Source: SAR92 clade bacterium H921
Lineage (GTDB): Bacteria; Pseudomonadota; Gammaproteobacteria; Pseudomonadales; Porticoccaceae
Assembly (NCBI GenBank): GCA_025153755.1
Contig: JAOALD010000001.1
Span: 620,001 to 684,000 of the forward strand
Length of the DNA: 64,000 nucleotides
Reading direction: 5' to 3'
Part shown: piece after piece, positions 1-64,000 of the stretch
Position numbering within the stretch: the stretch's first letter is position 1
Layout: each line of letters begins with the position of its first letter
Notes under the pieces: model-generated
What the model was told of the DNA's origin: nothing
What the model saw: only the letters and a program-made list of their open reading frames with translations
Databases searched by the model: none
Made by a program: the position numbers and the translations under genes

Positions 1-1089
1 ATCATGTGCTAAGAATCCGCTGACAAAGTCGCGGCTCTGTATATTGCCCTTGTCATCCCAATGCAGCGAGATGACCTTATAACCATCTAATGTGGAACGA
101 TTCCATGAGCCATGCAAAGCCACTAGTGCGGTGCGTTTGAAGCTGTCAGGGAGGCTTGTGTGGCCTTTGACGAAGTGAATATCCAGTGGCGCATTATGGG
201 GACGAAAATTAAACGCCGGAACTATGGCAGCGTCGGCAAGATCTGGTCTTTTATGACCAAAATCTGGATCGGGAATATTATCGCCATTGACATAGGGCCA
301 GCCATAAAAGCCACCTTCCACCACCAGATTCAGTTCGTCTGGTGGGAAGTTATCACCCAGTAAATCACGGGCATTGACAGTGGCATAGAGGTCATTGGAC
401 CAGGGTGCCCAGTCAAAACCTACAGAGTTACGTAAGCCGCGGGCGAAAATTTGTGGATCGCCGCCGTCAAGCTCAGATCGCAACATAGCCGCATATCTAG
501 GATCTTCTGGTTCGCAGACATTACAGGGTGAGCCAACTGCAACATAAAGTTTACGGTCTGGTGAAATACCTATGGCTTTGGCTTTATGGATCAGGTCATA
601 GGGCAGATCTTGAAGAATGGGTTCAATCTCACCAGCAAGTCTGCCGGTACTGTGGTCAAAGAGTACTCGGCTAACTGTGCCGCTTTCACTAAAGTACAGC
701 CAGTCGCCGTCAAACGCGATGCCTTGCGGTTCATTGAGACCATCTATCAAGACTGTCTGAGTTTCAGCTGTGCCATTTTGGTCTTTATCTTGTAGTAGCA
801 TAACTTGCCCGCGATCGGCGATGGTAGCAACTAGATCATCTTGCTCTGTGGGGGCGACAAAGCGTACATAGCCGAGATCCTGTGCCACCAGCTCAAGACT
901 AAAGCCTTGGGGTACCTGTAGGCTGGATTTTTCCGCAGCATTGGCCGAGGTGTTAAGGCCGGCAACAGTACTGGCCATCAGCCAAAATCCGCTGAGGCCG
1001 CCTGGGGTAATGGCGGCAATGTAGCCGGTTCCAGTAACTATTATTGCTAGCAGCCCAAAGGCTGCGCCCTTGGCTATTTTTTTCATCAT
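1..1089 (-). CDS. PQQ-type glucose/sorbosone dehydrogenase family protein (3' end cut by window)
   Basis: The minus-strand frame is open from the ATG at 1089 to the window edge (363 codons), so the C-terminus is missing. The N-terminus has a short basic start followed by a hydrophobic segment at about residues 4-24, which suggests a membrane anchor or uncleaved signal. The rest has the beta-propeller character of soluble quinoprotein sugar dehydrogenases. Motifs seen include GIAFDGDWLYF, a CNVCEPEDPRYA stretch, GGFYGWPYVNGDN and LHGSWNRST, all typical of the L-sorbosone dehydrogenase-like family. These proteins oxidise sugars or aldoses in the periplasm with PQQ. The actual substrate cannot be told from sequence. 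Two ATGs are in tandem (1089 and 1086), with AAAGG about 10 nt upstream as a modest ribosome-binding site. Confidence 0.8.
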   Translation of the reverse strand, partial: MMKKIAKGAAFGLLAIIVTGTGYIAAITPGGLSGFWLMASTVAGLNTSANAAEKSSLQVPQGFSLELVAQDLGYVRFVAPTEQDDLVATIADRGQVMLLQDKDQNGTAETQTVLIDGLNEPQGIAFDGDWLYFSESGTVSRVLFDHSTGRLAGEIEPILQDLPYDLIHKAKAIGISPDRKLYVAVGSPCNVCEPEDPRYAAMLRSELDGGDPQIFARGLRNSVGFDWAPWSNDLYATVNARDLLGDNFPPDELNLVVEGGFYGWPYVNGDNIPDPDFGHKRPDLADAAIVPAFNFRPHNAPLDIHFVKGHTSLPDSFKRTALVALHGSWNRSTLDGYKVISLHWDDKGNIQSRDFVSGFLAHD

Positions 1090-1120
1090 GGAGGTAGCCT
1101 TTTGTGTAACGATTTATTTA

Positions 1121-2041
1121 TTAAGTCTTGTGTACCTTTTTAGCCGCCGCTGAGGTAATTGATCCAGCAACAACCATACTGGCACCGAGCAACGAAATAA
1201 ACCCTAAGGGTTCTACGGAAATGTTCTCGAAGGGCATGAGTTGCACTATACCAACTGTCAGTAGCGGCGTCATTGCGATGGTGGCACTGACTCTAGATGC
1301 TTCGATATGCACCAGAGCTTCGGCAAAGCATCCGTAAGCGATAATGGTGTTGAGGCCACAAAATGCCAGAAGACCCCATTGCAGTCCTGTGAGTTGGTCC
1401 AGAGTCGAGAAATTGCAAAAGGGCAAAAATGCTAGAGTACCGAGCCAATAAATAGCCAGCATGGTTTCTTCTGAGGTGAATTGTTGCAGTAGTATTTTTT
1501 GTATGATGGCGTAGCCGGTCCAGCACATTGCTGCTAAAACAATCATTAGCAAGCCCGCACCATAATCATTGAAGTCGGCAAATACGTCACCCAAATGATG
1601 ATTGAAAAATAATATTAACCCTGAGCCAAAGGCAAAAAAACCTAGCCACTGGAGACTAGAGAATGGTTCTTTAAAGAGAAAAATGCCCGCTAGTAAAAGC
1701 AGCATTGGGGCAACTTGAATCATTACCTGAGCGGCCTCAGGGCTAGTTCGTTCTAAACCAAAAATATATAAGCCATAGTTGCCACAGAGCAAAACGCCGG
1801 CAGCCGTAAGTTGAAAAAATAGCCGAGGCACGCGCAATTTACCACGATTAGGGAGCCGTCTACGCACTATGAGATAGGGTGTCATCAATGCTGCGGCCAA
1901 AGAAAGACGAAAGAAGGTTGTGGTAACCGGATCGATGGTTGTCAATAGGCCGCTTAGGGCAATGGGCAATAGGCCCCACATTGTGGCAGTGGAAAGAGCC
2001 AGAAGTATGCCCAACTTCCAGCGTCCACTAATAGTTGTCAT
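1121..2041 (-). CDS. EamA-family (DMT superfamily) membrane transporter
   Basis: The 306-residue protein is almost wholly hydrophobic, with about ten predicted membrane helices arranged as two repeats of five, the standard EamA/RhaT layout. It starts with a short polar N-terminus and ends in a basic tail (AAAKKVHKT). Family members export amino acids, metabolites or drugs across the inner membrane; the substrate here is unknown. The start lies 6 nt downstream of the ychF stop, so it is probably the last gene of the ychF transcript. Confidence 0.85.
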   Translation of the reverse strand: MTTISGRWKLGILLALSTATMWGLLPIALSGLLTTIDPVTTTFFRLSLAAALMTPYLIVRRRLPNRGKLRVPRLFFQLTAAGVLLCGNYGLYIFGLERTSPEAAQVMIQVAPMLLLLAGIFLFKEPFSSLQWLGFFAFGSGLILFFNHHLGDVFADFNDYGAGLLMIVLAAMCWTGYAIIQKILLQQFTSEETMLAIYWLGTLAFLPFCNFSTLDQLTGLQWGLLAFCGLNTIIAYGCFAEALVHIEASRVSATIAMTPLLTVGIVQLMPFENISVEPLGFISLLGASMVVAGSITSAAAKKVHKT

Positions 2042-2047
2042 TTTACG

Positions 2048-3139
2048 CTACACATTAAAGCGGAAGTGAATGACATCGCCGTCTTTAACGATGTATTCCT
2101 TGCCTTCTAGGCGCCACTTGCCTGCGTCTTTTGCTCCCTGTTCGCCATTGCCGGCGATGTAGTCGTCATAGCCGATAATCTCGGCACGAATAAAACCTTT
2201 TTCGAAGTCTGTGTGAATCTTACCTGCTGCATTGGGGGCGGTTGCGCCCACAGGAATTGTCCAGGCGCGCACTTCTTTTGGGCCTGCGGTAAAATAGGTT
2301 TGCAGTCCGAGTAAATTGTAGCCGGCGCGAATAACTCGGTTAAGCCCAGGCTCTTGCATGCCCATTTCTTCTAAAAACTCGATGATTTCATCGGCTTCAA
2401 GTTCGCTGATCTCAGCCTCCATCTTGTTGCATATAGGCACAACGACTGAACCCTCGGCGGAAGCGATAACCATTACCTCATCCAAGTAGGGGTTGTTTTC
2501 AAAACCCTCTTCATCGACATTGGCGATATACATGGTTGGCTTTAATGTCAGTAGGCTAAGCGGTTTGAGTATTTTGAGTTCATCTTCACTCAAATCAAAT
2601 GCGCGCAGTGGTTTGGCGTCATTGAGGTGAGGCAGAATTTTTTCAGCTACGCCTTTGAGTATGATGGCGTCTTGGTCTTTGCCTTTGGCCGCTTTGGCCA
2701 CACGCAAAAGCGCTTTCTCAACACTTTCTAGATCGGCGAGAGCGAGCTCAGTATTAATCACATCTATATCATCGGCTGGACTTATCTTGCCTTCGACGTG
2801 AATGACGTTTTCATCTTCGAAACAGCGTACTACATGGGCAATGGCATCGGTTTCGCGAATGTTGGCGAGAAATTTATTACCCAGGCCTTCGCCTTTGGAG
2901 GCCCCTGCAACCAGCCCGGCGATATCGACAAATTCCATAGCGGTGGGAATCAGCCGCTCTGGATTGACGATATTGGAAATCTTGTCCTGACGGGGATCCG
3001 GAATGGGCACGATGCCAGTATTGGGTTCGATAGTGCAGAAGGGAAAGTTTTCTGCGCTGATACCGGCTTTGGTAAGCGCATTAAATAATGTTGATTTGCC
3101 GACATTAGGCAAACCCACTATTCCACAATTAAAACCCAT
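2048..3139 (-). CDS. ychF: Redox-responsive ribosome-binding ATPase YchF (Obg family)
   Basis: The 363-residue length matches the family. The P-loop GLPNVGKS is at residues 9-16 and the G3 motif DIAGL at 72-76. The usual GTP-specificity motif NKxD is replaced by NVDE (in IANVDEE), which is the hallmark that makes YchF bind ATP rather than GTP. A coiled-coil region follows, and the C-terminal TGS domain begins near [12 protein letters not shown]. YchF binds ribosomes and modulates translation and the oxidative-stress response. It lies directly downstream of pth, the usual neighbour in gammaproteobacteria, and is separated from it by about 50 nt. Confidence 0.97.
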
Positions 3140-3191
3140 ATTAAATTCCTTGTGCTAGTCATCTAGCATTGTTGTTTTTACGCTGTGCGCT

Positions 3192-3773
3192 CTATGCGCT
3201 ATGTAATTTAAGCATGGCTTTTTCCCATTGGCCGGCAACGGCTAGTGGAAGTGCGCGCAGTGCATCATCAATACTATTTATAATTAGTTGTTGGTCATCG
3301 GGCGATGCTTTTTTAAGGACATAGTCGGCAACCTGCTTAGCATTGCCTGGGTGACCGATACCAATGCGCAGACGGGCAAATTCTTTGTTGTTGCCCAGAC
3401 ATTTTATAATATCACGCAGGCCATTATGACCACCGTGACCACCGCCTTTTTTAAAGCGTGCTTCACCCGGAGATTTATCTAGTTCATCGTGCACCACTAA
3501 TATAGCCTCGGAGGCGATTTGGTAAAACTTGGCTAGGGCACTAACCGATTTACCGCTGAGGTTCATATAGGTGCTGGGAATCAGCAGTCGCACATCGTGA
3601 CCGTCCAGGGTCACCCTCGCGGTATCACCAAAGAATTTACTTTCGTGTTTTAGTTCGACATGCAGAGTTTTGGCTAATTCCAGAACCAAGTCGGCCCCGG
3701 CATTATGACGCGTCCGTTCGTAGTTTGGGCCGGGGTTTCCCAGCCCTACGATTAACTCAACGGGCGTATCCAA
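3192..3773 (-). CDS. pth: Peptidyl-tRNA hydrolase
   Basis: Pth hydrolyses the ester bond of peptidyl-tRNAs released from stalled ribosomes, recycling tRNA. The 193 residues contain the conserved motifs: [17 protein letters not shown] with N13 and catalytic His23, MNLSG with Asn71, HDELD with Asp96, and the glycine-rich [11 protein letters not shown]. These match the E. coli enzyme one for one. The gene follows rplY by 37 nt, the common rplY-pth-ychF order. Confidence 0.97.
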
Positions 3774-3805
3774 TGTCAGGGCCTTCTTGAGGGCAAGACT
3801 GAAGA

Positions 3806-4468
3806 TTACTCTTCGCTTGCTTCCTCGGTAGTATCATCTGCAGCTGCGGGAGCATCTGCATCCACTTCCTCATCAACAGCGACGCCTTTAGCCTTATTTA
3901 CTGCTGCGATAGGAAGATCGTGATCATCACCATGGCTTAGTGCAACACTCTCAACACCCTTGGGGAGTTTAATATCTGAGATATGCAGAGTCTGACCTAG
4001 TTCAACATCAGTCATATCGACTTCTAGGTATTCAGGCAGATCTTTTGGCAGACACATAATGTCCAGTTCGGTCATGCTGCGGCCAATAATACCGCCGCCA
4101 AGCTTAACGCCGACACAGTTATCTTCGTTGATAAAGTGTAACGGTACCTTAGTCTGTAGTTTGGTGTTCTTGCTCACTCGCAAGAAGTCCATGTGCATAA
4201 TGAAATTTTTGGCTGGGTGACGCTGTAAATCTTTAAGAATGACATCTTCAGATTTGCCATCGATTTCAAGCGCAATGATGTGAGAATAAAATGCTTCGTT
4301 TTCCAAAGATTTTGCCACATCTTTTTGAATAAGCTTAATTTGCGCTGGATCTTTCTTACCACCATAGACAATTGCAGGAACTTCACCGGCCAGACGACGC
4401 AGGCGGCGGCTCGCACCTTTCCCTGTTTCTTCACGACCTGTAGCATGTAACGTAAAATCAGTAGACAT
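3806..4468 (-). CDS. rplY: 50S ribosomal protein bL25, long CTC-type
   Basis: bL25 binds 5S rRNA. This is the long two-domain (CTC/TL5) form of 220 residues: an N-terminal 5S-binding domain ([21 protein letters not shown]) plus a C-terminal beta domain and an acidic tail. I chose ATG at 4468 because GGAG sits about 8 nt upstream. An in-frame TTG at 4480 overlaps that Shine-Dalgarno site and is unlikely. The roughly 105-nt gap to prs contains a hairpin-capable stretch just after the prs stop. bL25 is known to autoregulate in E. coli, but I see no specific proof of that here. Confidence 0.95.
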
Positions 4469-4573
4469 AATAGTCTCCAAAGTTAAGCCAAAACAGACCG
4501 CGACCAGACCTGTAATGGGATTTTAATGCCTCGATATGAGGCGGTACAACAGTGTTCGTTGACCAGCTATACG

Positions 4574-5515
4574 CTAGTCGAACATGGCACTGATAGATTC
4601 TTCATTGCTGATGCGGCGAACAGATTCGCCCAGCAGCTTAGCCAGTTGTAGTGAGCGAATCTTCTTACACTTTTTGGCTTCGTCACTTAGCGGAATACTG
4701 TTGGCAACCACCAGTTCATCCAACTGCGACTTATTAATGTTTTCAACTGCGCCACCAGATAGAACTGCGTGAGTGGCGTAGGCCACTACCTTGGTGGCAC
4801 CATTCTTTTTCAATGCTTCGGCGGCTTTGCACAAAGTCCCTGCAGTATCGACAATATCATCGACCAGAACACAGGTGCGGCCTTCCACTTCACCGATCAG
4901 ATTCATAACTTCACTCTGATTAGAAGTTGGGCGACGCTTATCAATAATAGCTAGATCGCAACCGAGTTGTTTGGCTACAGCTCTGGCCCGAACCACACCG
5001 CCAACATCTGGGGATACAACCTGCAAGTTCTTATAATTTTGACGCTCAATATCGCCGAGCAACACCGGAGCGCCATAGACATTATCAACGGTACAGTTGA
5101 AAAAGCCTTGAATCTGCTCTGCGTGCAGGTCAACGGTCAGTACCCGATCAACACCAGCATTGGACAGCATATCAGCCACCACTTTAGCACTGATAGGCAC
5201 CCGCACCGAGCGAACGCGTCGGTCTTGGCGAGCGTACCCGAAGTAGGGTACAACCGCGGTGATGCGTGCGGCAGATGCGCGACGCAAAGCGTCAATCATC
5301 AATACCAGTTCCATAAGGTGTCTGTTGGTCGGCGCACAGGTAGGCTGCACTACAAAGACATCGTGTCCGCGAACATTTTCACGAATCTCGATGTTTATCT
5401 CGCCGTCTGAAAATAATGATACCAGCGCATCACCGAGCGGAATCCCCAATGTGCGAGCGATTTCATTTGCCAGTTCCGGGTTTGCGTTCCCGGAGAAGAC
5501 CATTAATCTTGCCAC
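4574..5515 (-). CDS. prs: Ribose-phosphate pyrophosphokinase (PRPP synthase)
   Basis: The enzyme makes PRPP from ribose-5-phosphate and ATP for purine, pyrimidine, His, Trp and NAD synthesis. It has the conserved [13 protein letters not shown] loop, the [11 protein letters not shown] metal/active-site region and the PRPP-binding loop [11 protein letters not shown] prefer a GTG start at 5515, giving a 313-residue protein beginning [15 protein letters not shown]. This aligns with Pseudomonas Prs (about 313 residues), and AGGA lies 8 nt upstream. An ATG at 5536 would add seven residues but has no clear ribosome-binding site. The gene is immediately downstream of tRNA-Gln and ispE, a classical Pseudomonas arrangement. 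Confidence 0.96.
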
Positions 5516-5546
5516 GTCATTTTTCCTGGTATTCATAATAAAGATA

Positions 5547-5621
5547 TGGCTGGGGCGGGAGGATTCGAACCTCCGGTGCCGGGATCAAAACCCGGTGCCT
5601 TAACCACTTGGCCACGCCCCA
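5547..5621 (-). tRNA. tRNA-Gln (anticodon TTG)
   Basis: A 75-nt cloverleaf on the minus strand. The acceptor stem is TGGGGCG/CGCCCCA. The anticodon stem CCGGG/CCCGG encloses the loop TTTTGAT with anticodon TTG (reads CAA). The T arm is GGAGG-TTCGAAT-CCTCC, and CCA is encoded at 5547-5549. Its 5' 22 nt overlap the 3' end of ispE, and it is followed closely by prs, so the tRNA is probably processed out of an ispE-prs transcript. Confidence 0.97.
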
Positions 5622-6466
5622 GTAAAAAATTCCTCCAATTTCCGATGCAGTAGAGAGTTATTAGCTCCTCGCGCTATAAATGCATTCCAACGTTTTGGAA
5701 CCCTATCGAGAGCTTGTTGCGCCTCGGTTTGGTTATCAAAACAGCTAAATACGCTAGCACCAGTCCCTGTCATCAGTGGGTTTCTGTAATTTTTGAGCCA
5801 CTCCAGTGCCTGTTTCACTTCTGGATAAAGACTTTCAACTACAGCTTGGCAGTCATTCCTGTACTGCACCCCTGAAAGGGCGCGTATTTTGATCGGTGGC
5901 GAGTTCCTTGTCAATTGAGGATGTGAAAAAATTTCACCTGTCGACACCTGACATTCTGGGGTAATCACCAAATACCATTGCTCTGGCAACTGGATTGGGG
6001 TCAAAAGCTCACCAATTCCTTCGGCAAAGGCGCTGATGCCATGCACAAAAACCGGCACATCGGCACCTAATTGACAGCCTAGCTCAGCCAGTTCATCAAG
6101 CGTCAGGCGGCATTCCCACAGGCGATTAAGGGCTACTAGCACTGTGGCCGCATTACTGCTGCCGCCGCCGAGGCCGGCACCCATGGGTAGCACCTTGTCC
6201 AACATAATATCGCAGCCCTGGGTACATTGTGTTTTTTGCTGTAACAGGAGAGCGGCGCGAACAATTAAATTATTTTCAGCTAGTACACCTGCGATTTGCG
6301 GGCGTAAATGAATTTCTCCGCTGTTATTGGGGGTAAATGTTAGGCTGTCGCCAAAATCCAAGATCTGAAATAGAGTTTGCAGATCGTGATAGCCATTGTC
6401 TCGACGACCGGTGACGTGCAGAAACAAATTTAGCTTTGCCGGTGAAGGCAGTGTGACTGAAGGCAT
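5600..6466 (-). CDS. ispE: 4-diphosphocytidyl-2-C-methyl-D-erythritol kinase
   Basis: IspE is the ATP-dependent kinase of the MEP isoprenoid pathway. The 288-residue GHMP kinase has SPAKLNLFL with Lys11, the glycine-rich ATP loop PMGAGLGGGSSNAA at 94-107, catalytic Asp136 in GADVPVF, and a C-terminal MTGTGASVF motif. The last codons (ending AWPSG) and the TAA stop lie inside the tRNA-Gln gene, with the stop falling in its D-loop region. The upstream neighbour lolB is 17 nt away, the normal lolB-ispE order. Confidence 0.97.
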   Translation of the reverse strand: MPSVTLPSPAKLNLFLHVTGRRDNGYHDLQTLFQILDFGDSLTFTPNNSGEIHLRPQIAGVLAENNLIVRAALLLQQKTQCTQGCDIMLDKVLPMGAGLGGGSSNAATVLVALNRLWECRLTLDELAELGCQLGADVPVFVHGISAFAEGIGELLTPIQLPEQWYLVITPECQVSTGEIFSHPQLTRNSPPIKIRALSGVQYRNDCQAVVESLYPEVKQALEWLKNYRNPLMTGTGASVFSCFDNQTEAQQALDRVPKRWNAFIARGANNSLLHRKLEEFFTGAWPSG

Positions 6467-6483
6467 GCTTTTTAGACCGCTAG

Positions 6484-7074
6484 CTATTTTTCTGGAAAGC
6501 TCCAGCGAGATATTAACAGCTTAAAGGAGTGGTCCCCAAGTTGACCAACAATTTTTCCGGGGAGATTGCCATCTGGGGTGGAATCATAGCGCGAAAAGGC
6601 CAGCTCCCAGCCAGCCTGGCGAAAACTAAGAGCTGTGCCATTGGCATTGGTTATTAAGTTAGTTGCAGCGTCTTTATTGGGTGAGGGTAATCCTCTTGCC
6701 CACCAACTGAGGGCTTGCACAGGAATTGGCAGGCCAGTTAGCCGCAGTGCCAGCTGTTGCGGTTCATCAATGGCGATCGCGTCATCTTGATGTAGTTGTG
6801 CAATTACAGAATTACCACTAATTACGGCACTACCAGTACCAAAGGGGCCCCTGAGTGAAAGCAGGTATTGCTGTTGATTCTGTGACCAGTCAAAACTAGC
6901 GCTGCCGCCCTGGTCCGCTGACTTAAAGCCCAGCTTGCCCTCCACCCGCCAGGTGTTCATCGGTGTTATTTGGGCGCTGTGCTGGTGCCAGCTACCGCTG
7001 GTTTGGGTGGGCTGCGAGCTACAACCGCTAATGACCAACACCAGAGCGACAATTTTGTAGCCAATCGGGATCAT
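6484..7074 (-). CDS. lolB: Outer-membrane lipoprotein insertion protein LolB
   Basis: LolB receives lipoproteins from periplasmic LolA and inserts them into the outer membrane. The 196-residue protein starts with a lipoprotein signal peptide and lipobox VISGC (Cys18). It has the LolB beta-barrel signature: WRVEGKLGFKSADQGGSASFDW, then YLLSLRGPFGTGSAVI. Its ATG overlaps the stop of the upstream TPR gene by 4 nt (ATGA), which implies translational coupling. Length and neighbourhood next to ispE fit the family. Confidence 0.93.
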   Translation of the reverse strand: MIPIGYKIVALVLVISGCSSQPTQTSGSWHQHSAQITPMNTWRVEGKLGFKSADQGGSASFDWSQNQQQYLLSLRGPFGTGSAVISGNSVIAQLHQDDAIAIDEPQQLALRLTGLPIPVQALSWWARGLPSPNKDAATNLITNANGTALSFRQAGWELAFSRYDSTPDGNLPGKIVGQLGDHSFKLLISRWSFPEK

Positions 7075-8879
7075 AATTGTGATTCCGATATTTCAGGTGT
7101 GATCGTTTCTAACTCAGCGCCGAGCCGCCGCATGGTGGTGACAATGGTTTTATGGTCCTCCACCTGCTGCAAACCTTGATTCCAAGTATGCATGGCGCTG
7201 TCGCTGTCGCCCAACGACCACTGGACTTCGCCTAAATGTGCGGCAATTTCAGGGTCTGGCATAATACTCATTGCCTTTTTTAAATAGGTTAACGCCTGTT
7301 CTGGTTCGCCCATGCGAAATAGTACCCAGCCCATACTATCTATGGTTGCTGGGTCACCAGGGTTAAGAAGGTAGGCCTTTTTTATCAGTTGGTGAGCTTC
7401 CTCGAGGCGGTCAGTGTGAAGAATCATGGTATAGCCTAGCGCGTTTAGTGCTATAGCATTGTTGTTATCCTGAGCAATTAGTGCGCGTAGATCCCGCTCT
7501 GCTAAGGCAAAGTTATCCTGCCGTTCGGCGACCATCGACCGGGCATATAGCAGTTGGACATCGTTGGGAAACGCACTGAGTCCATCGGTGAGAATAGAGA
7601 GTGCCTGATCTGGTTGGTTGCTACTGATCAGAAGATTGGATTCAATCTGGAATAGCCCCACAGACTGCTCTGGTTGCTCTTTGCGCAGGCGCCGTAAATA
7701 TTGCCGCGCTGTTGCTACGTTGTTGCGTTGGGACAATAACACAGTTACTCGAGATGCAGCCGCGAGATAGTTGCGACCAAAACGTACCTGACGATAATGC
7801 CCCATGGCGGTGGTTATGTCCCCTTGGCGATCAGCAATACTGGCTAGATGATAATGGGAGTCGGCACTCAGGCTTGGCTGACTAGCGGTGAGTTCAAATA
7901 GCGCGGTGGCCTGCGCTATATCGCCGTGATTGAGATGCAGCAGAGCGAGAAGAAAATTAACTTCCTGATCACTGGGGTTTTGATTATGCAAAATTTGGAA
8001 CTGTGACAGGGCTAAATCTCGATCAGTGATAGTTAAAAGCCGGGCATATTGCAGACGCAATTTTCTAGCTTCTGGCTTACGCCGTAAGCTGTCTGCGATC
8101 AACAAGACTGCCTCATCGATCCTATCTAGCTGGTGTAACACTTGAGCCAGTAACAACAGACCGCGCTGGTTGTCTGGCGCAGCGAGTAGAAATTCTTTCG
8201 CTAGGCGCTCGGCATTAGCCAGTTGAGCATTGTCTCTGTGTAAAATTGCGCTAGCTAGTAAGGTAGTGGCCTGTTTTTCTAGCGGTAGATCAAGATTCTG
8301 ATAGGCGGCAATGAGTTCACCTATCTGAGCACTTCTTTGCTCGTCACTGTTGGTTACTTTGCCGTTATCCATATTGCCAAAATTGTGGCCAGCGTAAATT
8401 GATGTTACGACTAAGAAGGCTTCGAGATCGTCATAATGTTGATATAACCAGGCGGCGTAGGGTAGTGCATTGAGGCCATCTCCTTGAAGAACATAGGTCT
8501 GTAAGGCGAAATTGTGCGACTGAGGATTATCTGGTTCCACAGCCACCCACAGCAGCGCCATTTCAATACTTGCCTGGTGATCGCGCATATGGCTGGCGAC
8601 ACGGCTAGCCACTTCAATAATCTTGGGATCGCGGGTCTGACGTGCTTGCGCAACGTACTTGGGTAATGCTACGTCGAACTGACCGCGAGTCAGGGCTATA
8701 TCACCAACTAGGAGGTCATAGAGCGTATTTATGGGAAAAGGTGTCGCTGCAAGCTCTTTTGGTTGCTCAGGCTCAGGAGCAGAGTTAGACGCAGGGTTCT
8801 GAGTTGTCTCAGGTGTTGTGGCACAGGCGGCCAGCAGCATCAAACAGCTAACAACAACGCTTGGGTTTAGTTTTTTCAT
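7071..8879 (-). CDS. TPR-repeat lipoprotein
   Basis: A 602-residue protein with a lipoprotein signal peptide (lipobox LAAC, Cys19) followed by a proline/glutamate-rich linker and then many tetratricopeptide-like helical repeats through the C-terminus (for example ALNALGYTMILHTDRLEEA and IDSMGWVLFRMGEPEQAL). It is the TPR protein usually encoded beside lolB and hemA in pseudomonads, probably an outer-membrane scaffold. The exact role is not known. It is divergent from hemA and overlaps lolB by 4 nt, so it heads the lolB-ispE-prs run. Confidence 0.88.
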   Translation of the reverse strand: MKKLNPSVVVSCLMLLAACATTPETTQNPASNSAPEPEQPKELAATPFPINTLYDLLVGDIALTRGQFDVALPKYVAQARQTRDPKIIEVASRVASHMRDHQASIEMALLWVAVEPDNPQSHNFALQTYVLQGDGLNALPYAAWLYQHYDDLEAFLVVTSIYAGHNFGNMDNGKVTNSDEQRSAQIGELIAAYQNLDLPLEKQATTLLASAILHRDNAQLANAERLAKEFLLAAPDNQRGLLLLAQVLHQLDRIDEAVLLIADSLRRKPEARKLRLQYARLLTITDRDLALSQFQILHNQNPSDQEVNFLLALLHLNHGDIAQATALFELTASQPSLSADSHYHLASIADRQGDITTAMGHYRQVRFGRNYLAAASRVTVLLSQRNNVATARQYLRRLRKEQPEQSVGLFQIESNLLISSNQPDQALSILTDGLSAFPNDVQLLYARSMVAERQDNFALAERDLRALIAQDNNNAIALNALGYTMILHTDRLEEAHQLIKKAYLLNPGDPATIDSMGWVLFRMGEPEQALTYLKKAMSIMPDPEIAAHLGEVQWSLGDSDSAMHTWNQGLQQVEDHKTIVTTMRRLGAELETITPEISESQL

Positions 8880-9019
8880 AACAACATTTTCAAGGATGTA
8901 GAAAGTTAAGACAACTACTAAGAATAAAGTTTAGTTAAAATCATTTTTCGCCAATCCACATTCCCACGTCAGACTCGTGTAAAATTGGAGCCTCGATGAG
9001 ATAGGTAGTCTTAGCTGCT

Positions 9020-10273
9020 ATGGGTATTCTGGCATTCGGTATTAATCACAAATCAGCCTCGGTAGATCTCCGAGGGCGCATTGCCTTTGCCCCAGAAACC
9101 GTGGTTGGCTCTTTACAGGGCGCGCTGACGTCAATGAGCGCTGTTGAAATTGCGCTGCTGTCTACTTGCAATCGAACCGAAATCTATCTTTATGGCGAGG
9201 TCAGTGACGAGCAGTTATTGACTTGGCTGGCTGAGACCAAGGGGCTTGAGCTCCAAGAGCTGCAGTCATGCTATTACTGTTATCGGAATGAGCATGCGAT
9301 TGGTCATATCATGCGTGTTGCCAGCGGTCTTGACTCCTTAGTGCTGGGTGAGCCGCAAATTTTTGGACAAATTAAATCGGCTTATTCTGTGGGGCGCGAA
9401 GCCGGCACTGTGTCGACTTATCTCAATCAGGCTTTCCAGCAGGCGTTCTCTGCTGCCAAGCGGGTACGTTCTGAGACTGCAATTGGTCAGAACCCGGTTT
9501 CTGTAGCCTATGCATCTGTTAGTTTAGCAGAACAGATATTTGCCGACCTTAATTGTGCCCATGCACTATTAATCGGTGCCGGTGAGACTGTTGAATTGGT
9601 AGCGCGGCATTTACAGGAAAAAAACATTGGCCGTATAACTGTAGCCAATCGCACATTAACAAGGGCTCAAGAATTGGCCACAGATTTTTCTGCCGAGGCT
9701 ATTTTACTTTCTGATATACCCGAATATTTACCCAAGGCAGATATTGTGATTTCATCGACTGCTAGCCAGCTACCTATACTGGGTAAAGGAGCCGTTGAAT
9801 CTGCCCTTAAGTCGCGTAAGCATAAACCTATATTCATGGTCGATATCGCGGTGCCAAGGGACATAGAACCCCAGGTCGAAGAACTGGCCGATGTCTATCT
9901 CTATACGGTCGACGATCTGGAAGAGGTTATTCAGGACAATATGCGAGCGCGTCAAACCGCTGCCGACCTAGGACAACAAATTATTGATCAAGAGGTTACC
10001 TCCTGGTCCAAGCAGCAACGTGCTCTGGCTGCTGTAGATACGATTAAAGCCTTTCGCGATAGTGTAGAAAATATTCGTGATGGCGAGGTAGACAAGGCAC
10101 TCAATGCGTTAGAACGAGGCCAGAATCCGATTGAGGTTATCAATGCCTTGGCACGCAGTCTTACCAATAAACTACTGCATAAGCCCACCACCAAACTTAA
10201 ACAAGCCAGCGAAGAGGGCCGTGACGATACAATCCATGTCGCCCACGAGTTGTTTGATTTAAATAAAAAGTAA
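9020..10273 (+). CDS. hemA: Glutamyl-tRNA reductase
   Basis: HemA reduces glutamyl-tRNA(Glu) to glutamate-1-semialdehyde, the first committed step of C5 tetrapyrrole synthesis. The 417 residues begin MGILAFGINHKSA. The nucleophilic Cys50 lies in LLSTCNRTEIYL, the GLDSLVLGEPQIFGQ motif is at about 103-117, the NADPH site GAGET is at 186-190, and a C-terminal dimerisation helix follows. It is transcribed divergently from the TPR gene across a 140-bp gap and leads hemA-prfA-prmC, the standard gammaproteobacterial operon. Confidence 0.97.
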   Translation: MGILAFGINHKSASVDLRGRIAFAPETVVGSLQGALTSMSAVEIALLSTCNRTEIYLYGEVSDEQLLTWLAETKGLELQELQSCYYCYRNEHAIGHIMRVASGLDSLVLGEPQIFGQIKSAYSVGREAGTVSTYLNQAFQQAFSAAKRVRSETAIGQNPVSVAYASVSLAEQIFADLNCAHALLIGAGETVELVARHLQEKNIGRITVANRTLTRAQELATDFSAEAILLSDIPEYLPKADIVISSTASQLPILGKGAVESALKSRKHKPIFMVDIAVPRDIEPQVEELADVYLYTVDDLEEVIQDNMRARQTAADLGQQIIDQEVTSWSKQQRALAAVDTIKAFRDSVENIRDGEVDKALNALERGQNPIEVINALARSLTNKLLHKPTTKLKQASEEGRDDTIHVAHELFDLNKK

Positions 10274-10285
10274 TTAAGGTTCTGC

Positions 10286-11368
10286 ATGAAAGCATCAATT
10301 TTGAGTAAATTAGATCATCTCTCCGATCGGTATGAAGAGGTGGGGGCATTACTGAGCGACCCGGATATTATCGGTGATCAAAATAGGTTTAGAGACCTAT
10401 CGAAAGAGTATGCTGAGCTCGAGCCGGTAGTTACTTGCTACCGCAGCTACCAAGAGGTGATTAACGATATTGAAGCGGCAAAACCGTTGCTAAAAGATTC
10501 TGACCCAGATATGCGCAATATGGCACAGGAGGAGTTACGAGACGGAGAATTACAGCAAAATGGCTTGGAGATGGACCTGCAAAAATTGTTGCTACCCAAA
10601 GATCCCAATGATGATAAAAATGTGTTTTTGGAAATTCGAGCAGGTACCGGTGGTGATGAAGCCGCTATTTTTTCTGGCGATTTATTTCGTATGTACAGCA
10701 AATTTGCTGAAAATCAGCGATGGAAAATAGAGGTAATTAGTGAAAATCGCGGTGACCATGGCGGGTATAAAGAAATAATCGCACGTATTGTGGGTTCGGG
10801 GGTGTATTCAAAGCTCAAATTTGAATCTGGCGCTCATCGAGTTCAACGAGTGCCTGAGACTGAATCTCAGGGTCGCGTTCATACTTCCGCGTGCACAGTT
10901 GCTATTATGGCCGAAGCCGATGAAAAGGACGCCATTGAGATTAACAAAGGAGATCTACGAGTCGACACCTTTCGCGCCTCCGGCTCTGGCGGTCAGCATG
11001 TTAACAAAACCGATTCTGCCATTCGTTTAACTCACCTGCCCACGGGGTTGGTGGTGGAGTGTCAGGACGAGCGTTCACAGCATAAGAATCGCGCTAAAGC
11101 GATGGCAGTTCTGCAGGCGCGCCTTACATCGGCACAGGATGAGGCTGTAGCTAAAGAACAGTCGGATCAGCGTAAAAGCCTGGTTGGCAGCGGTGATCGC
11201 TCGGAGCGTATACGCACCTATAACTTTCCTCAGGGCCGGGTCACAGATCATCGTATTAATCTTACTTTGTATAAATTGGCTGAGGTGATGGAGGGCTCAT
11301 TGATCGATGTAGTTCAGCCTCTAGTCAACGAACTCCAGGCTGAGCAACTAGCCACCCTCGCGGACTGA
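10286..11368 (+). CDS. prfA: Peptide chain release factor 1
   Basis: RF1 terminates translation at UAA and UAG. The 360-residue protein carries the catalytic GGQ at 235-237 ([13 protein letters not shown]). The anticodon-like PxT motif is P190-E191-T192 rather than P-A-T, a variant also found in Pseudomonas. The gene starts 12 nt after hemA and is followed 4 nt later by prmC, whose product methylates this GGQ glutamine. Confidence 0.97.
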
Positions 11369-11372
11369 AACC

Positions 11373-12203
11373 ATGACTATCTCGGAGTTACTGCAGCGCA
11401 GCGTTGAACTCATCGCTAGCGACAGTGCTGTAATCGACACCGAATTGCTACTGTCTCATGCGCTGGGTGTTAACCGCACCTATCTGAAAACCTGGCCAGA
11501 TCGGCAACCTAAGAGCGACCAATTAAATACTTTTGAACAGCTTTTTCAGCGTCGAATACAGGGTGAGCCTATCGCCTATATTTTGGGTAATCAGGGATTT
11601 TGGAGTCTTGATTTAAAAGTTTCAGAACACACCTTAATTCCCCGTCCAGAGACCGAATTACTGGTTGAGACAGCGCTTGAGCTAGAGCTACAGACTCATA
11701 GCTCGGTGTTGGATCTGGGCACAGGCACAGGTGCTATTGCACTTGCATTAGCCAGTGAGCGCAGTGACTGGACTATTACTGCTGCGGATATTCAGACTCA
11801 GGCAGTGGCGTTGGCGGAGGAAAATAGGGCGGCTCACAAACTGGATAATGTACAAGTAGTGCAGAGTAATTGGTTCAATGCGTTACCTGTTACCCACTAT
11901 GATCTAATTGTCAGTAACCCGCCTTATATAGACCGTGATGACCCCCATCTAACTCAGGGAGATCTGAGGTTTGAACCTACGTCAGCACTGGTCTCTGGTG
12001 TTGGGGGGCTAGATGACTTAATTCTGGTAATTGGCCAAAGCATTAGTTTTTTAAAATCAAGTGGCTGGCTTTTAGTTGAACATGGTTATGATCAGGGTGC
12101 TGAGGTGAGAGCGCTATTTGCCGATAACGGTTTTGCTGCGGTTGAAACTCGCTGCGATTACAGTCAGTTAGAGCGTATTACTTTTGGCCAGCTACTGCGA
12201 TAA
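11373..12203 (+). CDS. prmC: Release factor glutamine methyltransferase
   Basis: PrmC N5-methylates the GGQ glutamine of RF1 and RF2 using SAM. The 276 residues show an N-terminal helical domain, the SAM-binding loop DLGTGTGAIALALA at about 114-127, and the NPPY motif at 182-185 that binds the glutamine side chain. It is coupled to prfA. Its 3' end overlaps the convergent MATE gene by 26 bp. Confidence 0.96.
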   Translation: MTISELLQRSVELIASDSAVIDTELLLSHALGVNRTYLKTWPDRQPKSDQLNTFEQLFQRRIQGEPIAYILGNQGFWSLDLKVSEHTLIPRPETELLVETALELELQTHSSVLDLGTGTGAIALALASERSDWTITAADIQTQAVALAEENRAAHKLDNVQVVQSNWFNALPVTHYDLIVSNPPYIDRDDPHLTQGDLRFEPTSALVSGVGGLDDLILVIGQSISFLKSSGWLLVEHGYDQGAEVRALFADNGFAAVETRCDYSQLERITFGQLLR

Positions 12204-13584
12204 TTGCCTCGTCTGGATTGTTGATGGCACTTTTTGATACTACATTCCATCGATACAGCATCATCAAGCTAGCTAGACATGCAGCGATAACGAGCCCAAT
12301 CCAAAATCCATAGACGCCTATTGGCTCACCCCAAAGATCGGTTAGTGCCAGGCTATAGGCGATCGGGAAAGCAATGACCCAGAAGGCTATTATCTGGATA
12401 ATAAGCGGGACTTTGGCATCCTTATAGCCGCGTAATGCGCCACTGGAGGCCATCTGCATTGAGTCAAAACAACCCAGGGCTGCTGAAAAAAAGAACAGGC
12501 TAGCTGCAATAATTTGCACCTCGGGTTCTGGGCTAAATAGTTGGGCAAAGTCATGGCGCAACAGGATTTTGAGGCTGCCCAGTATCAGGGCAAAGACAAA
12601 TATTAATTTAAAACCAGTTAGACAGATCTGCCTGGCCTCCAAAGGTTCACCGCGGCCCATGGAGTGAGATACCTTAATAGTTAACGCCTGACCTAGACCC
12701 AGAGGAATCATGTAGGCGAGAGAATCCAGATTATTGGTGATGGCGTGGGCACCCAAAACATTGGCTCCCAAGTGGGCGATCATCATCGGAATAATGGCAA
12801 AGAAGCCAATCTCAGCTGCAATCATTAGGGCTATAGGAATGCCCAGGCGTAAAATGCCGACAATTGCTGCGGCACTGGGTGCAGCGAATTGCTGATATAG
12901 CCGCAGGCGTTTCATATTGCCGGCATAGCGCCCGTAGGCAGCCATTGCGAAAAGTAAAAAAGTCATTACAACGGTAGTTGCCCAGGCTGCGCCGATACCA
13001 CCCATGGCAGGCAAACCAAGCTTACCGAATACTAAAATATAATCGAGAATACCATTGAGAAAAAATGCAATAGCATTGAATATCATCACCGGTCTGGTAT
13101 CGCCTACGCCTTCAAAGGAGCTGCGAAAGGCGAAAAATGCGGGAAACATAAAGCCGGTGATTAGATAGGGCAGCAGATATCCTCGAGCGATACGGAAGAC
13201 CTCTGGAGAGATGTCTAGTCGTTCGAGTAATTGGATGCCAAGCAATATGGCGCAGCACACAGCGATGCTCATTGGCAGAGCGAGCCACAGCCCTTGCTGA
13301 AATTGAAAGCGCACCCTGTCTGGTTGGCCGGCGCCCCAATAATTACCAATAATAGGGCTGTTGCCTATCATAATGCCAATGACCAAAAGACTGATCATAG
13401 CCCAGATGCTCCCGCCTAACTGGAGAGCTGCTAGACTGTCTGCGCTGACCTGCCCGGCCATATAAATATCAGTCACAGTCATACCGACCACGGCCAACTG
13501 GCCGAGCATTAGGGGTCCTGCTAGACGCAGTAGGTCACTGGCGTTTTGTATAAACGTCGGCATTTTTTTAATTTGAGGAGTCAT
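12178..13584 (-). CDS. MATE-family multidrug efflux transporter (NorM type)
   Basis: The protein has about 12 hydrophobic helices in two halves, each starting with a MATE signature (GPLMLGQLAVVGMTVTDIYMAG, and LRLGIPIALMIAAEIGFFAI). Such pumps extrude cationic drugs in exchange for Na+ or H+. The start is uncertain. ATG at 13584 gives 468 residues; an upstream TTG at 13635 and an internal ATG at 13563 are alternatives, and none has a well-spaced Shine-Dalgarno. Its last 26 bp overlap prmC tail to tail. Confidence 0.9.
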   Translation of the reverse strand: MTPQIKKMPTFIQNASDLLRLAGPLMLGQLAVVGMTVTDIYMAGQVSADSLAALQLGGSIWAMISLLVIGIMIGNSPIIGNYWGAGQPDRVRFQFQQGLWLALPMSIAVCCAILLGIQLLERLDISPEVFRIARGYLLPYLITGFMFPAFFAFRSSFEGVGDTRPVMIFNAIAFFLNGILDYILVFGKLGLPAMGGIGAAWATTVVMTFLLFAMAAYGRYAGNMKRLRLYQQFAAPSAAAIVGILRLGIPIALMIAAEIGFFAIIPMMIAHLGANVLGAHAITNNLDSLAYMIPLGLGQALTIKVSHSMGRGEPLEARQICLTGFKLIFVFALILGSLKILLRHDFAQLFSPEPEVQIIAASLFFFSAALGCFDSMQMASSGALRGYKDAKVPLIIQIIAFWVIAFPIAYSLALTDLWGEPIGVYGFWIGLVIAACLASLMMLYRWNVVSKSAINNPDEAIIAVAGQK

Positions 13585-13956
13585 TAGGGTGTTTTCGTTT
13601 GGCCTTCCCTCATTCTCGTTCAATGGCTTTAGCAAAGGAAGAGAAATTTAATCGCTATGACTAGGTTCTTTCTTTGAGAAATGTTTTGACCCTGCCTGAG
13701 GCTTATCGAGTCATGTTTGTGAGTCTTTTCTTCACTGGCACTGGCCGTTGGGTAGGCCTAGATTACTGGATTACTATACAGGTTAATTCATAACTCTAAC
13801 TCAGACCCTGTGAGGCCTCAGTTTTGGGGAGTTTATTAAACCAGCGAATAATTGACAATTCTGCTACACTCCGCGCCAAATACAGGTTATACCTAGGCCT
13901 CAAAAGGCTCTCTGGTAACCTAATGAACCTATTGTTAATTACTGCGTAGACATACT
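13585..13956. other. Divergent intergenic region between MATE gene and helicase
   Basis: No gene is seen. It contains a TTGACA box near 13852 upstream of the helicase without a clearly spaced -10, and a perfect 10-bp palindrome TGAGGCCTCA near 13811. It presumably holds the promoters of both flanking genes. Confidence 0.4.
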
Positions 13957-15417
13957 TTGACTGAAAATAACTCTGCCACTAGCACTACTTCTGAAACTCA
14001 CTCAAATTCTGCACCTGCAGATTCCAAGGCGGTTAGCGAGGTTAAAAAACCTAGTCCAAACCGTCGCGGTCGTGGCCGGCGCCGTTGGGATGTTTCGCAG
14101 TTTAAAGTTGAACCCCAAGAGGGTAGGGTCAGATTCCATGATTTCGAGTTACCGCCGCAACTCATGCGCGGAATTCAGGATACTGGGTTTGAATACTGCA
14201 CGCCTATTCAGGGCGCATCATTGCCCCATACTTTAAATGGGCACGACATTGTGGGTAAGGCGCAAACAGGTACGGGTAAGACGGCCGCCTTTTTGATAAA
14301 TATTATTACTGACTTGCTTAATCACCCAGTTGAAGGCGAGCGTTTTATGGGCGAGGCTCGCACATTAATTCTGGCCCCGACTCGCGAACTGGCGATACAG
14401 ATTGCCGATGATGCGGTCGCGCTGCTAAAGCATACTGACCTTAGCGTGCATTGTTTGGTGGGTGGCATGGACTATGGTAAGCAGTTACAGAAAATGCAAA
14501 AATCCCACTGTGATCTTTTGGTGGGTACCCCCGGCCGGTTGTTAGATTTTGCCAATAACCGCGATGTCTATCTTGATCAGGTCGAGGTATTGGTGATTGA
14601 TGAAGCAGATCGCATGCTCGATATGGGCTTTATTCCCCAGGTGCGGCGCTTGGTTAATTTGACTCCCAAACGAGAAGATCGCCAGACACTGCTATTTTCG
14701 GCAACGTTCACTCCAGAGATACTGAGACTGTCAGGGACCTGGACAGACAAGCCAGTGACTGTCGAAATTGGCGCCGAGCGTGTTGCCACAGACACAGTCG
14801 AGCAAAAAGTGTATATCACCACAGCCGACGAAAAATTTGCACTGTTACATAATATTCTTGTTGGTGATGATGTTGATAGTGTAATGATTTTTGCGAATCG
14901 CCGAGATATCTGCCGTACACTGCAAGAAAAGCTCAATAAAAAAGGTTTCAAGGCTGGGTTGCTGTCGGGTGATGTTCCTCAGAACCGACGCATGAAAACA
15001 CTTGAATCATTTAAAAGCGGTGCCACTAAGGTGATGGTGGCAACAGACGTTGCTGGTCGTGGTATCCATGTTGATGGTGTCAGTCATGTTATCAATTACA
15101 CTTTGCCGGAAGAGCCAGAAGACTATGTGCACCGAATTGGTCGCACTGGTCGTGCCGGGAGTACTGGTACATCAATTAGCTTTGCCTGTGAAGACGATGC
15201 CTTTTTGCTAGAGCCGATAGAGAAGCTGTTGGATATGAAGTTGGCCTGCACCATGCCGGAGGAGAAACTACTGCAGGAAGTTCCGGCTAAGCCAAAACGA
15301 GCGCCGCGCAGACCCAAGGCGGACAAACCCTCAGAGCAAAGCAAGCAACAGAGCTCAGTGGAGCAAAGTGAACAAGAGGTAGCGCCGGTTGATCAATCGG
15401 TTGTTAGGGAAGACTAA
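13957..15417 (+). CDS. rhlB: DEAD-box ATP-dependent RNA helicase, RhlB-like
   Basis: The 486-residue helicase has the canonical motifs: AQTGTGKT at 102-109, PTRELAIQ at about 141-148, DEAD at 215-218, SAT at 248-250, and [10 protein letters not shown] near the end of the core. A basic RRGRGRRRW segment precedes the core and a charged Lys/Glu/Gln-rich tail follows, as in the RhlB/RhlE group. RhlB works with RNase E in mRNA decay; assignment to RhlB over a paralogue is by overall resemblance. The start is uncertain. The TTG at 13957 is the only start before the conserved domain and lacks a Shine-Dalgarno. The last 14 bp overlap cysZ. Confidence 0.85.
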
Positions 15418-16192
15418 GGTTTTTGTTGGTCATAGGCTTATCTGCACTGATTAGTCCGTTACTTCTTATCCATAGCAGGGTTCCGCCAATCACCGTTGCC
15501 GGCATTAGCAGTAGGTTGAGTACCGGGATAGCGGATCCTGCCAATGCACATAACCCAAAGCTCATTGACTGCCATCGCTCCGCGGTTGCCCGTTGGCGCA
15601 ACTGTCTAAAGTTTACCTGATCAATATCCGCCGCATAATCCAAATACTGCAGAGCAAGTGACCAAGCGGCCCAACTGCCGGCTACAACAGGAATGAGTAT
15701 ATTCATCAGCGGGATAAAGCTGAGGCCCAGGCAGGCTAGGCCCACCACAATGGCCCGAGGAATAAGATATGCCATGAGTTGCAACTGCCGCACAAAGCTG
15801 GCCCATGCAATTTTTAATAGTGGCACAGCTTCGTTTGAAAGCACCTTAGCACCCATTAACAGCATAATTTTTTCAGCGATGAGGCCGTAAAAAGGCGCGC
15901 CAATAAGATTGGCAACAAGGGCGAAGGTAAAGGCGTAGATAACTAATGCCACTAGGATAAATAGCCCCCAGATAATCCATACTAGCCAATGCAACCAGTC
16001 TGGCGTTAGATTGATAACACTATCGAGCCACTGCCCTAGCAACTGAGCCGCAAATCCAGTTGCGCTAGCAAACAACGCAATATTGATACTCAGAGGTATT
16101 ATAACCAGCCAGCGAATATCTCGGTGCCCGAGAAGCTTGAGTCCCTCGATAATTAAGGCAGGGCTAGAAATAATAGAAGTCGGTCTGTGCAT
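15404..16192 (-). CDS. cysZ: Sulfate transporter CysZ family membrane protein
   Basis: A 262-residue inner-membrane protein of the CysZ/EI24 family with four to six hydrophobic segments. It has the family features [36 protein letters not shown] and [23 protein letters not shown]. CysZ mediates sulfate entry for cysteine synthesis. I chose ATG 16192 because AAGGA lies 9 nt upstream; ATG 16201 abuts that site. Two serine acetyltransferase genes occur elsewhere in the window. It converges on rhlB with a 14-bp overlap. Confidence 0.88.
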
Positions 16193-16292
16193 TTTTATCA
16201 TTCCTTCATTTAATTTTTACAATTTCAAGAATAGCATCTATGCTTTTTAAAACACGTACTTTTAAAAGTAGAGGCGAACCGAGGACTCTATA

Positions 16293-17018
16293 ATGAGTAA
16301 AGTCATTAAAACAACGCTGGTAATATTGTTGGTATTGGCTGTTGTGGTGATTATGAATCTGGGCAATGGGCTCAAATCTTTGGTAGAAACTTTGGGGCCT
16401 GATATGACTCAGGGCCAGGTTAGCCTGGAGGGCGCACAAATATCACTGATGTCTGGTGAGGGCAGTTTAAAAGGCCTGGTTATCGGTAACCCCAAAGGTT
16501 TCGACACTGAGTATGCTTTCTCCCTAGGTGAGATAAGTTTTAACCTAGCTACCCAATCTTTGGGTGGCGACACTATAGTCGTAGACTCTCTGCGTGTTAT
16601 GGCCCCAAAAATTATCATGGAGTCGGGCCGTGGCGGTAATAATTTAGATAAAATACAGAGAAATATTGAGAGTTATTTGGGCTCTAGCGACAGTGCTAAT
16701 GCACCGCAAAGTAGCGTGGGTAAAAAGATTATTATCAGGGATCTAATAATCAGTGGCGCTGTTCTCGAGTATGGGTTGCTGGGGTCAAGTACGATCGAAT
16801 TACCATTGCCAGATATACATCTAACCAATATTGGAGAGCAGGGGCAGGGGGTTTCTATTGCCGAGGCCAGCGCCGAAATAATTGCCGAGATTGCTAACAG
16901 AGCAAGCCGGTTGGCGCTTAAGTCCGGGGCTGTGAAAGACGTTGGTGGTAAGCTTGAAGATCATATCAAAAGCAGAACTGACAATTTAAAAGGCCTATTT
17001 AAGGACCTTAGAAACTAG
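16293..17018 (+). CDS. AsmA/DUF748-like membrane-anchored periplasmic protein
   Basis: A 241-residue protein with one N-terminal membrane anchor (about residues 5-21) and the rest predicted outside the cytoplasm. Features such as GSLKGLVIGNPKGFDTEYAF, followed by short beta-rich repeats, resemble the N-terminal part of AsmA-like/DUF748 proteins that span the periplasm. No catalytic motif is seen and I cannot give a function. GAGGA lies about 9 nt before the ATG. It sits between cysZ (divergent) and smpB (convergent). Confidence 0.7.
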   Translation: MSKVIKTTLVILLVLAVVVIMNLGNGLKSLVETLGPDMTQGQVSLEGAQISLMSGEGSLKGLVIGNPKGFDTEYAFSLGEISFNLATQSLGGDTIVVDSLRVMAPKIIMESGRGGNNLDKIQRNIESYLGSSDSANAPQSSVGKKIIIRDLIISGAVLEYGLLGSSTIELPLPDIHLTNIGEQGQGVSIAEASAEIIAEIANRASRLALKSGAVKDVGGKLEDHIKSRTDNLKGLFKDLRN

Positions 17019-17036
17019 CCTACAAAGACGGCTAGA

Positions 17037-17510
17037 CTAGCTGTTGCGCATAATGCGCTGCTTCTGGCGATCCCAGTCTCGGGCCTTGTCATCTTGACGC
17101 TTATCGTAGGTGGCCTTACCTTTGGCGAGGGCAATTTCGCACTTGATGAGGTGGCCCTTCCAATACAGCGCTGTGCATACGCAAGTGTGACCTTTCTGGT
17201 TAACCCCTTCCTCTAGCTTTTGTAGCTCGCGATGATTGAGAAGTAGTTTTCTAGTTCGCGTGGAATCGGTTACATAATGGGTTGAGGCTGATGGTAATGG
17301 TGTAATATTGGTCCCAATCAAGAAGGCCTCTCCGTTTTTTAAAAACACGTAGGTGTCCGTGAGATTGATTCTGCCTTCGCGCAGGCTCTTTACTTCCCAA
17401 CCCATCAAAGAGAGGCCAGCTTCGAACTTCTCTTCAAGGAAATAGTCGCGCTTGACCTTTTTGTTTAAGGCGATGGTACTGGATTGCTGCTTTGGTTTCT
17501 TTTTGCTCAT
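17037..17510 (-). CDS. smpB: SsrA (tmRNA)-binding protein SmpB
   Basis: SmpB carries tmRNA to stalled ribosomes for trans-translation. The 157 residues show the OB-fold features [37 protein letters not shown] and [13 protein letters not shown]. The C-terminal tail ends [13 protein letters not shown], and such a tail enters the mRNA channel. The start MSKKKP matches E. coli MTKKKA. There is no Shine-Dalgarno upstream, and a TATAAT box lies only 8 nt before the ATG, so the mRNA may be leaderless. Confidence 0.97.
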
Positions 17511-17518
17511 AGGCGGCG

Positions 17519-17546
17519 ATTATACGTTGGCGGCGGCGATTGTCAT
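17519..17546 (-). promoter_or_regulatory. Predicted sigma70 promoter of smpB
   Basis: Reading on the minus strand, ATGACA (-35, 5 of 6 matches) is followed after 16 nt by a perfect TATAAT (-10). Transcription would start at about 17511-17513, one to three bases before the smpB ATG. Confidence 0.6.
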
Positions 17547-17629
17547 GAAATATTAACTCACTTAATTAGATACTGTATTCACTGAGGCTTATGGGTACAA
17601 TTTAGGCCATTGGAAATGGAGGTGCGATT

Positions 17630-19003
17630 TTGGCAATACAACAAAAAGGCATGCATGGAGCTTGGGCCAGTCGATGGACTTTTATTATGGCGGCTACTGG
17701 ATCGGCTGTTGGTCTTGGCAATATGTGGAAGTTTCCCTATGTAGCGGGCAGTAATGGCGGCGGCGCCTTTGTACTGGTCTATTTGGGCTGCATTTTACTC
17801 ATTGGCGTACCCGTTATGATGGCTGAGGTGTTGATTGGTCGCCAGGGCCGTCAGAGCCCTATCAATTCTATGCGCGATGCGGTTGCTGAGAGTGATGCTA
17901 AGTCTCGTTGGCGTCATGTGGGCTGGGTAGGTGTTGCGGCCGGTATGTTAATTTTGTCGTTTTACGCAGTTATCGCTGGTTGGGCGCTGGCGTATATTTT
18001 TGAGGCGGCTTCTGGCGAACTAGCCGGTGTCAGTGGCGATACTGCAGGGGCTATCTTCGGTAGTCTACTTGCTGATCCGAGTCGCCTTATTTTTTGGCAG
18101 TCAATATTTATGCTGCTCTGCGTTGGTGTGGTGGTTGGTGGTGTCAAGAAAGGCCTAGGTGTTGCGGTGGAAATACTGATGCCCGTATTGTTCGTGATGT
18201 TGCTGTTACTGCTAGGGTTCAGTTTTTTTAGAGGTAATTTCTCAGCAGCCTGGGATTTTCTATTTAACTTTAATCTGCAATTGCTTACTTGGCGTGGCGT
18301 ACTTGAAGCCATGGGCCAAGCTTTTTTCACCCTGAGTATTGGTATGGGCGCTATTATGGCTTACGGAGCCTACATGCCTCAAAAGGCCAATATCGGCAAA
18401 ACTATCTTAATAGTGGCATTTTTCGACAGTTTAGTAGCAATTATCTCAGGCTTAATTATTTTTTCGATTGTTTTTGCGACCCAAGGTATCGAGCCTAGCG
18501 CCGGCCCTGGATTAATGTTTATTAGCCTTCCTGTTGCCTTTGGTGGTATGCCTGGAGGTCTGTTAATTGGCTCTGCATTTTTTGTTCTGGTGTCTATCGC
18601 CGCTTGGAGTTCGGCTATTTCATTGTTAGAGCCCTGCGTAGCTTGGCTGATTGAAGCTAAAGACATAAGTCGAGTGCAGGCTAACCTGCTGCTAGCTGGG
18701 TTTGCTTGGGTGCTGGGCCTGGGCTCTGTGTTGTCATTTAATGTTTGGTCGGATATTAAATTTGCTGGGCTTACTTTCTTTGATTTCCTAGATTTTTTAA
18801 CGGCGAATATTATGCTGCCATTATCAGGTCTGTTAATCGCTGTATTTGTAGGCTACGTGATGAAGCGAGAGTTTGTTGATTATCAGATGCAGGGCACAGC
18901 GCCTAAAATTTTAGCTCTATGGCGATTAACCTTGAGATACGTTGCCCCTGTAGCCATAAGTGCTGTGTTTGTTATGGGGATCTACGATAAATTCTTCTCC
19001 TAG
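17630..19003 (+). CDS. SNF-family sodium-dependent transporter
   Basis: A 457-residue neurotransmitter:sodium symporter-type carrier with about 11-12 helices. The first helix carries the Na+/substrate site GSAVGLGNMWKFPYVAGSNGGGAF, as in LeuT and MhsT, which take up amino acids with sodium. The substrate is not determinable here. The start is TTG at 17630, supported by GGAGGTG about 7 nt upstream. It lies between smpB (divergent) and ratA, a position that has no transporter in E. coli or Pseudomonas. The ratA GTG follows 8 nt after its stop, so ratA is probably cotranscribed. Confidence 0.92.
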   Translation: MAIQQKGMHGAWASRWTFIMAATGSAVGLGNMWKFPYVAGSNGGGAFVLVYLGCILLIGVPVMMAEVLIGRQGRQSPINSMRDAVAESDAKSRWRHVGWVGVAAGMLILSFYAVIAGWALAYIFEAASGELAGVSGDTAGAIFGSLLADPSRLIFWQSIFMLLCVGVVVGGVKKGLGVAVEILMPVLFVMLLLLLGFSFFRGNFSAAWDFLFNFNLQLLTWRGVLEAMGQAFFTLSIGMGAIMAYGAYMPQKANIGKTILIVAFFDSLVAIISGLIIFSIVFATQGIEPSAGPGLMFISLPVAFGGMPGGLLIGSAFFVLVSIAAWSSAISLLEPCVAWLIEAKDISRVQANLLLAGFAWVLGLGSVLSFNVWSDIKFAGLTFFDFLDFLTANIMLPLSGLLIAVFVGYVMKREFVDYQMQGTAPKILALWRLTLRYVAPVAISAVFVMGIYDKFFS

Positions 19004-19011
19004 GAGCAAGT

Positions 19012-19473
19012 GTGACTATTATTAGGCGTTCAGCGTTGGTGATGCATCCAGCCAAGGCAATGTATGAGTTGGTCAATGATGTTGCTAGCTACCCACTGTT
19101 TTTAGAGGGCTGTCATGGGGTAGAAGTATTTGAGCACAGCGACAGCTCTATGCTAGCGCGTCTCGACCTTAAAAAGGCCGGTGTGCAGATTAGTTTAATG
19201 ACTAGAAATAATTTATCTGGCAACACTTCTAACGGATCTCATCAAATAGAGATGACGTTGGAAGACGGCCCGTTTAAAAACTTTATTGGTCTATGGGCTT
19301 TTACCCCCTTAGCCGAGGATGCTTCCAAGGTATCATTGGATCTGGAGTTTGAATTTAAGAATAAGGGGCTAGGTCTGGCCGCATCGAGCCTTTTTTCTGG
19401 GGTGGCTAATAATTTGGTCGATTCATTGTGCCAGCGCGCGGATAAAGTTTTAAAGGAGGGTCAAGATGACTAA
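19012..19473 (+). CDS. ratA: RatA/Coq10-type START-domain protein
   Basis: A 153-residue polyketide-cyclase/START-fold protein (SALVMHPAKAMYELVNDVASYPLFLEGC). The family includes E. coli RatA, reported to block 70S assembly, and Coq10-type ubiquinone-binding proteins. Position next to rnfH and near smpB and bamE matches ratA synteny. GTG start with AGGAG upstream. The end overlaps rnfH by 8 bp. Confidence 0.92.
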   Translation: MTIIRRSALVMHPAKAMYELVNDVASYPLFLEGCHGVEVFEHSDSSMLARLDLKKAGVQISLMTRNNLSGNTSNGSHQIEMTLEDGPFKNFIGLWAFTPLAEDASKVSLDLEFEFKNKGLGLAASSLFSGVANNLVDSLCQRADKVLKEGQDD

Positions 19474-19792
19474 TAGTACGATGATAATGGTTGAGGTTGC
19501 CTATGCACTGCCAGATAAGCAGACTTTATTGCAACTGTCTGTTCCTGCTGGGACTACGGCGCTGGAGGCTGTAAAGCAATCTGGAATTTTAACCACTTAC
19601 CCGAAAATAGACGTAGATGCCGACAAGATGGGGGTTTTTTCTCAGGTTTTAGGAACAAAAGGCCTAGATGAGCCTGGCTCTTATAGGCTCAATGAGCGAG
19701 ACCGGGTTGAGATTTATCGCCCGCTTATTGCCGATCCCAAGGAGGTTAGGCGTCGTCGTGCTGAAGAGGCTAAGGCGAAAAAGAAAGCCTAA
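19466..19792 (+). CDS. rnfH: RnfH-family ubiquitin-like protein
   Basis: A 108-residue protein with the beta-grasp RnfH/YfjF features: VEVAYALPDKQTLLQLSVPAGTTALEAVKQSGI, then GSYRLNERDRVEIYRPLIADPKEVRRRRAEEAKAK with a basic tail. The function is unclear; it is the conserved partner gene of ratA. A GGAGG Shine-Dalgarno lies within the ratA 3' end, and the overlap implies coupling. A strong terminator follows. Confidence 0.93.
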   Translation: MTNSTMIMVEVAYALPDKQTLLQLSVPAGTTALEAVKQSGILTTYPKIDVDADKMGVFSQVLGTKGLDEPGSYRLNERDRVEIYRPLIADPKEVRRRRAEEAKAKKKA

Positions 19793-19811
19793 AATTATTT
19801 CCTCAGGCTTA

Positions 19812-19840
19812 AAAAAAGCAGGGTTGAACCTGCTTTTTTA
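19812..19840. terminator. Bidirectional rho-independent terminator between rnfH and bamE
   Basis: AAAAAGCAGG and CCTGCTTTTT form a 10-bp stem around a GTTGAA loop, with A and T runs on both sides. It can stop transcription of rnfH (+) and bamE (-). Confidence 0.85.
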
Positions 19841-19868
19841 TTGTCCGAGGTAAATCTGCAGCTAGTGG

Positions 19869-20222
19869 TTAGACTTCTTCCGCCTCTGCCGCCGTGGGCA
19901 AATAATCACCGCTCATGCGCAGTAGGTTGTCATTGGAGTCAAAATAAATGGTCACTCGTTCTTCAGTTTTTTCGCCGGTCGGCGAAAGTCTTGTGTAAAG
20001 GTAGTCCCAGCGCTGTTGTGCAAAAGAATCTGCGATTAAAGGTGTGCCTAGAACAAACTGAACTTGCGACTTAGTCATACCTGGCAGTAGTTTATCAATC
20101 ATTTCTTGATCGACAATATTGCCTTGGATGATGGAAACCTTATGCACGCCGGGAAACTTTATCCAGCCGCAGCCAGAGGTAAGTAGAGTAAGACTGATCA
20201 GTAAGGTGGGAATAATTCGCAT
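19869..20222 (-). CDS. bamE: Outer-membrane protein assembly factor BamE
   Basis: BamE is a small lipoprotein of the BAM complex that inserts beta-barrels into the outer membrane. The 117 residues include a lipobox LTSGC (Cys18). The SmpA/OmlA core has VHKVSIIQGNIVDQEMIDKLLPGMTKSQVQFVLGTP and RWDYLYTRL. It is divergent from fur, as in Pseudomonas (omlA-fur). Confidence 0.96.
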   Translation of the reverse strand: MRIIPTLLISLTLLTSGCGWIKFPGVHKVSIIQGNIVDQEMIDKLLPGMTKSQVQFVLGTPLIADSFAQQRWDYLYTRLSPTGEKTEERVTIYFDSNDNLLRMSGDYLPTAAEAEEV

Positions 20223-20292
20223 TGATGGGCTTCCAGTTAGTTGCGCGAACAGGGATAATACCTAAAGCCCAGCCCATAGAGAAGAGGTAAGT

Positions 20293-20700
20293 ATGACTCC
20301 AGAAGATCAGGAGCTAAAAAAGGTAGGCCTGAAGGTCACATTACCCAGAATCAAGATTTTACAGATTCTAGAAAACTGTGTGGATCGGCATATGACTGCA
20401 GAAGACATCTATCAGGCATTGCGAGATGCAGATGAAGATGTAGGCATAGCGACGGTCTATAGGGTGCTAACCCAGTTTGAAACCGCAGGCCTGATAGAGC
20501 GGCATAATTTTGATAACGGCCCAGCGGTTTATGAGCTTGATCGCGGTGAGCATCACGACCATATGGTGTGCACAGAGACTGGTGCTGTGATTGAATTCCA
20601 CGATGCTGAAATCGAAAAAATCCAAGAGCGAATTGCTAGCCAAAAGGGCTTTCAGTTAGTGGGTCACAGCCTAGTTTTATATGTAAAGCCCAAAGACTAA
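20293..20700 (+). CDS. fur: Ferric uptake regulator Fur
   Basis: Fur is a Fe(II)-dependent dimeric repressor of iron-uptake genes. The 135 residues have the winged-helix domain (LKVTLPRIKILQIL, then VGIATVYRVLTQFETAGLIER) and the metal motif HHDHMVC at 87-93. The second cysteine of the CxxC found in E. coli Fur is Thr96, as in Pseudomonas-type Fur, so the structural zinc site is reduced. It is divergent from bamE across 70 bp, and an AGCS symporter starts 6 nt after it. Confidence 0.96.
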   Translation: MTPEDQELKKVGLKVTLPRIKILQILENCVDRHMTAEDIYQALRDADEDVGIATVYRVLTQFETAGLIERHNFDNGPAVYELDRGEHHDHMVCTETGAVIEFHDAEIEKIQERIASQKGFQLVGHSLVLYVKPKD

Positions 20701-20706
20701 AAATAT

Positions 20707-22086
20707 ATGATTTCACTGCAGCAGTTTGAAGAATTTTTTAACGCCTGGGCCGATATGATGTGGAGTACACCGCTGGTAATTTTACTGGTAGGCGGCGGTT
20801 GTTTCTTTATGGTGTATTCGCGTTTCCAGCCCTATCGCTATTTCGGCCATGGTATTGATTTATTACGTGGTAAATTTAGCGATCCCAATGATCCTGGACA
20901 TATTCCTCATTCTCAAGCGCTAGCAACGGCACTTTCTGGCACCATAGGCTTGGGTAATATTGCTGGTGTAGCGATTGCTATAAGTATTGGTGGTCCCGGA
21001 GCTGTTTTCTGGATGTGGGTCACGGCAGTTGTTGGGGTCGCGACAAAATTTTATACCGCCTCTTTGGCAGTCATGTACCGCAAGGAAGATGCAGACGGTG
21101 TAATTCACGGAGGTCCAATGTACGTGATTACACAGGGTATGGGGCAGCGCTGGTATCCTCTGGCAGCACTATTTGCCATCGCTTGTCTGATTGGTGCGTT
21201 GCCGCTATTTCAAGCGAATCAATTTATTCAGCTGCTCAGAGATGTGGTGGCTATTCCCGCAGGCTGGGCAACTAGCGAGCAGCACTTCACTTTCGATCTG
21301 GTTGCCAGTTCGATAGTGGCGACTCTGGTAGCAATGGTTGTGGCCGGGAGGATTCAGGGCATTGGGCGCCTGACTGTGCGGCTAGTGCCGACTATGGTAA
21401 TTATGTATGGGGTGATGACAGCCACGGTACTATACACGTATGCTGCTGAGATCCCTTCTATGCTGTGGCTGATTGTGACCGATGCTTTTACCGGTGAGGC
21501 TGCAGCTGGTGGATCTATTGGTGCAGTGATTTTAATTGGTGTGCGTCGTGGCGCCTTTAGCAATGAAGCTGGCATAGGTACAGAGTCTCTAGCCCATGGC
21601 GCGGCTAAAACAGGGCAACCTATTCGTGAAGGGGTTGTGGCCATGATTGGGCCAGTTATTGATACCCTAATAGTTTGTACCTGTACGGCGTTAATTATTC
21701 TGTTGACCGGAGTATGGCAAACAGAGGCTGGTATTGAAGGGGTTACTATGACCGCTCGAGCGATTGAGCAAGTATTCCCAAATACTGGCAGCTACTTACT
21801 ACTGATCATGGTCGGAATGCTGAGTTTTAGCACCATGGTCACCATGTGGTTTTATGGCGTTAAGTGCATGGGATTTCTATTCGGCGTGAAGCGACAATAC
21901 TATTATTCGCCCATCTACCTGGGTCTGTTAGTGGTTGGCGCTGTCGTATCCCTGGACATAGTCAATGGCTTGATTCTGGCGTCCTATGCCACCATGGCGA
22001 TTCCAACTATGATTTCAGCACTGTATTTGGCCCCCAGAGTAAATGAGGCAGCCAAGGTTTACTTCACTGCATTACGCAATCTATAG
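20707..22086 (+). CDS. AGCS-family sodium:alanine/glycine symporter
   Basis: A 459-residue carrier with about 10-11 helices and the family signatures LSGTIGLGNIAGVAIAISIGGPGAVFWMW and GVRRGAFSNEAGIGT. AGCS carriers import alanine or glycine with Na+. It follows fur by only 6 nt with no strong own ribosome-binding site, so it may be cotranscribed with fur. A second, diverged copy of the family is at 56570-58000. Confidence 0.93.
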   Translation: MISLQQFEEFFNAWADMMWSTPLVILLVGGGCFFMVYSRFQPYRYFGHGIDLLRGKFSDPNDPGHIPHSQALATALSGTIGLGNIAGVAIAISIGGPGAVFWMWVTAVVGVATKFYTASLAVMYRKEDADGVIHGGPMYVITQGMGQRWYPLAALFAIACLIGALPLFQANQFIQLLRDVVAIPAGWATSEQHFTFDLVASSIVATLVAMVVAGRIQGIGRLTVRLVPTMVIMYGVMTATVLYTYAAEIPSMLWLIVTDAFTGEAAAGGSIGAVILIGVRRGAFSNEAGIGTESLAHGAAKTGQPIREGVVAMIGPVIDTLIVCTCTALIILLTGVWQTEAGIEGVTMTARAIEQVFPNTGSYLLLIMVGMLSFSTMVTMWFYGVKCMGFLFGVKRQYYYSPIYLGLLVVGAVVSLDIVNGLILASYATMAIPTMISALYLAPRVNEAAKVYFTALRNL

Positions 22087-22112
22087 CTTAGCCCTTGCTG
22101 ACGGCACAATCT

Positions 22113-22134
22113 GATACCAGCGAAAGCTGGTATC
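22113..22134. terminator. 9-bp hairpin with GAAA tetraloop between convergent genes
   Basis: A perfect GATACCAGC/GCTGGTATC stem is capped by GAAA (a GNRA loop). It lies between the ends of the AGCS symporter (+) and the peroxidase (-). No T-run follows on either strand, so it may be an mRNA 3'-end stabiliser rather than an intrinsic terminator. Confidence 0.5.
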
Positions 22135-22148
22135 ATGAGGTGTCACTG

Positions 22149-22628
22149 CTACAGTAGTGCCTCAATGTCTGAAGCGATGGCCTCGGGTTTACTAATACTG
22201 CCAAAGCGCTTCACTACCTGCCCATCGCGATCAATTAAGAATTTGGTAAAATTCCATTTGATACCATCGGTTATGAGCCCCCCCGCTTGTTTGGTCAGAT
22301 AGGCATAGAGGGGATGTCGATTGGCACCATTGACATCAATTTTTCCCATTACTGGGAAACTCAAACCATAGTTGACTTGACAAAACTCTTGAACCTCGGC
22401 GTTACTACCAGGCTCCTGCTTGCCAAATTGATTGCAGGGCATAGCAATAACCACTAGGCCCTTTTCATGATACTGATCATAGAGTGTCTGTAAGCCTTCA
22501 TACTGTGGGGTAAAGCCGCACTTACTGGCCGTGTTAACGATCAATAATACCTTGCCGCGATAGTCTTGTAGGGATTGTTCATCACCGCTGCTGGTCGGCA
22601 CATTAAAGTCATAGATGGATGTAGACAC
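22149..22628 (-). CDS. Glutathione peroxidase family protein
   Basis: The 159-residue thioredoxin-fold peroxidase reduces hydroperoxides with glutathione or thioredoxin. The active Cys37 is in NTASKCGFT (cysteine, not selenocysteine). The conserved MPCNQFGKQEPG contains a Gln of the catalytic set and GIKWNFTKFLID contains the Trp-Asn pair. It is similar to E. coli BtuE. It lies downstream of panB by 32 nt and may share its transcript. Confidence 0.93.
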   Translation of the reverse strand: MSTSIYDFNVPTSSGDEQSLQDYRGKVLLIVNTASKCGFTPQYEGLQTLYDQYHEKGLVVIAMPCNQFGKQEPGSNAEVQEFCQVNYGLSFPVMGKIDVNGANRHPLYAYLTKQAGGLITDGIKWNFTKFLIDRDGQVVKRFGSISKPEAIASDIEALL

Positions 22629-22660
22629 AGTTATTTTTCTCTCTCGTTAATTTTAAGGGG

Positions 22661-23452
22661 TTATTTAAAGCAGTGTTCGGCGGCTGGGAAACTGCCGTCT
22701 CGGACCGCCTTACCATAGGCAGTAATAGCCTCCTGAACGCCAGAGCTCGATTCTAGAAAGTTGCGTGAGAACCTTGGTAGACGCTGAGAGATTCCCAGCA
22801 TGTCATGGAGGACTAATACCTGAGCATCGGTGTTTGGCCCAGCGCCGATGCCTATCACTGGTATTGAAAGGGACTCAGACAGTTGCCGACCTAACGAAGA
22901 TGGCACGCACTCGATCACGATTAAATCAGCGCCAGCCTCCTCCAATATCTTGGCTTCGGCAATCATCTTTGTTGCGGTTTCTTCTTCTTTACCCTGTACC
23001 TTGTAACCGCCAAGCTTATGGACTGATTGAGGGGTCAAGCCGACATGGCCACAGACGGGAATACCCCGTTCGGTGAGCATATAAATGGTATCCGCAAGCC
23101 ATTCGCCTCCCTCTAATTTAACCATTTGAGCACCGGCCTGCATCAGTATGGCGGCATTATCCATTGCCTGCGTCTCGCTGGCATAGGACATAAAGGGCAT
23201 GTCTGTCATTAATAATGTGCGGCTATTGCCGCGTTTTACGGCAGCGGTGTGATAGGCCATCTCATCGACTGTTACTGGAATGGTACTGTCGCGACCTTGG
23301 ATAACATTGCCCAGCGAATCCCCGACCAATGTTACCTCAATGGCGGCGGTCTCAATGAGTCTTGAAAAGGTATAGTCATAGGCGGTGATAACGGCAAATT
23401 TGTCGCCCGCCAATTTCATGGCGTTCAAACTGCTGATAGTAGTCGTTTTCAT
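22661..23452 (-). CDS. panB: 3-methyl-2-oxobutanoate hydroxymethyltransferase
   Basis: PanB adds a hydroxymethyl group from methylene-THF to ketoisovalerate, the first step of pantothenate synthesis. The 263 residues have the TIM-barrel signatures ITAYDYTFSRLIE, LVGDSLGNVIQGRDSTIPVT, VKLEGGEW and LIVIECVPSSLG. I chose ATG at 23452; an in-frame TTG at 23470 would add six residues. panC is not seen downstream. Instead a glutathione peroxidase follows, so panC must be elsewhere. Confidence 0.96.
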   Translation of the reverse strand: MKTTTISSLNAMKLAGDKFAVITAYDYTFSRLIETAAIEVTLVGDSLGNVIQGRDSTIPVTVDEMAYHTAAVKRGNSRTLLMTDMPFMSYASETQAMDNAAILMQAGAQMVKLEGGEWLADTIYMLTERGIPVCGHVGLTPQSVHKLGGYKVQGKEEETATKMIAEAKILEEAGADLIVIECVPSSLGRQLSESLSIPVIGIGAGPNTDAQVLVLHDMLGISQRLPRFSRNFLESSSGVQEAITAYGKAVRDGSFPAAEHCFK

Positions 23453-23522
23453 TGCGGAAATTAGCCTCAATAGGTCTTAGAATCAAGCCACGTTAATGGC
23501 TTTTGACGATTATAACAATAAA

Positions 23523-24227
23523 TCAACCCACAGCGACTTGGGCAATCGGGTGTGGGTTGTAGTAGTGGCGACCAGATTTTGTCTGAAGTATGTACTTGAC
23601 AAGATTTTCATAATCGAGATCACCGTCAGCGAGATTAATCTCTGCAGTGTTGACTATTAGTAGCGGCGTATCATCGTAATGGTAGAAGAATTGGGTGTAA
23701 GCATCGTTTAGCTGTTGCAGATAGGATTGATCTATGGGTCTTTCTATCGCTGTGCCTCGCCGCTGTACTCGGTCGTAGAGCGTTTCGGTCGGAGCCTGAA
23801 GGTAGATAACCAAGTCCGGTTTGGGCAGGTCGGAGATAATATTATCGTAAACATTCTGATATAGACGATATTCGTCATCATCGAGTGTAACCTGAGCAAA
23901 AAGTGGATCTTTATCGATCAAAAAATCTGATATGCGCACCTGCTGAAAGATATCACCCTGACGAAAATCCTGTAACTTGCGTATGCGCTGGAACAAAAAA
24001 TATAGCTGAGTGGGCAGCGCATGAGCGCGCCGGTCCTGATAAAAGCGCTCTAGGAAAGGATTTTCTTCAGCTTCTTCTAGCAGAGTTTCATAATTAAAAG
24101 ACTGCGCCAGTCGTTTTGCTAACGTTGTTTTGCCTATACCAATGGGACCTTCTATGGCAATGAACTTGTGTATGGCAGATGTGGGCAAATCAAGAGAAAT
24201 ATCACTGAGACTGTTTTGTTCCACCAT
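23523..24227 (-). CDS. Deoxynucleoside kinase (dGK/dAK type)
   Basis: A 234-residue P-loop kinase with GPIGIGKT at 27-34, an EEAEENPFLERFYQDRR substrate-binding stretch, the ISDFLIDKD (DRS-like) motif and the RVQRRGTAIERPI lid. The family phosphorylates deoxyadenosine and deoxyguanosine for nucleotide salvage. It lies between folK and panB, the same place as in Pseudomonas. Confidence 0.9.
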   Translation of the reverse strand: MVEQNSLSDISLDLPTSAIHKFIAIEGPIGIGKTTLAKRLAQSFNYETLLEEAEENPFLERFYQDRRAHALPTQLYFLFQRIRKLQDFRQGDIFQQVRISDFLIDKDPLFAQVTLDDDEYRLYQNVYDNIISDLPKPDLVIYLQAPTETLYDRVQRRGTAIERPIDQSYLQQLNDAYTQFFYHYDDTPLLIVNTAEINLADGDLDYENLVKYILQTKSGRHYYNPHPIAQVAVG

Positions 24228-24257
24228 GCACTCCGAGTAGTTAAACCAAAAGGAAAC

Positions 24258-24746
24258 TTACAATTTTACGATACCTTGGTCTGAACAGTTTGCCAATAGG
24301 TTGAGAATATTTTCGCCGTTGGGTAGAACCATATTAGGCTGCAAATCACTTAGTGGCGCTAACACAAATGCCCTTTCGTGCATTCTAGGATGAGGTACGG
24401 TTAACCGCTCACTTTTAATAGTTTGCCGATCGTAGAGTAAAATATCTAGATCTAGGGTTCTTGCGCCCCAACGAATTGTGCGAACGCGACCCTGCTCATG
24501 CTCTATGTGCTGGAGGTAGTCCAGAAGATCTAGGGCTGACATGTCGGTGTCAAGGCGGGCGGCGGCATTAATATAATCAGGCTGGTTTTCGGGGCCAATC
24601 GCTCGAGTTTGATAGCGTTGCGAGACTGCCATGAGGTTAATCATTGGGTGCTCAGAGATGGTTTTTAATGCTCGATCTAGCTGCCCTGCAGGGCCTGTTC
24701 CACGATCTTCTAGGTTGCTACCCAGCCCGATATATACATCAGCCAT
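24258..24746 (-). CDS. folK: 2-amino-4-hydroxy-6-hydroxymethyldihydropteridine pyrophosphokinase
   Basis: HPPK transfers pyrophosphate from ATP to the pterin in folate synthesis. From ATG 24746 the protein has 162 residues starting MADVYIGLGSN, the family's normal N-terminus. The signature is VRTIRWGARTLDLDILLYD. HPHPR-like VPHPRMHERAFVLAPL follows. The frame is open further upstream, but that part only mirrors pcnB. The start overlaps the pcnB stop by 8 bp (ATGGCTGA), indicating coupling. Confidence 0.95.
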   Translation of the reverse strand: MADVYIGLGSNLEDRGTGPAGQLDRALKTISEHPMINLMAVSQRYQTRAIGPENQPDYINAAARLDTDMSALDLLDYLQHIEHEQGRVRTIRWGARTLDLDILLYDRQTIKSERLTVPHPRMHERAFVLAPLSDLQPNMVLPNGENILNLLANCSDQGIVKL

Positions 24747-26100
24747 CAGTGAGCTGCCCTCGGGATGATCTAGGTTTGCGTCTACTTCGCCGCCTGGGAT
24801 TTTTGCCGGAATCACCCACAGCTCGGGCCATTTCTTCCCTCTGTTCCTCGCCGGCATTTTGATAATTAGTCCACCAGTCGCCAAGATTGTCTAGTTCTTC
24901 ACCGGCCTGCTCGCGGAGTAAAACAAAGTCGTAGGCTGCTCGAAAGCGTGGGTGTTCGACCAGGCGCTTGGCGCGATGCCCGCCTCGGCGCGGTAACAGT
25001 AGTTGTAAATCCCATATTTCTCGCATCGCAATAGTAAAGCGGCGCGGAATAGCAGTGATAGGTATCTGTTTGGCGATTACCTCCCCGGCCGCTTTACTGA
25101 GGGCATATGCCGGCGAGTTGCCACGATCTTGGTAATGAGCCGCGACTTTTTGCACTGCTGGCCATAGTAGCGCCGCGTAAATAAACGCCGGCGTAACGCG
25201 TTTTGAGCTACGAATACGTAAATCGGTATTAGTAAAGGCATGGTCAATAAGTTTGCTAGCTAGGCTATTTCTGTCGCTTATCATGCCACTTAGTTGTGGA
25301 ATCATTTGGGCAAACAAACCATATTCATAAAGTAGCCAAAATGTAGCGAGTCCCTGGCCACTCATAAACAATTTGAGACTTTCATCAAACAGGCGTGGCG
25401 GTGAAACGTGTTCAAGATTCACAGCCAGTTTGTGCATCGGCTTACTCGTGCGAGGCTCTATGCTGAAAGCCAGTTTGGCGGCAAAGCGAACCACCCGTAG
25501 CATACGCACAGGATCCTCACGAAACCTTGTTGCAGGATCACCCATAATACGAATCGTACGCTGTTCTATATCAGCCATGCCTCCAGCGAAGTCATGAATA
25601 CTATTGTCTCCTGGATCATAGTACATGGCGTTAATACTGAGATCACGGCGACTGGCATCGTCATTCAGACTGCCAAACACGTTGTCACGGGTAAGCATAC
25701 CGCTGTCACTCTGCAGACGATGTTTTTTTCTTGTATCACCGGATTTTGTATCGTTTGAGCGGAATGTTGTCACCTCAATAATCTCTCGACTAAATTGCAC
25801 ATGTACAATCTGGAAGCGGCGTCCAATAATGCGTGAGCGTCGAAATAATGCCTTTACCTCGGCTGGTTTGGCGTCAGTGGCCACATCAAAGTCTTTGGCC
25901 TTAAGACCAAGAAGTAGGTCGCGCACAGCGCCACCGACTACATAGGCCTCATATCCGGCGTCTTGTAAAACCGAAACGACCTTGCGAGCATCGCGGCTGA
26001 TCATTTTGGGAGTTAAAGAGTGATATTGGCTCGTGACGATAATTGGCTCGCCCGTGTCTCGCTTCGCCTTATCGAAGAACTTACTAATAATTTCCAGCAT
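24739..26100 (-). CDS. pcnB: Poly(A) polymerase I
   Basis: PcnB adds poly(A) tails that mark RNAs for decay. The 453-residue protein has the class II nucleotidyltransferase core VVGGAVRDLLLGLKAKDFDVATDAKP, RRSRIIGRRFQIVHV and RRDLSINAMYYDP, a neck helix FREDPVRMLRVVRFAAKL, and a basic C-terminal tail with RRRSRRKPRSSRG. It lies between folK and the CbrAB locus as in Pseudomonas, with the CrcZ-like RNA ending about 120 nt upstream of its start. Confidence 0.96.
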   Translation of the reverse strand: MLEIISKFFDKAKRDTGEPIIVTSQYHSLTPKMISRDARKVVSVLQDAGYEAYVVGGAVRDLLLGLKAKDFDVATDAKPAEVKALFRRSRIIGRRFQIVHVQFSREIIEVTTFRSNDTKSGDTRKKHRLQSDSGMLTRDNVFGSLNDDASRRDLSINAMYYDPGDNSIHDFAGGMADIEQRTIRIMGDPATRFREDPVRMLRVVRFAAKLAFSIEPRTSKPMHKLAVNLEHVSPPRLFDESLKLFMSGQGLATFWLLYEYGLFAQMIPQLSGMISDRNSLASKLIDHAFTNTDLRIRSSKRVTPAFIYAALLWPAVQKVAAHYQDRGNSPAYALSKAAGEVIAKQIPITAIPRRFTIAMREIWDLQLLLPRRGGHRAKRLVEHPRFRAAYDFVLLREQAGEELDNLGDWWTNYQNAGEEQREEMARAVGDSGKNPRRRSRRKPRSSRGQLTDG

Positions 26101-26219
26101 TTACAAGGTGTCGATAGATGGTTTAAAGGATTCAGTTTACCAGAGGATTGGCAACAGTGGAGAATTGGATTTTTATGCTCGCGCAGGAGACTATTCGGCA
26201 TTTTCGGGCTGCGTACAAA

Positions 26220-26251
26220 GTAAAAAGGGATTGCCCGAAGACAACCCCTTT
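26220..26251 (-). terminator. Rho-independent terminator with UUCG tetraloop
   Basis: On the minus strand AAAGGGGTTGTC pairs with GGCAATCCCTTT (12 bp including two G-U wobbles) around TTCG, giving the exceptionally stable cUUCGg cap, followed by TTAC and TTTG. It closes the small RNA and could also end cbrAB read-through. Confidence 0.85.
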
Positions 26252-26364
26252 CAATGGTTCTTAAAGTCCTAGCTCTAAAGCCGTACCCCTAGAACACTTT
26301 TGCAATCCATCCATTTCTTATTATTTTTTATTGTTGTTATTACTCAAGAAAATTTCTTGGTACG
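26220..26364 (-). ncRNA. Predicted CrcZ-like small RNA with A-rich Hfq/Crc-binding tract
   Basis: An about 140-nt unit sits between cbrB and pcnB, exactly where Pseudomonas encodes crcZ, and on the same strand. From 5' to 3' there is a small inverted repeat CAAGAAA/TTTCTTG (26345-26359), then a 27-nt A-rich tract (26315-26341) beginning AATAACAACAATAA and containing several overlapping AANAANAA registers, then an unstructured middle and the UUCG-capped terminator. CrcZ and CrcY of pseudomonads carry AANAANAA (CA) motifs that titrate Hfq/Crc and relieve catabolite repression. No conserved ORF fits inside. The RNA's existence is inferred from promoter, terminator and motif, and its identity from position and motif. 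It is shorter than P. aeruginosa CrcZ (about 400 nt). Confidence 0.65.
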
Positions 26365-26367
26365 ACC

Positions 26368-26395
26368 ATTCTAATTAGAAATACCTCAGCCACAA
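26368..26395 (-). promoter_or_regulatory. Promoter of the CrcZ-like RNA (sigma70-type, overlapping a degenerate sigma54-like site)
   Basis: On the minus strand TTGTGG, 16 nt, then TAGAAT gives a reasonable sigma70 promoter with a start near 26362. Overlapping it is TGGCTG-N5-TTTC. This has the exact spacing of a sigma54 site (TGGCAC-N5-TTGC), but the essential -12 GC has become TC. Both would start transcription at nearly the same place. Confidence 0.5.
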
Positions 26396-26483
26396 GTGTT
26401 TTTTAAGGTTTATTTTTCACTTCAGGACGATTTTGAATAACTGTTACTTTTTGAAACAAAGATTAACAAATAATCGCTGCATT

Positions 26484-27767
26484 TTAGGCTGAATCTGATT
26501 TTTTCCGGCTGATACCGAGTTTATTACGCCGCTCCCAAAGTGATTTACGGCTGATTCCAAGCTTTTGAGCAAGGGCTGTTTCACTCATATTTTCCTGATT
26601 TTCCAAGACAAAACTGGTGAAATAGTCCTCAAGGGACAGTCCTGCTGGTGCATCATTGCTCACCGCAGGCTTTGCAGGTTTAGGGTTAGCGTCATCATCC
26701 ACATGATCGTCTGTGCTAGCCATGCCTAGAGTACGCGCGCTTATGACCTGCCCAGGCTCAGACAGAATAGCGCCTTGATAGAGCATGTTTTGTAATTCAC
26801 GTACATTCCCCGGCCAGTTATAATCGACTAGTGCCTGCTGCGCGTCTGGGGAAATATCAAGGGCAAAACCAAGCTCGTTGGAGTACTGCTCGAGGAAATG
26901 TAGGGTTAACTTTGGGATATCTGTGGTTCTATGGCGCAGGGCAGGTACCTGGATGTTGACCACATTGAGGCTATAAAACAGATCCTTGCGGAATGTTCCA
27001 AGTTGGCTTAATGACTTTAAATCTAACCCAGTTGATGCGATATAGCGAATATTGCTGTGCTGCTCAATGGCTTGTATGGCCTGAGATTGCAAAGATTCAG
27101 GTAGCTCGCAAATATTGGCCAAAAATAATGTGCCGCCAGATTTTTCTGTGAGCTGTGCAAGTTGCCCAGAGAACTGCTGAGCAGTCACAGATGCGCAATT
27201 GATGGTTATCAGAGGTTGTCCAGCCATGACGCTAGCTCGATGAATAAGCTCGGCAATAATACGTTTGCCTGTCCCAGTCTCGCCCTTGATCAAAATAGAG
27301 GCTGAAGTCGGAGCCGCTTTATCTATGGTGCTCAACACTTTAAGGATCTCTGGGCTGCTGCCCATCAATACTTTATTTTCCGCTATTGCTAAGTTTATCT
27401 TTGGCTTTGTGATGTTTATTATACGTTTCACCGCCGAGAGCATCTCATCGTAGTCAAAGGGTTTTGAGATGTAGTCAGCTGCGCCCTGGCGCATAGTTTC
27501 AACCGCAGATCTTAGACTGGCATAGCTGGTCATCACCAATACGGGCACGCAACCTGCCGGATTAATAAGGTCCGTACCCGGACCGCCAGGTAGTCGCAGA
27601 TCGGTAATAATTAAATCAAAGCTACTGAGATTAAATGATTCACGGGCCGCCTTGACGCTGACGGCTTCGCTAACATCGTATTCGTGCCGTTCCAGTAATG
27701 TACGAAGAGACTGGCGGATAATGTCCTCGTCTTCAACAATCAGAATGCTTTTACTAGAGATAATCAT
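26484..27767 (-). CDS. cbrB: CbrB-type response regulator with degenerate sigma54-activator AAA+ domain
   Basis: From ATG 27767 the protein has 427 residues. A receiver domain (phospho-acceptor Asp56, SKPFDYDEML) is followed by an AAA+ domain with Walker A GETGTGKR at 162-169. The C-terminal helix-turn-helix ends LSLEDYFTSFVLENQ...LGISRKSLWERR, nearly identical in pattern to Pseudomonas CbrB. The AAA+ domain is crippled. Only 18 residues separate INCA (189-192) from GGTLFL (211-216), so the GAFTGA loop that contacts sigma54 is missing. The Walker B DE is A217-N218, and the second arginine of FRxDLYYRL is Ser266. It overlaps cbrA by 4 nt. It probably still binds DNA and phosphate but cannot act as a normal sigma54 activator. 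Confidence 0.92.
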   Translation of the reverse strand: MIISSKSILIVEDEDIIRQSLRTLLERHEYDVSEAVSVKAARESFNLSSFDLIITDLRLPGGPGTDLINPAGCVPVLVMTSYASLRSAVETMRQGAADYISKPFDYDEMLSAVKRIINITKPKINLAIAENKVLMGSSPEILKVLSTIDKAAPTSASILIKGETGTGKRIIAELIHRASVMAGQPLITINCASVTAQQFSGQLAQLTEKSGGTLFLANICELPESLQSQAIQAIEQHSNIRYIASTGLDLKSLSQLGTFRKDLFYSLNVVNIQVPALRHRTTDIPKLTLHFLEQYSNELGFALDISPDAQQALVDYNWPGNVRELQNMLYQGAILSEPGQVISARTLGMASTDDHVDDDANPKPAKPAVSNDAPAGLSLEDYFTSFVLENQENMSETALAQKLGISRKSLWERRNKLGISRKKSDSA

Positions 27768-30625
27768 AGGGGCGATGATAGTGGAAAACGAAGAGTCACA
27801 GTAGTGCCACATTGGCTATTTTCTGCCGGGCTTGAGATTGACACCTCGGCGCCTAACCGTTGCACCAGATTAAATACTACCCAGAGCCCGAGGCCGGTGC
27901 CCTGACCAGGCTCTTTCGAGGTTACAAAGGGTTCAAATAAACGCCCCGCAATATCTTCTTTAATGCCAGTGCCCGAATCGCTGATCGTAACTCGAATTTG
28001 CCCAGCTTCAGGTATTGCTTTGATAATAATTTGGCCGCCCATAGGGGAGGCATCGCGACCATTGCTTAGCAGGTTTAGAAAGACTTGGATCAGTTGATGG
28101 TAGTCACCGAGAATCACAAGTTGGTTGTCGATATCGCAGACAAATTCTACAGTAGGTGCTGGATTACTGAGGGCCAGCAACTGTATCGCTTCGTTGGCGG
28201 CATCATACAAATTGACCGGCTGCGCCGGTTTATGCGCCTTCTGGTCACCTCGTGAAAAATCGATTAATGACTGAACGATAAGGTTAATGCGCTCGGTCTG
28301 AGACAAGATATGCTGTGCTGACTGGGCTATTTGGTCGGGTTCAGTTTCATGTTGTAAATTTTGCGCAAGGCAGGCAATACCAGTTACCGGATTACCAATT
28401 TCGTGAGCAACTCCGGCCGCAAGCCTGCCCACAGATGCCAGCCTTTCGTTATCGATCGAATTCTGTATCAACGCCACAGACTGAGTTTGATCTTCAATTA
28501 GTAAAACAATATCTGTGGCCCCTTCGATATTTTGCTCAACCGATTTTTGCAGGCTGAACCAGCGGACCTGACCGTTTAGCTCAAGTCGAAGATTATCGAT
28601 ATTGGATTCGCCACTTTTGACAAAGGAGCCAATTGCACTGCGCCAGGGTTCGGAGAGGTCATTTATAAATCCGCCGGTCGCGGTTTCCGCGCTGATACTC
28701 GTATACTGCGCTATAGTGGCATTCCATTTAAGGACCTCGCCGGTTTGATCTGTAGATATAATACCTATGGGCAAGTTATCTAAAATCTCGCGATGGTGAA
28801 CCCGTAATTTATTGAGCTCACTTGCGATGCCGGTGAGACGGTTGCCATGAATGGCGAGCATGGATTCGATCAGATAAATATCATCGGGCTCTTTGTTTAT
28901 CCCCAGTTTAACCGGTATAGACTGCTGCATAATTCGGCTCGCGCATAGCACGCCGTAGCGCAGGTTTAAAGATGCGTTGATACTGTCGCGGATCTTGCGC
29001 AACGCTGCCGGCCTTATTTCCCCATAGTTGTAGTCAGTGGCTTGTAACGCCCGCATTATTTCATTTTCGGCGGCATCGCCGAGCACGCTGCTTAGGCTTT
29101 TATGCAATTCGCCCACAGACTTTTGGCTTATCTCGACACGAGCAGGAATATAAATGTTATCCGCCATGCACACAGCGGCATAGTAGTTTTCCTCATCGCT
29201 CATTTTGCCGTAGACAGAAAATATAATACTCAGGGTTATATTTAATAAAAGGGCTTCGATGGCCCAGATATTCCAGTTTTGCATACCAAAGTAGAGTTTT
29301 TCGTCCAGCCAGGGTACGAACAGGCCCCAGTCGCCGAATAATAGTGGTATCGCCAGGGTGATTAACCACAGGGACATGCCGGCAGTTAATCCAACAATAA
29401 AGCCAAGCCGATTAGCTTTGGGTATATAGATCACTGCGAGCATACCAGGAGTTAACTGAGCTAAGCCGCTAAGCCCCACTAGATAAAAGTCTGTGATACT
29501 GCGCCCCTTGACCACCAAACTAAGGAGTAAACAGGTAACCAGCAACGTTGCAGCGATGATCATTTGACGATTATTAATCCAACTACCCAAGGTTTGTTGC
29601 TTGGCTAGATCTTTATCCGGCAATACAAAGCTATTAAGGGTTACCTTCGAGACTGTCAACGTTAGACTGCAGATTAGTGCTACCGCCAGCAAAATAATGC
29701 ACGCGGCACCAAGGCCTGCAATAACTGGGTTTTGTGTGAGGGCGGGTAAGGCAAATAGGTACTCCTGCAGTGGCGACGATGACTGCATAGCAATACCACT
29801 CCAGAGCATCGGAAATACTGGGATACAAGCTAGCAGGACGAGCAGAGGATAGGCCCAGGCGGTGGTGCTAGCCTGGCGATCAGAGATATTTTCAGAGACT
29901 AAAATACTAAAGTTAATGGGTAGAGCAAAACTTGCAGTCAAAAAAATGGTAAGCAGACTATAGGACGAGTCCATACGCTGCACAATAAAGCGCTGGCCAC
30001 TGGTTACAACCCAGTCATTCATTTGTGTAATGCTACCGAAGACTGAGTGAATAGAGGTCCAGGCTGCGAGACCGAGGGCGGGTATCAGTAGTAATCCGGC
30101 CGCCGCCATAATCCAGCTTAGGTGGTTGGCTACACCAACCTGAATAGAGTGCCGATTGAGAAAAATAACGATAATGGCAAGCAGGGGTAGACTGTATACA
30201 GTCTGGCCAATCAAGAAGCTAACCACTGAGTTAATGGCTAGTAATTGAGCCAAAATTAATGGTATTGCAATCATAATCAAGCTAATGCAGGCAGCAGTGG
30301 CGACGCCTTTCCCGCGGTATCTAAAGGTTAAGAAATCTACCGGTGTGGCAAAGCGAATGATTTGACTGAGCCTACGAATTGGCAAGAATATCAATGGCGA
30401 AAAAATAAAGATAAGTGTAAAGCCAATCAGCGCCAGAATTATGCTGTAACCATAGCGACCAGCCATTTCGATAGAACCCATCGCTAGCAGCACACCGGTG
30501 CCGGAAAATAAAGCTAGCACGAGTATCAGGTGGTTGTTACTGCTAGCGCGCTGCGCGAGAAGTTTGGTTGCTAGTCCCGCCGCAAAAAGTATAGATATAG
30601 TTGATAGAATTATTTCAGGATTCAT
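27764..30625 (-). CDS. cbrA: CbrA-type sensor histidine kinase with SLC5-like transporter domain
   Basis: A 953-residue sensor from ATG 30625. The N-terminal half (to about residue 475) is a sodium/solute symporter-like membrane domain with 12-13 helices. A linker and a PAS domain (LDNLPIGIISTDQTGEVLKWN) follow, then a HisKA domain with H741 in GVAHEIGNPVTGI, and an HATPase domain with FLNLLSNGRDAS, SDSGTGI and GTGLGLWVV. CbrA senses carbon/nitrogen state or histidine in pseudomonads. Its start overlaps the small gene upstream by 11 bp, matching the cbrX-cbrA coupling known there, and its TGA overlaps the cbrB ATG. Confidence 0.93.
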   Translation of the reverse strand: MNPEIILSTISILFAAGLATKLLAQRASSNNHLILVLALFSGTGVLLAMGSIEMAGRYGYSIILALIGFTLIFIFSPLIFLPIRRLSQIIRFATPVDFLTFRYRGKGVATAACISLIMIAIPLILAQLLAINSVVSFLIGQTVYSLPLLAIIVIFLNRHSIQVGVANHLSWIMAAAGLLLIPALGLAAWTSIHSVFGSITQMNDWVVTSGQRFIVQRMDSSYSLLTIFLTASFALPINFSILVSENISDRQASTTAWAYPLLVLLACIPVFPMLWSGIAMQSSSPLQEYLFALPALTQNPVIAGLGAACIILLAVALICSLTLTVSKVTLNSFVLPDKDLAKQQTLGSWINNRQMIIAATLLVTCLLLSLVVKGRSITDFYLVGLSGLAQLTPGMLAVIYIPKANRLGFIVGLTAGMSLWLITLAIPLLFGDWGLFVPWLDEKLYFGMQNWNIWAIEALLLNITLSIIFSVYGKMSDEENYYAAVCMADNIYIPARVEISQKSVGELHKSLSSVLGDAAENEIMRALQATDYNYGEIRPAALRKIRDSINASLNLRYGVLCASRIMQQSIPVKLGINKEPDDIYLIESMLAIHGNRLTGIASELNKLRVHHREILDNLPIGIISTDQTGEVLKWNATIAQYTSISAETATGGFINDLSEPWRSAIGSFVKSGESNIDNLRLELNGQVRWFSLQKSVEQNIEGATDIVLLIEDQTQSVALIQNSIDNERLASVGRLAAGVAHEIGNPVTGIACLAQNLQHETEPDQIAQSAQHILSQTERINLIVQSLIDFSRGDQKAHKPAQPVNLYDAANEAIQLLALSNPAPTVEFVCDIDNQLVILGDYHQLIQVFLNLLSNGRDASPMGGQIIIKAIPEAGQIRVTISDSGTGIKEDIAGRLFEPFVTSKEPGQGTGLGLWVVFNLVQRLGAEVSISSPAENSQCGTTVTLRFPLSSPL

Positions 30626-30791
30626 CGAATTTACTACCGCGCTGCACAATATAGGATGCAAACACCACCATAGACCAAACCACAAAAGGTCTAAACCAGT
30701 TGCCATCCGGTTCAACGGCCCACTGTGTAGCCAGTGGGAAAACTACAGTGCAGAGCAGTAAAAGAGTCGCGACAAGTCTGTAATTGAGCAT
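30615..30791 (-). CDS. cbrX: Small membrane protein CbrX-like, upstream of cbrA
   Basis: A 58-residue frame with two hydrophobic segments (VATLLLLCTVVFPLATQW and FRPFVVWSMVVFASYIV) and a charged end QRGSKFDES. Its stop lies 11 bp inside cbrA. In Pseudomonas a small membrane ORF, cbrX, is translationally coupled to cbrA at the same position; identity here rests on position and the two-helix layout. The start is uncertain: ATG 30791 lacks a Shine-Dalgarno, and a GTG at 30875 is in frame. Confidence 0.65.
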   Translation of the reverse strand: MLNYRLVATLLLLCTVVFPLATQWAVEPDGNWFRPFVVWSMVVFASYIVQRGSKFDES

Positions 30792-30879
30792 GAGGTTAGG
30801 CTTTAGGGTGGTCAGTGAACGAGACCTTGTCGATGGTATGCAAGCCGGAAGCGCAATGCAAACCCTTCTGGACACTCAG

Positions 30880-31788
30880 TTAATCACTATTAAGCTGGTT
30901 GTCGGGCGCGTCTAGTCCCATGGTGCGTGGAATTTTCGCTAACGACCAGTGTTCTATGCCCCATTGGATTATCTCGGCAACGGAGAGATTTGCTATTTCG
31001 GCCGGAGGTTCTTGCTGCAACCAAACTAGGGCAGCATAAAGATTATTGGCTTCGTGCCCTTTGCGCAATGTAGCGGCGCGATTCTGTTTGCTGAGTTTTT
31101 GACCATTATTATTTAATGCTACTGGCACATGCATATACACAGGCTGGGGGTAATCTAGACATTGCTGTATGTAGAGTTGCCTGGGTGTTGAATCGAGCAA
31201 ATCTGAGCCACGCAAAACATGCGTAATGTTCTGATAGTAGTCGTCTACCACCACGGCTAGCTGGTAAGACACCAGGCCGTCACGCCGACGTAGAACAAAG
31301 TCTCCTATTGCGGCGGCCAAACTCTGTTCATAGTGGCCCATAATAGAGTCTGTAAATGCTAGATGCTCAGAATTTCGCTTGCCTAATTTGAGACGCATGG
31401 CTCTATTGTCGGACGCAAGTTGCAAATCGCGGCAGTGGCCATCATAAATGCCTCCCAGACTCCCTATCCGCTGTCGACTGCACTGGCAAAAATAAGTCAG
31501 GTCCTGTTGTTGCAACTGGTCCGCAGCTGCCAAATAGCGACCTAGGTGCTCACTTTGATAGAGGACAGAGTCGTCCCAGAGTAAGCCATGGGCATCAAGT
31601 TGATGCAAGATGGTGGCGCTGGCGCCCGGCACCTCTCTGGGAGGATCTATATCCTCAATTCGCACCAACCATCGACCCTGACGCTGTTTGATATCCAGAT
31701 AGCTAGCCACAGCACTGATGAGGGAGCCAAAATGCAGAGGACCCGTAGGAGAGGGGGCAAAGCGCCCGGCACTGCGATAGTCTGGCAT
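30880..31788 (-). CDS. gluQ: Glutamyl-Q tRNA(Asp) synthetase
   Basis: GluQ charges glutamate onto the queuosine base of tRNA-Asp. The 302-residue protein is the truncated GluRS catalytic core without an anticodon domain. It has RFAPSPTGPLHFGSL (HIGH-like), a zinc site in YFCQCSRQRI...YDGHC, and KLSKQN (KMSKS-like). It follows dksA by about 57 nt, the conserved dksA-gluQ order. Confidence 0.96.
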   Translation of the reverse strand: MPDYRSAGRFAPSPTGPLHFGSLISAVASYLDIKQRQGRWLVRIEDIDPPREVPGASATILHQLDAHGLLWDDSVLYQSEHLGRYLAAADQLQQQDLTYFCQCSRQRIGSLGGIYDGHCRDLQLASDNRAMRLKLGKRNSEHLAFTDSIMGHYEQSLAAAIGDFVLRRRDGLVSYQLAVVVDDYYQNITHVLRGSDLLDSTPRQLYIQQCLDYPQPVYMHVPVALNNNGQKLSKQNRAATLRKGHEANNLYAALVWLQQEPPAEIANLSVAEIIQWGIEHWSLAKIPRTMGLDAPDNQLNSD

Positions 31789-31845
31789 GAGTAAGAATCA
31801 GAAAAGCCGATGTCGATAGCGACAACGGCATTCAAGCGGCTAGTG

Positions 31846-32334
31846 CTAGCCGCCTGTAATCTGTCGTTCCTTTATTTCGTCGAGGGTTTTGCAGTCTACG
31901 CAAAGATTTGCTGTAGGGCGCGCTTCAAGCCGGCGAATTCCGATATCTACACCACATTGGTCACAAAATCCGTAGTCGTCTTCTTCAACGCGCAACAGTG
32001 TCTTGTCGATTTTTTTGATTAGCTTGCGCTCGCGATCCCGGGTTCTCAACTCAAGACTAAACTCTTCTTCTTGCGTAGCCCGATCAGCTGGGTCTGGGAA
32101 GTTTGCTGCCTCATCTTTCATATGAGAGACAGTGCGATCAACTTCCTCCATAAGCTCAAGACGCCAGGCCTTGAGAATCTCTTTAAAATGCTCGCGTTGA
32201 TTTTCGTTCATGTACTCTTCTTTCTTCTTTTCCACATAGGGAGCAAGACCGTGAAGAGTAGGTGAGGCCGCGCTGGCCGCCACCTTAGACTTAGCCGCTG
32301 GCTTTTTTACTGCTGTTTGTTTCGTTGTTGGCAT
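31846..32334 (-). CDS. dksA: RNA polymerase-binding transcription factor DksA
   Basis: DksA enters the RNA polymerase secondary channel and acts with ppGpp. The 162 residues have an N-terminal Lys/Ala-rich extension, the coiled-coil with tip motif DPADRA (Asp81, Asp84, Ala86), and a zinc finger with Cys124, Cys127, Cys145 and Cys148. The N-terminal extension is somewhat longer than in E. coli (151 residues in total). Confidence 0.97.
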
Positions 32335-32379
32335 GCATCAAATCCGCTGTTGATTCTGAGCTAAAAAACAGGACTGGCC

Positions 32380-32408
32380 GTTATAGAGATTTTTGACCAA
32401 TATATCAA
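32380..32408 (-). promoter_or_regulatory. Predicted sigma70 promoter of dksA
   Basis: On the minus strand TTGATA, 17 nt, then TATAAC. The predicted start is near 32373, giving a leader of about 40 nt before the dksA ATG. Confidence 0.6.
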
Positions 32409-32547
32409 GGAAAATTTCCATACCAACGGTTTAAAAATTCATTTTCTGAGACTGGTTAGAAGTTATCAGGCCATTATTGTAAGCTTGCCTACCAGCCGAA
32501 ACTTTGTGCGGCGCGGTATCTTTTATGGCGGAGGAGCCATTTCAGCG

Positions 32548-33282
32548 ATGTTAAATACGCCATCATTTTTTCCTGCTACTTTTGTAAAACGCTATAAACG
32601 ATTCTTTGCCGATGTTGTCGATCATCAAGGCAATACACTTACTCTGCACTGTCCCAACACCGGCTCTATGAAGAATTGCCAGGTTGAAGGGAGTCCGTGT
32701 TGGTATTCTTTGTCGGACAACCCAAAGCGCAAGTTACCTGGCACCCTGGAAATTGTGACAACGAGTAACGGTCAGCTAGCTGGGATAAATACTGCACGGC
32801 CTAATCATTTGGTCTGTGAAGCAATTGAGACTAATTTAATCCCCGAGTTGCGCGGCTATGAGCAGTTGCGCACCGAAGTGCGCTATGGCGATGAAAAGAG
32901 CCGCATTGACATCTTGCTTGGCAGTGATAGCTGTTCTCAAGGCCTGTGCTATGTGGAGGTCAAAAATGTCACCTTGGATATGGGCGATGGATTAGCCATG
33001 TTTCCCGATTCAGTGACTAGCCGCGGAACCAAACATCTGCGTGAGCTAATGGCTATGGTTGCGCAGGGGCATCGCGCGGTACTATTTTTTTGTGTGCAAC
33101 TAACTGGTATCAACCGCATCGAGATCGCTGCCCACATAGACCCAGTCTATGCCCAGACTATGGCTCAGGCTATAGCTGTTGGGGTTGAGGTTATGGCTTG
33201 GCGGGCTACTCTGAGCCCTGCAGAAATCCTGTTACAGGAGCCTCTTAGTTGTCTTCAAGGTCTGCCAAAGCCTGAGCTCTAA
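32548..33282 (+). CDS. sfsA: Sugar fermentation stimulation protein SfsA
   Basis: The 244-residue protein from ATG 32548 starts MLNTPSFFPATFVKRYKRFFADV, in register with E. coli SfsA. Family signatures are LHCPNTGSMKNC, NPKRKLPGTLE, RIDILL, YVEVKNVTL and FPDSVTSRGTKHLREL, and they include a nuclease-like DxnEVK core. SfsA was linked to maltose metabolism in E. coli; its biochemical role is unsettled. GGAGGAG lies 11 nt upstream. The 3' end overlaps the convergent Rieske gene by 38 bp. Confidence 0.94.
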   Translation: MLNTPSFFPATFVKRYKRFFADVVDHQGNTLTLHCPNTGSMKNCQVEGSPCWYSLSDNPKRKLPGTLEIVTTSNGQLAGINTARPNHLVCEAIETNLIPELRGYEQLRTEVRYGDEKSRIDILLGSDSCSQGLCYVEVKNVTLDMGDGLAMFPDSVTSRGTKHLRELMAMVAQGHRAVLFFCVQLTGINRIEIAAHIDPVYAQTMAQAIAVGVEVMAWRATLSPAEILLQEPLSCLQGLPKPEL

Positions 33283-33646
33283 GATTGATCGGTGCCGCAG
33301 GAAGGGGTTGGCCCGCGCTAATAAAGTAGTTTTTATCCTTACAGCCCAGAACCACAGGCTGCAAACTATCTCCAGAGCAAGGCCCGGCAATACATTCACC
33401 ACTGTCAATATGAAAAAGTGCGCCATGGGATGAACACTGAATCAGGGTCTTGTCGAGATCAAGAAATCTATCTGGCGCCCAATTTAGCGGAATACCTAGA
33501 TGCGGGCAGATATTCCAATAGGCGTGCAGCTGATTGTCTTGACGGATTGCAAAGAGGCGTCGCTCATCAATTGTCAGCTCGATGGCTTGTTGCTCTTCCA
33601 GATCATCGAGATTACACAGGGGTATATCAAAGTCGAGTCTATCCAT
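33245..33646 (-). CDS. Small Rieske [2Fe-2S] ferredoxin-like protein
   Basis: A 133-residue single-domain Rieske protein with box 1 CPHLG (Cys47, His49) and box 2 CSSHG (Cys71, His74). There is no signal peptide or membrane anchor, so it is soluble and cytoplasmic, like the NirD/biphenyl-dioxygenase ferredoxin group. No oxygenase or reductase is adjacent, so its electron partner is unknown. ATG 33646 is preferred over ATG 33661. It overlaps sfsA tail to tail by 38 bp. Confidence 0.88.
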   Translation of the reverse strand: MDRLDFDIPLCNLDDLEEQQAIELTIDERRLFAIRQDNQLHAYWNICPHLGIPLNWAPDRFLDLDKTLIQCSSHGALFHIDSGECIAGPCSGDSLQPVVLGCKDKNYFISAGQPLPAAPINLRAQALADLEDN

Positions 33647-34014
33647 ATTTAGGGGTCTCAATGCGCTCTGCTAGGTGTGGGTGAGTCATAAATAACCTTG
33701 ATCGATTGCGCTTCCAGCTATTGGCAATCTAATGGGTTAGCATAGCCTTTGTTTCGTCTTTGGTGAAGTGATCCAATAGGGCTGCGCTCACCGCAAAATT
33801 TGATTTAATCCTATTCCAGCTTTTCTAGCTAGTTCGGCAGCAGTTTGAAGTAGCAATGGCTGTTGGGTATTACACGACCGTCGAAACATTATAGCTGTGG
33901 TTGGCAGTCTCAAACTGATGTTAGTCTTGGACGATAGTTGCTATGGTTACCCACGGCCTTTACATCTGGACTTTCACACAACAAACTCTGCCCAACTACA
34001 AATGTACTGAAAAT
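33647..34014. other. Divergent intergenic region upstream of Rieske and M15 genes
   Basis: No RNA gene, repeat or clear promoter is recognised. The M15 frame is open upstream to an ATG at 33943, so part of this stretch could be coding if that start is used. Confidence 0.3.
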
Positions 34015-34695
34015 ATGGCTGACAACGACATTTTAACAGGTTCAACTGAGCGCCATCTTTGCGTGCTTGATAGCGGTGTCCAGCCAATAAAGGTTCATGT
34101 CGAGGTAGTGAGCCCCTTCACTGAGTTGCAAGCTAGGGCTGCATTACAGGGGTTTGATCTGCGCATATGCAGTGGCTTTCGCTCTTTTGATCGTCAGCTC
34201 CACATTTGGAATGGCAAACTATCAGGGTTGCGGCCGGTTGTCGATCACCGAGGAAAGCCTCTGGCCCTCGAGACGCTTGATGCCTGGGAGCAAATACAGG
34301 CGCTGCTGCGCTGGTCAGCACTACCTGGCACATCTCGTCACCACTGGGGAACTGACTTCGATATCTACGATGCCGCAGCTATGCCTGAGGGTTACCAGAT
34401 ACAGCTGACTCCAGACGAAGTCGAGGGTGGCGGGATTTTTGCTCCCATGCACAACTGGTTGGATAGCTGCGTTGGTTCTGATAGTGAATTGGGGTTTTAT
34501 CGACCCTACAGTACTGATACTGGAGGCGTTGCGCCTGAGCGTTGGCATCTAAGTTATGCGCCTATTGCTGATGCCTATGCCCAACAGCTTGGTGCCGATG
34601 TTATTGTACAGCGGCTTGAGGGGACTGAATTATTATTAGTGGATACAGTGATTGAACATCTAGATGAGATTTTTCAGCGATTTGTTCAGTTGTGA
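34015..34695 (+). CDS. M15-family D-Ala-D-Ala carboxypeptidase-like metallopeptidase
   Basis: A 226-residue VanY/LAS-type zinc peptidase. From ATG 34015, the SxHxxGxDxD motif is Ser107-Arg-His109 through Asp116 (SRHHWGTDFD), and the ExWH motif is Glu175-Arg-Trp-His178 (ERWHLSY). These supply the three zinc ligands and the general base. The family cleaves D-Ala-D-Ala or peptidoglycan peptides. No signal peptide is visible from this start or from ATG 33943, so the location is uncertain. Neither start has a good Shine-Dalgarno. cysE follows closely, 22 nt after the stop. Confidence 0.85.
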   Translation: MADNDILTGSTERHLCVLDSGVQPIKVHVEVVSPFTELQARAALQGFDLRICSGFRSFDRQLHIWNGKLSGLRPVVDHRGKPLALETLDAWEQIQALLRWSALPGTSRHHWGTDFDIYDAAAMPEGYQIQLTPDEVEGGGIFAPMHNWLDSCVGSDSELGFYRPYSTDTGGVAPERWHLSYAPIADAYAQQLGADVIVQRLEGTELLLVDTVIEHLDEIFQRFVQL

Positions 34696-34717
34696 TAAGT
34701 TTATAGGTGTTGAAGTT

Positions 34718-35506
34718 ATGATCGGTAATGACCCACTTTGGGATACCATTGTTAGTGAGGCGCATCAGGCAGCTCTAGAAGAGCCTGTACTGGAGAATTT
34801 TTTCCATAGATCGCTTCTTAATCACGCCAGTTTAGATGCTGCCCTATGCTATAACCTGGCTCAGCAGTTGGGATCTCTAACGGTACCTGAAGTGACCATC
34901 GCTGAGGTGATCGCTCAGGCTCTGCAGGCAGATTCTAGTATTGGCGAGAGTATTCGTCTTGACATTCATGCATCTTTTGAGCGAGACGCAGCCTGTGACA
35001 GGCATTTAACGCCCATTTTATATTACAAAGGGTTTCAGGCGCTGCAATTACATCGTGTTTCTAGGTGGTTGTGGCAACAGAATCGTCGAGCGTTAGGACT
35101 TTTTTTTCAAAATCAAATCTCAGAGACCTTCGCTGTGGATATACACCCCGGTGCGCAAATGGGCTCAGGTATTATGATTGACCATGCCACCGGTTTGGTT
35201 ATCGGTGAGACAGCTGTTATTGGCAATGATGTTTCTATTTTGCATTCAGTGACCCTAGGCGGCAGTGGCTGTGCGGGCGGTCGCCGCCATCCTCATATTG
35301 GCGATGGTGTAATGATCAGTGCTGGTGCCAAAATTCTTGGCAATATTTCTGTTGGCGAAGGCGTTAAAATTGGTGCCGGTAGCCTCGTGCTGGAAGATGT
35401 GCCCGCCCATGTTACCGTGGCTGGTGTACCAGCCAAAATAGTTGGCAAGCCCGCTGAAATGGCGCCGGCCTTGGAAATGAATCAGATCTTAGAACCACAG
35501 CCTTAG
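34718..35506 (+). CDS. cysE: Serine O-acetyltransferase (copy 1)
   Basis: CysE acetylates serine with acetyl-CoA to O-acetylserine for cysteine synthesis. From ATG 34718 (AGGTG upstream) the protein has 262 residues. It has the helical N-terminal domain and the left-handed beta-helix with DIHPGAQMGSGIMIDHATGLVIGETAVI containing the catalytic Asp-His pair. The loop GGSGCAGGRRHP differs from the usual GGTGKxxGDRHP. A second copy lies at 39912-40715. It follows the M15 gene. Confidence 0.93.
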   Translation: MIGNDPLWDTIVSEAHQAALEEPVLENFFHRSLLNHASLDAALCYNLAQQLGSLTVPEVTIAEVIAQALQADSSIGESIRLDIHASFERDAACDRHLTPILYYKGFQALQLHRVSRWLWQQNRRALGLFFQNQISETFAVDIHPGAQMGSGIMIDHATGLVIGETAVIGNDVSILHSVTLGGSGCAGGRRHPHIGDGVMISAGAKILGNISVGEGVKIGAGSLVLEDVPAHVTVAGVPAKIVGKPAEMAPALEMNQILEPQP

Positions 35507-35588
35507 GCATAGATATGGTTGATTTTGGTTTGCTATTGTTGGGTATCAACGGGCTATCTGAGCATGTAGCTCTCTCCTATCGGAGGTC

Positions 35589-36791
35589 TTATAGGCAGAT
35601 TCCCGCTAGGTGCAGGATCTGAGTTTCGAGTAGTTTTTGGCGCTCCTCAGGAAAACCCTGTAAAACATAACAGTTCTCATCAAAGGTTTGAAATCGCGCA
35701 ATCGATGAAAGTTGCTCGATATCATATTCAGTGGAGTAAATAGCAATAACGCCCTCCTGCAGTTGCTCGGCAAGCCGTGCTGAATTTTGTTTGAGAGTGG
35801 CAATCCCCTCGTGATGTTTGAACAGTGGCAGTACTGGTAGATTATCACTGCACAGTGTCCAATTAATTTCTAGATCCACTCCCAGTTTGGTACTTAATCG
35901 TTCAAGCAGCTGCTGTAGGGAGTAAATGGCCATCAAACAAACTAAAAGATGCTGCTTGGAGCTCTGGGTTGAGCGAATGTAAAAACAGATGGCTCCCGGT
36001 GAACCCTCTACCCTCTGGCCGCCATAGAGTTCGAGTGCGCGGGAAGTACAGTAGTCAATTTTCTCAAACAAAAGTTCTAAGTTTTCTCGGTTCAGCTGAT
36101 TATCAAGGCGTTGGCGGTTCTTTACAGTGGCGGTTACCACTGAGTAATAATAGCCACTGGCAGTATTTTCATGGCCTTGCCCCGAGGTAGACAGTAGGGG
36201 CTGTATACGTGCCTCTAAAGCACTTATTTCATCGACAATAGGCTCGGCACTGCCTGGTAACCGGTTGGCCAAAAAGCGAAGACGGCGCGCTAACTGGTCG
36301 GAAAATCTGTGACTGAGAAACAGGCTACCTGCGGTAAATATTACCCAGAGGCCCAGCGAACTTAGAATTACCGTCTGATGTTGGCGGTAGATTGGCCGGC
36401 TATTAATTTCAATGTAAACAGTTCCGGCCTGTGTATCCTGTAACTGAACCACCGCGGCTAGGGTTGTCAAATCTTGTGGCGTCTGACCAGGCTGCTTACT
36501 TTGGGTGACTAGTTGATTATTGACGTCATAAAAGCTGGCGCTGTAAATAATTGGATCCTGGGTCGCCTTGCGCAATGCCACCTGAATACTAATGGTGTCA
36601 TCATTAAATAGGGGAGTGCGGATCAGCTCGACAAGCTGATTAATGGTACTTTGGCTTTTGTCGGAAATCGCGTCTTTGGCAAGGCTAGAGGTTTGAGACG
36701 ACAGCAGTACCCAGTTGAATAATCCAAAAACCACGCAGATACAAAGCACGATTGCAGGTAATTTTTTAGCCATCGAATATTGACGATGCAT
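35589..36791 (-). CDS. AhpA/Smp (YtjB)-family inner-membrane protein
   Basis: A 400-residue protein with one helix near the N-terminus (LPAIVLCICVVFGLFNWVLL), a periplasmic domain of about 100 residues, a second helix (TVILSSLGLWVIFTAGSLFLSH), and then a cytoplasmic HAMP-like and alpha/beta region. It is divergent from serB, the same arrangement as E. coli smp/ytjB-serB, and fits the SMP_2 family whose function is unknown. ATG 36791 is chosen because AGGGA lies about 8 nt upstream; ATG 36833 and 36773 are alternatives. Confidence 0.8.
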   Translation of the reverse strand: MHRQYSMAKKLPAIVLCICVVFGLFNWVLLSSQTSSLAKDAISDKSQSTINQLVELIRTPLFNDDTISIQVALRKATQDPIIYSASFYDVNNQLVTQSKQPGQTPQDLTTLAAVVQLQDTQAGTVYIEINSRPIYRQHQTVILSSLGLWVIFTAGSLFLSHRFSDQLARRLRFLANRLPGSAEPIVDEISALEARIQPLLSTSGQGHENTASGYYYSVVTATVKNRQRLDNQLNRENLELLFEKIDYCTSRALELYGGQRVEGSPGAICFYIRSTQSSKQHLLVCLMAIYSLQQLLERLSTKLGVDLEINWTLCSDNLPVLPLFKHHEGIATLKQNSARLAEQLQEGVIAIYSTEYDIEQLSSIARFQTFDENCYVLQGFPEERQKLLETQILHLAGICL

Positions 36792-36895
36792 CCTGAGGTC
36801 CCTGAATATAATTGAATTTAATTTCCCGCGCATTCTATCCTATTCCCGCAACTTTACTATAATGGCGGCACTCAAAATAACCGTGGCTGTAATCT

Positions 36896-38128
36896 GTGAA
36901 AGATATTCTCCTTATCAACGTGTCTGGACAGGATAAACCAGGTGTCACCAGCTCAGTGTCCGATGTTTTATCGCACTATGATGTGACCGTCTTAGATATT
37001 GGTCAGGCGGTAATCCACGACCAGCTTAATTTGGGTATTCTGGCCGCCGTTCCTCGCAGTGAACAAACTAAGGCGGTTACAGATGCAGTCCTAGCTCGTC
37101 TAAAAGACCTAGATATGGCGGGGCTCTTTATCCCTATCTCGCAACAGGAGTATCAGAATTGGGTGGAGCAACAGGGCAAGCCGCGCCATATTGTGACGTT
37201 GCTAGCCCGCAAAATTGATGCGGCTCATCTGGCCGCCGTGACCAAGGTTACAAGTGAGCAGGGACTTAATATAGATAAAATCGTGCGCCTCTCTGGCCGT
37301 ATTGAGCTCGATCAGACTGATCAACTTGGGCGAGCCTGTATTGAGTTTTCGGCCCGTGGTGAACCCCATAATGCTAGTAAATTCCGTCATTCTCTGTTGG
37401 AGTTGGCGGGCGAGTACAATATTGATATCGCCTACCAGCAAGACAATATTTTCCGGCGCAATCGTCAGTTGGTTGTATTTGATATGGACTCTACGCTGAT
37501 CGACGCCGAAGTGATAGACGAGCTGGCGGTAGAGGCAGGTGTGGGCAAGCAGGTCGCGGCAATCACTGAAGCGGCTATGCAGGGTGAAATCGATTTTAAA
37601 GAGAGCTTTACTCAGCGTATGGCCTTACTTGAAGGGTTAAGTGCAGATGTATTGCAGTCTGTTGCGACGAGACTGCGTCTCAATGAGGGCGCCGAGTATC
37701 TTATCAAAACCTTGAAGCAACTAGGCTTTAAAACTGCCATTGTCTCTGGTGGCTTCACCTTTTTTGGCCGACATCTACAATCTATCTTGGGCGTAGACTA
37801 TGTCTATGCCAATGAGTTAGACATTGAAAATGGCGTAGTCACAGGCCTGGTCAAAGGAGACATTATTGACGGCCAGCGCAAAGCAGAATTGTTGCGTGAA
37901 ATAGCTGCAAAAGAAGGGCTGCGCCTAGAGCAGGTTATTGCGGTCGGAGATGGTGCCAATGATCTACCTATGCTGGCAATTGCTGGCCTAGGAATCGCCT
38001 TTAGAGCCAAGCCGCTAGTCAAGGCATCGGCCAAGCAAGCGATCTCAAACGTTGGCTTAGACGGGATTCTCTATCTGTTGGGGTACTCTGATAAGGACAC
38101 CATCAGTCTAGGCGATAGAGATTCTTAG
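36896..38128 (+). CDS. serB: Phosphoserine phosphatase with N-terminal ACT domains
   Basis: SerB dephosphorylates phosphoserine, the last step of serine synthesis. The 410-residue form has two ACT-like domains (residues 1-180, with SGQDKPGVTSSVSDVL), then the HAD phosphatase with nucleophile Asp196 in VFDMDST, SGG in IVSGGFTFF, and GDGANDLPM. Length matches the long Pseudomonas type. GTG start. Together with two cysE genes nearby it feeds the serine-to-cysteine route. Confidence 0.97.
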   Translation: MKDILLINVSGQDKPGVTSSVSDVLSHYDVTVLDIGQAVIHDQLNLGILAAVPRSEQTKAVTDAVLARLKDLDMAGLFIPISQQEYQNWVEQQGKPRHIVTLLARKIDAAHLAAVTKVTSEQGLNIDKIVRLSGRIELDQTDQLGRACIEFSARGEPHNASKFRHSLLELAGEYNIDIAYQQDNIFRRNRQLVVFDMDSTLIDAEVIDELAVEAGVGKQVAAITEAAMQGEIDFKESFTQRMALLEGLSADVLQSVATRLRLNEGAEYLIKTLKQLGFKTAIVSGGFTFFGRHLQSILGVDYVYANELDIENGVVTGLVKGDIIDGQRKAELLREIAAKEGLRLEQVIAVGDGANDLPMLAIAGLGIAFRAKPLVKASAKQAISNVGLDGILYLLGYSDKDTISLGDRDS

Positions 38129-38355
38129 TCAGATAGTGAACTGGGCGACCTAATCTTTAGTGGTATCGACTAGCCGGTCATCGCAATGCCTCTTTAACCT
38201 ATTTGTCAGCGCCACTTTTTACCAGTCGCTGTGGAATTGCGTAATTCATTGCGCCTTGGTTACTGAGAAATCGCCAACCAATACGTAAAACTGGTCAAAA
38301 TCCCCGACAGTTCAGGTATCATACTCGCCTCAAAATTTTAAGAGATCAGACAACG

Positions 38356-38925
38356 ATGGCCAACTACTCTACTAATGAATTCCGCTCGGGTTTAAAGCTT
38401 ATGCTGGACGGGGATCCCTGTTCTATCCTGGAGAATGAATTTGTTAAACCTGGCAAGGGCCAGGCTTTTAGTCGCGTTAAGCTGCGCAACCTGAAAACTG
38501 GTCGGGTAGTTGAAAAAACCTTTAAATCAGGCGAGTCCCTAGAAGGGGCAGATGTGATTGATATGGATATGCAGTATCTCTATGAAGATGGTGATTTTTG
38601 GTACTTCATGGAACCTGATACCTACGAGCAGCATCAGGCTACTGAGCAGGCCGTTGGCGAGGCATTGAAATGGCTTAGTGAGCAGGATACCTGTGTGGTT
38701 ACGCTTTATAATGGCGCGCCGTTATCTGTGGTGCCTCCAAATCATGTAGAGCTAGAAATTGTTGAAACAGATCCCGGTCTACGGGGTGATACCGCGCAGG
38801 GTGGTAGCAAGCCAGCTAAGCTGATTACCGGCGCTGTAGTCAAGGTGCCATTATTTTTAGATCAGGGCGATGTGGTCAAAGTGGATACGCGCACTGGCGA
38901 ATATCAGGGCCGCGTCAAAGAATAG
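38356..38925 (+). CDS. efp: Translation elongation factor P
   Basis: EF-P rescues ribosomes stalled at polyproline. The 189 residues contain KPGKGQAF with Lys34, the residue beta-lysylated by EpmA in E. coli. The three beta-barrel domains are intact to [14 protein letters not shown]. The stop overlaps the epmA start by 1 nt (TAGTG), so target and modifying enzyme are made together. Modification through lysine rather than rhamnose is supported by this pairing. Confidence 0.97.
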
Positions 38926-39890
38926 TGGCGGATCAATGGCAGCCTGGTATCACCACCAGTTCGTTACGCTATCGTAGCGAGCTTTTACAAAAACTGCGCA
39001 ACTTCTTCTATCAGCGGCAGGTAATCGAGGTTGATGTACCTGTTCTCGCGCGTTCGACTGTCACAGATAGTAACGTAGAAAGCATTAAATCCGAGGTTTC
39101 TGGAGGTAGTGGGTACTTACAAACCTCTCCTGAATACTTTATGAAACGGCTTCTGGCCGCTGGTTGTGATGATATCTTTTGCCTCGGTAAAGCATTTCGA
39201 GATGCAGAATCAGGACGCCGCCATAATCCAGAATTTACCATTCTCGAATGGTATCGCTGTGGCTGGAATGAGCACCAGCTTATGGATGAGGTGGCAGAAC
39301 TCATTACTCAACTTACCGATCTGAGTGCGCAGGAAGGACTGTCTGTGACTAAGCGGAGTTATGGCGAGTGCTTTCAGTCGGTTCTAGGTGTCGATCCTCA
39401 CAGTGCTGAACTCAGCTCTTTACGACAGTTGGCGGTAACTGTAGGCTCACAGAGTTGGGCTCAGGAAAGTCGCGCCAACTGCCTAGATTTATTATTTAGC
39501 CTCGCAGTAGAGCCACAATTAAGCGATGGCCTAGTTTTTATTTACGACTATCCGGCCTGCCAGGCTGCTTTAGCTCAGACTCATCTGAACACTCACAATC
39601 AGCTAGTAAGTCGCCGTTTTGAGGTGTTTTTTAACAAAATGGAGCTGGCAAACGGCTATATGGAGCTTACTGATGCGGAGCAGCAGCGCCAGCGTTTTGG
39701 TAAAGATTGTGATCAGCGCCGCGCATCAAATAAGCCAGAGTTGGCTATCGATGAGAAATTAATGGCTGCTTTGGATCATGGCTTGCCACCCTGTGCCGGC
39801 GTCGCTTTGGGGGTGGACAGACTGTTGATGCAGTTACAGGGTGCCACGTCTATCGATCAGGTAATGGCATTTAGTTGGCCTCGTTGCTAA
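38925..39890 (+). CDS. epmA: EF-P lysine ligase (GenX/PoxA/YjeA)
   Basis: EpmA is a class II LysRS paralogue lacking the anticodon domain. It attaches (R)-beta-lysine to EF-P. The 321 residues have motif 2 FRDAESGRRHNPEFTILEWYR and motif 3 GVALGVDRLLMQ. GTG start overlapping the efp stop. The aminomutase EpmB that makes the beta-lysine is not in this window. Confidence 0.95.
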   Translation: MADQWQPGITTSSLRYRSELLQKLRNFFYQRQVIEVDVPVLARSTVTDSNVESIKSEVSGGSGYLQTSPEYFMKRLLAAGCDDIFCLGKAFRDAESGRRHNPEFTILEWYRCGWNEHQLMDEVAELITQLTDLSAQEGLSVTKRSYGECFQSVLGVDPHSAELSSLRQLAVTVGSQSWAQESRANCLDLLFSLAVEPQLSDGLVFIYDYPACQAALAQTHLNTHNQLVSRRFEVFFNKMELANGYMELTDAEQQRQRFGKDCDQRRASNKPELAIDEKLMAALDHGLPPCAGVALGVDRLLMQLQGATSIDQVMAFSWPRC

Positions 39891-39911
39891 TCGCTCCAAG
39901 GCAGTAGTTGC

Positions 39912-40715
39912 TTAGGGGGACTTGAAATAATGGTCCATTACTTTGGATGGTTCATCAATGTCTACATGGCCGACCACCTTGGCTGGCACGCCAGCCACTA
40001 TCGAATGGGCTGCAACCTCTTTGAGCACAACACTAGAAGCGGCGACCATAGCGCCCTCACCAACTTCGATATTGCCGAGTATTTTCGCCCCGGGTCCCAG
40101 TAGCACTCCTTTGCGAATTTTGGGGTGGCGATCACCACTGACCTTGCCGGTTCCCCCTAGGGTGACTGATTGCATTATGGAGACACAGTCTTCGATCACT
40201 GCCGTTTCCCCAATAACCAGACCTGTTGCATGATCAATCATTAAGCCGCAACCAATAATAGCCGCTGGATGAATATCCACCGCAAGAGTTAGCGATACGC
40301 GATACTGAATTAGCAGTGCTAGGGAGCGTTCGTTTTTGAGCCATAGGTGGTGGGCGACTCGATAGGCCTGCAGTGCTAAAAACCCCTTGAAATAAAGCAG
40401 GGGTGAGCTGTAAAGATTACAGGCAGAATCGCGATCTACGGTTGCCTGAATATCTTTTGCCGCACAGCCAATAGTTGCCGAGTCTGCAAATACTTTATCC
40501 ATGATGTCACGCAGCATCTGGGCTGGGGTCACGGCACTTGCCAGTTTGGTAGACAGATGGAAACTCAGAGCATGACCAAGATTGTTATGGTCTAGTATGC
40601 TGGCCTGCAGGTAAGCGGCCAATACTGGCTCTGTTTTGGCTGTAGCCTGGGCTTCTGCATAAATATGTTGCCAGACTTGGTCGGTTAGCGATTGGGTTTG
40701 ATTAGAAGTAGTCAT
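39912..40715 (-). CDS. cysE: Serine O-acetyltransferase (copy 2)
   Basis: A 267-residue serine acetyltransferase with the helical N-terminal domain. Its hexapeptide helix (DIHPAAIIGCGLMIDHATGLVIGETAVI, GGTGKVSGDRHPKI, LLGPGAKILGNIEVGEGA) is closer to E. coli CysE than copy 1. The C-terminal tail differs from the Ile-ended tail that inhibits cysteine synthase in E. coli, ending HYFKSP. ATG 40715 is preferred to the GTG/ATG-like start at 40724. It converges on epmA and is preceded by comF 15 nt upstream. Confidence 0.93.
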   Translation of the reverse strand: MTTSNQTQSLTDQVWQHIYAEAQATAKTEPVLAAYLQASILDHNNLGHALSFHLSTKLASAVTPAQMLRDIMDKVFADSATIGCAAKDIQATVDRDSACNLYSSPLLYFKGFLALQAYRVAHHLWLKNERSLALLIQYRVSLTLAVDIHPAAIIGCGLMIDHATGLVIGETAVIEDCVSIMQSVTLGGTGKVSGDRHPKIRKGVLLGPGAKILGNIEVGEGAMVAASSVVLKEVAAHSIVAGVPAKVVGHVDIDEPSKVMDHYFKSP

Positions 40716-40730
40716 GGAGCGCATTTTGAG

Positions 40731-41429
40731 TCAGGGCGAGTCAATATGCCAGCCTGTTCTTGCAATGCACCAAATATCTACGTGCTTGGCACCTGCCATA
40801 ATAAGGCTAGAGGCCGCGGCTACTGCGGTGGCCTTGGTTGTGACCACATCGTCAACGATAGCGACTGACTGGCCGTTAATGCGATTGTTTGTGGTAAAGG
40901 CGTTGCGCATAAAATTTAGTCTTTGGCGCTTACCGTGTAGGTGTTGTGGCGCAGAGTGGCTCTGGCGGTAGCAAATGTCATTACGCAGTTGGATATCTGG
41001 TAAATGCTGGCTCAGCATTAGAGCAATACTGTAACTCTGGTTAAACCCACGGCGGGTTAATTTGCGCCAATGCAGAGGTACTGGAATCATTATTTGCGGC
41101 AGTTGATTGTCTTCATAGTAATCCATGATAGTGGTGGCCAACAGCCTTGAGAGCTGCACTAGTTCTGGGGCGTGGTGATTGGTTTTGATGGCGGTAACAA
41201 GTTTATTAATGGGCTCTTGGTATTGAAAGGCGGCTACACAGCGCCGAAATGGCGGCGCTTTTTGCTGACACTCAGGGCAGATTGTTCTCAGGTTTTTACT
41301 GTGGCTAGTAAGGGGCAGAGCACAGCGGGGACACTGAGCTGTAAGCCAGGGAAGTGCGCTGATGCAATCATCACAAAGACAGTGGTTTTTGAGGCCTAGG
41401 TGGGATTTGCAGGTGATGCAATAACGCAC
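40731..41429 (-). CDS. comF: ComF/GntX-family phosphoribosyltransferase-like protein
   Basis: The protein is linked to DNA uptake/competence in other bacteria. It has an N-terminal double zinc ribbon (CITC, CLCDDC, CPRC, CPEC) and a PRTase domain with MIPVPLHWRKLTRRGFNQSYSIAL. The PRPP loop reads DDVVTTKAT, where the family's usual Gly is Lys (AAG codon), so PRPP binding may be altered. The GTG at 41429 gives 232 residues but looks short at the N-terminus. The frame is open upstream, and a strong GGGAGG at 41487-41492 sits 6 nt before an in-frame ATA (41480), so a non-standard start is possible. Confidence 0.88.
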   Translation of the reverse strand: MRYCITCKSHLGLKNHCLCDDCISALPWLTAQCPRCALPLTSHSKNLRTICPECQQKAPPFRRCVAAFQYQEPINKLVTAIKTNHHAPELVQLSRLLATTIMDYYEDNQLPQIMIPVPLHWRKLTRRGFNQSYSIALMLSQHLPDIQLRNDICYRQSHSAPQHLHGKRQRLNFMRNAFTTNNRINGQSVAIVDDVVTTKATAVAAASSLIMAGAKHVDIWCIARTGWHIDSP

Positions 41430-41520
41430 TGCTAATGGGTGCGTAAGTACACGCAGAGTGTTGGCTAGGGCTGAGCTTATAGCAATCCTCCCTGGTTTGA
41501 GCAGCGACCATTAGTTGAGT

Positions 41521-42048
41521 TTAGCTGACATTTTGGGTTGGGTCGTCTTCATCGTCTGTTGGCTCGTTGGTGCCATTGGCGGCATCTGGATGGTCTTTGC
41601 TTAGATCATTGTCATCCAAACCATACTCTTCACTTAATATTCCGCCTGGAACCTTGGGAGCATAGTCTCTGGGTGGCTCAATATCTTCAGCGCTAATTAA
41701 TGGGTTGCCGTCTGCATCCAGCAATGACAGATCTGAACCACCTGCTTTAAGCAGTTGTCGGCCCACTTCAGGACTGGCGAGACGAATTGCACTGGTAGCT
41801 AGATGTTCATGAATCTGGCGATAGCTCTGCGCCATATTGGTAGTGAGGTGTGAAACCGTGACAAAGTGTTCGGTCACGGCCTGTTGATAGCGCAAGAGTT
41901 TCTTCTCAGAAGCTTCCAGTTGTTTCTCGAGGTCTCGAGTCGATGCGTTGCCACTGTTGGCTTTACGCGAGTAGAGATGCCCGATACCGGCGCCAATCAG
42001 AAAAAAAGCGGCTGCTACGAGTACCACAGTCATTGTTGACAAAGTCAT
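41521..42048 (-). CDS. zapG: ZapG/YhcB-type DUF1043 cell-division protein
   Basis: A 175-residue protein with an N-terminal membrane helix (about residues 7-25), then a coiled coil (DLEKQLEASEKKLLRYQQAVTEHFV), and an acidic disordered tail. DUF1043 proteins such as E. coli YhcB/ZapG link division and envelope growth. It is divergent from zapE, the E. coli yhcB-zapE arrangement. The alternative start ATG at residue 6 cannot be excluded. Confidence 0.9.
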   Translation of the reverse strand: MTLSTMTVVLVAAAFFLIGAGIGHLYSRKANSGNASTRDLEKQLEASEKKLLRYQQAVTEHFVTVSHLTTNMAQSYRQIHEHLATSAIRLASPEVGRQLLKAGGSDLSLLDADGNPLISAEDIEPPRDYAPKVPGGILSEEYGLDDNDLSKDHPDAANGTNEPTDDEDDPTQNVS

Positions 42049-42219
42049 GTCTCCCGATCAGTTGTTTCTAGGTGAATAGATATAGGCATGGGATATAACT
42101 ATTCAATGGGTCTGGCGTATTGTAACGTAGATTTTATCCGTTGGTGTCGGAGAGTTTTGGTTGTCAGCAATTAATTTGCTGGTTAAAGTTCCCGCCTATT
42201 GACAATTATTTAGAATTTC

Positions 42220-43329
42220 ATGACAACTCCCAAGCAACGCTATCTCAAGGATTTAACTCGTGAAGGCTTTGTAGCAGACCCTGCGCAAGAAGCCGCCGTA
42301 GATGCGCTTGATGAGCTCTATTGGCGTTTAGTAACTAAACGCAGTCGCCCTGCGATAGGGCTGTTGACCGAACTATTAAAAAAAATTACTAAAACCGAAC
42401 CGCGCTGGCCGGTTGGGCTGTATCTTTGGGGGGGCGTTGGTCGTGGCAAGACCTACCTGATGGATAACTTTTACGACAGTCTCCCCTTTGAGCGTAAGAT
42501 GCGTGTGCATTTTCATCGTTTTATGCGTCGCGTACATCAGGATTTAAAGCTCCTCAAAGGCACGGCTAATCCACTGCGCAAAGTTGCAGACAAAATTGCC
42601 AATGAAACCCGAATTATCTGTTTTGATGAATTCTTTGTTAGTGATATTACCGATGCTATGATCCTAGGTATGCTGCTTGAGGAGTTATTTGCTCGCGGCG
42701 TATGTCTGGTGGCAACGTCCAATATTGTCCCAGACGACTTGTATTACAATGGTTTGCAGCGGCAACGTTTTTTACCCGCCATTGCCTTACTTAACGCACG
42801 CTGCCGCATTTTAAATGTTGATGGTGGTGTTGACCATCGTCTGCGCACGCTAGAGCAGGCTGAGCTATACCATTCCCCGTTAGACGAAGCGGCAGACCAG
42901 TCATTGAGTCTTACTTTTAATGGGTTGGTGTCGGTGGAGGGCGAAATTAAGCTCGGCGTTGATCTGGAAGTTGAGGGGCGGCCTATTCCGGTGATTAAGC
43001 TGGCTGAGGATATCGTATGGTTTGAGTTCACTGCAATTTGTGAGGGGCCGCGGAGTCAAAATGACTATATTGATATCGCCCGAGAATTTCATGCGGTGAT
43101 GATTAGTAATATTCCAGTTTTAGGTGGCGCTAATGATGATGCTGCCAGGCGCTTCATTAATCTGGTCGATGAATTCTATGACCGCAACGTAAAGCTGGCT
43201 ATTACCGCGGCACAGCCATTGCAATCCCTGTATCATGGCGGGCGTTTAAGCTTTGAGTTTCAGCGTACTCAGAGCCGACTTTTGGAGATGCAGAGCCATG
43301 AATATCTGGCGCGGCCCCACAGACCATAA
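42220..43329 (+). CDS. zapE: Cell division ATPase ZapE (AFG1 family)
   Basis: ZapE is an AAA+ ATPase acting at the Z-ring during constriction. The 369 residues have Walker A GGVGRGKT at 71-78, Walker B IICFDEF with Asp136-Glu137, and AFG1 signatures FHRFMRRVHQDL and VATSNIVPDDLYYNGLQRQRFLPAI. It lies just upstream of rplM, as in E. coli (zapE-rplM-rpsI). Confidence 0.95.
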   Translation: MTTPKQRYLKDLTREGFVADPAQEAAVDALDELYWRLVTKRSRPAIGLLTELLKKITKTEPRWPVGLYLWGGVGRGKTYLMDNFYDSLPFERKMRVHFHRFMRRVHQDLKLLKGTANPLRKVADKIANETRIICFDEFFVSDITDAMILGMLLEELFARGVCLVATSNIVPDDLYYNGLQRQRFLPAIALLNARCRILNVDGGVDHRLRTLEQAELYHSPLDEAADQSLSLTFNGLVSVEGEIKLGVDLEVEGRPIPVIKLAEDIVWFEFTAICEGPRSQNDYIDIAREFHAVMISNIPVLGGANDDAARRFINLVDEFYDRNVKLAITAAQPLQSLYHGGRLSFEFQRTQSRLLEMQSHEYLARPHRP

Positions 43330-43357
43330 AAAAGTTAAACTTTACTGCAAACAAGCC

Positions 43358-43386
43358 TTGCACAACGCCCCAGTGGTCATTACAAT
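43358..43386 (+). promoter_or_regulatory. Predicted sigma70 promoter of rplM-rpsI
   Basis: TTGCAC (43358-43363), 17 nt, then TACAAT (43381-43386). The predicted start is near 43393, giving an about 36-nt leader. Confidence 0.7.
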
Positions 43387-43397
43387 TCGCACCCTTT

Positions 43398-43413
43398 TTT
43401 GGGATCCCCCAAA
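43398..43413 (+). promoter_or_regulatory. Hairpin in the rplM leader
   Basis: TTTGGG/CCCAAA around ATCC lies between the promoter and the rplM Shine-Dalgarno. L13 represses its own operon through the leader in E. coli, so this is a candidate site. That is inference. Confidence 0.4.
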
Positions 43414-43428
43414 GCCAGGCAGGAAATG

Positions 43429-43857
43429 ATGAAAACATATAGCGCTAAAACAGAATCAGTAGAACGCGACTGGTATATCGTAGACGCCGAGGGCAAAACC
43501 CTAGGGCGTTTGGCCGTTGAAATTGCAACTCGTTTACGAGGTAAGCATAAGCCGGAATATACCCCCCATGTCGATACAGGCGACTACATTGTTGTTGTCA
43601 ACGCCGAGAAAGTCGGTGTGACAGGCAATAAAGCCAAAGACAAGATTTATTATTCCCACACCGGTTACCCAGGTGGCATCAAGGACATATCCTTTGAAAA
43701 GTTGATTGATAAAGCGCCTGAGCGTGTTATCCAGTCGGCGGTAAAAGGTATGTTGCCCCGTGGACCTCTGGGTCGGGAAATGTTTAGAAAGCTCAAGGTG
43801 TATGCTGGTATGGATCATCCCCATACTGCGCAGCAGCCTCAGACACTCGAACTGTAA
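43429..43857 (+). CDS. rplM: 50S ribosomal protein uL13
   Basis: The 142-residue protein ([22 protein letters not shown]) matches E. coli L13 in length and at conserved blocks [18 protein letters not shown] and [13 protein letters not shown]. Two ATGs are in tandem (43426 and 43429). AGGA lies just upstream, and the frame's extension to 43399 overlaps the leader hairpin and is unlikely to be translated. rpsI follows after 12 nt. Confidence 0.97.
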
Positions 43858-43869
43858 CGGGAACCGATC

Positions 43870-44262
43870 ATGGCAGAAACTCAATTTTATGGCACTGGCC
43901 GTCGCAAGACTTCAGCAGCCCGCGTTTTCATGAAATCAGGAAACGGCACCATCACTATTAACAACCGCGCTATCGATGTCTACTTTGGTAGGGAAGTGGC
44001 TCGAATGATTGTTCGTCAACCTTTCGAGATTGTCGACATGGTTGAGAAGTTTGACCTTAATATTACAGTCGCTGGCGGCGGTAACTTCGGTCAGGCTGGT
44101 GCGATCCGTCACGGTATCGCCCGAGCGTTAGTTAATTATGACGAAAACTTGCGCCCTTCACTGCGAAAAGCAGGGTTCTTAACTCGCGATGCTCGTCAGG
44201 TAGAGCGCAAAAAAGTAGGTCTACACAAAGCACGTAAGCGCCCACAGTTCTCCAAGCGCTAA
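43870..44262 (+). CDS. rpsI: 30S ribosomal protein uS9
   Basis: A 130-residue S9 with [40 protein letters not shown] and the basic C-terminal tail [12 protein letters not shown]-like end (here [12 protein letters not shown]) that reaches the P-site tRNA. It is the second gene of the rplM operon and is closed by a strong terminator. Confidence 0.97.
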
Positions 44263-44280
44263 CCGAAGCTTCAAAAGATC

Positions 44281-44309
44281 AGCCCGACCCATTGGTCGGG
44301 CTTTTTTTT
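44281..44309 (+). terminator. Rho-independent terminator after rpsI
   Basis: AGCCCGACC/GGTCGGGCT stem (9 bp), loop CATT, then an eight-T run. A weaker AAAGAG/CTCTTT hairpin follows at 44333-44349. Confidence 0.92.
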
Positions 44310-44365
44310 ATCTTTTTTTAAGCATAAAAATCAAAGAGTTAACCTCTTTTTAGGCACTGGTGCTA

Positions 44366-44394
44366 TTGCTTAAAATACGGCTTTCCGTTAAACT
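44366..44394 (+). promoter_or_regulatory. Possible promoter of the petA-petBC operon
   Basis: TTGCTT, 17 nt, then TAAACT. The match is moderate, but the site is the only one seen between the rpsI terminator and petA. Confidence 0.35.
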
Positions 44395-44466
44395 TCACCG
44401 CCTTTTTTACTGATGCGCGAGTCCGCGTATTTTGAAATCCATTTTTGAAGTTTTAGGGAGAACGTC

Positions 44467-45072
44467 ATGACTAGTGACGGAGTCAACCATAGTCGCCGCA
44501 AATTTTTGCTCGGTGCCACCTCAGTCGTTGGTGGTGCTGGCGTAGTAGGTGCGGCCATACCTTTTGTTTCTTCATGGCAGCCCAGTGCTAAAGCTAAAGC
44601 CGCTGGCGCTCCAGTCAAAGTAAATATCTCGAAGCTTGAAGTTGGTGGTCGCCTAGTTGTTGAATGGCGCGGCAAGCCAGTTTATATAGTGCGCCGCGAC
44701 GTGGCAGCCCTGGATGCTATCGATACGATTACCGAGGGCGTCCTGAGGGATCCCGGCTCTGAAAGTGCAGCCCAGCCCAGCTATGTTGTCGGTAGCGCTC
44801 GCACTCTAGCAGGCAAAGAGGAGTTTCTGATTTTAGTGGGGCTTTGCACCCATCTGGGTTGCGCACCCATGTATCGGCCAGATGTAGGCGCCGTAGATCT
44901 GGGTGGTGATGCTTGGCTGGGCGGATTTTTCTGTCCCTGTCATGGTTCAAAGTTTGACCTCTCGGGTCGTGTTTTTGCCGGTGTCCCTGCACCTACAAAC
45001 CTAGAGATTCCTCCTCACAGTTATGAGTCGGACGATGTTGTGATTATTGGTATAGATTCGGAGGTTGCGTAA
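44467..45072 (+). CDS. petA: Ubiquinol-cytochrome c reductase Rieske iron-sulfur subunit
   Basis: The Rieske subunit passes electrons from ubiquinol to cytochrome c1. The 201 residues start with a twin-arginine motif SRRKFLLG and a hydrophobic anchor (about 18-34). The cluster boxes are CTHLGC (Cys127, His129, Cys132) and CPCHGS (Cys156, Cys158, His159). GGGAGAA precedes the ATG. Its TAA overlaps the petBC ATG by 1 nt. Confidence 0.96.
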   Translation: MTSDGVNHSRRKFLLGATSVVGGAGVVGAAIPFVSSWQPSAKAKAAGAPVKVNISKLEVGGRLVVEWRGKPVYIVRRDVAALDAIDTITEGVLRDPGSESAAQPSYVVGSARTLAGKEEFLILVGLCTHLGCAPMYRPDVGAVDLGGDAWLGGFFCPCHGSKFDLSGRVFAGVPAPTNLEIPPHSYESDDVVIIGIDSEVA

Positions 45073-47108
45073 TGAGCAATGAAACTGGGTTTGCCGCTTG
45101 GTTAGATTCACGTATGCCAACACTCAAGCGCGAGTGGAACCGGCATATGGCGGAGTATTATGCCCCTAAAAACTTTAACTTCTGGTATTACTTTGGCGTT
45201 CTGTCAATGGTGGTCCTGGTTATTCAGCTAATTACTGGTATCTGGTTGCTGATGAGCTATCAGGGTTCTGCAGAGCAGGCTTTTGCATCAGTTGAGTACA
45301 TTATGCGAGATGTAGATCTCGGTTGGATCATCCGGTATGCCCACAGTACGGGTGCGTCTGCGTTCTTTATTGTAGTGTATATGCATATGTTCCGCGGCTT
45401 GATGTACGGTTCCTATAAGGCCCCGCGTGAATTGGTTTGGATCTTTGGTATGACTATCTATGTGGCCCTGATGGCAGAGGCCTTCTTGGGCTATGTCTTG
45501 CCTTGGGGTCAGATGTCCTACTGGGGTGCTCAGGTGATTATTAGCCTCTTTGGAGCGATTCCAGTGGTGGGTGAAGACATAGTGCAGTGGATCCGCGGTG
45601 ATTACCTGATCTCAGGTATTACGCTAAATCGGTTTATGTCACTGCATGTTGTGGCACTGCCAATCATTCTGATTGCACTGGTGGTTATGCATATTATTGC
45701 TCTGCACGATGTGGGTTCTAATAATCCAGATGGCGTGAGTATCAAGAAGTACAAAGACAAAGATGGCAACCCTATAGATGGTATCCCCTTCTTCCCGTAC
45801 TTTGTTATTCATGATTTGGTGCCCATCGTGGTGTTCCTATTCGTGTTCTGCGCGATTCTGTTCTTTATGCCTGAGATGGGTGGTTACTTCTTAGAGCACG
45901 CCAATTTTGAGATAGCTAACTCATTGAAGACCCCAGAGCATATTGCGCCGGTTTGGTACTTCACGCCTTATTACTCCATGCTTAGAGCAGTGCCGGACAA
46001 GCTTGGCGGCTTTATTATTATGGCTGCAGCTATCGCCATTTTGTTTGTGTTGCCCTGGCTCGATAGAAGTCCAGTAAGGTCTATTCGCTACAAGGGTATT
46101 ATTAGCAGAATCGCTATTTTGGTGCTGCCTGCTGTGTTCATAATACTGGGATATCTGGGTGTAAAGGCGCCGACTCCTGAGCGTACGTTCCTCGCTCAGA
46201 TTTGTACTGCTTTGTATTTTGCCTACTTTATCGGTATCTACTTCTGGACCAGAATGGAAACTACAAAACCTGAGCCAGATCGCATCACTATGGATGGTGG
46301 CATAGGTTTTTGGCGAACAATAGGCGCAGTATGTGTTGTTGCAGTGTTAGTTGTGCTGCCCCTCAAGGTAGTGGGTGCGGAAAGTGGTAAGTCCTGTGGC
46401 ACGATTGACTGTGATCCTTTCGAGGCGCAATTATCTAATGATGCGTCGTTGCAAAATGGCGCCAAGTTGGCGGTTAACTTCTGCATGGGTTGCCACTCAT
46501 TTAAGTATTCACGCTGGGAGCGTGTTGCCAATGATATTGGTATTCCCAACCAGATGATGATGGACAACATGATTTTCACCGGCCAAAAGATTGGTGAATT
46601 AATGAACATTGCGATGCCCGCTGATGGCGCTAAGGATTGGTTTGGTGCTACGCCTCCAGATTTAACATTGGTTGCTAGGTCGCGATCACCAGAATGGCTG
46701 TATACTTATCTAACAAATTTTTACGCGGATCCATCTCGGCCTCTAGGGGTGAACAATAGAGTATTCAAAGATGTGGGTATGCCCCATGCGCTGATAGACT
46801 TGCAGGGCCTTCCGGAATGCGCGCCCGGCCCAGTGCTGGCCAGCAATGGCGGCATAAAGCGGGACCTGATGACTGGCGCTGATATTCTCGATGATCCCTG
46901 TGGTCGTTTTGAAATCAAGCAAACTGGCAGCATGTCTGTAGAGGAATATGAGGGTGCTGTTTATGACCTAGTAAACTTCTTGACCTATATCGCTGAGCCA
47001 ATGGCCGAACAGCGCAAGCATATAGGTAAGATGGTGCTGTTATTTCTGCTGCTATTATTGGTGCCAACAGTACTATTGAACCGCGAATACTGGAAAGGTA
47101 TTCACTAG
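45072..47108 (+). CDS. petBC: Fused cytochrome b / cytochrome c1 of the bc1 complex
   Basis: One 678-residue frame encodes both haem subunits. Residues 1-410 are cytochrome b, with haem b ligands His91/His105 and His192/His207 and the Qo motif PVWY in place of PEWY. Residues about 412-435 form a hydrophobic signal-like helix ending VVGA. Residues 436-678 are cytochrome c1 with CMGCH at 471-475 and a C-terminal anchor ending NREYWKGIH. In Pseudomonas the two are separate genes. In Bradyrhizobium fbcH makes a fused precursor that is cleaved, and the same is likely here. No stop codon or good internal ribosome-binding site separates the halves. Confidence 0.95.
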   Translation: MSNETGFAAWLDSRMPTLKREWNRHMAEYYAPKNFNFWYYFGVLSMVVLVIQLITGIWLLMSYQGSAEQAFASVEYIMRDVDLGWIIRYAHSTGASAFFIVVYMHMFRGLMYGSYKAPRELVWIFGMTIYVALMAEAFLGYVLPWGQMSYWGAQVIISLFGAIPVVGEDIVQWIRGDYLISGITLNRFMSLHVVALPIILIALVVMHIIALHDVGSNNPDGVSIKKYKDKDGNPIDGIPFFPYFVIHDLVPIVVFLFVFCAILFFMPEMGGYFLEHANFEIANSLKTPEHIAPVWYFTPYYSMLRAVPDKLGGFIIMAAAIAILFVLPWLDRSPVRSIRYKGIISRIAILVLPAVFIILGYLGVKAPTPERTFLAQICTALYFAYFIGIYFWTRMETTKPEPDRITMDGGIGFWRTIGAVCVVAVLVVLPLKVVGAESGKSCGTIDCDPFEAQLSNDASLQNGAKLAVNFCMGCHSFKYSRWERVANDIGIPNQMMMDNMIFTGQKIGELMNIAMPADGAKDWFGATPPDLTLVARSRSPEWLYTYLTNFYADPSRPLGVNNRVFKDVGMPHALIDLQGLPECAPGPVLASNGGIKRDLMTGADILDDPCGRFEIKQTGSMSVEEYEGAVYDLVNFLTYIAEPMAEQRKHIGKMVLLFLLLLLVPTVLLNREYWKGIH

Positions 47109-47222
47109 GCTTTTATTGGGGTTAGTTTAAAGCTTAATGGTATAAATTGATGGCCGCAGGGCTGTTTGAGCTGGGCAGAGTATTTCTGCCCTTAACATTA
47201 CAATTAAAAATGTGAGGTTGTT

Positions 47223-47843
47223 GTGCGACGATCATCGATGACGCTATTTTCAGATCCTACTTGCCAGTATAGCCACAGAGTGCGTATCGTACTTGCGGAA
47301 AAAGGCGTTACCGTTGATATTGAAGATATCGAAGCCAATGGCGTTACTGAAGAAATTCTTGAAGCCAACCCCTACGGTACACTGCCGACTCTGGTGGACC
47401 GTGATTTAGCACTCTATGAATCCAAAGTTGTCATGGAGTACCTTGACGAGCGCTTTCCCCATCCGCCATTGTTGCCAGTCTATCCGGTGGCTCGAGCTCA
47501 AAGTCGCCTTTGGATCTACAGAATCGAGCGCGATTGGTGTGTGTTGATCGATCAAATTGTAACTAATCCAGACAGCAAGAAAGCTGATGCAGCGCGAAAA
47601 GAGTTTCGTGAGTCTCTAATTAGCGTGGCCAGTATCTTCGCCGAAATGGACTTTTTTATGAATGAAGACTTTACCCTCGTAGACTGCTGTTTGGCGCCCA
47701 TGCTCTGGCGTTTACCGCGTCTAGGTATCGAACTGCCTAACAATCGTCAGGTCAAGCCTTTGCTCGATTACATGGATCGACTGTTTGCGCGCCCTTCATT
47801 TGAAGAGAGTCTGACTGATCTGGAACGCGAGATTCGCGGATAA
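47223..47843 (+). CDS. sspA: Stringent starvation protein A
   Basis: SspA is an RNA polymerase-associated GST-fold protein of the stress response. The 206 residues have the thioredoxin-like N-terminus ([21 protein letters not shown]), [19 protein letters not shown] and a helical GST C-domain. GTG 47223 has GAGG 6 nt upstream; ATG 47238 is an alternative. It follows petBC, the usual petABC-sspAB order. Confidence 0.95.
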
Positions 47844-47844
47844 A

Positions 47845-48294
47845 ATGCAAATGCGGTCAAATCGTCCCTACTTGCTAAGAGCTTTCTTTGACTGGATAGT
47901 GGACAACGATTGCACACCCTACATTGTCGTAAATGCTCATTATCCCGGTGTAGAGGTTCCTCAGAATTTTGTTACCGATGGGCAGATTGTACTCAATATA
48001 GCCCCGCGGGCAGTTACCAATTTCGTTATGAACCATGAGTTTGTCCAGCTATCTACAAGATTCAGTGGCATGCCCATTGATATCTATGTGCCAGTTGGTG
48101 CCGTCATTGGTATCTATGCACAGGAAAATGGTCAGGGAATGGTTTTTGAGCCACAAGATGACGACGAAACTCCACCTCCAGCACCACCAAAAGGCCCTAA
48201 AGTGGTCACTGGCAAAGTAGATAAATCTTCCGTAAACCCTGTAGCCGATATCGGCAAAGGAAAGTCAAAACCCTCATTGCGTGTCATTAAATAA
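47845..48294 (+). CDS. sspB: ClpXP specificity factor SspB
   Basis: SspB binds ssrA-tagged proteins and delivers them to ClpXP. The 149 residues show the core SNRPYLLRAFFDWIVDNDCTPYIVV, then FSGMPIDIYVPVGAVIGIYAQENGQGM, a Pro-rich flexible linker, and a basic hydrophobic tail PSLRVIK of the kind that docks onto ClpX. It starts 1 nt after sspA. It works in the same tagging pathway as SmpB in this window. Confidence 0.95.
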   Translation: MQMRSNRPYLLRAFFDWIVDNDCTPYIVVNAHYPGVEVPQNFVTDGQIVLNIAPRAVTNFVMNHEFVQLSTRFSGMPIDIYVPVGAVIGIYAQENGQGMVFEPQDDDETPPPAPPKGPKVVTGKVDKSSVNPVADIGKGKSKPSLRVIK

Positions 48295-48327
48295 TCCTTT
48301 TTCTACTAATTTAGAACGGAGTTCTCA

Positions 48328-49506
48328 ATGTCTCAATCCATAGCTATTTTATCCGCAGCACGCACCCCTATGGGCGGCATGATGGGGAGTTTGTCTGCAG
48401 TGTCTGCGCATGAACTTGGAGCGGTTGCGATCCGTGCGGCAATAGAGCGAGCTGGTGTGGATGGCGATCAACTCGATGAAGTAATTATGGGCTGTGTACT
48501 CGGTGCAGGTCTTGGGCAGGCGCCAGCAAGACAGGCTGCTTTGGCCGCAGGTGTTAGTCAGGCTACGGCCTGTAGTACAGTCAATAAGGTCTGTGGCTCA
48601 GCTATGATGTCAGTAATTATGGCCGGTAATGCGTTGCGCGCTGGTCAGTCAAAGGTGATTGTTGCTGGCGGTATGGAAAGCATGAGTAGGGCGCCGTATT
48701 TAATTCCTCAGGGGCGTCAGGGTTATCGCTTTGGCAGTGGGGAGATGCTGGATCATATGCAATATGACGGCCTGCAGGATGCTTATGAGGGAGTGCCCAT
48801 GGGCAATTTTGCCGAGAGCTGTGCTAATAAATACAATTTTAGCCGAGAGATGCAAGATAACTATGCTATTGAATCGCTGCGCCGCGCCAATGCCGCCATC
48901 GAACAGGGTTTGTTTGATGCAGAGATTGTCCCAGTAACAATCAAGGGTCGCAAGGGAGATACTGTTGTAAAGGTAGATGAGCAGCCCGGTAATGCGCGCC
49001 CAGATAAGATTCCGCAGTTGCGTCCGGCGTTCCAAAAAGATGGCACGGTCACGGCTGCCAATGCCAGTTCCATATCCGATGGTGCTGCCGCACTGACTCT
49101 GATGATGGCCGACGATGCCAAGGCTGCAGGGCTCAAACCAATTGCCTTGATCCATGGTTATGATCAGTCATCTCAACAGCCAGAGTGGTTCACTACAGCG
49201 CCGGTTAGCGCCATCAATAAAACGCTGGCGAGAGTGGGTTGGTCGGTAGCTGATGTTGATATCTGGGAAGTGAACGAGGCTTTTGCCGTAGTGGCTATGG
49301 CTGCCATGAAAGAGCTTGGTATTGAGCATGATAAGCTAAATGTCAATGGTGGCGCTTGCGCTCTAGGCCACCCTATTGGCGCTAGCGGCTCACGAATTAT
49401 TGTGACCTTACTTCATGCATTGCAACAGCGTGGTGGTAAAAAAGGCGTGGCTAGTCTGTGCATTGGTGGTGGCGAAGCCACTGCCATGGCTATTGAGTTG
49501 GTGTAA
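48328..49506 (+). CDS. Acetyl-CoA C-acetyltransferase (thiolase)
   Basis: The 392-residue degradative/biosynthetic thiolase joins or splits acetoacetyl-CoA. Nucleophile Cys89 is in NKVCGSAM. The other active-site blocks are NVNGGACALGHPIGASG (His) and CIGGGEATA (Cys). It resembles AtoB/PhaA. There is no phaB, phaC or CoA-transferase neighbour, so the pathway is not shown by context. Confidence 0.93.
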   Translation: MSQSIAILSAARTPMGGMMGSLSAVSAHELGAVAIRAAIERAGVDGDQLDEVIMGCVLGAGLGQAPARQAALAAGVSQATACSTVNKVCGSAMMSVIMAGNALRAGQSKVIVAGGMESMSRAPYLIPQGRQGYRFGSGEMLDHMQYDGLQDAYEGVPMGNFAESCANKYNFSREMQDNYAIESLRRANAAIEQGLFDAEIVPVTIKGRKGDTVVKVDEQPGNARPDKIPQLRPAFQKDGTVTAANASSISDGAAALTLMMADDAKAAGLKPIALIHGYDQSSQQPEWFTTAPVSAINKTLARVGWSVADVDIWEVNEAFAVVAMAAMKELGIEHDKLNVNGGACALGHPIGASGSRIIVTLLHALQQRGGKKGVASLCIGGGEATAMAIELV

Positions 49507-49535
49507 CTAGTTCTCCCCAGAGCCTGCCGCTTTGT

Positions 49536-50114
49536 TTAGTCTACGTATTCAAATACCTTGACTACTTTTCTAACTCCACTACTTGCGCGAGCAATATTTG
49601 CTGCGGCTTCCCCTTCTGCTTGGAGTACTTTGCCCATTAGATACACTACGCTGTCTTCGGTGACTATCTGAATATCCGAAGCCTTAACGCTTTGGTCAAA
49701 TGCCATCTTGGTTTTGATTTTACCTGTCAGCAGTGAATCATTGGTGCGCGCGACCATGGAACTTTTGCCCCGGACTTGCAACTCATTATGTACCTGGCGA
49801 ACCCCACTAAAGTCGCGAGCTACATCACCAGCCAAGACTTTCATCTTGGGGTTTGGTACCTCACCAGTTAGCAACACTACTGCATTATAAACATTTACGT
49901 TGATATGGGACTTGGCAAGAGCTTCATCTGCTTTCTTAATATTGACCCCAATATAGGTATCCATTTTCAAATCATTGATATTGGTCCCCACTCCGGTGGC
50001 AGTAGGGTCAGATTCAATAGGACCTTCAGTCACCGAGTTAACAATGTTGGTGCAAGCTGTAGTGAGTAGCAACAGAGTCAAACTTAGAATTCTAGCCAGG
50101 GCTATGGGTCGCAT
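49536..50114 (-). CDS. dolP: BON-domain outer-membrane lipoprotein DolP (YraP)
   Basis: A 192-residue lipoprotein with lipobox LTTAC (Cys21) and two BON domains (about 50-115 and 125-190, each with a GxVxxxxxxxxA...A...GV pattern). DolP maintains outer-membrane integrity and sits near BAM. It directly abuts diaA, completing the lpoA-yraN-diaA-dolP cluster. Confidence 0.94.
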   Translation of the reverse strand: MRPIALARILSLTLLLLTTACTNIVNSVTEGPIESDPTATGVGTNINDLKMDTYIGVNIKKADEALAKSHINVNVYNAVVLLTGEVPNPKMKVLAGDVARDFSGVRQVHNELQVRGKSSMVARTNDSLLTGKIKTKMAFDQSVKASDIQIVTEDSVVYLMGKVLQAEGEAAANIARASSGVRKVVKVFEYVD

Positions 50115-50678
50115 TTAATATCCTCCAAAAAGCTGATGGTCAACCAGTGTACAGATACACTGAATCACCTGAAACTGAGCCTGGGTCACGATCTCACCAG
50201 AAAACTGCCCCAAATTTATTTGAACGTCATTATAACCAAGATGCGAGGCTAGGAGGGCATCATTTTCTGCCGACAGTAACACCACAGACATATCTTTATC
50301 TACAGCCGCTTTAATCAAGCTGACTATTGATTGACTGCTTTGACCGGCGCTGACTACTAGCAATATATCGGCACTGCTTCCATGTGTATGCAGCGCCTGA
50401 GCGTAGCGTTCACTAGCTATATCATCAGCCGCTAGTTTATTAATATTGAGGGCAGGAAAACCGGGCCGCTCAATTTCAAACCCCAACGCTAAATAATCAG
50501 TAAAAAGCTGGGCCACTAAAATACCCGCTTTTTCCCCACAGCTAAAAATGCTGTTGCCCGCTAGTAATGCGGCGGCGACTTTGTCTGCAGCACCGGCAAT
50601 AGGTTCAGCAAATGCGTCACCAACCACCATAGTAGTCTCGATAGCACTCTGAAAATACTTAAAAATTTGTTGATCCAT
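50115..50678 (-). CDS. diaA: SIS-domain protein DiaA/GmhA-like
   Basis: A 187-residue sugar-isomerase-fold protein with a helical N-terminus and a SIS core (GNSIFSCGEKAGILVAQLFTDYL, LLVVSAGQSSQSIV). Its place between yraN and dolP identifies it as DiaA, which stimulates DnaA assembly at oriC. A phosphoheptose isomerase role is the alternative. It starts 11 nt after yraN. Confidence 0.88.
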   Translation of the reverse strand: MDQQIFKYFQSAIETTMVVGDAFAEPIAGAADKVAAALLAGNSIFSCGEKAGILVAQLFTDYLALGFEIERPGFPALNINKLAADDIASERYAQALHTHGSSADILLVVSAGQSSQSIVSLIKAAVDKDMSVVLLSAENDALLASHLGYNDVQINLGQFSGEIVTQAQFQVIQCICTLVDHQLFGGY

Positions 50679-50689
50679 ACTATTCCAAT

Positions 50690-51100
50690 TCAGGCTAAAA
50701 TATTTTTAATCCAGTTAAATTTAAAGCCAAGTCGGTTATTAGGTGAGGGACTTATCGCCACTGCGTCAAAGCGCGCTAGGGTATTATCGCTGCACCTCTG
50801 ACGCTGCATGTAGGCTGATGCCGCGGCGGTTAATCGCGCCAACTTATGTCTGGTAATTGATTCCTCCGCGCTACCGAATTGTGCCGACTTGCGGAACCGA
50901 ACCTCGATGAACACCAAAACTGCATTATCCTGCATTATCAGATCAATTTCGCCTCGACGAGTACGAAAATTTTTATCTAAAAGCTTTAGACCCTGATCCA
51001 ACAGGTAATCGCATGCTAGCTGCTCTGCGGCGGCCCCTGATAGAGGTGGTGTACGTTGTTGCGCGCCCAGCCCCCCTGGTACCTTACCACTATTAATCAT
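50690..51100 (-). CDS. yraN: YraN/UPF0102 nuclease-fold protein
   Basis: A 136-residue protein with the endonuclease-like core AAEQLACDYLLDQGLKLLDKNFRTRRGEIDLIMQDNAVLVFIEVRFR, which holds a PD-(D/E)xK-type GEID...EVR motif. Function is unknown. It is conserved beside lpoA and diaA. Confidence 0.93.
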   Translation of the reverse strand: MINSGKVPGGLGAQQRTPPLSGAAAEQLACDYLLDQGLKLLDKNFRTRRGEIDLIMQDNAVLVFIEVRFRKSAQFGSAEESITRHKLARLTAAASAYMQRQRCSDNTLARFDAVAISPSPNNRLGFKFNWIKNILA

Positions 51101-51150
51101 TGGCTCTCCAATGTCCTTATCGTGTCCCTATTATTTACTCTTATCGCCGT

Positions 51151-53001
51151 TTAGGGCTGTATTTGATTAACCTTTCCTCGTTTAAATTTAGCCCATTTTG
51201 CCATTCGTTTAATCACACCATCGGAGAGCGAAAGTAACCCTGTGGAGCCAAAAATAGGAATAGCCTGTTCTGCCGACAGACGAGGTAGATGTCTGTGTAT
51301 TAAAAACGCGTCATATCCCATGGCATAGAGATGTCGATATGCTGTGTGCAGCTGTTGATTTGGTTTTAATTGGCTGGGCATCTGTCCAGGCAAAGTCCAT
51401 GGCATTGCCACGAACTCGACCCCTGATAGATCTCTATCAAGACCGACCTGCTCCACGCCGCTGTATATATGAGATGTGGCTACCACAGGGATGTCAGCAG
51501 CATAGAGAAAATCCAATGCTGGTTTAATCTGGCGCGCCCTAACTGGGTAGCCTAACACGACCACCAGATCAATATCTTGACGACGGCGAGGATTAAACTT
51601 AACTCGACTATTAATGAAACGCTTTAACTGCAGACCGCGCTCTTCACTAAGATCAATTTGCAGCGGGCGTTTTAATAGAGGTGTAAAATCATTAATCGAG
51701 GAGGGGTAAGACAGGCTATCTAAAACAGTACCGCCTTTGCTGGACCAGTACTGCTTGAAGAATTCATTGGCTCTCGTTCCCCAGCCGCTGTCTGGCGCAA
51801 TTATCAGTACCTTACGTTGACCATTTTGCCATGCACGGTCAGCAATTTGAGACATTTCATCAAGGGGCGATAAGCCAAATTGAAGAAGATTTTTCATCGG
51901 CATACTGGGGCTGTCTTCTAGGCGATTCAGGCTGATAGTTGGCACTGGTAACTCGGGCATTGCGAGCAGTGCCGCGACCTTAGATTTTCGCATAGGCCCG
52001 ATAATTATCTCAGCTCCATCTTCAATGGCATTGTTGTAGGCTTTTTGTACTGAGTACACCGAGGTGTCATAAATACGCACTCTGGGCAAATCACTCTCAA
52101 TGTTCATACTGTTTTGAGTCTGAGCCAGTAATTCGTAATAGGCTTCCATAAAGCCATCCAGTAGGGTGTAGCTGGGCACCTCATACTGCTCTTGCAAGGG
52201 CAATAGCAGAGCTACCTGCGCTGGAGGTCTCATATAGTTAAGGCCTGCCTTAAAGGGAGCTGGTGGCACAAGTGCGGCGGGATGTCGTCTCCAACGCTGT
52301 TGCCAGCTCTGGTACTGTTGAATCTGAGCCTGTTGACTGTGTTGATATCTGCGACTTAACTCGGCGAGCTGCAACCAGCCAGCTAGGCTAGAATTTTTGT
52401 GTTCCTGACCCTGTAACAAAAATCCATAGGATAGTGTGTTGAGCTGCCGCCAGATTTTATTGTGTATCTTGGCTACATCGACTTTTTTTGTCATCAACTG
52501 AGCAATCTGAATAGAAGTTAGAAGACTCTGTTCAAAGTCGCCCTGAGCGAAATTGGCATCGGACTTTAGCTCAAGTGTACGCAAACGGGTATTGCGATCA
52601 AATGTTGTACTTAACAATACATAGCGATCAGTTTCAAACCAGCCTAAAGCCATGGCCCAGTTGGACATTAATAAATCCAGTTCAATGCCCAGTAAACTGT
52701 ATTCGATAAATTCGGCATCATCCAATTTATCTGGATCGATGCGAGTTAGCACAGTGGCACTTTGTTCTATATCTCCGGCACTGGCGATCAAGCTTGATGC
52801 TCGCAAAAGCAGGCTGTCGGGTGAGTTCGACAGTTCGGATTCGGCGATTAATTCACTGGCTTTATCAAGCGCCGATAGGTCTGATACATCAAGCACTGTA
52901 ATTATGGGGGCTCTAAAGGTCTCTGTGGTTGGCGCACAGCCCCCAATTAAGGCTAAGATGCATCCCGCAAAGGCAATCAAACCTAGAGCTTTTTTAGTCA
53001 T
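51151..53001 (-). CDS. lpoA: Penicillin-binding protein activator LpoA
   Basis: LpoA is an outer-membrane lipoprotein that activates PBP1a. The 616 residues have lipobox LIGGC (Cys22), a helical TPR-like N-terminal domain and a C-terminal domain with the periplasmic-binding-protein fold (VALLLPLQEQYEVPSYTLLDGF, EIIIGPMRKSKVAALL, VLIIAPDSGWGTRANEFF). Its ATG overlaps the divergent rsmI ATG within CATG. Confidence 0.93.
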   Translation of the reverse strand: MTKKALGLIAFAGCILALIGGCAPTTETFRAPIITVLDVSDLSALDKASELIAESELSNSPDSLLLRASSLIASAGDIEQSATVLTRIDPDKLDDAEFIEYSLLGIELDLLMSNWAMALGWFETDRYVLLSTTFDRNTRLRTLELKSDANFAQGDFEQSLLTSIQIAQLMTKKVDVAKIHNKIWRQLNTLSYGFLLQGQEHKNSSLAGWLQLAELSRRYQHSQQAQIQQYQSWQQRWRRHPAALVPPAPFKAGLNYMRPPAQVALLLPLQEQYEVPSYTLLDGFMEAYYELLAQTQNSMNIESDLPRVRIYDTSVYSVQKAYNNAIEDGAEIIIGPMRKSKVAALLAMPELPVPTISLNRLEDSPSMPMKNLLQFGLSPLDEMSQIADRAWQNGQRKVLIIAPDSGWGTRANEFFKQYWSSKGGTVLDSLSYPSSINDFTPLLKRPLQIDLSEERGLQLKRFINSRVKFNPRRRQDIDLVVVLGYPVRARQIKPALDFLYAADIPVVATSHIYSGVEQVGLDRDLSGVEFVAMPWTLPGQMPSQLKPNQQLHTAYRHLYAMGYDAFLIHRHLPRLSAEQAIPIFGSTGLLSLSDGVIKRMAKWAKFKRGKVNQIQP

Positions 53002-53848
53002 GAATTCAAATCAGTCCGGTACGTTATATATAGTCGCCACACCCATAGGCAATCTGGGGGATATGGTACCCCGCGCAGTGGAGACTCTCCAGTCTGTCAG
53101 TGTAATAGCCTGCGAAGATACTCGCCATAGTAAAAAACTGCTTGGCCACTTCAGTATAGATAAGCCATGCATTGCTTACCATGACCATGCGGACAAAAAG
53201 AGTAGTTACAAACTTATTCAGCGTTTGCTCAATGGAGAAGATATTGCATTAATATCTGATGCAGGTACACCTCTTATTTCTGATCCTGGTTACAGATTGG
53301 TTTCTGAGGCTCGGGGCCAAGGTGTCTCAGTTGTGCCTATTCCCGGCGCCTGCGCTGCTATTTCTGCCCTTAGCGTGTCTGGACTACCCACTGATAGTTT
53401 TCGTTTTATTGGCTTTTTACCGGCCAAAACTAGTCAGCGTAAAACTGCCCTAGGTGAACTTAAAACAGGTGCGCAGACCATGGTTTGCTATGAGGCACCG
53501 CATCGTGTTATTGAAACAATCACTGATATGATCGAGATATTCGGCACCGATAGGCCTAGCTTTATGGCCCGCGAGATGACCAAAAAGTTTGAAACGTACT
53601 TACACGGCACCTTAGAAGAACTGTTACAACAGGTATCGGTGGACATCAACCAGCAACGCGGTGAAATAGTGCTAGTGGTTGGCGGTGATATTAACAGTAG
53701 TGAAGTTATATCAGCTGAGGCTGAAAGGATTATCGGCCTGCTGATCAAAGAACTACCATTGACTAAGGCCGCCTCTATCACCGCCAAAATTACTGGCGGT
53801 GATAAAAAGCAGTTATATAATCTGGCGTTGTCATTACAAAATAAGTAG
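53000..53848 (+). CDS. rsmI: 16S rRNA (cytidine-1402 2'-O) methyltransferase
   Basis: RsmI methylates the ribose of C1402 in the decoding centre. From ATG 53000 the 282 residues begin with the tetrapyrrole-methylase-fold signature LYIVATPIGNLGDMVPRAV, then ACEDTRHSKKLL, DAGTPLISDPGY and PIPGACAAI. The frame is open further upstream, but that part is only the complement of lpoA. Its stop lies 5 bp from the convergent maeB stop, and AAATAAG/CTTATTT (53839-53859) can form a small hairpin across both stops. Confidence 0.95.
   Translation: MNSNQSGTLYIVATPIGNLGDMVPRAVETLQSVSVIACEDTRHSKKLLGHFSIDKPCIAYHDHADKKSSYKLIQRLLNGEDIALISDAGTPLISDPGYRLVSEARGQGVSVVPIPGACAAISALSVSGLPTDSFRFIGFLPAKTSQRKTALGELKTGAQTMVCYEAPHRVIETITDMIEIFGTDRPSFMAREMTKKFETYLHGTLEELLQQVSVDINQQRGEIVLVVGGDINSSEVISAEAERIIGLLIKELPLTKAASITAKITGGDKKQLYNLALSLQNK
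53025..53052 (-). promoter_or_regulatory. Possible lpoA promoter inside rsmI
   Basis: On the minus strand TTGCCT, 16 nt, then TATATA, with a start near 53018. It lies within early rsmI codons because the two genes have no intergenic space. Confidence 0.4.
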
Positions 53849-53853
53849 CGCCC

Positions 53854-56124
53854 TTATTTCATAGCCTGAATATCGGCAACCGTAAGAGCCGTCATATTAA
53901 ATATGCCTCGCGATGAGACCGATGGAATAACAATATGTGCTGGCTTGCGGAAGCCATTAATAAATGGCCCGATTAGCAGCGCATCAGTCAGTGACCGAAT
54001 CAACCCCATGGCAATATTCGCCGCATCCAAGTTTGGCATAACCAAGACGTTGGCGCGGCCATTAATATTAGCTTTAGAGTAGACTGTATCGCGCAGTTTT
54101 GGGTTCAGTGCACTAAGCACATGCATTTCACCATCTACCTGCAAGTTGGGGTAGTTGGTGCGTAGTATTTGACTGGCTTGACGTACCTTTTTTGCCGACG
54201 GGTTATTCGATGTCCCAAAGTTGGAATGGGACAATAATGCCACCTTGGGCTCAATGCCAAAGCGCTTAACCAGATCCATGCTGGCCTCGGTTATTTTCAC
54301 CAGTTCTTCGGCGCTGGGATCCACGTTCATTGCCGTATCGGCTAAAAAGAGTGGACCATCAGGCATCAGTAATACCGCGGCAGAGGAGACTAGCTGATCT
54401 TTATGTGCTGGTCCAAGTAGATGCATAATTTCGCGCAGATGAAAATCAAAACGGCCGACCTTACCGCAGATAAGCCCATCGGCCTCGTTACGAGCCACCA
54501 TCACTGCTGCAATAGCGGTATTATCATCACGCATAATCTTGCGTGCAGCATCCACCGAGACACCGTTACGTCCAACCATCTTGTGGTAATAGGCGGCGTA
54601 GGCGTCATGTTTATCGTTGTTGCTCGGATCAAATATTTCTACCTCAGTATCAAGATCAATACGCAGGCCTAGGCGATCGATCTTCACTTCCATACCGGCA
54701 CGACGACCAATCAAAACCGGTTTGGCAATGTTTTCATCGATCACCGCCTGTACGGCCATTAATACATCATCATTTTCACCCTCGGCATAAACGATTCTGG
54801 CAGGGGATTTTTTTGCGATCTCAATAATAGGCTGCATAAACAGACCAGCCTGATTTACAAACTCATGCAGAGTCTGGCGATAGGCCTCAAGGTCTTCGAT
54901 TGGTCTGGTAGCTACACCACTAGCCATTGCTGCCTTCACGACAGCCATAGGCACATCTTCAATTAGACGTGGATCGAAGGCTTTGGGAATCAAGTAGTCT
55001 GGACCAAACTTAAGCTGTTCGTCAGCATAGGCTGCCGCCACGACATCGGAGGTTTCTTTGGTCGCCAGATCCGCAATAGCTTTTACCGCGGCCATTTTCA
55101 TGTCCTCATTAATCGTTGAGGCTCCACAATCTAGGGCGCCGCGAAAAATGAAAGGAAAACAAAGAACATTGTTTACCTGATTGGGGTAGTCTGAGCGGCC
55201 CGTGGCCAAAATAGCATCGGGACGGGCAGCCTTAGCTTCTTCAGGCATGATTTCCGGTATAGGATTCGACATGGCCAGAATAATTGGCTTATCACCCATT
55301 TTTTGTAGTAATTCACCGTTTAATACCCCTGGGCCCGATAGGCCCATAAAGAGATCTGCACCTTCGATGGCATCTTCAATAGTTCGATCACTAGTCTCAA
55401 CAGCATAGCCTTGTTTCCACGGATTCATGCCTTCTACGCGGCCAGCATAGATAACGCCAGTGCGATCAATCATGCGGACATTTTTCTTTTGTAGGCCCAT
55501 GCCTACCAGTAAATCGACACAGGCAATACTTGCAGCACCGGCACCAGAGACAACCAGTTTTACGTCCTCAAATTTTTTCTCGACAATACGTAGGCCGTTG
55601 TAGATGGCTGCTGCCGCGACAATAGCTGTGCCGTGCTGGTCATCGTGGAAGACTGGGATCTGCATCCGTTCACGAAGCTTATTTTCAACCATGAAACACT
55701 CAGGTGCCTTAATGTCTTCAAGATTCACCCCGCCAAAGGTAGGCTCAAGACTGGCAATAATATCCACAAGTTTATCAACATCGGTTTCATCAACCTCAAT
55801 ATCAAATACGTCAATATTGGCAAATTTTTTGAATAGCACCGCCTTGCCTTCCATTACCGGTTTTGATGCTAGTGGGCCAATGTTACCTAGCCCCAGTACC
55901 GCAGTTCCGTTGGTAATTACTGCAACCAAGTTGCCCCGAGCTGTTACAGATGCAACTTCGGTAGGATTATCAGCAATAAGCTCACAGGCGTGTGCCACGC
56001 CAGGTGAATAGGCGAGGGATAGATCTCTTTTATTAGCCAGTGGCTTAGTGGGCCTGATTTCCAGCTTTCCCGGAAGTGGATGCATATGGTATCTAAGTGC
56101 GCTTTCTTTAAATGAGTCGGTCAT
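53854..56124 (-). CDS. maeB: NADP-dependent malic enzyme with phosphotransacetylase-like domain
   Basis: MaeB decarboxylates malate to pyruvate with NADPH formation. The 756 residues are the long hybrid form. The malic enzyme part (1-430) has [38 protein letters not shown] and [10 protein letters not shown]. The C-terminal phosphotransacetylase-like domain (430-756) regulates oligomerisation and acetyl-CoA response in E. coli. Length matches E. coli MaeB (759). Confidence 0.96.
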
Positions 56125-56569
56125 CGTTTTTTTCCTATTTGAAACGCAGATTTATTCGTTCGATCGAGTCTAACGTTGAGCCACATAAATAGCTATGCAC
56201 AGTTCGGCTATGTCCGCGATAGTGTTTATACGTAAAACAAATATAAAGATGCACAGTTTGTGTGGGAAGCCAGGCAAAACCCTATGGGAATAGAACATAG
56301 CAACCAAGTTATATTGGTCAAAACAATCTTAATGGTTTACTAGCACTGTGGTTTACTGGCGTCGCGGCGCACTATACTTTGCCTCACAGATGAGTAGTAG
56401 GAGCGAACTCTCCCTCTTGCTGGAATATTCTAGTACACTCCCCACGCTGGCTTTTTCGCAGTTGATAACCAAATTACCGCAAAGTCTGTAGCTCATGCAG
56501 ATAGGTCATTTTGGCTTGCAGACAAAGCAGCTCTGGTAAAATAATAATTCGAATCCTAGAGGAAAAATT
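56125..56569. other. Divergent regulatory region between maeB and AGCS symporter
   Basis: No gene or RNA is recognised. It holds two direct copies of ATGCACAGTT (56195-56204 and 56249-56258, 54 bp apart), a possible operator on the maeB side, and an extended -10 promoter on the symporter side. Confidence 0.45.
56534..56542 (+). promoter_or_regulatory. Extended -10 promoter of the AGCS symporter
   Basis: TGGTAAAAT fits the TGn-TATAAT extended -10 form. The start would be near 56549, just ahead of the AGAGGA ribosome-binding site. Confidence 0.45.
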
Positions 56570-58000
56570 TTGGAACAATTTATCAATGACCTTAATAGTA
56601 TCGTTTGGAGCTCAGCTCTAGTTTATCTGTGTTTGGGTTCAGGCCTGTATTTTTCTGTGCGTACTCGATTTTTACAGGTGCGCCATTTTCGCCACATGGC
56701 TAAATTAATCTTCGATGGTCGTAGCTCTGATTCTGGGGTGTCCTCCTTTCAAGCCTTAGCCATGTCTCTATCGGGACGAGTAGGCACAGGTAATATTGCT
56801 GGTGTTGCCACAGCGATTGCTATGGGAGGTCCGGGTGCGGTGTTTTGGATGTGGGTGGTGGCCTTTCTTGGAGCCTCTACCGCCTATATCGAGGCGACCC
56901 TGGCGCAAATCTATAAAGAAAAAGATGACAAGGGCTTGTACCGTGGCGGCCCAGCTTACTATATTGAAAAAGCCATGGGGCAAAACTGGTACGCTTGGTT
57001 ATTTGCTGCATCTACTATTGTCGCCATGGGTTTTTGCCTACCGGGTATTCAGGCGAACAGTATCGTAATGGCGATGGATAACGCCTGGAGTATACCGCCT
57101 ATCGCTACTGTTGCCTTTCTCTGCATATGCTTGGCGTTAATTGTTTTTGGTGGGGTAAAACGCATCGCTCATTTTGCCCAAATTGCCGTACCCGCTATGG
57201 CAGCTGGATATATTTTAATTGCGCTGGTGGTGATTTTTGCCAATATAGATGCCGTACCTGCCATGGTAAAACTGATTTTTAATAGCGCCTTTGGCATGGA
57301 AGCAGGTTACGGCGCCATTATTGGTATGGCTGTGCAATGGGGTGTAAAGCGCGGCATTTACTCTAATGAAGCTGGGCAGGGCAGCTCGCCCCATGCTGCA
57401 GCTGCAGCCGAGGTTTCTCACCCTGTCAAACAGGGATTGGTTCAGGCATTTTCTGTTTATATCGACACATTGCTTATTTGCACCGCTACTGCATTTATGA
57501 TTTTACTGACCGGCCTTTATAACGTGCAGGCCGTTGATGGCGGCGTTCTTTATGAGGGCTTAGCTGGTGTTGCTGCCGGCCCAGGTTATGTTCAGGCATC
57601 CTTCGATACGGTGCTACCAGGTTTTGGTAGCGGACTTTTAGCCTTATCACTGCTGTTCTTCGCCTTCACGACTATTGTGGCCTATTACTATATTGCCGAA
57701 ACTAATGTCATGTACATTAACCGCAAGGTACACCGAGCCTGGTTGGTGGTTGCACTAAAAGCATTGGTGCTGGCATCGGTTATGTACGGTGGTTTAAAGA
57801 CGGCGGCGGTAGCCTGGGCACTTGGTGATGTTGGAGTAGGTGTTATGGCTTGGCTAAATATTGTGGCGATTTTAATACTGCAAAAGCCGGCACTAATGGC
57901 ACTTAAAGATTACGAGGCTCAGCTAGGGCAGGGGATCGACCCGGTCTTTAATCCAGATAAAGCCGGCATTAAAAATGCTGACTTCTGGGTTAAAAAGTAA
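56570..58000 (+). CDS. AGCS-family sodium:alanine/glycine symporter (second copy)
   Basis: A 476-residue carrier with the AGCS signatures LSGRVGTGNIAGVATAIAMGGPGAVFWMW and GVKRGIYSNEAGQGSSPHAAAAAEV. It imports alanine or glycine with Na+. The start is TTG 56570 with AGAGGA about 7 nt upstream. It is clearly diverged from the copy at 20707, so they probably differ in substrate or regulation. It is divergent from maeB, a possible link to alanine/pyruvate use. Confidence 0.93.
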   Translation: MEQFINDLNSIVWSSALVYLCLGSGLYFSVRTRFLQVRHFRHMAKLIFDGRSSDSGVSSFQALAMSLSGRVGTGNIAGVATAIAMGGPGAVFWMWVVAFLGASTAYIEATLAQIYKEKDDKGLYRGGPAYYIEKAMGQNWYAWLFAASTIVAMGFCLPGIQANSIVMAMDNAWSIPPIATVAFLCICLALIVFGGVKRIAHFAQIAVPAMAAGYILIALVVIFANIDAVPAMVKLIFNSAFGMEAGYGAIIGMAVQWGVKRGIYSNEAGQGSSPHAAAAAEVSHPVKQGLVQAFSVYIDTLLICTATAFMILLTGLYNVQAVDGGVLYEGLAGVAAGPGYVQASFDTVLPGFGSGLLALSLLFFAFTTIVAYYYIAETNVMYINRKVHRAWLVVALKALVLASVMYGGLKTAAVAWALGDVGVGVMAWLNIVAILILQKPALMALKDYEAQLGQGIDPVFNPDKAGIKNADFWVKK

Positions 58001-58009
58001 TTTTTTAAA

Positions 58010-58669
58010 TCAAGACTGGTCGCTATCTAGCGGTAGCGGCCAGCCACCCAACTCTTTCCATCGATTAACAATTTTGCAATACAGTTCCGCAGTTTTGACC
58101 GTATCATAAAGCGCGCTGTGAGCATCGCGATTATTGAACTCAATCTTCGCAGCCTGACAGGCTTTAGCCAATACAGTTTGACCATAAGCTAGCCCACCTA
58201 AACTCGATGTATCGAAGCAGGAAAACGGATGAAATGGGCTACGTTTAATGTGATTCCGCTTGATGGCAGCATTGACAAAGCCGAGATCAAAATGGGCATT
58301 GTGTGCCACCATTACGGCACGGGTGCAGCCAGAGTCGGAAACTTCTCGGCGAATGGGCTGAAATATCTCGCGCAGCGCTTCGCCTTCATCTTCCATCATT
58401 CGCTCTGGGTCGTAAAGATCAATACCAGTAAACTCCAGTGCCGCTTCATCGATATTAGCGCCGGGAAAGGGTTCAATATTTTTACTATAGCTCTCTTTGA
58501 TTTGGAGATTACCTTGAGAGTCCATCTCCAAAATAACAGCGGCAATTTCCAATAGAGCATCTTTGCGTGAATCAAAGCCGCCGGTTTCTACATCGACCAC
58601 CACGGGTAAAAAGCCGCGAAATCGCTGTGCCATTTGTGATCGTTCTAAAAGTTCTTGAGGCATTTCCAT
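58010..58669 (-). CDS. rnt: Ribonuclease T
   Basis: RNase T trims tRNA and stable RNA 3' ends. The 219-residue DEDDh exonuclease has VVVDVETGGFD (Asp26, Glu28), VAHNAHFDLGFV and RDAHSALYDTVKTAELY (His and Asp). The basic patch KRNHIKRSPFHPFSCFDT fits the family. The start overlaps the pyrC stop by 1 nt (TAATG), so it is coupled to pyrC, as is common in pseudomonads. Confidence 0.95.
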   Translation of the reverse strand: MEMPQELLERSQMAQRFRGFLPVVVDVETGGFDSRKDALLEIAAVILEMDSQGNLQIKESYSKNIEPFPGANIDEAALEFTGIDLYDPERMMEDEGEALREIFQPIRREVSDSGCTRAVMVAHNAHFDLGFVNAAIKRNHIKRSPFHPFSCFDTSSLGGLAYGQTVLAKACQAAKIEFNNRDAHSALYDTVKTAELYCKIVNRWKELGGWPLPLDSDQS

Positions 58670-59703
58670 TAAACACTCAATCTCCAGTTTAACGTGGTGC
58701 CAGCACCGAGGGGAACTAGCTGTGAGCCATCATAGGGAATCGTCGCTGGTAGTTCCCAGGGGTCTCGCGTCAATAAAATAGTTTCGCTGTTGTAAGGTAG
58801 GCTATAAAAATCGGCGCCATGTTTGCTAGCAAAGGCCTCGAGCTTATCCAGTGCTTCAGCCTGCTCAAATACTTCCGCGTAGAGTTCAATCGCGGCATGA
58901 TGACTAAAGCAGCCAGCACAGCCACAGGAACTCTCTTTTCTGCCCTGAACGTGGGGAGCTGAATCAGTACCTAAAAAGAACTTTTTATCACCGCTAGTAG
59001 CTGCTGCGATCAATGCCTGTTGGTGAATATCGCGTTTTAAAATTGGCAGGCAAAACAGGTGTGGGCGAATACCCCCAGCAAGCATATGGTTGCGGTTGTA
59101 CAGCAGGTGCTGGGGCGTAATAGTGGCCGCAACATTGTCGCTAGCCTGTGAGACAAATTCAACAGCCTCTGAGGTGGTGATATGTTCCAAAACAATCTTC
59201 AGATTGGGGTAATGCTGCACTAAACCGCGCAGGTGGCGTTCAATGAATATCGCTTCGCGATCAAAAATGTCTGTATCTAAGGAGGTGACTTCACCATGTA
59301 GTTGCAGGACCATACCTACTTCCTGCATGGTCTCTAACACCTGATGAATGTTATTGAGGTTGGTCACTCCAGAGTCAGAGTTAGTAGTGGCGCCAGCGGG
59401 ATAATACTTACAACCATGGATAAAGCCGCATTCTTTAGCTAAACGAATTTCATCTGGCGAGGTGTTGTCAGTCAGATACAGAACCATCAGCGGTTGCCAA
59501 TTTGACCCCACTGGCCGTTGGGCCAAAATTCGATCCCGATAGGCGCTGGCCTCGGCAACTGTGGTGGCTGGAGGCACCAAATTTGGCATAATAATACCAC
59601 GACCAAAGCACCGAGCCACCGCTGGGACTGTAGTTTCGAGAGCCTGATGATCTCGTAGGTGGAGGTGCCAATCATCGGGCTGGATAATACGGAGCTGGTT
59701 CAT
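58669..59703 (-). CDS. pyrC: Dihydroorotase
   Basis: PyrC closes carbamoyl-aspartate to dihydroorotate in pyrimidine synthesis. The 344 residues have the metal site [10 protein letters not shown] (His13, His15), the carboxylated lysine Lys99 in [23 protein letters not shown], and FLGTDSAPH. Length matches the class II E. coli enzyme (348). Confidence 0.97.
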
Positions 59704-59798
59704 TAAAACAGGGTCCTTAGTTTGAGCCTCAATGCTACCGGAAACGCTAGCTTCATACGAGTATTTGTGGAAAAGTTAGATATAAAAAAGAGCCTGAC

Positions 59799-60554
59799 AT
59801 GAAGATAGCAATCTTTACAAACAGAGATCTTGCCAGCCATATGGTTCTAGCTCGATTAGTGCAGGAGCTAAGAGATCATGAGTTGAACATTTTTATCTCA
59901 GAAAAAGTGGGTGTTGACGAGCGGTTGCCGCAATCACTCATGGATTTGGGTGCATTTGAAAAACAGCAGATTGCTGATGCAGATTATAGCTTTGATGATC
60001 TCGCCAAAAGGGCCGGCTGTGAGTTGCAGGGCTTTGCAGATTTGGACCATAGAGTAAATAGCTCGGAGGGGCTTGCACGGATTCGCAATAGTAGGCCCGA
60101 GCTTATTATCTCCGTGCGCTTTGGTCTTATTATCCAAGAGCAGGTGATTGCGATTCCTAAATATGGTGTTTTAAACCTTCACTCTGGTGTGCTGCCGGAC
60201 TATCGTGGCGTGATGGCGACCTTCAGAGCCATGATCAACAAAGAGTCAGAGATTGGTTCAACACTACACTTTATTCAGGATGCGGGGGTGGATACGGGCG
60301 ATATTATTTCTATCGCTAAGATACCACTAGAGTTAGATAAATCTTATTTGACCAATGTGCTCAATCTGTATGTGGGTGGCTGTGCTCAGATCTTACAGGC
60401 GGTAGCCCAAATTCAATCCCAACAACCTATTGCGACGCAGTCTCAACAGGGCGCTGCAGGCTATTACAGTTTTCCCTCTCAGCAAGAGCTAGATAGTTTT
60501 TTCAATCAAGGTTACCGACTGTTTGATTATCAAGACGATACAGATCGCTACTAA
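59799..60554 (+). CDS. Formyltransferase-family protein of unknown substrate
   Basis: A 251-residue protein with the formyl-transferase (Fmt/PurN) catalytic layout: Asn126-Leu-His128 in GVLNLHSGVLPDYRG and Asp165 in DAGVDTGDII. The N-terminal half is less conserved, and there is no Fmt C-terminal RNA-binding domain. It may use 10-formyl-THF to formylate an amino group on a sugar or amino acid. It is divergent from pyrC and 65 nt upstream of argG, with no sugar-biosynthesis genes nearby, so the substrate is unknown. Confidence 0.8.
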   Translation: MKIAIFTNRDLASHMVLARLVQELRDHELNIFISEKVGVDERLPQSLMDLGAFEKQQIADADYSFDDLAKRAGCELQGFADLDHRVNSSEGLARIRNSRPELIISVRFGLIIQEQVIAIPKYGVLNLHSGVLPDYRGVMATFRAMINKESEIGSTLHFIQDAGVDTGDIISIAKIPLELDKSYLTNVLNLYVGGCAQILQAVAQIQSQQPIATQSQQGAAGYYSFPSQQELDSFFNQGYRLFDYQDDTDRY

Positions 60555-60619
60555 TATTAAAATCATCCCTGTTAGGGTAAAATCCCCAGCTAATTTTCTC
60601 CAGTAAAGGATCTAGTTTC

Positions 60620-61837
60620 GTGTCAGACGTTAATAAAGTAGTTTTAGCCTATTCAGGTGGCCTGGATACATCTGTGATTGTGAAATGGTTGCAGGAAGAA
60701 TATAACTGCGAAGTAGTTACATTCACGGCCGATATTGGGCAGGGTGAAGAAGTTGAACCCGCTCGAGCCAAAGCTGAAGCTCTGGGCGTGAAGGAAATCT
60801 ATATTGATGATCTGCGTGAAGAGTATGCGCGGGATTTTGTGTTCCCCATGTTTCGTGCCAATACCATTTACGAAGGTGAATATCTCTTGGGTACCTCGAT
60901 TGCCCGCCCACTGATTGCCAAACGCCTTATTGAAATTGCCAATGAAACTGGTGCTGATACTATTTCCCACGGTGCCACGGGCAAAGGTAATGATCAGGTA
61001 CGTTTTGAATTGGGTGCCTACGCACTTAAGCCTGGCATTAATGTGATCGCCCCCTGGCGTGAATGGGATCTGAATTCTCGGGACAAATTAATGGAGTACT
61101 GTGAAAAGCACAGTATTCCGGTAGAGATGAAGCGAGGTAAAAAATCACCCTTTTCCATGGACGCAAATTTACTACATATTTCCTATGAGGGTGGCAATTT
61201 GGAAGATCCTTGGTCAGAAGCGGAAGATGATATGTGGCGCTGGACTGTGTCACCAGAGCAAGCCCCGGATAAGGCAACCTATATGGATATCAGCTATGAG
61301 AAGGGCGATATAGTTGCTATCGACGGCGTAGCTATGTCGGCGGCGACTGTCATTGAGCATTTAAATAAAGTGGCTGGCGCCAATGGTGTTGGGCGCTTAG
61401 ATATTGTTGAAAACCGTTATGTAGGCATGAAGTCCCGTGGTTGCTACGAGACACCAGCTGGTACCGTAATGATGAAAGCACACCGAGCTATCGAGTCACT
61501 GACGTTGGATCGAGAGGTCGCCCATATGAAAGATGAACTTATGCCTAAGTACGCCAAACTAGTTTATAACGGCTACTGGTGGGCGCCAGAGCGCCTAATG
61601 CTTCAGGCTGCCATAGACCAGACCCAGACCGTAGTAAACGGTGATGTGCGGGTTAAACTCTATAAAGGCAGTGTTAGTGTCGTTGGTCGTCAGTCGTCAA
61701 GTGACAGTTTGTTTGATGCCAATATCGCCACCTTCGATGATGATGGTGGCGCCTATAATCAGGCTGATGCAGAGGGCTTTATCAAGCTCAATGCACTGCG
61801 TTTACGTATTGCTGCCAATCGTGGCCGCGATATGTAA
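60620..61837 (+). CDS. argG: Argininosuccinate synthase
   Basis: ArgG condenses citrulline and aspartate with ATP in arginine synthesis. The 405 residues carry the pyrophosphatase P-loop [28 protein letters not shown], and [17 protein letters not shown]. Length is the standard type-1 form. GTG start with AAGGA about 11 nt upstream. A TAAAAT box at 60578-60583 may be the -10. It is ended by a terminator. Confidence 0.97.
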
Positions 61838-61867
61838 TTCGTCAGTCGCCCAAGTAGTGGTTGTATC

Positions 61868-61899
61868 AAAGGCTCTCGGTAGTATTGAGGGCCTTTTTT
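61868..61899 (+). terminator. Rho-independent terminator after argG
   Basis: AAAGGCTCTC/GAGGGCCTTT (10 bp, one G-T wobble) around GGTAGTATT, followed by a T-run. Confidence 0.85.
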
Positions 61900-61954
61900 A
61901 TATTATCTAAAAAGTCTTGGCCAAGGTTCAGCGTAATTGGATTACACTGCGTCC

Positions 61955-62896
61955 ATGGATGTAACTATCAACGAGATTCGGCAAGCCCATAGGCGCATAT
62001 CGCCGTATGTCCATCGCACGCCAATATTAGAGAGCCGGGCATTGAATCGAATTATTGGTTGTGAACTATTTTTTAAAGCTGAAAATTTTCAAAAAACAGG
62101 TGCCTTTAAAGCGCGTGGTGCCTGCAATGCCGTATTTTCCATGGACGAATCTAGTCTACAAAATGGTCTGGTGACTCATTCTTCAGGCAACCATGGTGCG
62201 GCACTGGCCTGGGCTGCCGCACTGCGGGGTGCGCCCTGTACCGTAGTGATGCCGGACAATGCACCTCAAGTGAAAATAGCTGCGGTTGCAAGCTATGGTG
62301 CGACCATATCACTGTGCGAACCCAATATGGCTGCAAGAGAGGGCGCGGTGTCGAGGCTAATCGAACATCATAACTACAACTTGGTTCACCCCTATGATGA
62401 AGATATGGTTATTGCCGGCCAGGGTACTGCTACCATGGAGCTATTAGAGCAGGTTGATAAACCAGTGGATATTATTATGGCGCCAGTCGGTGGTGGGGGT
62501 CTTTTAGGCGGCACAGCCATCTGTGCGAAAAGTACTGGCGATGTCAATGTGATAGGTGCAGAACCTGAAGGGGCTAAAGATGCGTGGCTGGGGTTCAAAA
62601 CTGGCGAAAGGCTTGCCGTCTATAATCCCAATACAATTGCTGATGGGCTACGTGCCACTCTGGGGGAGCGTAACTTTGTCGCTATTAGTGAAAATGTCGA
62701 TGATATTTTACTCTGTTCCGAGGAGGCTATCATCGAAGCCATGCGCCTAATTTGGACGAGACTCAAAGTAATTGTTGAGCCTTCCTGCGCAGTGCCCCTA
62801 GCTGCGATTATGGAGCAGCCAGAGCAGTTTCAGGGCAAGCGAATAGCAATTATATTAACTGGCGGTAATGTAGACCTCGATACGTTGCCTTGGTAA
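61955..62896 (+). CDS. PLP-dependent threonine/serine dehydratase or racemase-like enzyme
   Basis: A 313-residue fold-type II PLP enzyme. The PLP lysine is in FQKTGAFKARGA. The substrate loop is SSGNHGAALAWAA, the phosphate-binding loop APVGGGGLLGG, and the C-terminus has LTGGNVDLDTLPW. It is short and lacks the ACT regulatory domain of biosynthetic IlvA. It fits catabolic threonine dehydratase, serine racemase or 3-hydroxyaspartate ammonia-lyase. Sequence alone does not separate these. ATG 61955 is chosen over the TTG at 61937. Confidence 0.87.
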   Translation: MDVTINEIRQAHRRISPYVHRTPILESRALNRIIGCELFFKAENFQKTGAFKARGACNAVFSMDESSLQNGLVTHSSGNHGAALAWAAALRGAPCTVVMPDNAPQVKIAAVASYGATISLCEPNMAAREGAVSRLIEHHNYNLVHPYDEDMVIAGQGTATMELLEQVDKPVDIIMAPVGGGGLLGGTAICAKSTGDVNVIGAEPEGAKDAWLGFKTGERLAVYNPNTIADGLRATLGERNFVAISENVDDILLCSEEAIIEAMRLIWTRLKVIVEPSCAVPLAAIMEQPEQFQGKRIAIILTGGNVDLDTLPW

Positions 62897-62944
62897 CCAC
62901 ATAAATGTACTGAGACTGTCGTTATTTTTAAGGTATTAAATACT

Positions 62945-63391
62945 ATGACTGAACCCACTTACCCTCGCTTCCATCTAGCCTTCCCAGTTACTGATTTAGA
63001 AGCTGCTCGCACATTTTATGCAGGCATTTTGGGTTGCCCTACGGGCCGCGAATCCGATTGTTGGATTGACTTTGATTTCTTTGGCCATCAACTTGTCGCC
63101 CACTTAGTTGCCCCAGAAGATCATCCGTCCTCGGCAACCAATAGGGTGGATGGTCATGCGGTACCAGCCTCCCATTTTGGTGTGATTATGGAATGGAATC
63201 AGTATCAGCGGGCGGTAGAAATGATGAAGGCCAATGATATTGAGTTTGCGATTGAACCCCATGTGCGCTTTGCAGGGCGAAAAGGAGAGCAGGTAACCTT
63301 GTTTGTAAAAGACCCGAGCAATAACTACCTGGAATTTAAGGCATTTCGAAATATGGAGATGTTGTTTGCCAGAGATTTGGAAAGTGACTAG
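62945..63391 (+). CDS. VOC-superfamily (glyoxalase/bleomycin-resistance fold) protein
   Basis: A 148-residue protein with the paired beta-alpha-beta-beta-beta modules of the vicinal-oxygen-chelate fold. Likely metal ligands are His10 (RFHLAFPVTD), His77 (SHFGVI) and Glu130 (NYLEFK). Family members include dioxygenases and lyases; the substrate is unknown. It follows the PLP enzyme by about 50 nt and may be cotranscribed. No gene is seen in the following 190 nt. Confidence 0.85.
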   Translation: MTEPTYPRFHLAFPVTDLEAARTFYAGILGCPTGRESDCWIDFDFFGHQLVAHLVAPEDHPSSATNRVDGHAVPASHFGVIMEWNQYQRAVEMMKANDIEFAIEPHVRFAGRKGEQVTLFVKDPSNNYLEFKAFRNMEMLFARDLESD

Positions 63392-63582
63392 ACGCTATTT
63401 TGCTGACTAGTATGAGGCGATTATTGAGCTGCAACTGTGCCAGTGACAAGATTGCATTGATTTCTTCCGGGCAGGCGACCTGAGAGGATTTTTCTATGGC
63501 TACCAATCAAAGATTCTACTCGGGATATGATTGTGCTGGGTGACCCTAAAGCATATTTAGACGCCAGCTTTTAACCGCCTAT

Positions 63583-64000
63583 CTAGGAAATATGGCCGGT
63601 GGTTCTAATCCGCTTCGCACCTTTAACTGGCGCATCTTTCTGCGCATCGGTACGACGTTTAATAACTGCATCAATTGCATTTTTAATGGCGATTAAAAAA
63701 CCAGTCACTAAGAAAGCACCCGGAGGTAACACAACAATCAAAAAACTGTAGTTTTCGCCAAAAGGTTGCAATATCCAAGAAGAGGCAAAGGCGCCAAATA
63801 GCAGATGCATATCGGCAAATAATGTTCCGGAGCCGAGCAACTCCCGAATGGCGCCTAGGGCGACCAATACCACTAGAAAGCCCAGACCCATCATCAAGCC
63901 GTCTAGTGCTGCAAGGCCAACTTTATTTTTGCTCGCAAATGCCTCTGCCCGGCCTAGAATGGCACAGTTGGTGACAATTAGCGGAATAAAGATCCCCAGT
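63583..64000 (-). CDS. rsxE: Electron transport complex subunit RsxE/RnfE (5' end cut by window)
   Basis: The minus-strand frame is open to the window edge. The visible 139 codons start [26 protein letters not shown], a perfect RsxE/NqrD-type block, then [11 protein letters not shown] and [15 protein letters not shown] and a basic C-terminus. RnfE is a membrane subunit of the Rnf ferredoxin:NAD+ complex (ion-pumping, also resets SoxR in E. coli). The VLPPGAF motif and basic tail favour RnfE over NqrD. The other rnf genes should lie beyond the right edge. Confidence 0.93.

Follow-up and report, generated by a model that had tools for sequence, protein, structure and literature searches.

CrcZ is described as a decoy that binds the distal face of Hfq through A-rich stretches and titrates it; in P. 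aeruginosa, a change of Hfq Tyr25 to Asp rendered binding of a CrcZ fragment defective (passages of PMC4063720). For the response regulator CbrB, TGTTAC/GTAACA half-sites have been published (in an excerpt of PMC6296734), and passages of a review and a research paper present CbrAB as restricted to Pseudomonas and Azotobacter (PMC8871633, PMC6296734). A second precedent comes from the NtrC proteins of R. capsulatus and Caulobacter, which lack the GAFTGA motif and are reported to be active at sigma70 promoters, the R. capsulatus protein reportedly needing phosphorylation (available portion of PMC10274813). Searches of open-licence papers returned none treating SAR92 together with Hfq and a small RNA. 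Among the open-licence matches listed, none described the RNA of the present group and none, at the level of titles and opening lines of abstracts, placed CrcZ outside Pseudomonas and Azotobacter; an Acinetobacter paper among them has CrcZ in its reference list only.

Here we analyze a 64,000-nt stretch of the genome of SAR92 clade bacterium H921 (referred to as the window), in which a reading from the sequence only had pointed to a CrcZ-like RNA between cbrB and pcnB. The bacterium belongs to the Porticoccaceae (SAR92/HTCC2207 group). Genera of this family are labelled g (g1 is the genus of the window bacterium), families of the order f, genomes G and loci L. In our best explanation, the locus encodes a CrcZ-related decoy that would act on Hfq only and would be transcribed from a sigma70-type promoter with the assistance of CbrB; we give this explanation as a whole a probability of about 0.7.

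Organization of the cbrB–pcnB locus

The genes are arranged on the minus strand in the order cbrA–cbrB–RNA–pcnB, with cbrB ending at 26484 and pcnB starting at 26100, so the RNA occupies the slot between cbrB and pcnB on their strand, as CrcZ does. The RNA unit with its promoter extends from 26395 to 26222 (minus strand) and consists of a –35/–10 pair, a 5′ hairpin, a tract of AAN triplets and a UUCG-capped terminator. The following features were assigned:

30880–31788, minus strand: gene that we take to be gluQ; it borders the RNA upstream in slots without cbrAB
27764–30715, minus strand: cbrA-like kinase (PAS, HisKA, HATPase), named cbrA from position and domain order
26484–27767, minus strand: cbrB-like response regulator with REC (Asp56), AAA+ and HTH
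26442–26458, minus strand: putative CbrB site, palindrome TGTTTCAAAAAGTAACA, by sequence comparison with the half-sites published for CbrB
26390–26395, minus strand: –35 hexamer TTGTGG, from promoter scoring
26368–26373, minus strand: –10 hexamer TAGAAT, from promoter scoring, 16-nt spacer to the –35
about 26361, minus strand: RNA start, position inferred
26343–26361, minus strand: 5′ hairpin ACCAAG..CTTGAG, from the fold, 5 of 6 pairs changed on both sides
26314–26341, minus strand: A-rich tract AATAACAACAATAAAAAATAATAAGAAA, 28 nt, six consecutive AAN triplets followed by UAAUAAGAAA
26302–26312, minus strand: conserved element GGAUGGAUUGC, from RNA alignment and exact-word counts
26253–26297, minus strand: second stem-loop, from the fold, 4 pairs counted in covariation
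26222–26252, minus strand: intrinsic terminator, 13 pairs (G–U allowed), UUCG loop of 4, U tail
24739–26100, minus strand: pcnB (TIGR01942, 520.7 bits, cutoff 305.65)

The predicted RNA is about 139 nt long and has a single A-rich block, with three AANAANAA words counted. It is indeed shorter than CrcZ and has one compact tract, as the sequence-only reading had it; the promoter, A tract and terminator which that reading placed on the cbrB strand are all present and conserved in the slot, and the helices covary. The length of the tract (26341–26314) is 28 nt and not 27; similarly, the terminator stem is capped by UUCG but has 13 pairs, with G–U allowed, in place of 12 bp. A tRNA at 5550–5621 is the sole Rfam match of the window at gathering level.

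The RNA gene is conserved beyond chance

The pattern of six AAN triplets occurs once in the 64-kb window compared to a mean of 0.03 after shuffling (at least one occurrence in 2 of 100 shuffles), and the AAN run of the window gap was reached by 11 of 2000 shuffles of the same gap. The fold energy of the RNA lies below that of all 200 shuffles (z –3.76), with a contribution from the terminator. A consensus scan over 1.5 kb found one terminator-like site, where shuffles gave 1.2 on average; the TTGTGG/TAGAAT pair was not among its sites, and another weak –35/–10 pair was placed within the RNA (26347–26320). The –35/–10 promoter score of the window corresponds to z 0.6. Since neither the promoter nor the terminator alone is beyond chance, the case for both rests on conservation.

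With CbrB as a query, 60 of 76 related genomes (E ≤ 1e-60) and 64 of 112 family genomes (E ≤ 1e-50) were matched, and many species turned out to have this slot. AAN runs of at least five are present in 65 of 103 family gaps, 1.17 being expected by shuffling, although the gaps are not independent by descent. An alignment of 26 RNAs of g1 was used both for covariation analysis and for building a covariance model, R1. In this alignment 14 of 22 pairs are changed on both sides and 92.9% of cells pair; the structure was derived from the same sequences, which inflates the percentage paired but can hardly explain the double changes. The terminator pairs covary as well. The covariation score of 0.467 (0.092 to 0.166 in slid versions) was reached by none of 500 shuffles. 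R1 found the gene in 37 of 50 congeners (E ≤ 2.1e-8), 11 of them outside the training set (E 5.9e-20 to 2.1e-8). The compact form is shared by congeners and not special to one genome. At all 20 further RNA places fetched after the R1 search pcnB lies downstream on the same strand.

Comparison of the gap in relatives, as suggested in the sequence-only reading, showed the A tract and promoter to be conserved along with the flanking genes, the exception being nine congeners, HTCC2207 included, that have both flanks and a CbrB without the GAFTGA loop (hereafter loopless) and have lost the RNA. It was lost too in G104 and G111 of g39. A coding function was rejected because the longest ATG/GTG frame ranges between 0 and 44 codons among 37 g1 RNAs. 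A real RNA gene in the cbrB–pcnB slot is supported. Two tandem copies ahead of pcnB were located with R1 in four of seven g40 genomes (G116, G121, G117 and G118; loci L115, L116, L139 and L140); these genomes have Crc, and their slot contains no cbrB.

The position between cbrB and pcnB on the same strand would also suit a pcnB leader or attenuator, or the 3′-terminal part of the cbrB transcript, in place of a separate RNA, and read-through from PcbrB into crcZ has been reported in Pseudomonas (passages of PMC8871633). However, the unit has a promoter-like element and a terminator of its own, an extended –10-like sequence (judged by eye) precedes pcnB at 26144–26134, and the RNA is not simply the cbrB 3′ end because it persists in slots without cbrAB. 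We regard such an origin as highly improbable.

Relation of the window RNA to CrcZ

Judged by the Rfam model itself, the window RNA does not belong to CrcZ: RF01675 gave no match in the window at the gathering score and none at E ≤ 10 in the gap. Seven sub-threshold Rfam matches in the gap at a loose threshold (GibS with E 0.97, snoRNAs and others) were taken as chance. The same slot in a Pseudomonas-type genome (L041) matches Rfam CrcZ at 306.8 bits, the sole match among 20 loci.

Family members with a normal, sigma54-type cbrB have RNAs with AAN tracts and a –24/–12 promoter. In 112 family genomes R1 matched RNAs in place in g36, g39 and g41, with E from 1.6e-5 to 1.6e-3 (per genome, under a rough calibration), and gave no match to the RNAs of g32, g33, g38 and g42. 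The word GGATGGATTGC is found exactly in 10 of 13 g39 RNAs and in the single RNAs of g41 and g36, and is absent from those of g33, g38 and g42. Thus, the cross-matches of R1 and the shared GGATGGATTGC indicate common descent in place of the window RNA and the RNAs of loop-bearing relatives, in line with the original description of a CrcZ-like RNA in this slot. Such RNAs are not unusual outside Pseudomonas: of the first 24 loop-bearing loci read in other families, 20 have an AAN run of at least four after cbrB. The best reading of these comparisons is that Porticoccaceae possess a putative CrcZ-derived Hfq decoy of about 139 nt.

The element GGAUGGAUUGC is unpaired, common to several genera and contains two GGA words. 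Such words could suit CsrA/RsmA or serve as a pairing seed. The exact element occurs in 16 of 37 g1 and 10 of 13 g39 RNAs and in the single RNAs of g41 and g36. A pure decoy leaves its conservation unexplained, which counts against our best explanation. An ordinary trans-acting small RNA, in which the A tract would merely recruit Hfq and the GGAUGGAUUGC region would pair with target mRNAs, fits a conservation over g1, g39, g41 and g36 that is deeper than expected of a spacer, and its U-rich terminator is typical. Yet the exact element is absent from the read RNAs of nine genera (g31, g33, g34, g35, g37, g38, g40, g42 and g43) and from 20 of 20 loci in other families, whereas the AAN tract persists, and homologues with several A tracts better match titration. 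We therefore consider a trans-acting RNA rather unlikely and retain the Hfq decoy.

A predicted –35/–10 pair in place of the –24/–12 promoter

CrcZ-type sigma54 promoters have the form GG-N10-GC, and we defined a strict –24/–12 pattern as TGGCA[CT]N6TGC. Among the 44 loci whose CbrB is looped, 36 have it and 39 have a relaxed pattern. Five of the eight loop loci without the strict pattern also lack the relaxed one; in four of these five pcnB was not found or there is no A run of 4, and the fifth is L051. None of the 75 loci that combine an AAN run of at least four with a CbrB that is loopless, absent or reduced to REC and HTH (mini-CbrB) has the strict pattern, nor does the window gap or any of the 29 loopless family loci with the RNA. 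The relaxed pattern in six loop-free loci with the RNA was taken as chance. No weight is placed on a Fisher value for this contrast, since it takes no account of descent.

The assignment of two genomes bears on these counts. G125 (L143) has a mini-CbrB, yet also a perfect –24/–12 promoter and Crc; because its AAN run is only 3, it stands outside the 75, and including it gives 1 of 76. Either the deletion is very recent or the assembly is at fault. In G079 (L088), first scored as loopless, cbrB is split over two frames with GAFTGA in the other frame, so the locus is counted in the loop class; –24/–12 is retained there.

The pattern TTGNNN-N16-TA[ACG]AAT is the top site in 16 of 25 scored loopless g1 loci. 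With a score whose weights were set by hand and which is weak to modest on single sequences, the mean best –35/–10 value was 9.35 for 29 loopless loci, 10.93 for 7 mini-CbrB loci and 5.57 for 13 loop loci; cbrB-less loci gave means of 9.19 (15 loci) and 8.50 (16 loci). By eye, G108 and G113 show TTGACA where relatives show TTGGCA, as if one promoter had been converted into the other. The predicted promoter of the window RNA is sigma70-like and not of the sigma54 kind.

CbrB has lost its sigma54-related parts

The window gene has the features of a CbrB orthologue, namely the receiver Asp, a C-terminal HTH and synteny. Seven further, weaker CbrB matches occur in the same genome (L002–L008), the best-scoring with 30% identity. 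REC Asp56 and the HTH are present in the window protein, and the AAA+ domain is without the GAFTGA loop, the second loop and the Walker-B DE pair, with LFLANI instead of LFLDEI. GAFTGA and the Walker-B acids are required for activating sigma54; their loss had escaped the sequence-only reading, as had the sigma70-like promoter and the absence of Crc (see below). All 38 AAA+-bearing CbrBs of g1 and g37 are without GAFTGA and without the DE pair, two g37 proteins retaining the D. None of the 39 looped CbrBs compared (15 from the family, 24 from other families) has lost the pair. The second AAA+ loop is shortened in all ten loopless CbrBs aligned.

Erosion of the AAA+ domain, together with the loss of the RNA in the nine congeners, G104 and G111, might be read as decay, with CbrB function lost, the promoter drifted and the RNA disappearing. 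Compensatory changes in the helices and a –35/–10 pair conserved in position argue against a relic. So do the presence of Asp56 in 38 of 38 loopless CbrBs, the invariance of this residue and most HTH columns in an alignment of 14 CbrBs, and the retention of an AAN run of at least four in 35 of 37 family slots that have no cbrB match and gluQ upstream. Decay is, to our mind, very unlikely, and a working decoy gene remains the preferred reading.

The mini-CbrB, from which AAA+ is gone, was found in nine family genomes: five belong to g1 (one of them, G018, is assembled in a single contig), three to g43 and one, G125, to g41. A PcnB tree of 115 sequences unites g37, g31, g1 and g43 (support 0.99), so loop loss in these genera may be a single event; judged by eye from the tree, both the mini-CbrB and the loss of cbrAB originated several more times.

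Of the 155 genomes examined in the order, 139 have a CbrB-like match (E ≤ 1e-95), and ten of these loci, mostly picked for short spans, were read. Loop loss was seen in f43 (three genomes read), f40 (G150, G180) and f15 (G257); looped relatives are G229 in f40 and, in f15, G060 of the same genus as G257. The independence of the three families is judged from family membership, to which f15 and f40 add the looped relative within the family. The A-rich RNA is present and –24/–12 absent in the two readable f43 slots and in G257. Loop loss and –24/–12 loss are thus seen together in three groups, the Porticoccaceae clade, f43 and one f15 genome. As the loopless CbrBs of f43 and G257 retain the Walker-B DE, only loop loss accompanies promoter loss in all groups. 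In G150 (L237) the stop of the loopless cbrB directly abuts pcnB, and the intergenic RNA is gone.

The putative CbrB site of the window, TGTTTC-N5-GTAACA, is one base off TGTTAC in its first half. Of 38 loopless loci, 14 have the palindrome, which lies 115–119 nt before the A tract in 12 cases and about 131 and 141 nt before it in the other two; the remaining 24 and all nine mini-CbrB loci are without it. Looped relatives have it in 1 of 15 cases in the family and 1 of 24 in the order, with scattered half-sites in 15 of 15 and, elsewhere, in 23 of 24. Because the palindrome is missing from most loopless and all mini-CbrB loci and rare in looped relatives, control by CbrB is uncertain; in a large part of the clade the RNA may be controlled otherwise or not at all.

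Crc and Hfq

Crc was not found in the genome of the window bacterium, which is 98% complete; the one candidate, L070, was rejected, as it is exonuclease III. The sequestration of Hfq/Crc originally proposed, and with it a relief of Hfq–Crc repression as by CrcZ, therefore cannot apply to the window RNA. A g39 Crc (best PDB match 4jg3, 2e-67) used as a query in the 112 family genomes gave full matches (at least 309 bits) in g32, g33, g34, g35, g36, g38, g40, g41, g42 and 12 of 17 g39 genomes. In g1, g37, g31 and g43 the best match is at most 36.3 bits, which is the level of exonuclease III. Four genomes of the looped genus g39 (G104, G109, G110, G111) gave no Crc match and G106 a contig-edge piece only. 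Outside the family the matches are weak in f43 (at most 40.2 bits), ambiguous in f40 (89–100 bits) and at 190 bits in G257. Crc loss thus accompanies loop loss in two groups and not in all, the loop in f15 having been lost without it. The Hfq of the window bacterium matches that of P. aeruginosa (1u1s, 5.5e-40), with Tyr25 replaced by Phe. This replacement counts against our best explanation, as do the missing Rfam CrcZ match, the uneven presence of the palindrome, the nine congeners that lost the RNA and the modest promoter score.

Proposed mode of action and comparison with known systems

We infer that the locus gives rise to a small RNA of about 139 nt sharing an ancestor with CrcZ, in which a single-stranded (AAN)6 tract would sit between the 5′ hairpin and two 3′ hairpins. 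The housekeeping (sigma70-type) polymerase would transcribe it, the –35/–10 pair having probably replaced an ancestral –24/–12 promoter. In its CbrA-phosphorylated form, CbrB of the window bacterium and its closest relatives probably continues to bind the palindrome and to help the sigma70 polymerase; without GAFTGA it may work like the NtrC of R. capsulatus. About one Hfq hexamer, and no more than two, would be bound by the tract at the distal face, and Hfq would be titrated off A-rich mRNA sites. According to the 18-nt rule, one A-rich block of this size suffices for one hexamer. Because Crc is gone, the RNA would act through Hfq alone, unlike CrcZ.

For the order, we lean towards a history in which one RNA gene moved from sigma54 to sigma70 several times. 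Each move would have come with loss of the activator loop, sometimes followed by excision of AAA+ or cbrAB; in two groups Crc would have gone as well. On this view, what is conserved at the core of the CrcZ system would be titration of Hfq by the RNA and not the CbrAB signal or Crc. The circuit appears to have been rebuilt around one RNA, with promoter, activator and Crc changed or gone, and its graded states over the order form a natural series: the sigma54 promoter and the AAA+ activator are taken apart, and the RNA survives. Whether one A-rich site is enough for an Hfq decoy to function in the absence of Crc can be tested here.

The RNA is of a known kind; its form and its regulatory setting are new. 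With CrcZ (RF01675), CrcY and CrcX of Pseudomonas and Azotobacter it shares A-rich Hfq-type motifs, a terminator and upstream CbrB-like half-sites, and with CrcZ only, the cbrB–pcnB slot and strand. It differs from CrcZ in its length, about 139 nt versus 407 nt, and in having one compact tract versus six A-rich stretches (CrcZ values from passages of PMC4063720). Further differences are the 5′ hairpin, the sigma70-like promoter, the lack of an Rfam match and the lack of Crc in the genome. As in the GAFTGA-less NtrC proteins, an NtrC-type regulator has lost its sigma54-contact loop; here, however, the regulator is CbrB, the Walker-B pair is lost as well in g1 and g37, a matching switch of the target promoter is seen, and some relatives are without the whole AAA+ domain. 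RegA, PrrA and ActR are two-domain response regulators made of REC and a Fis-type HTH. The mini-CbrB resembles them in domain layout, but its origin from a three-domain protein can be seen within a single family.
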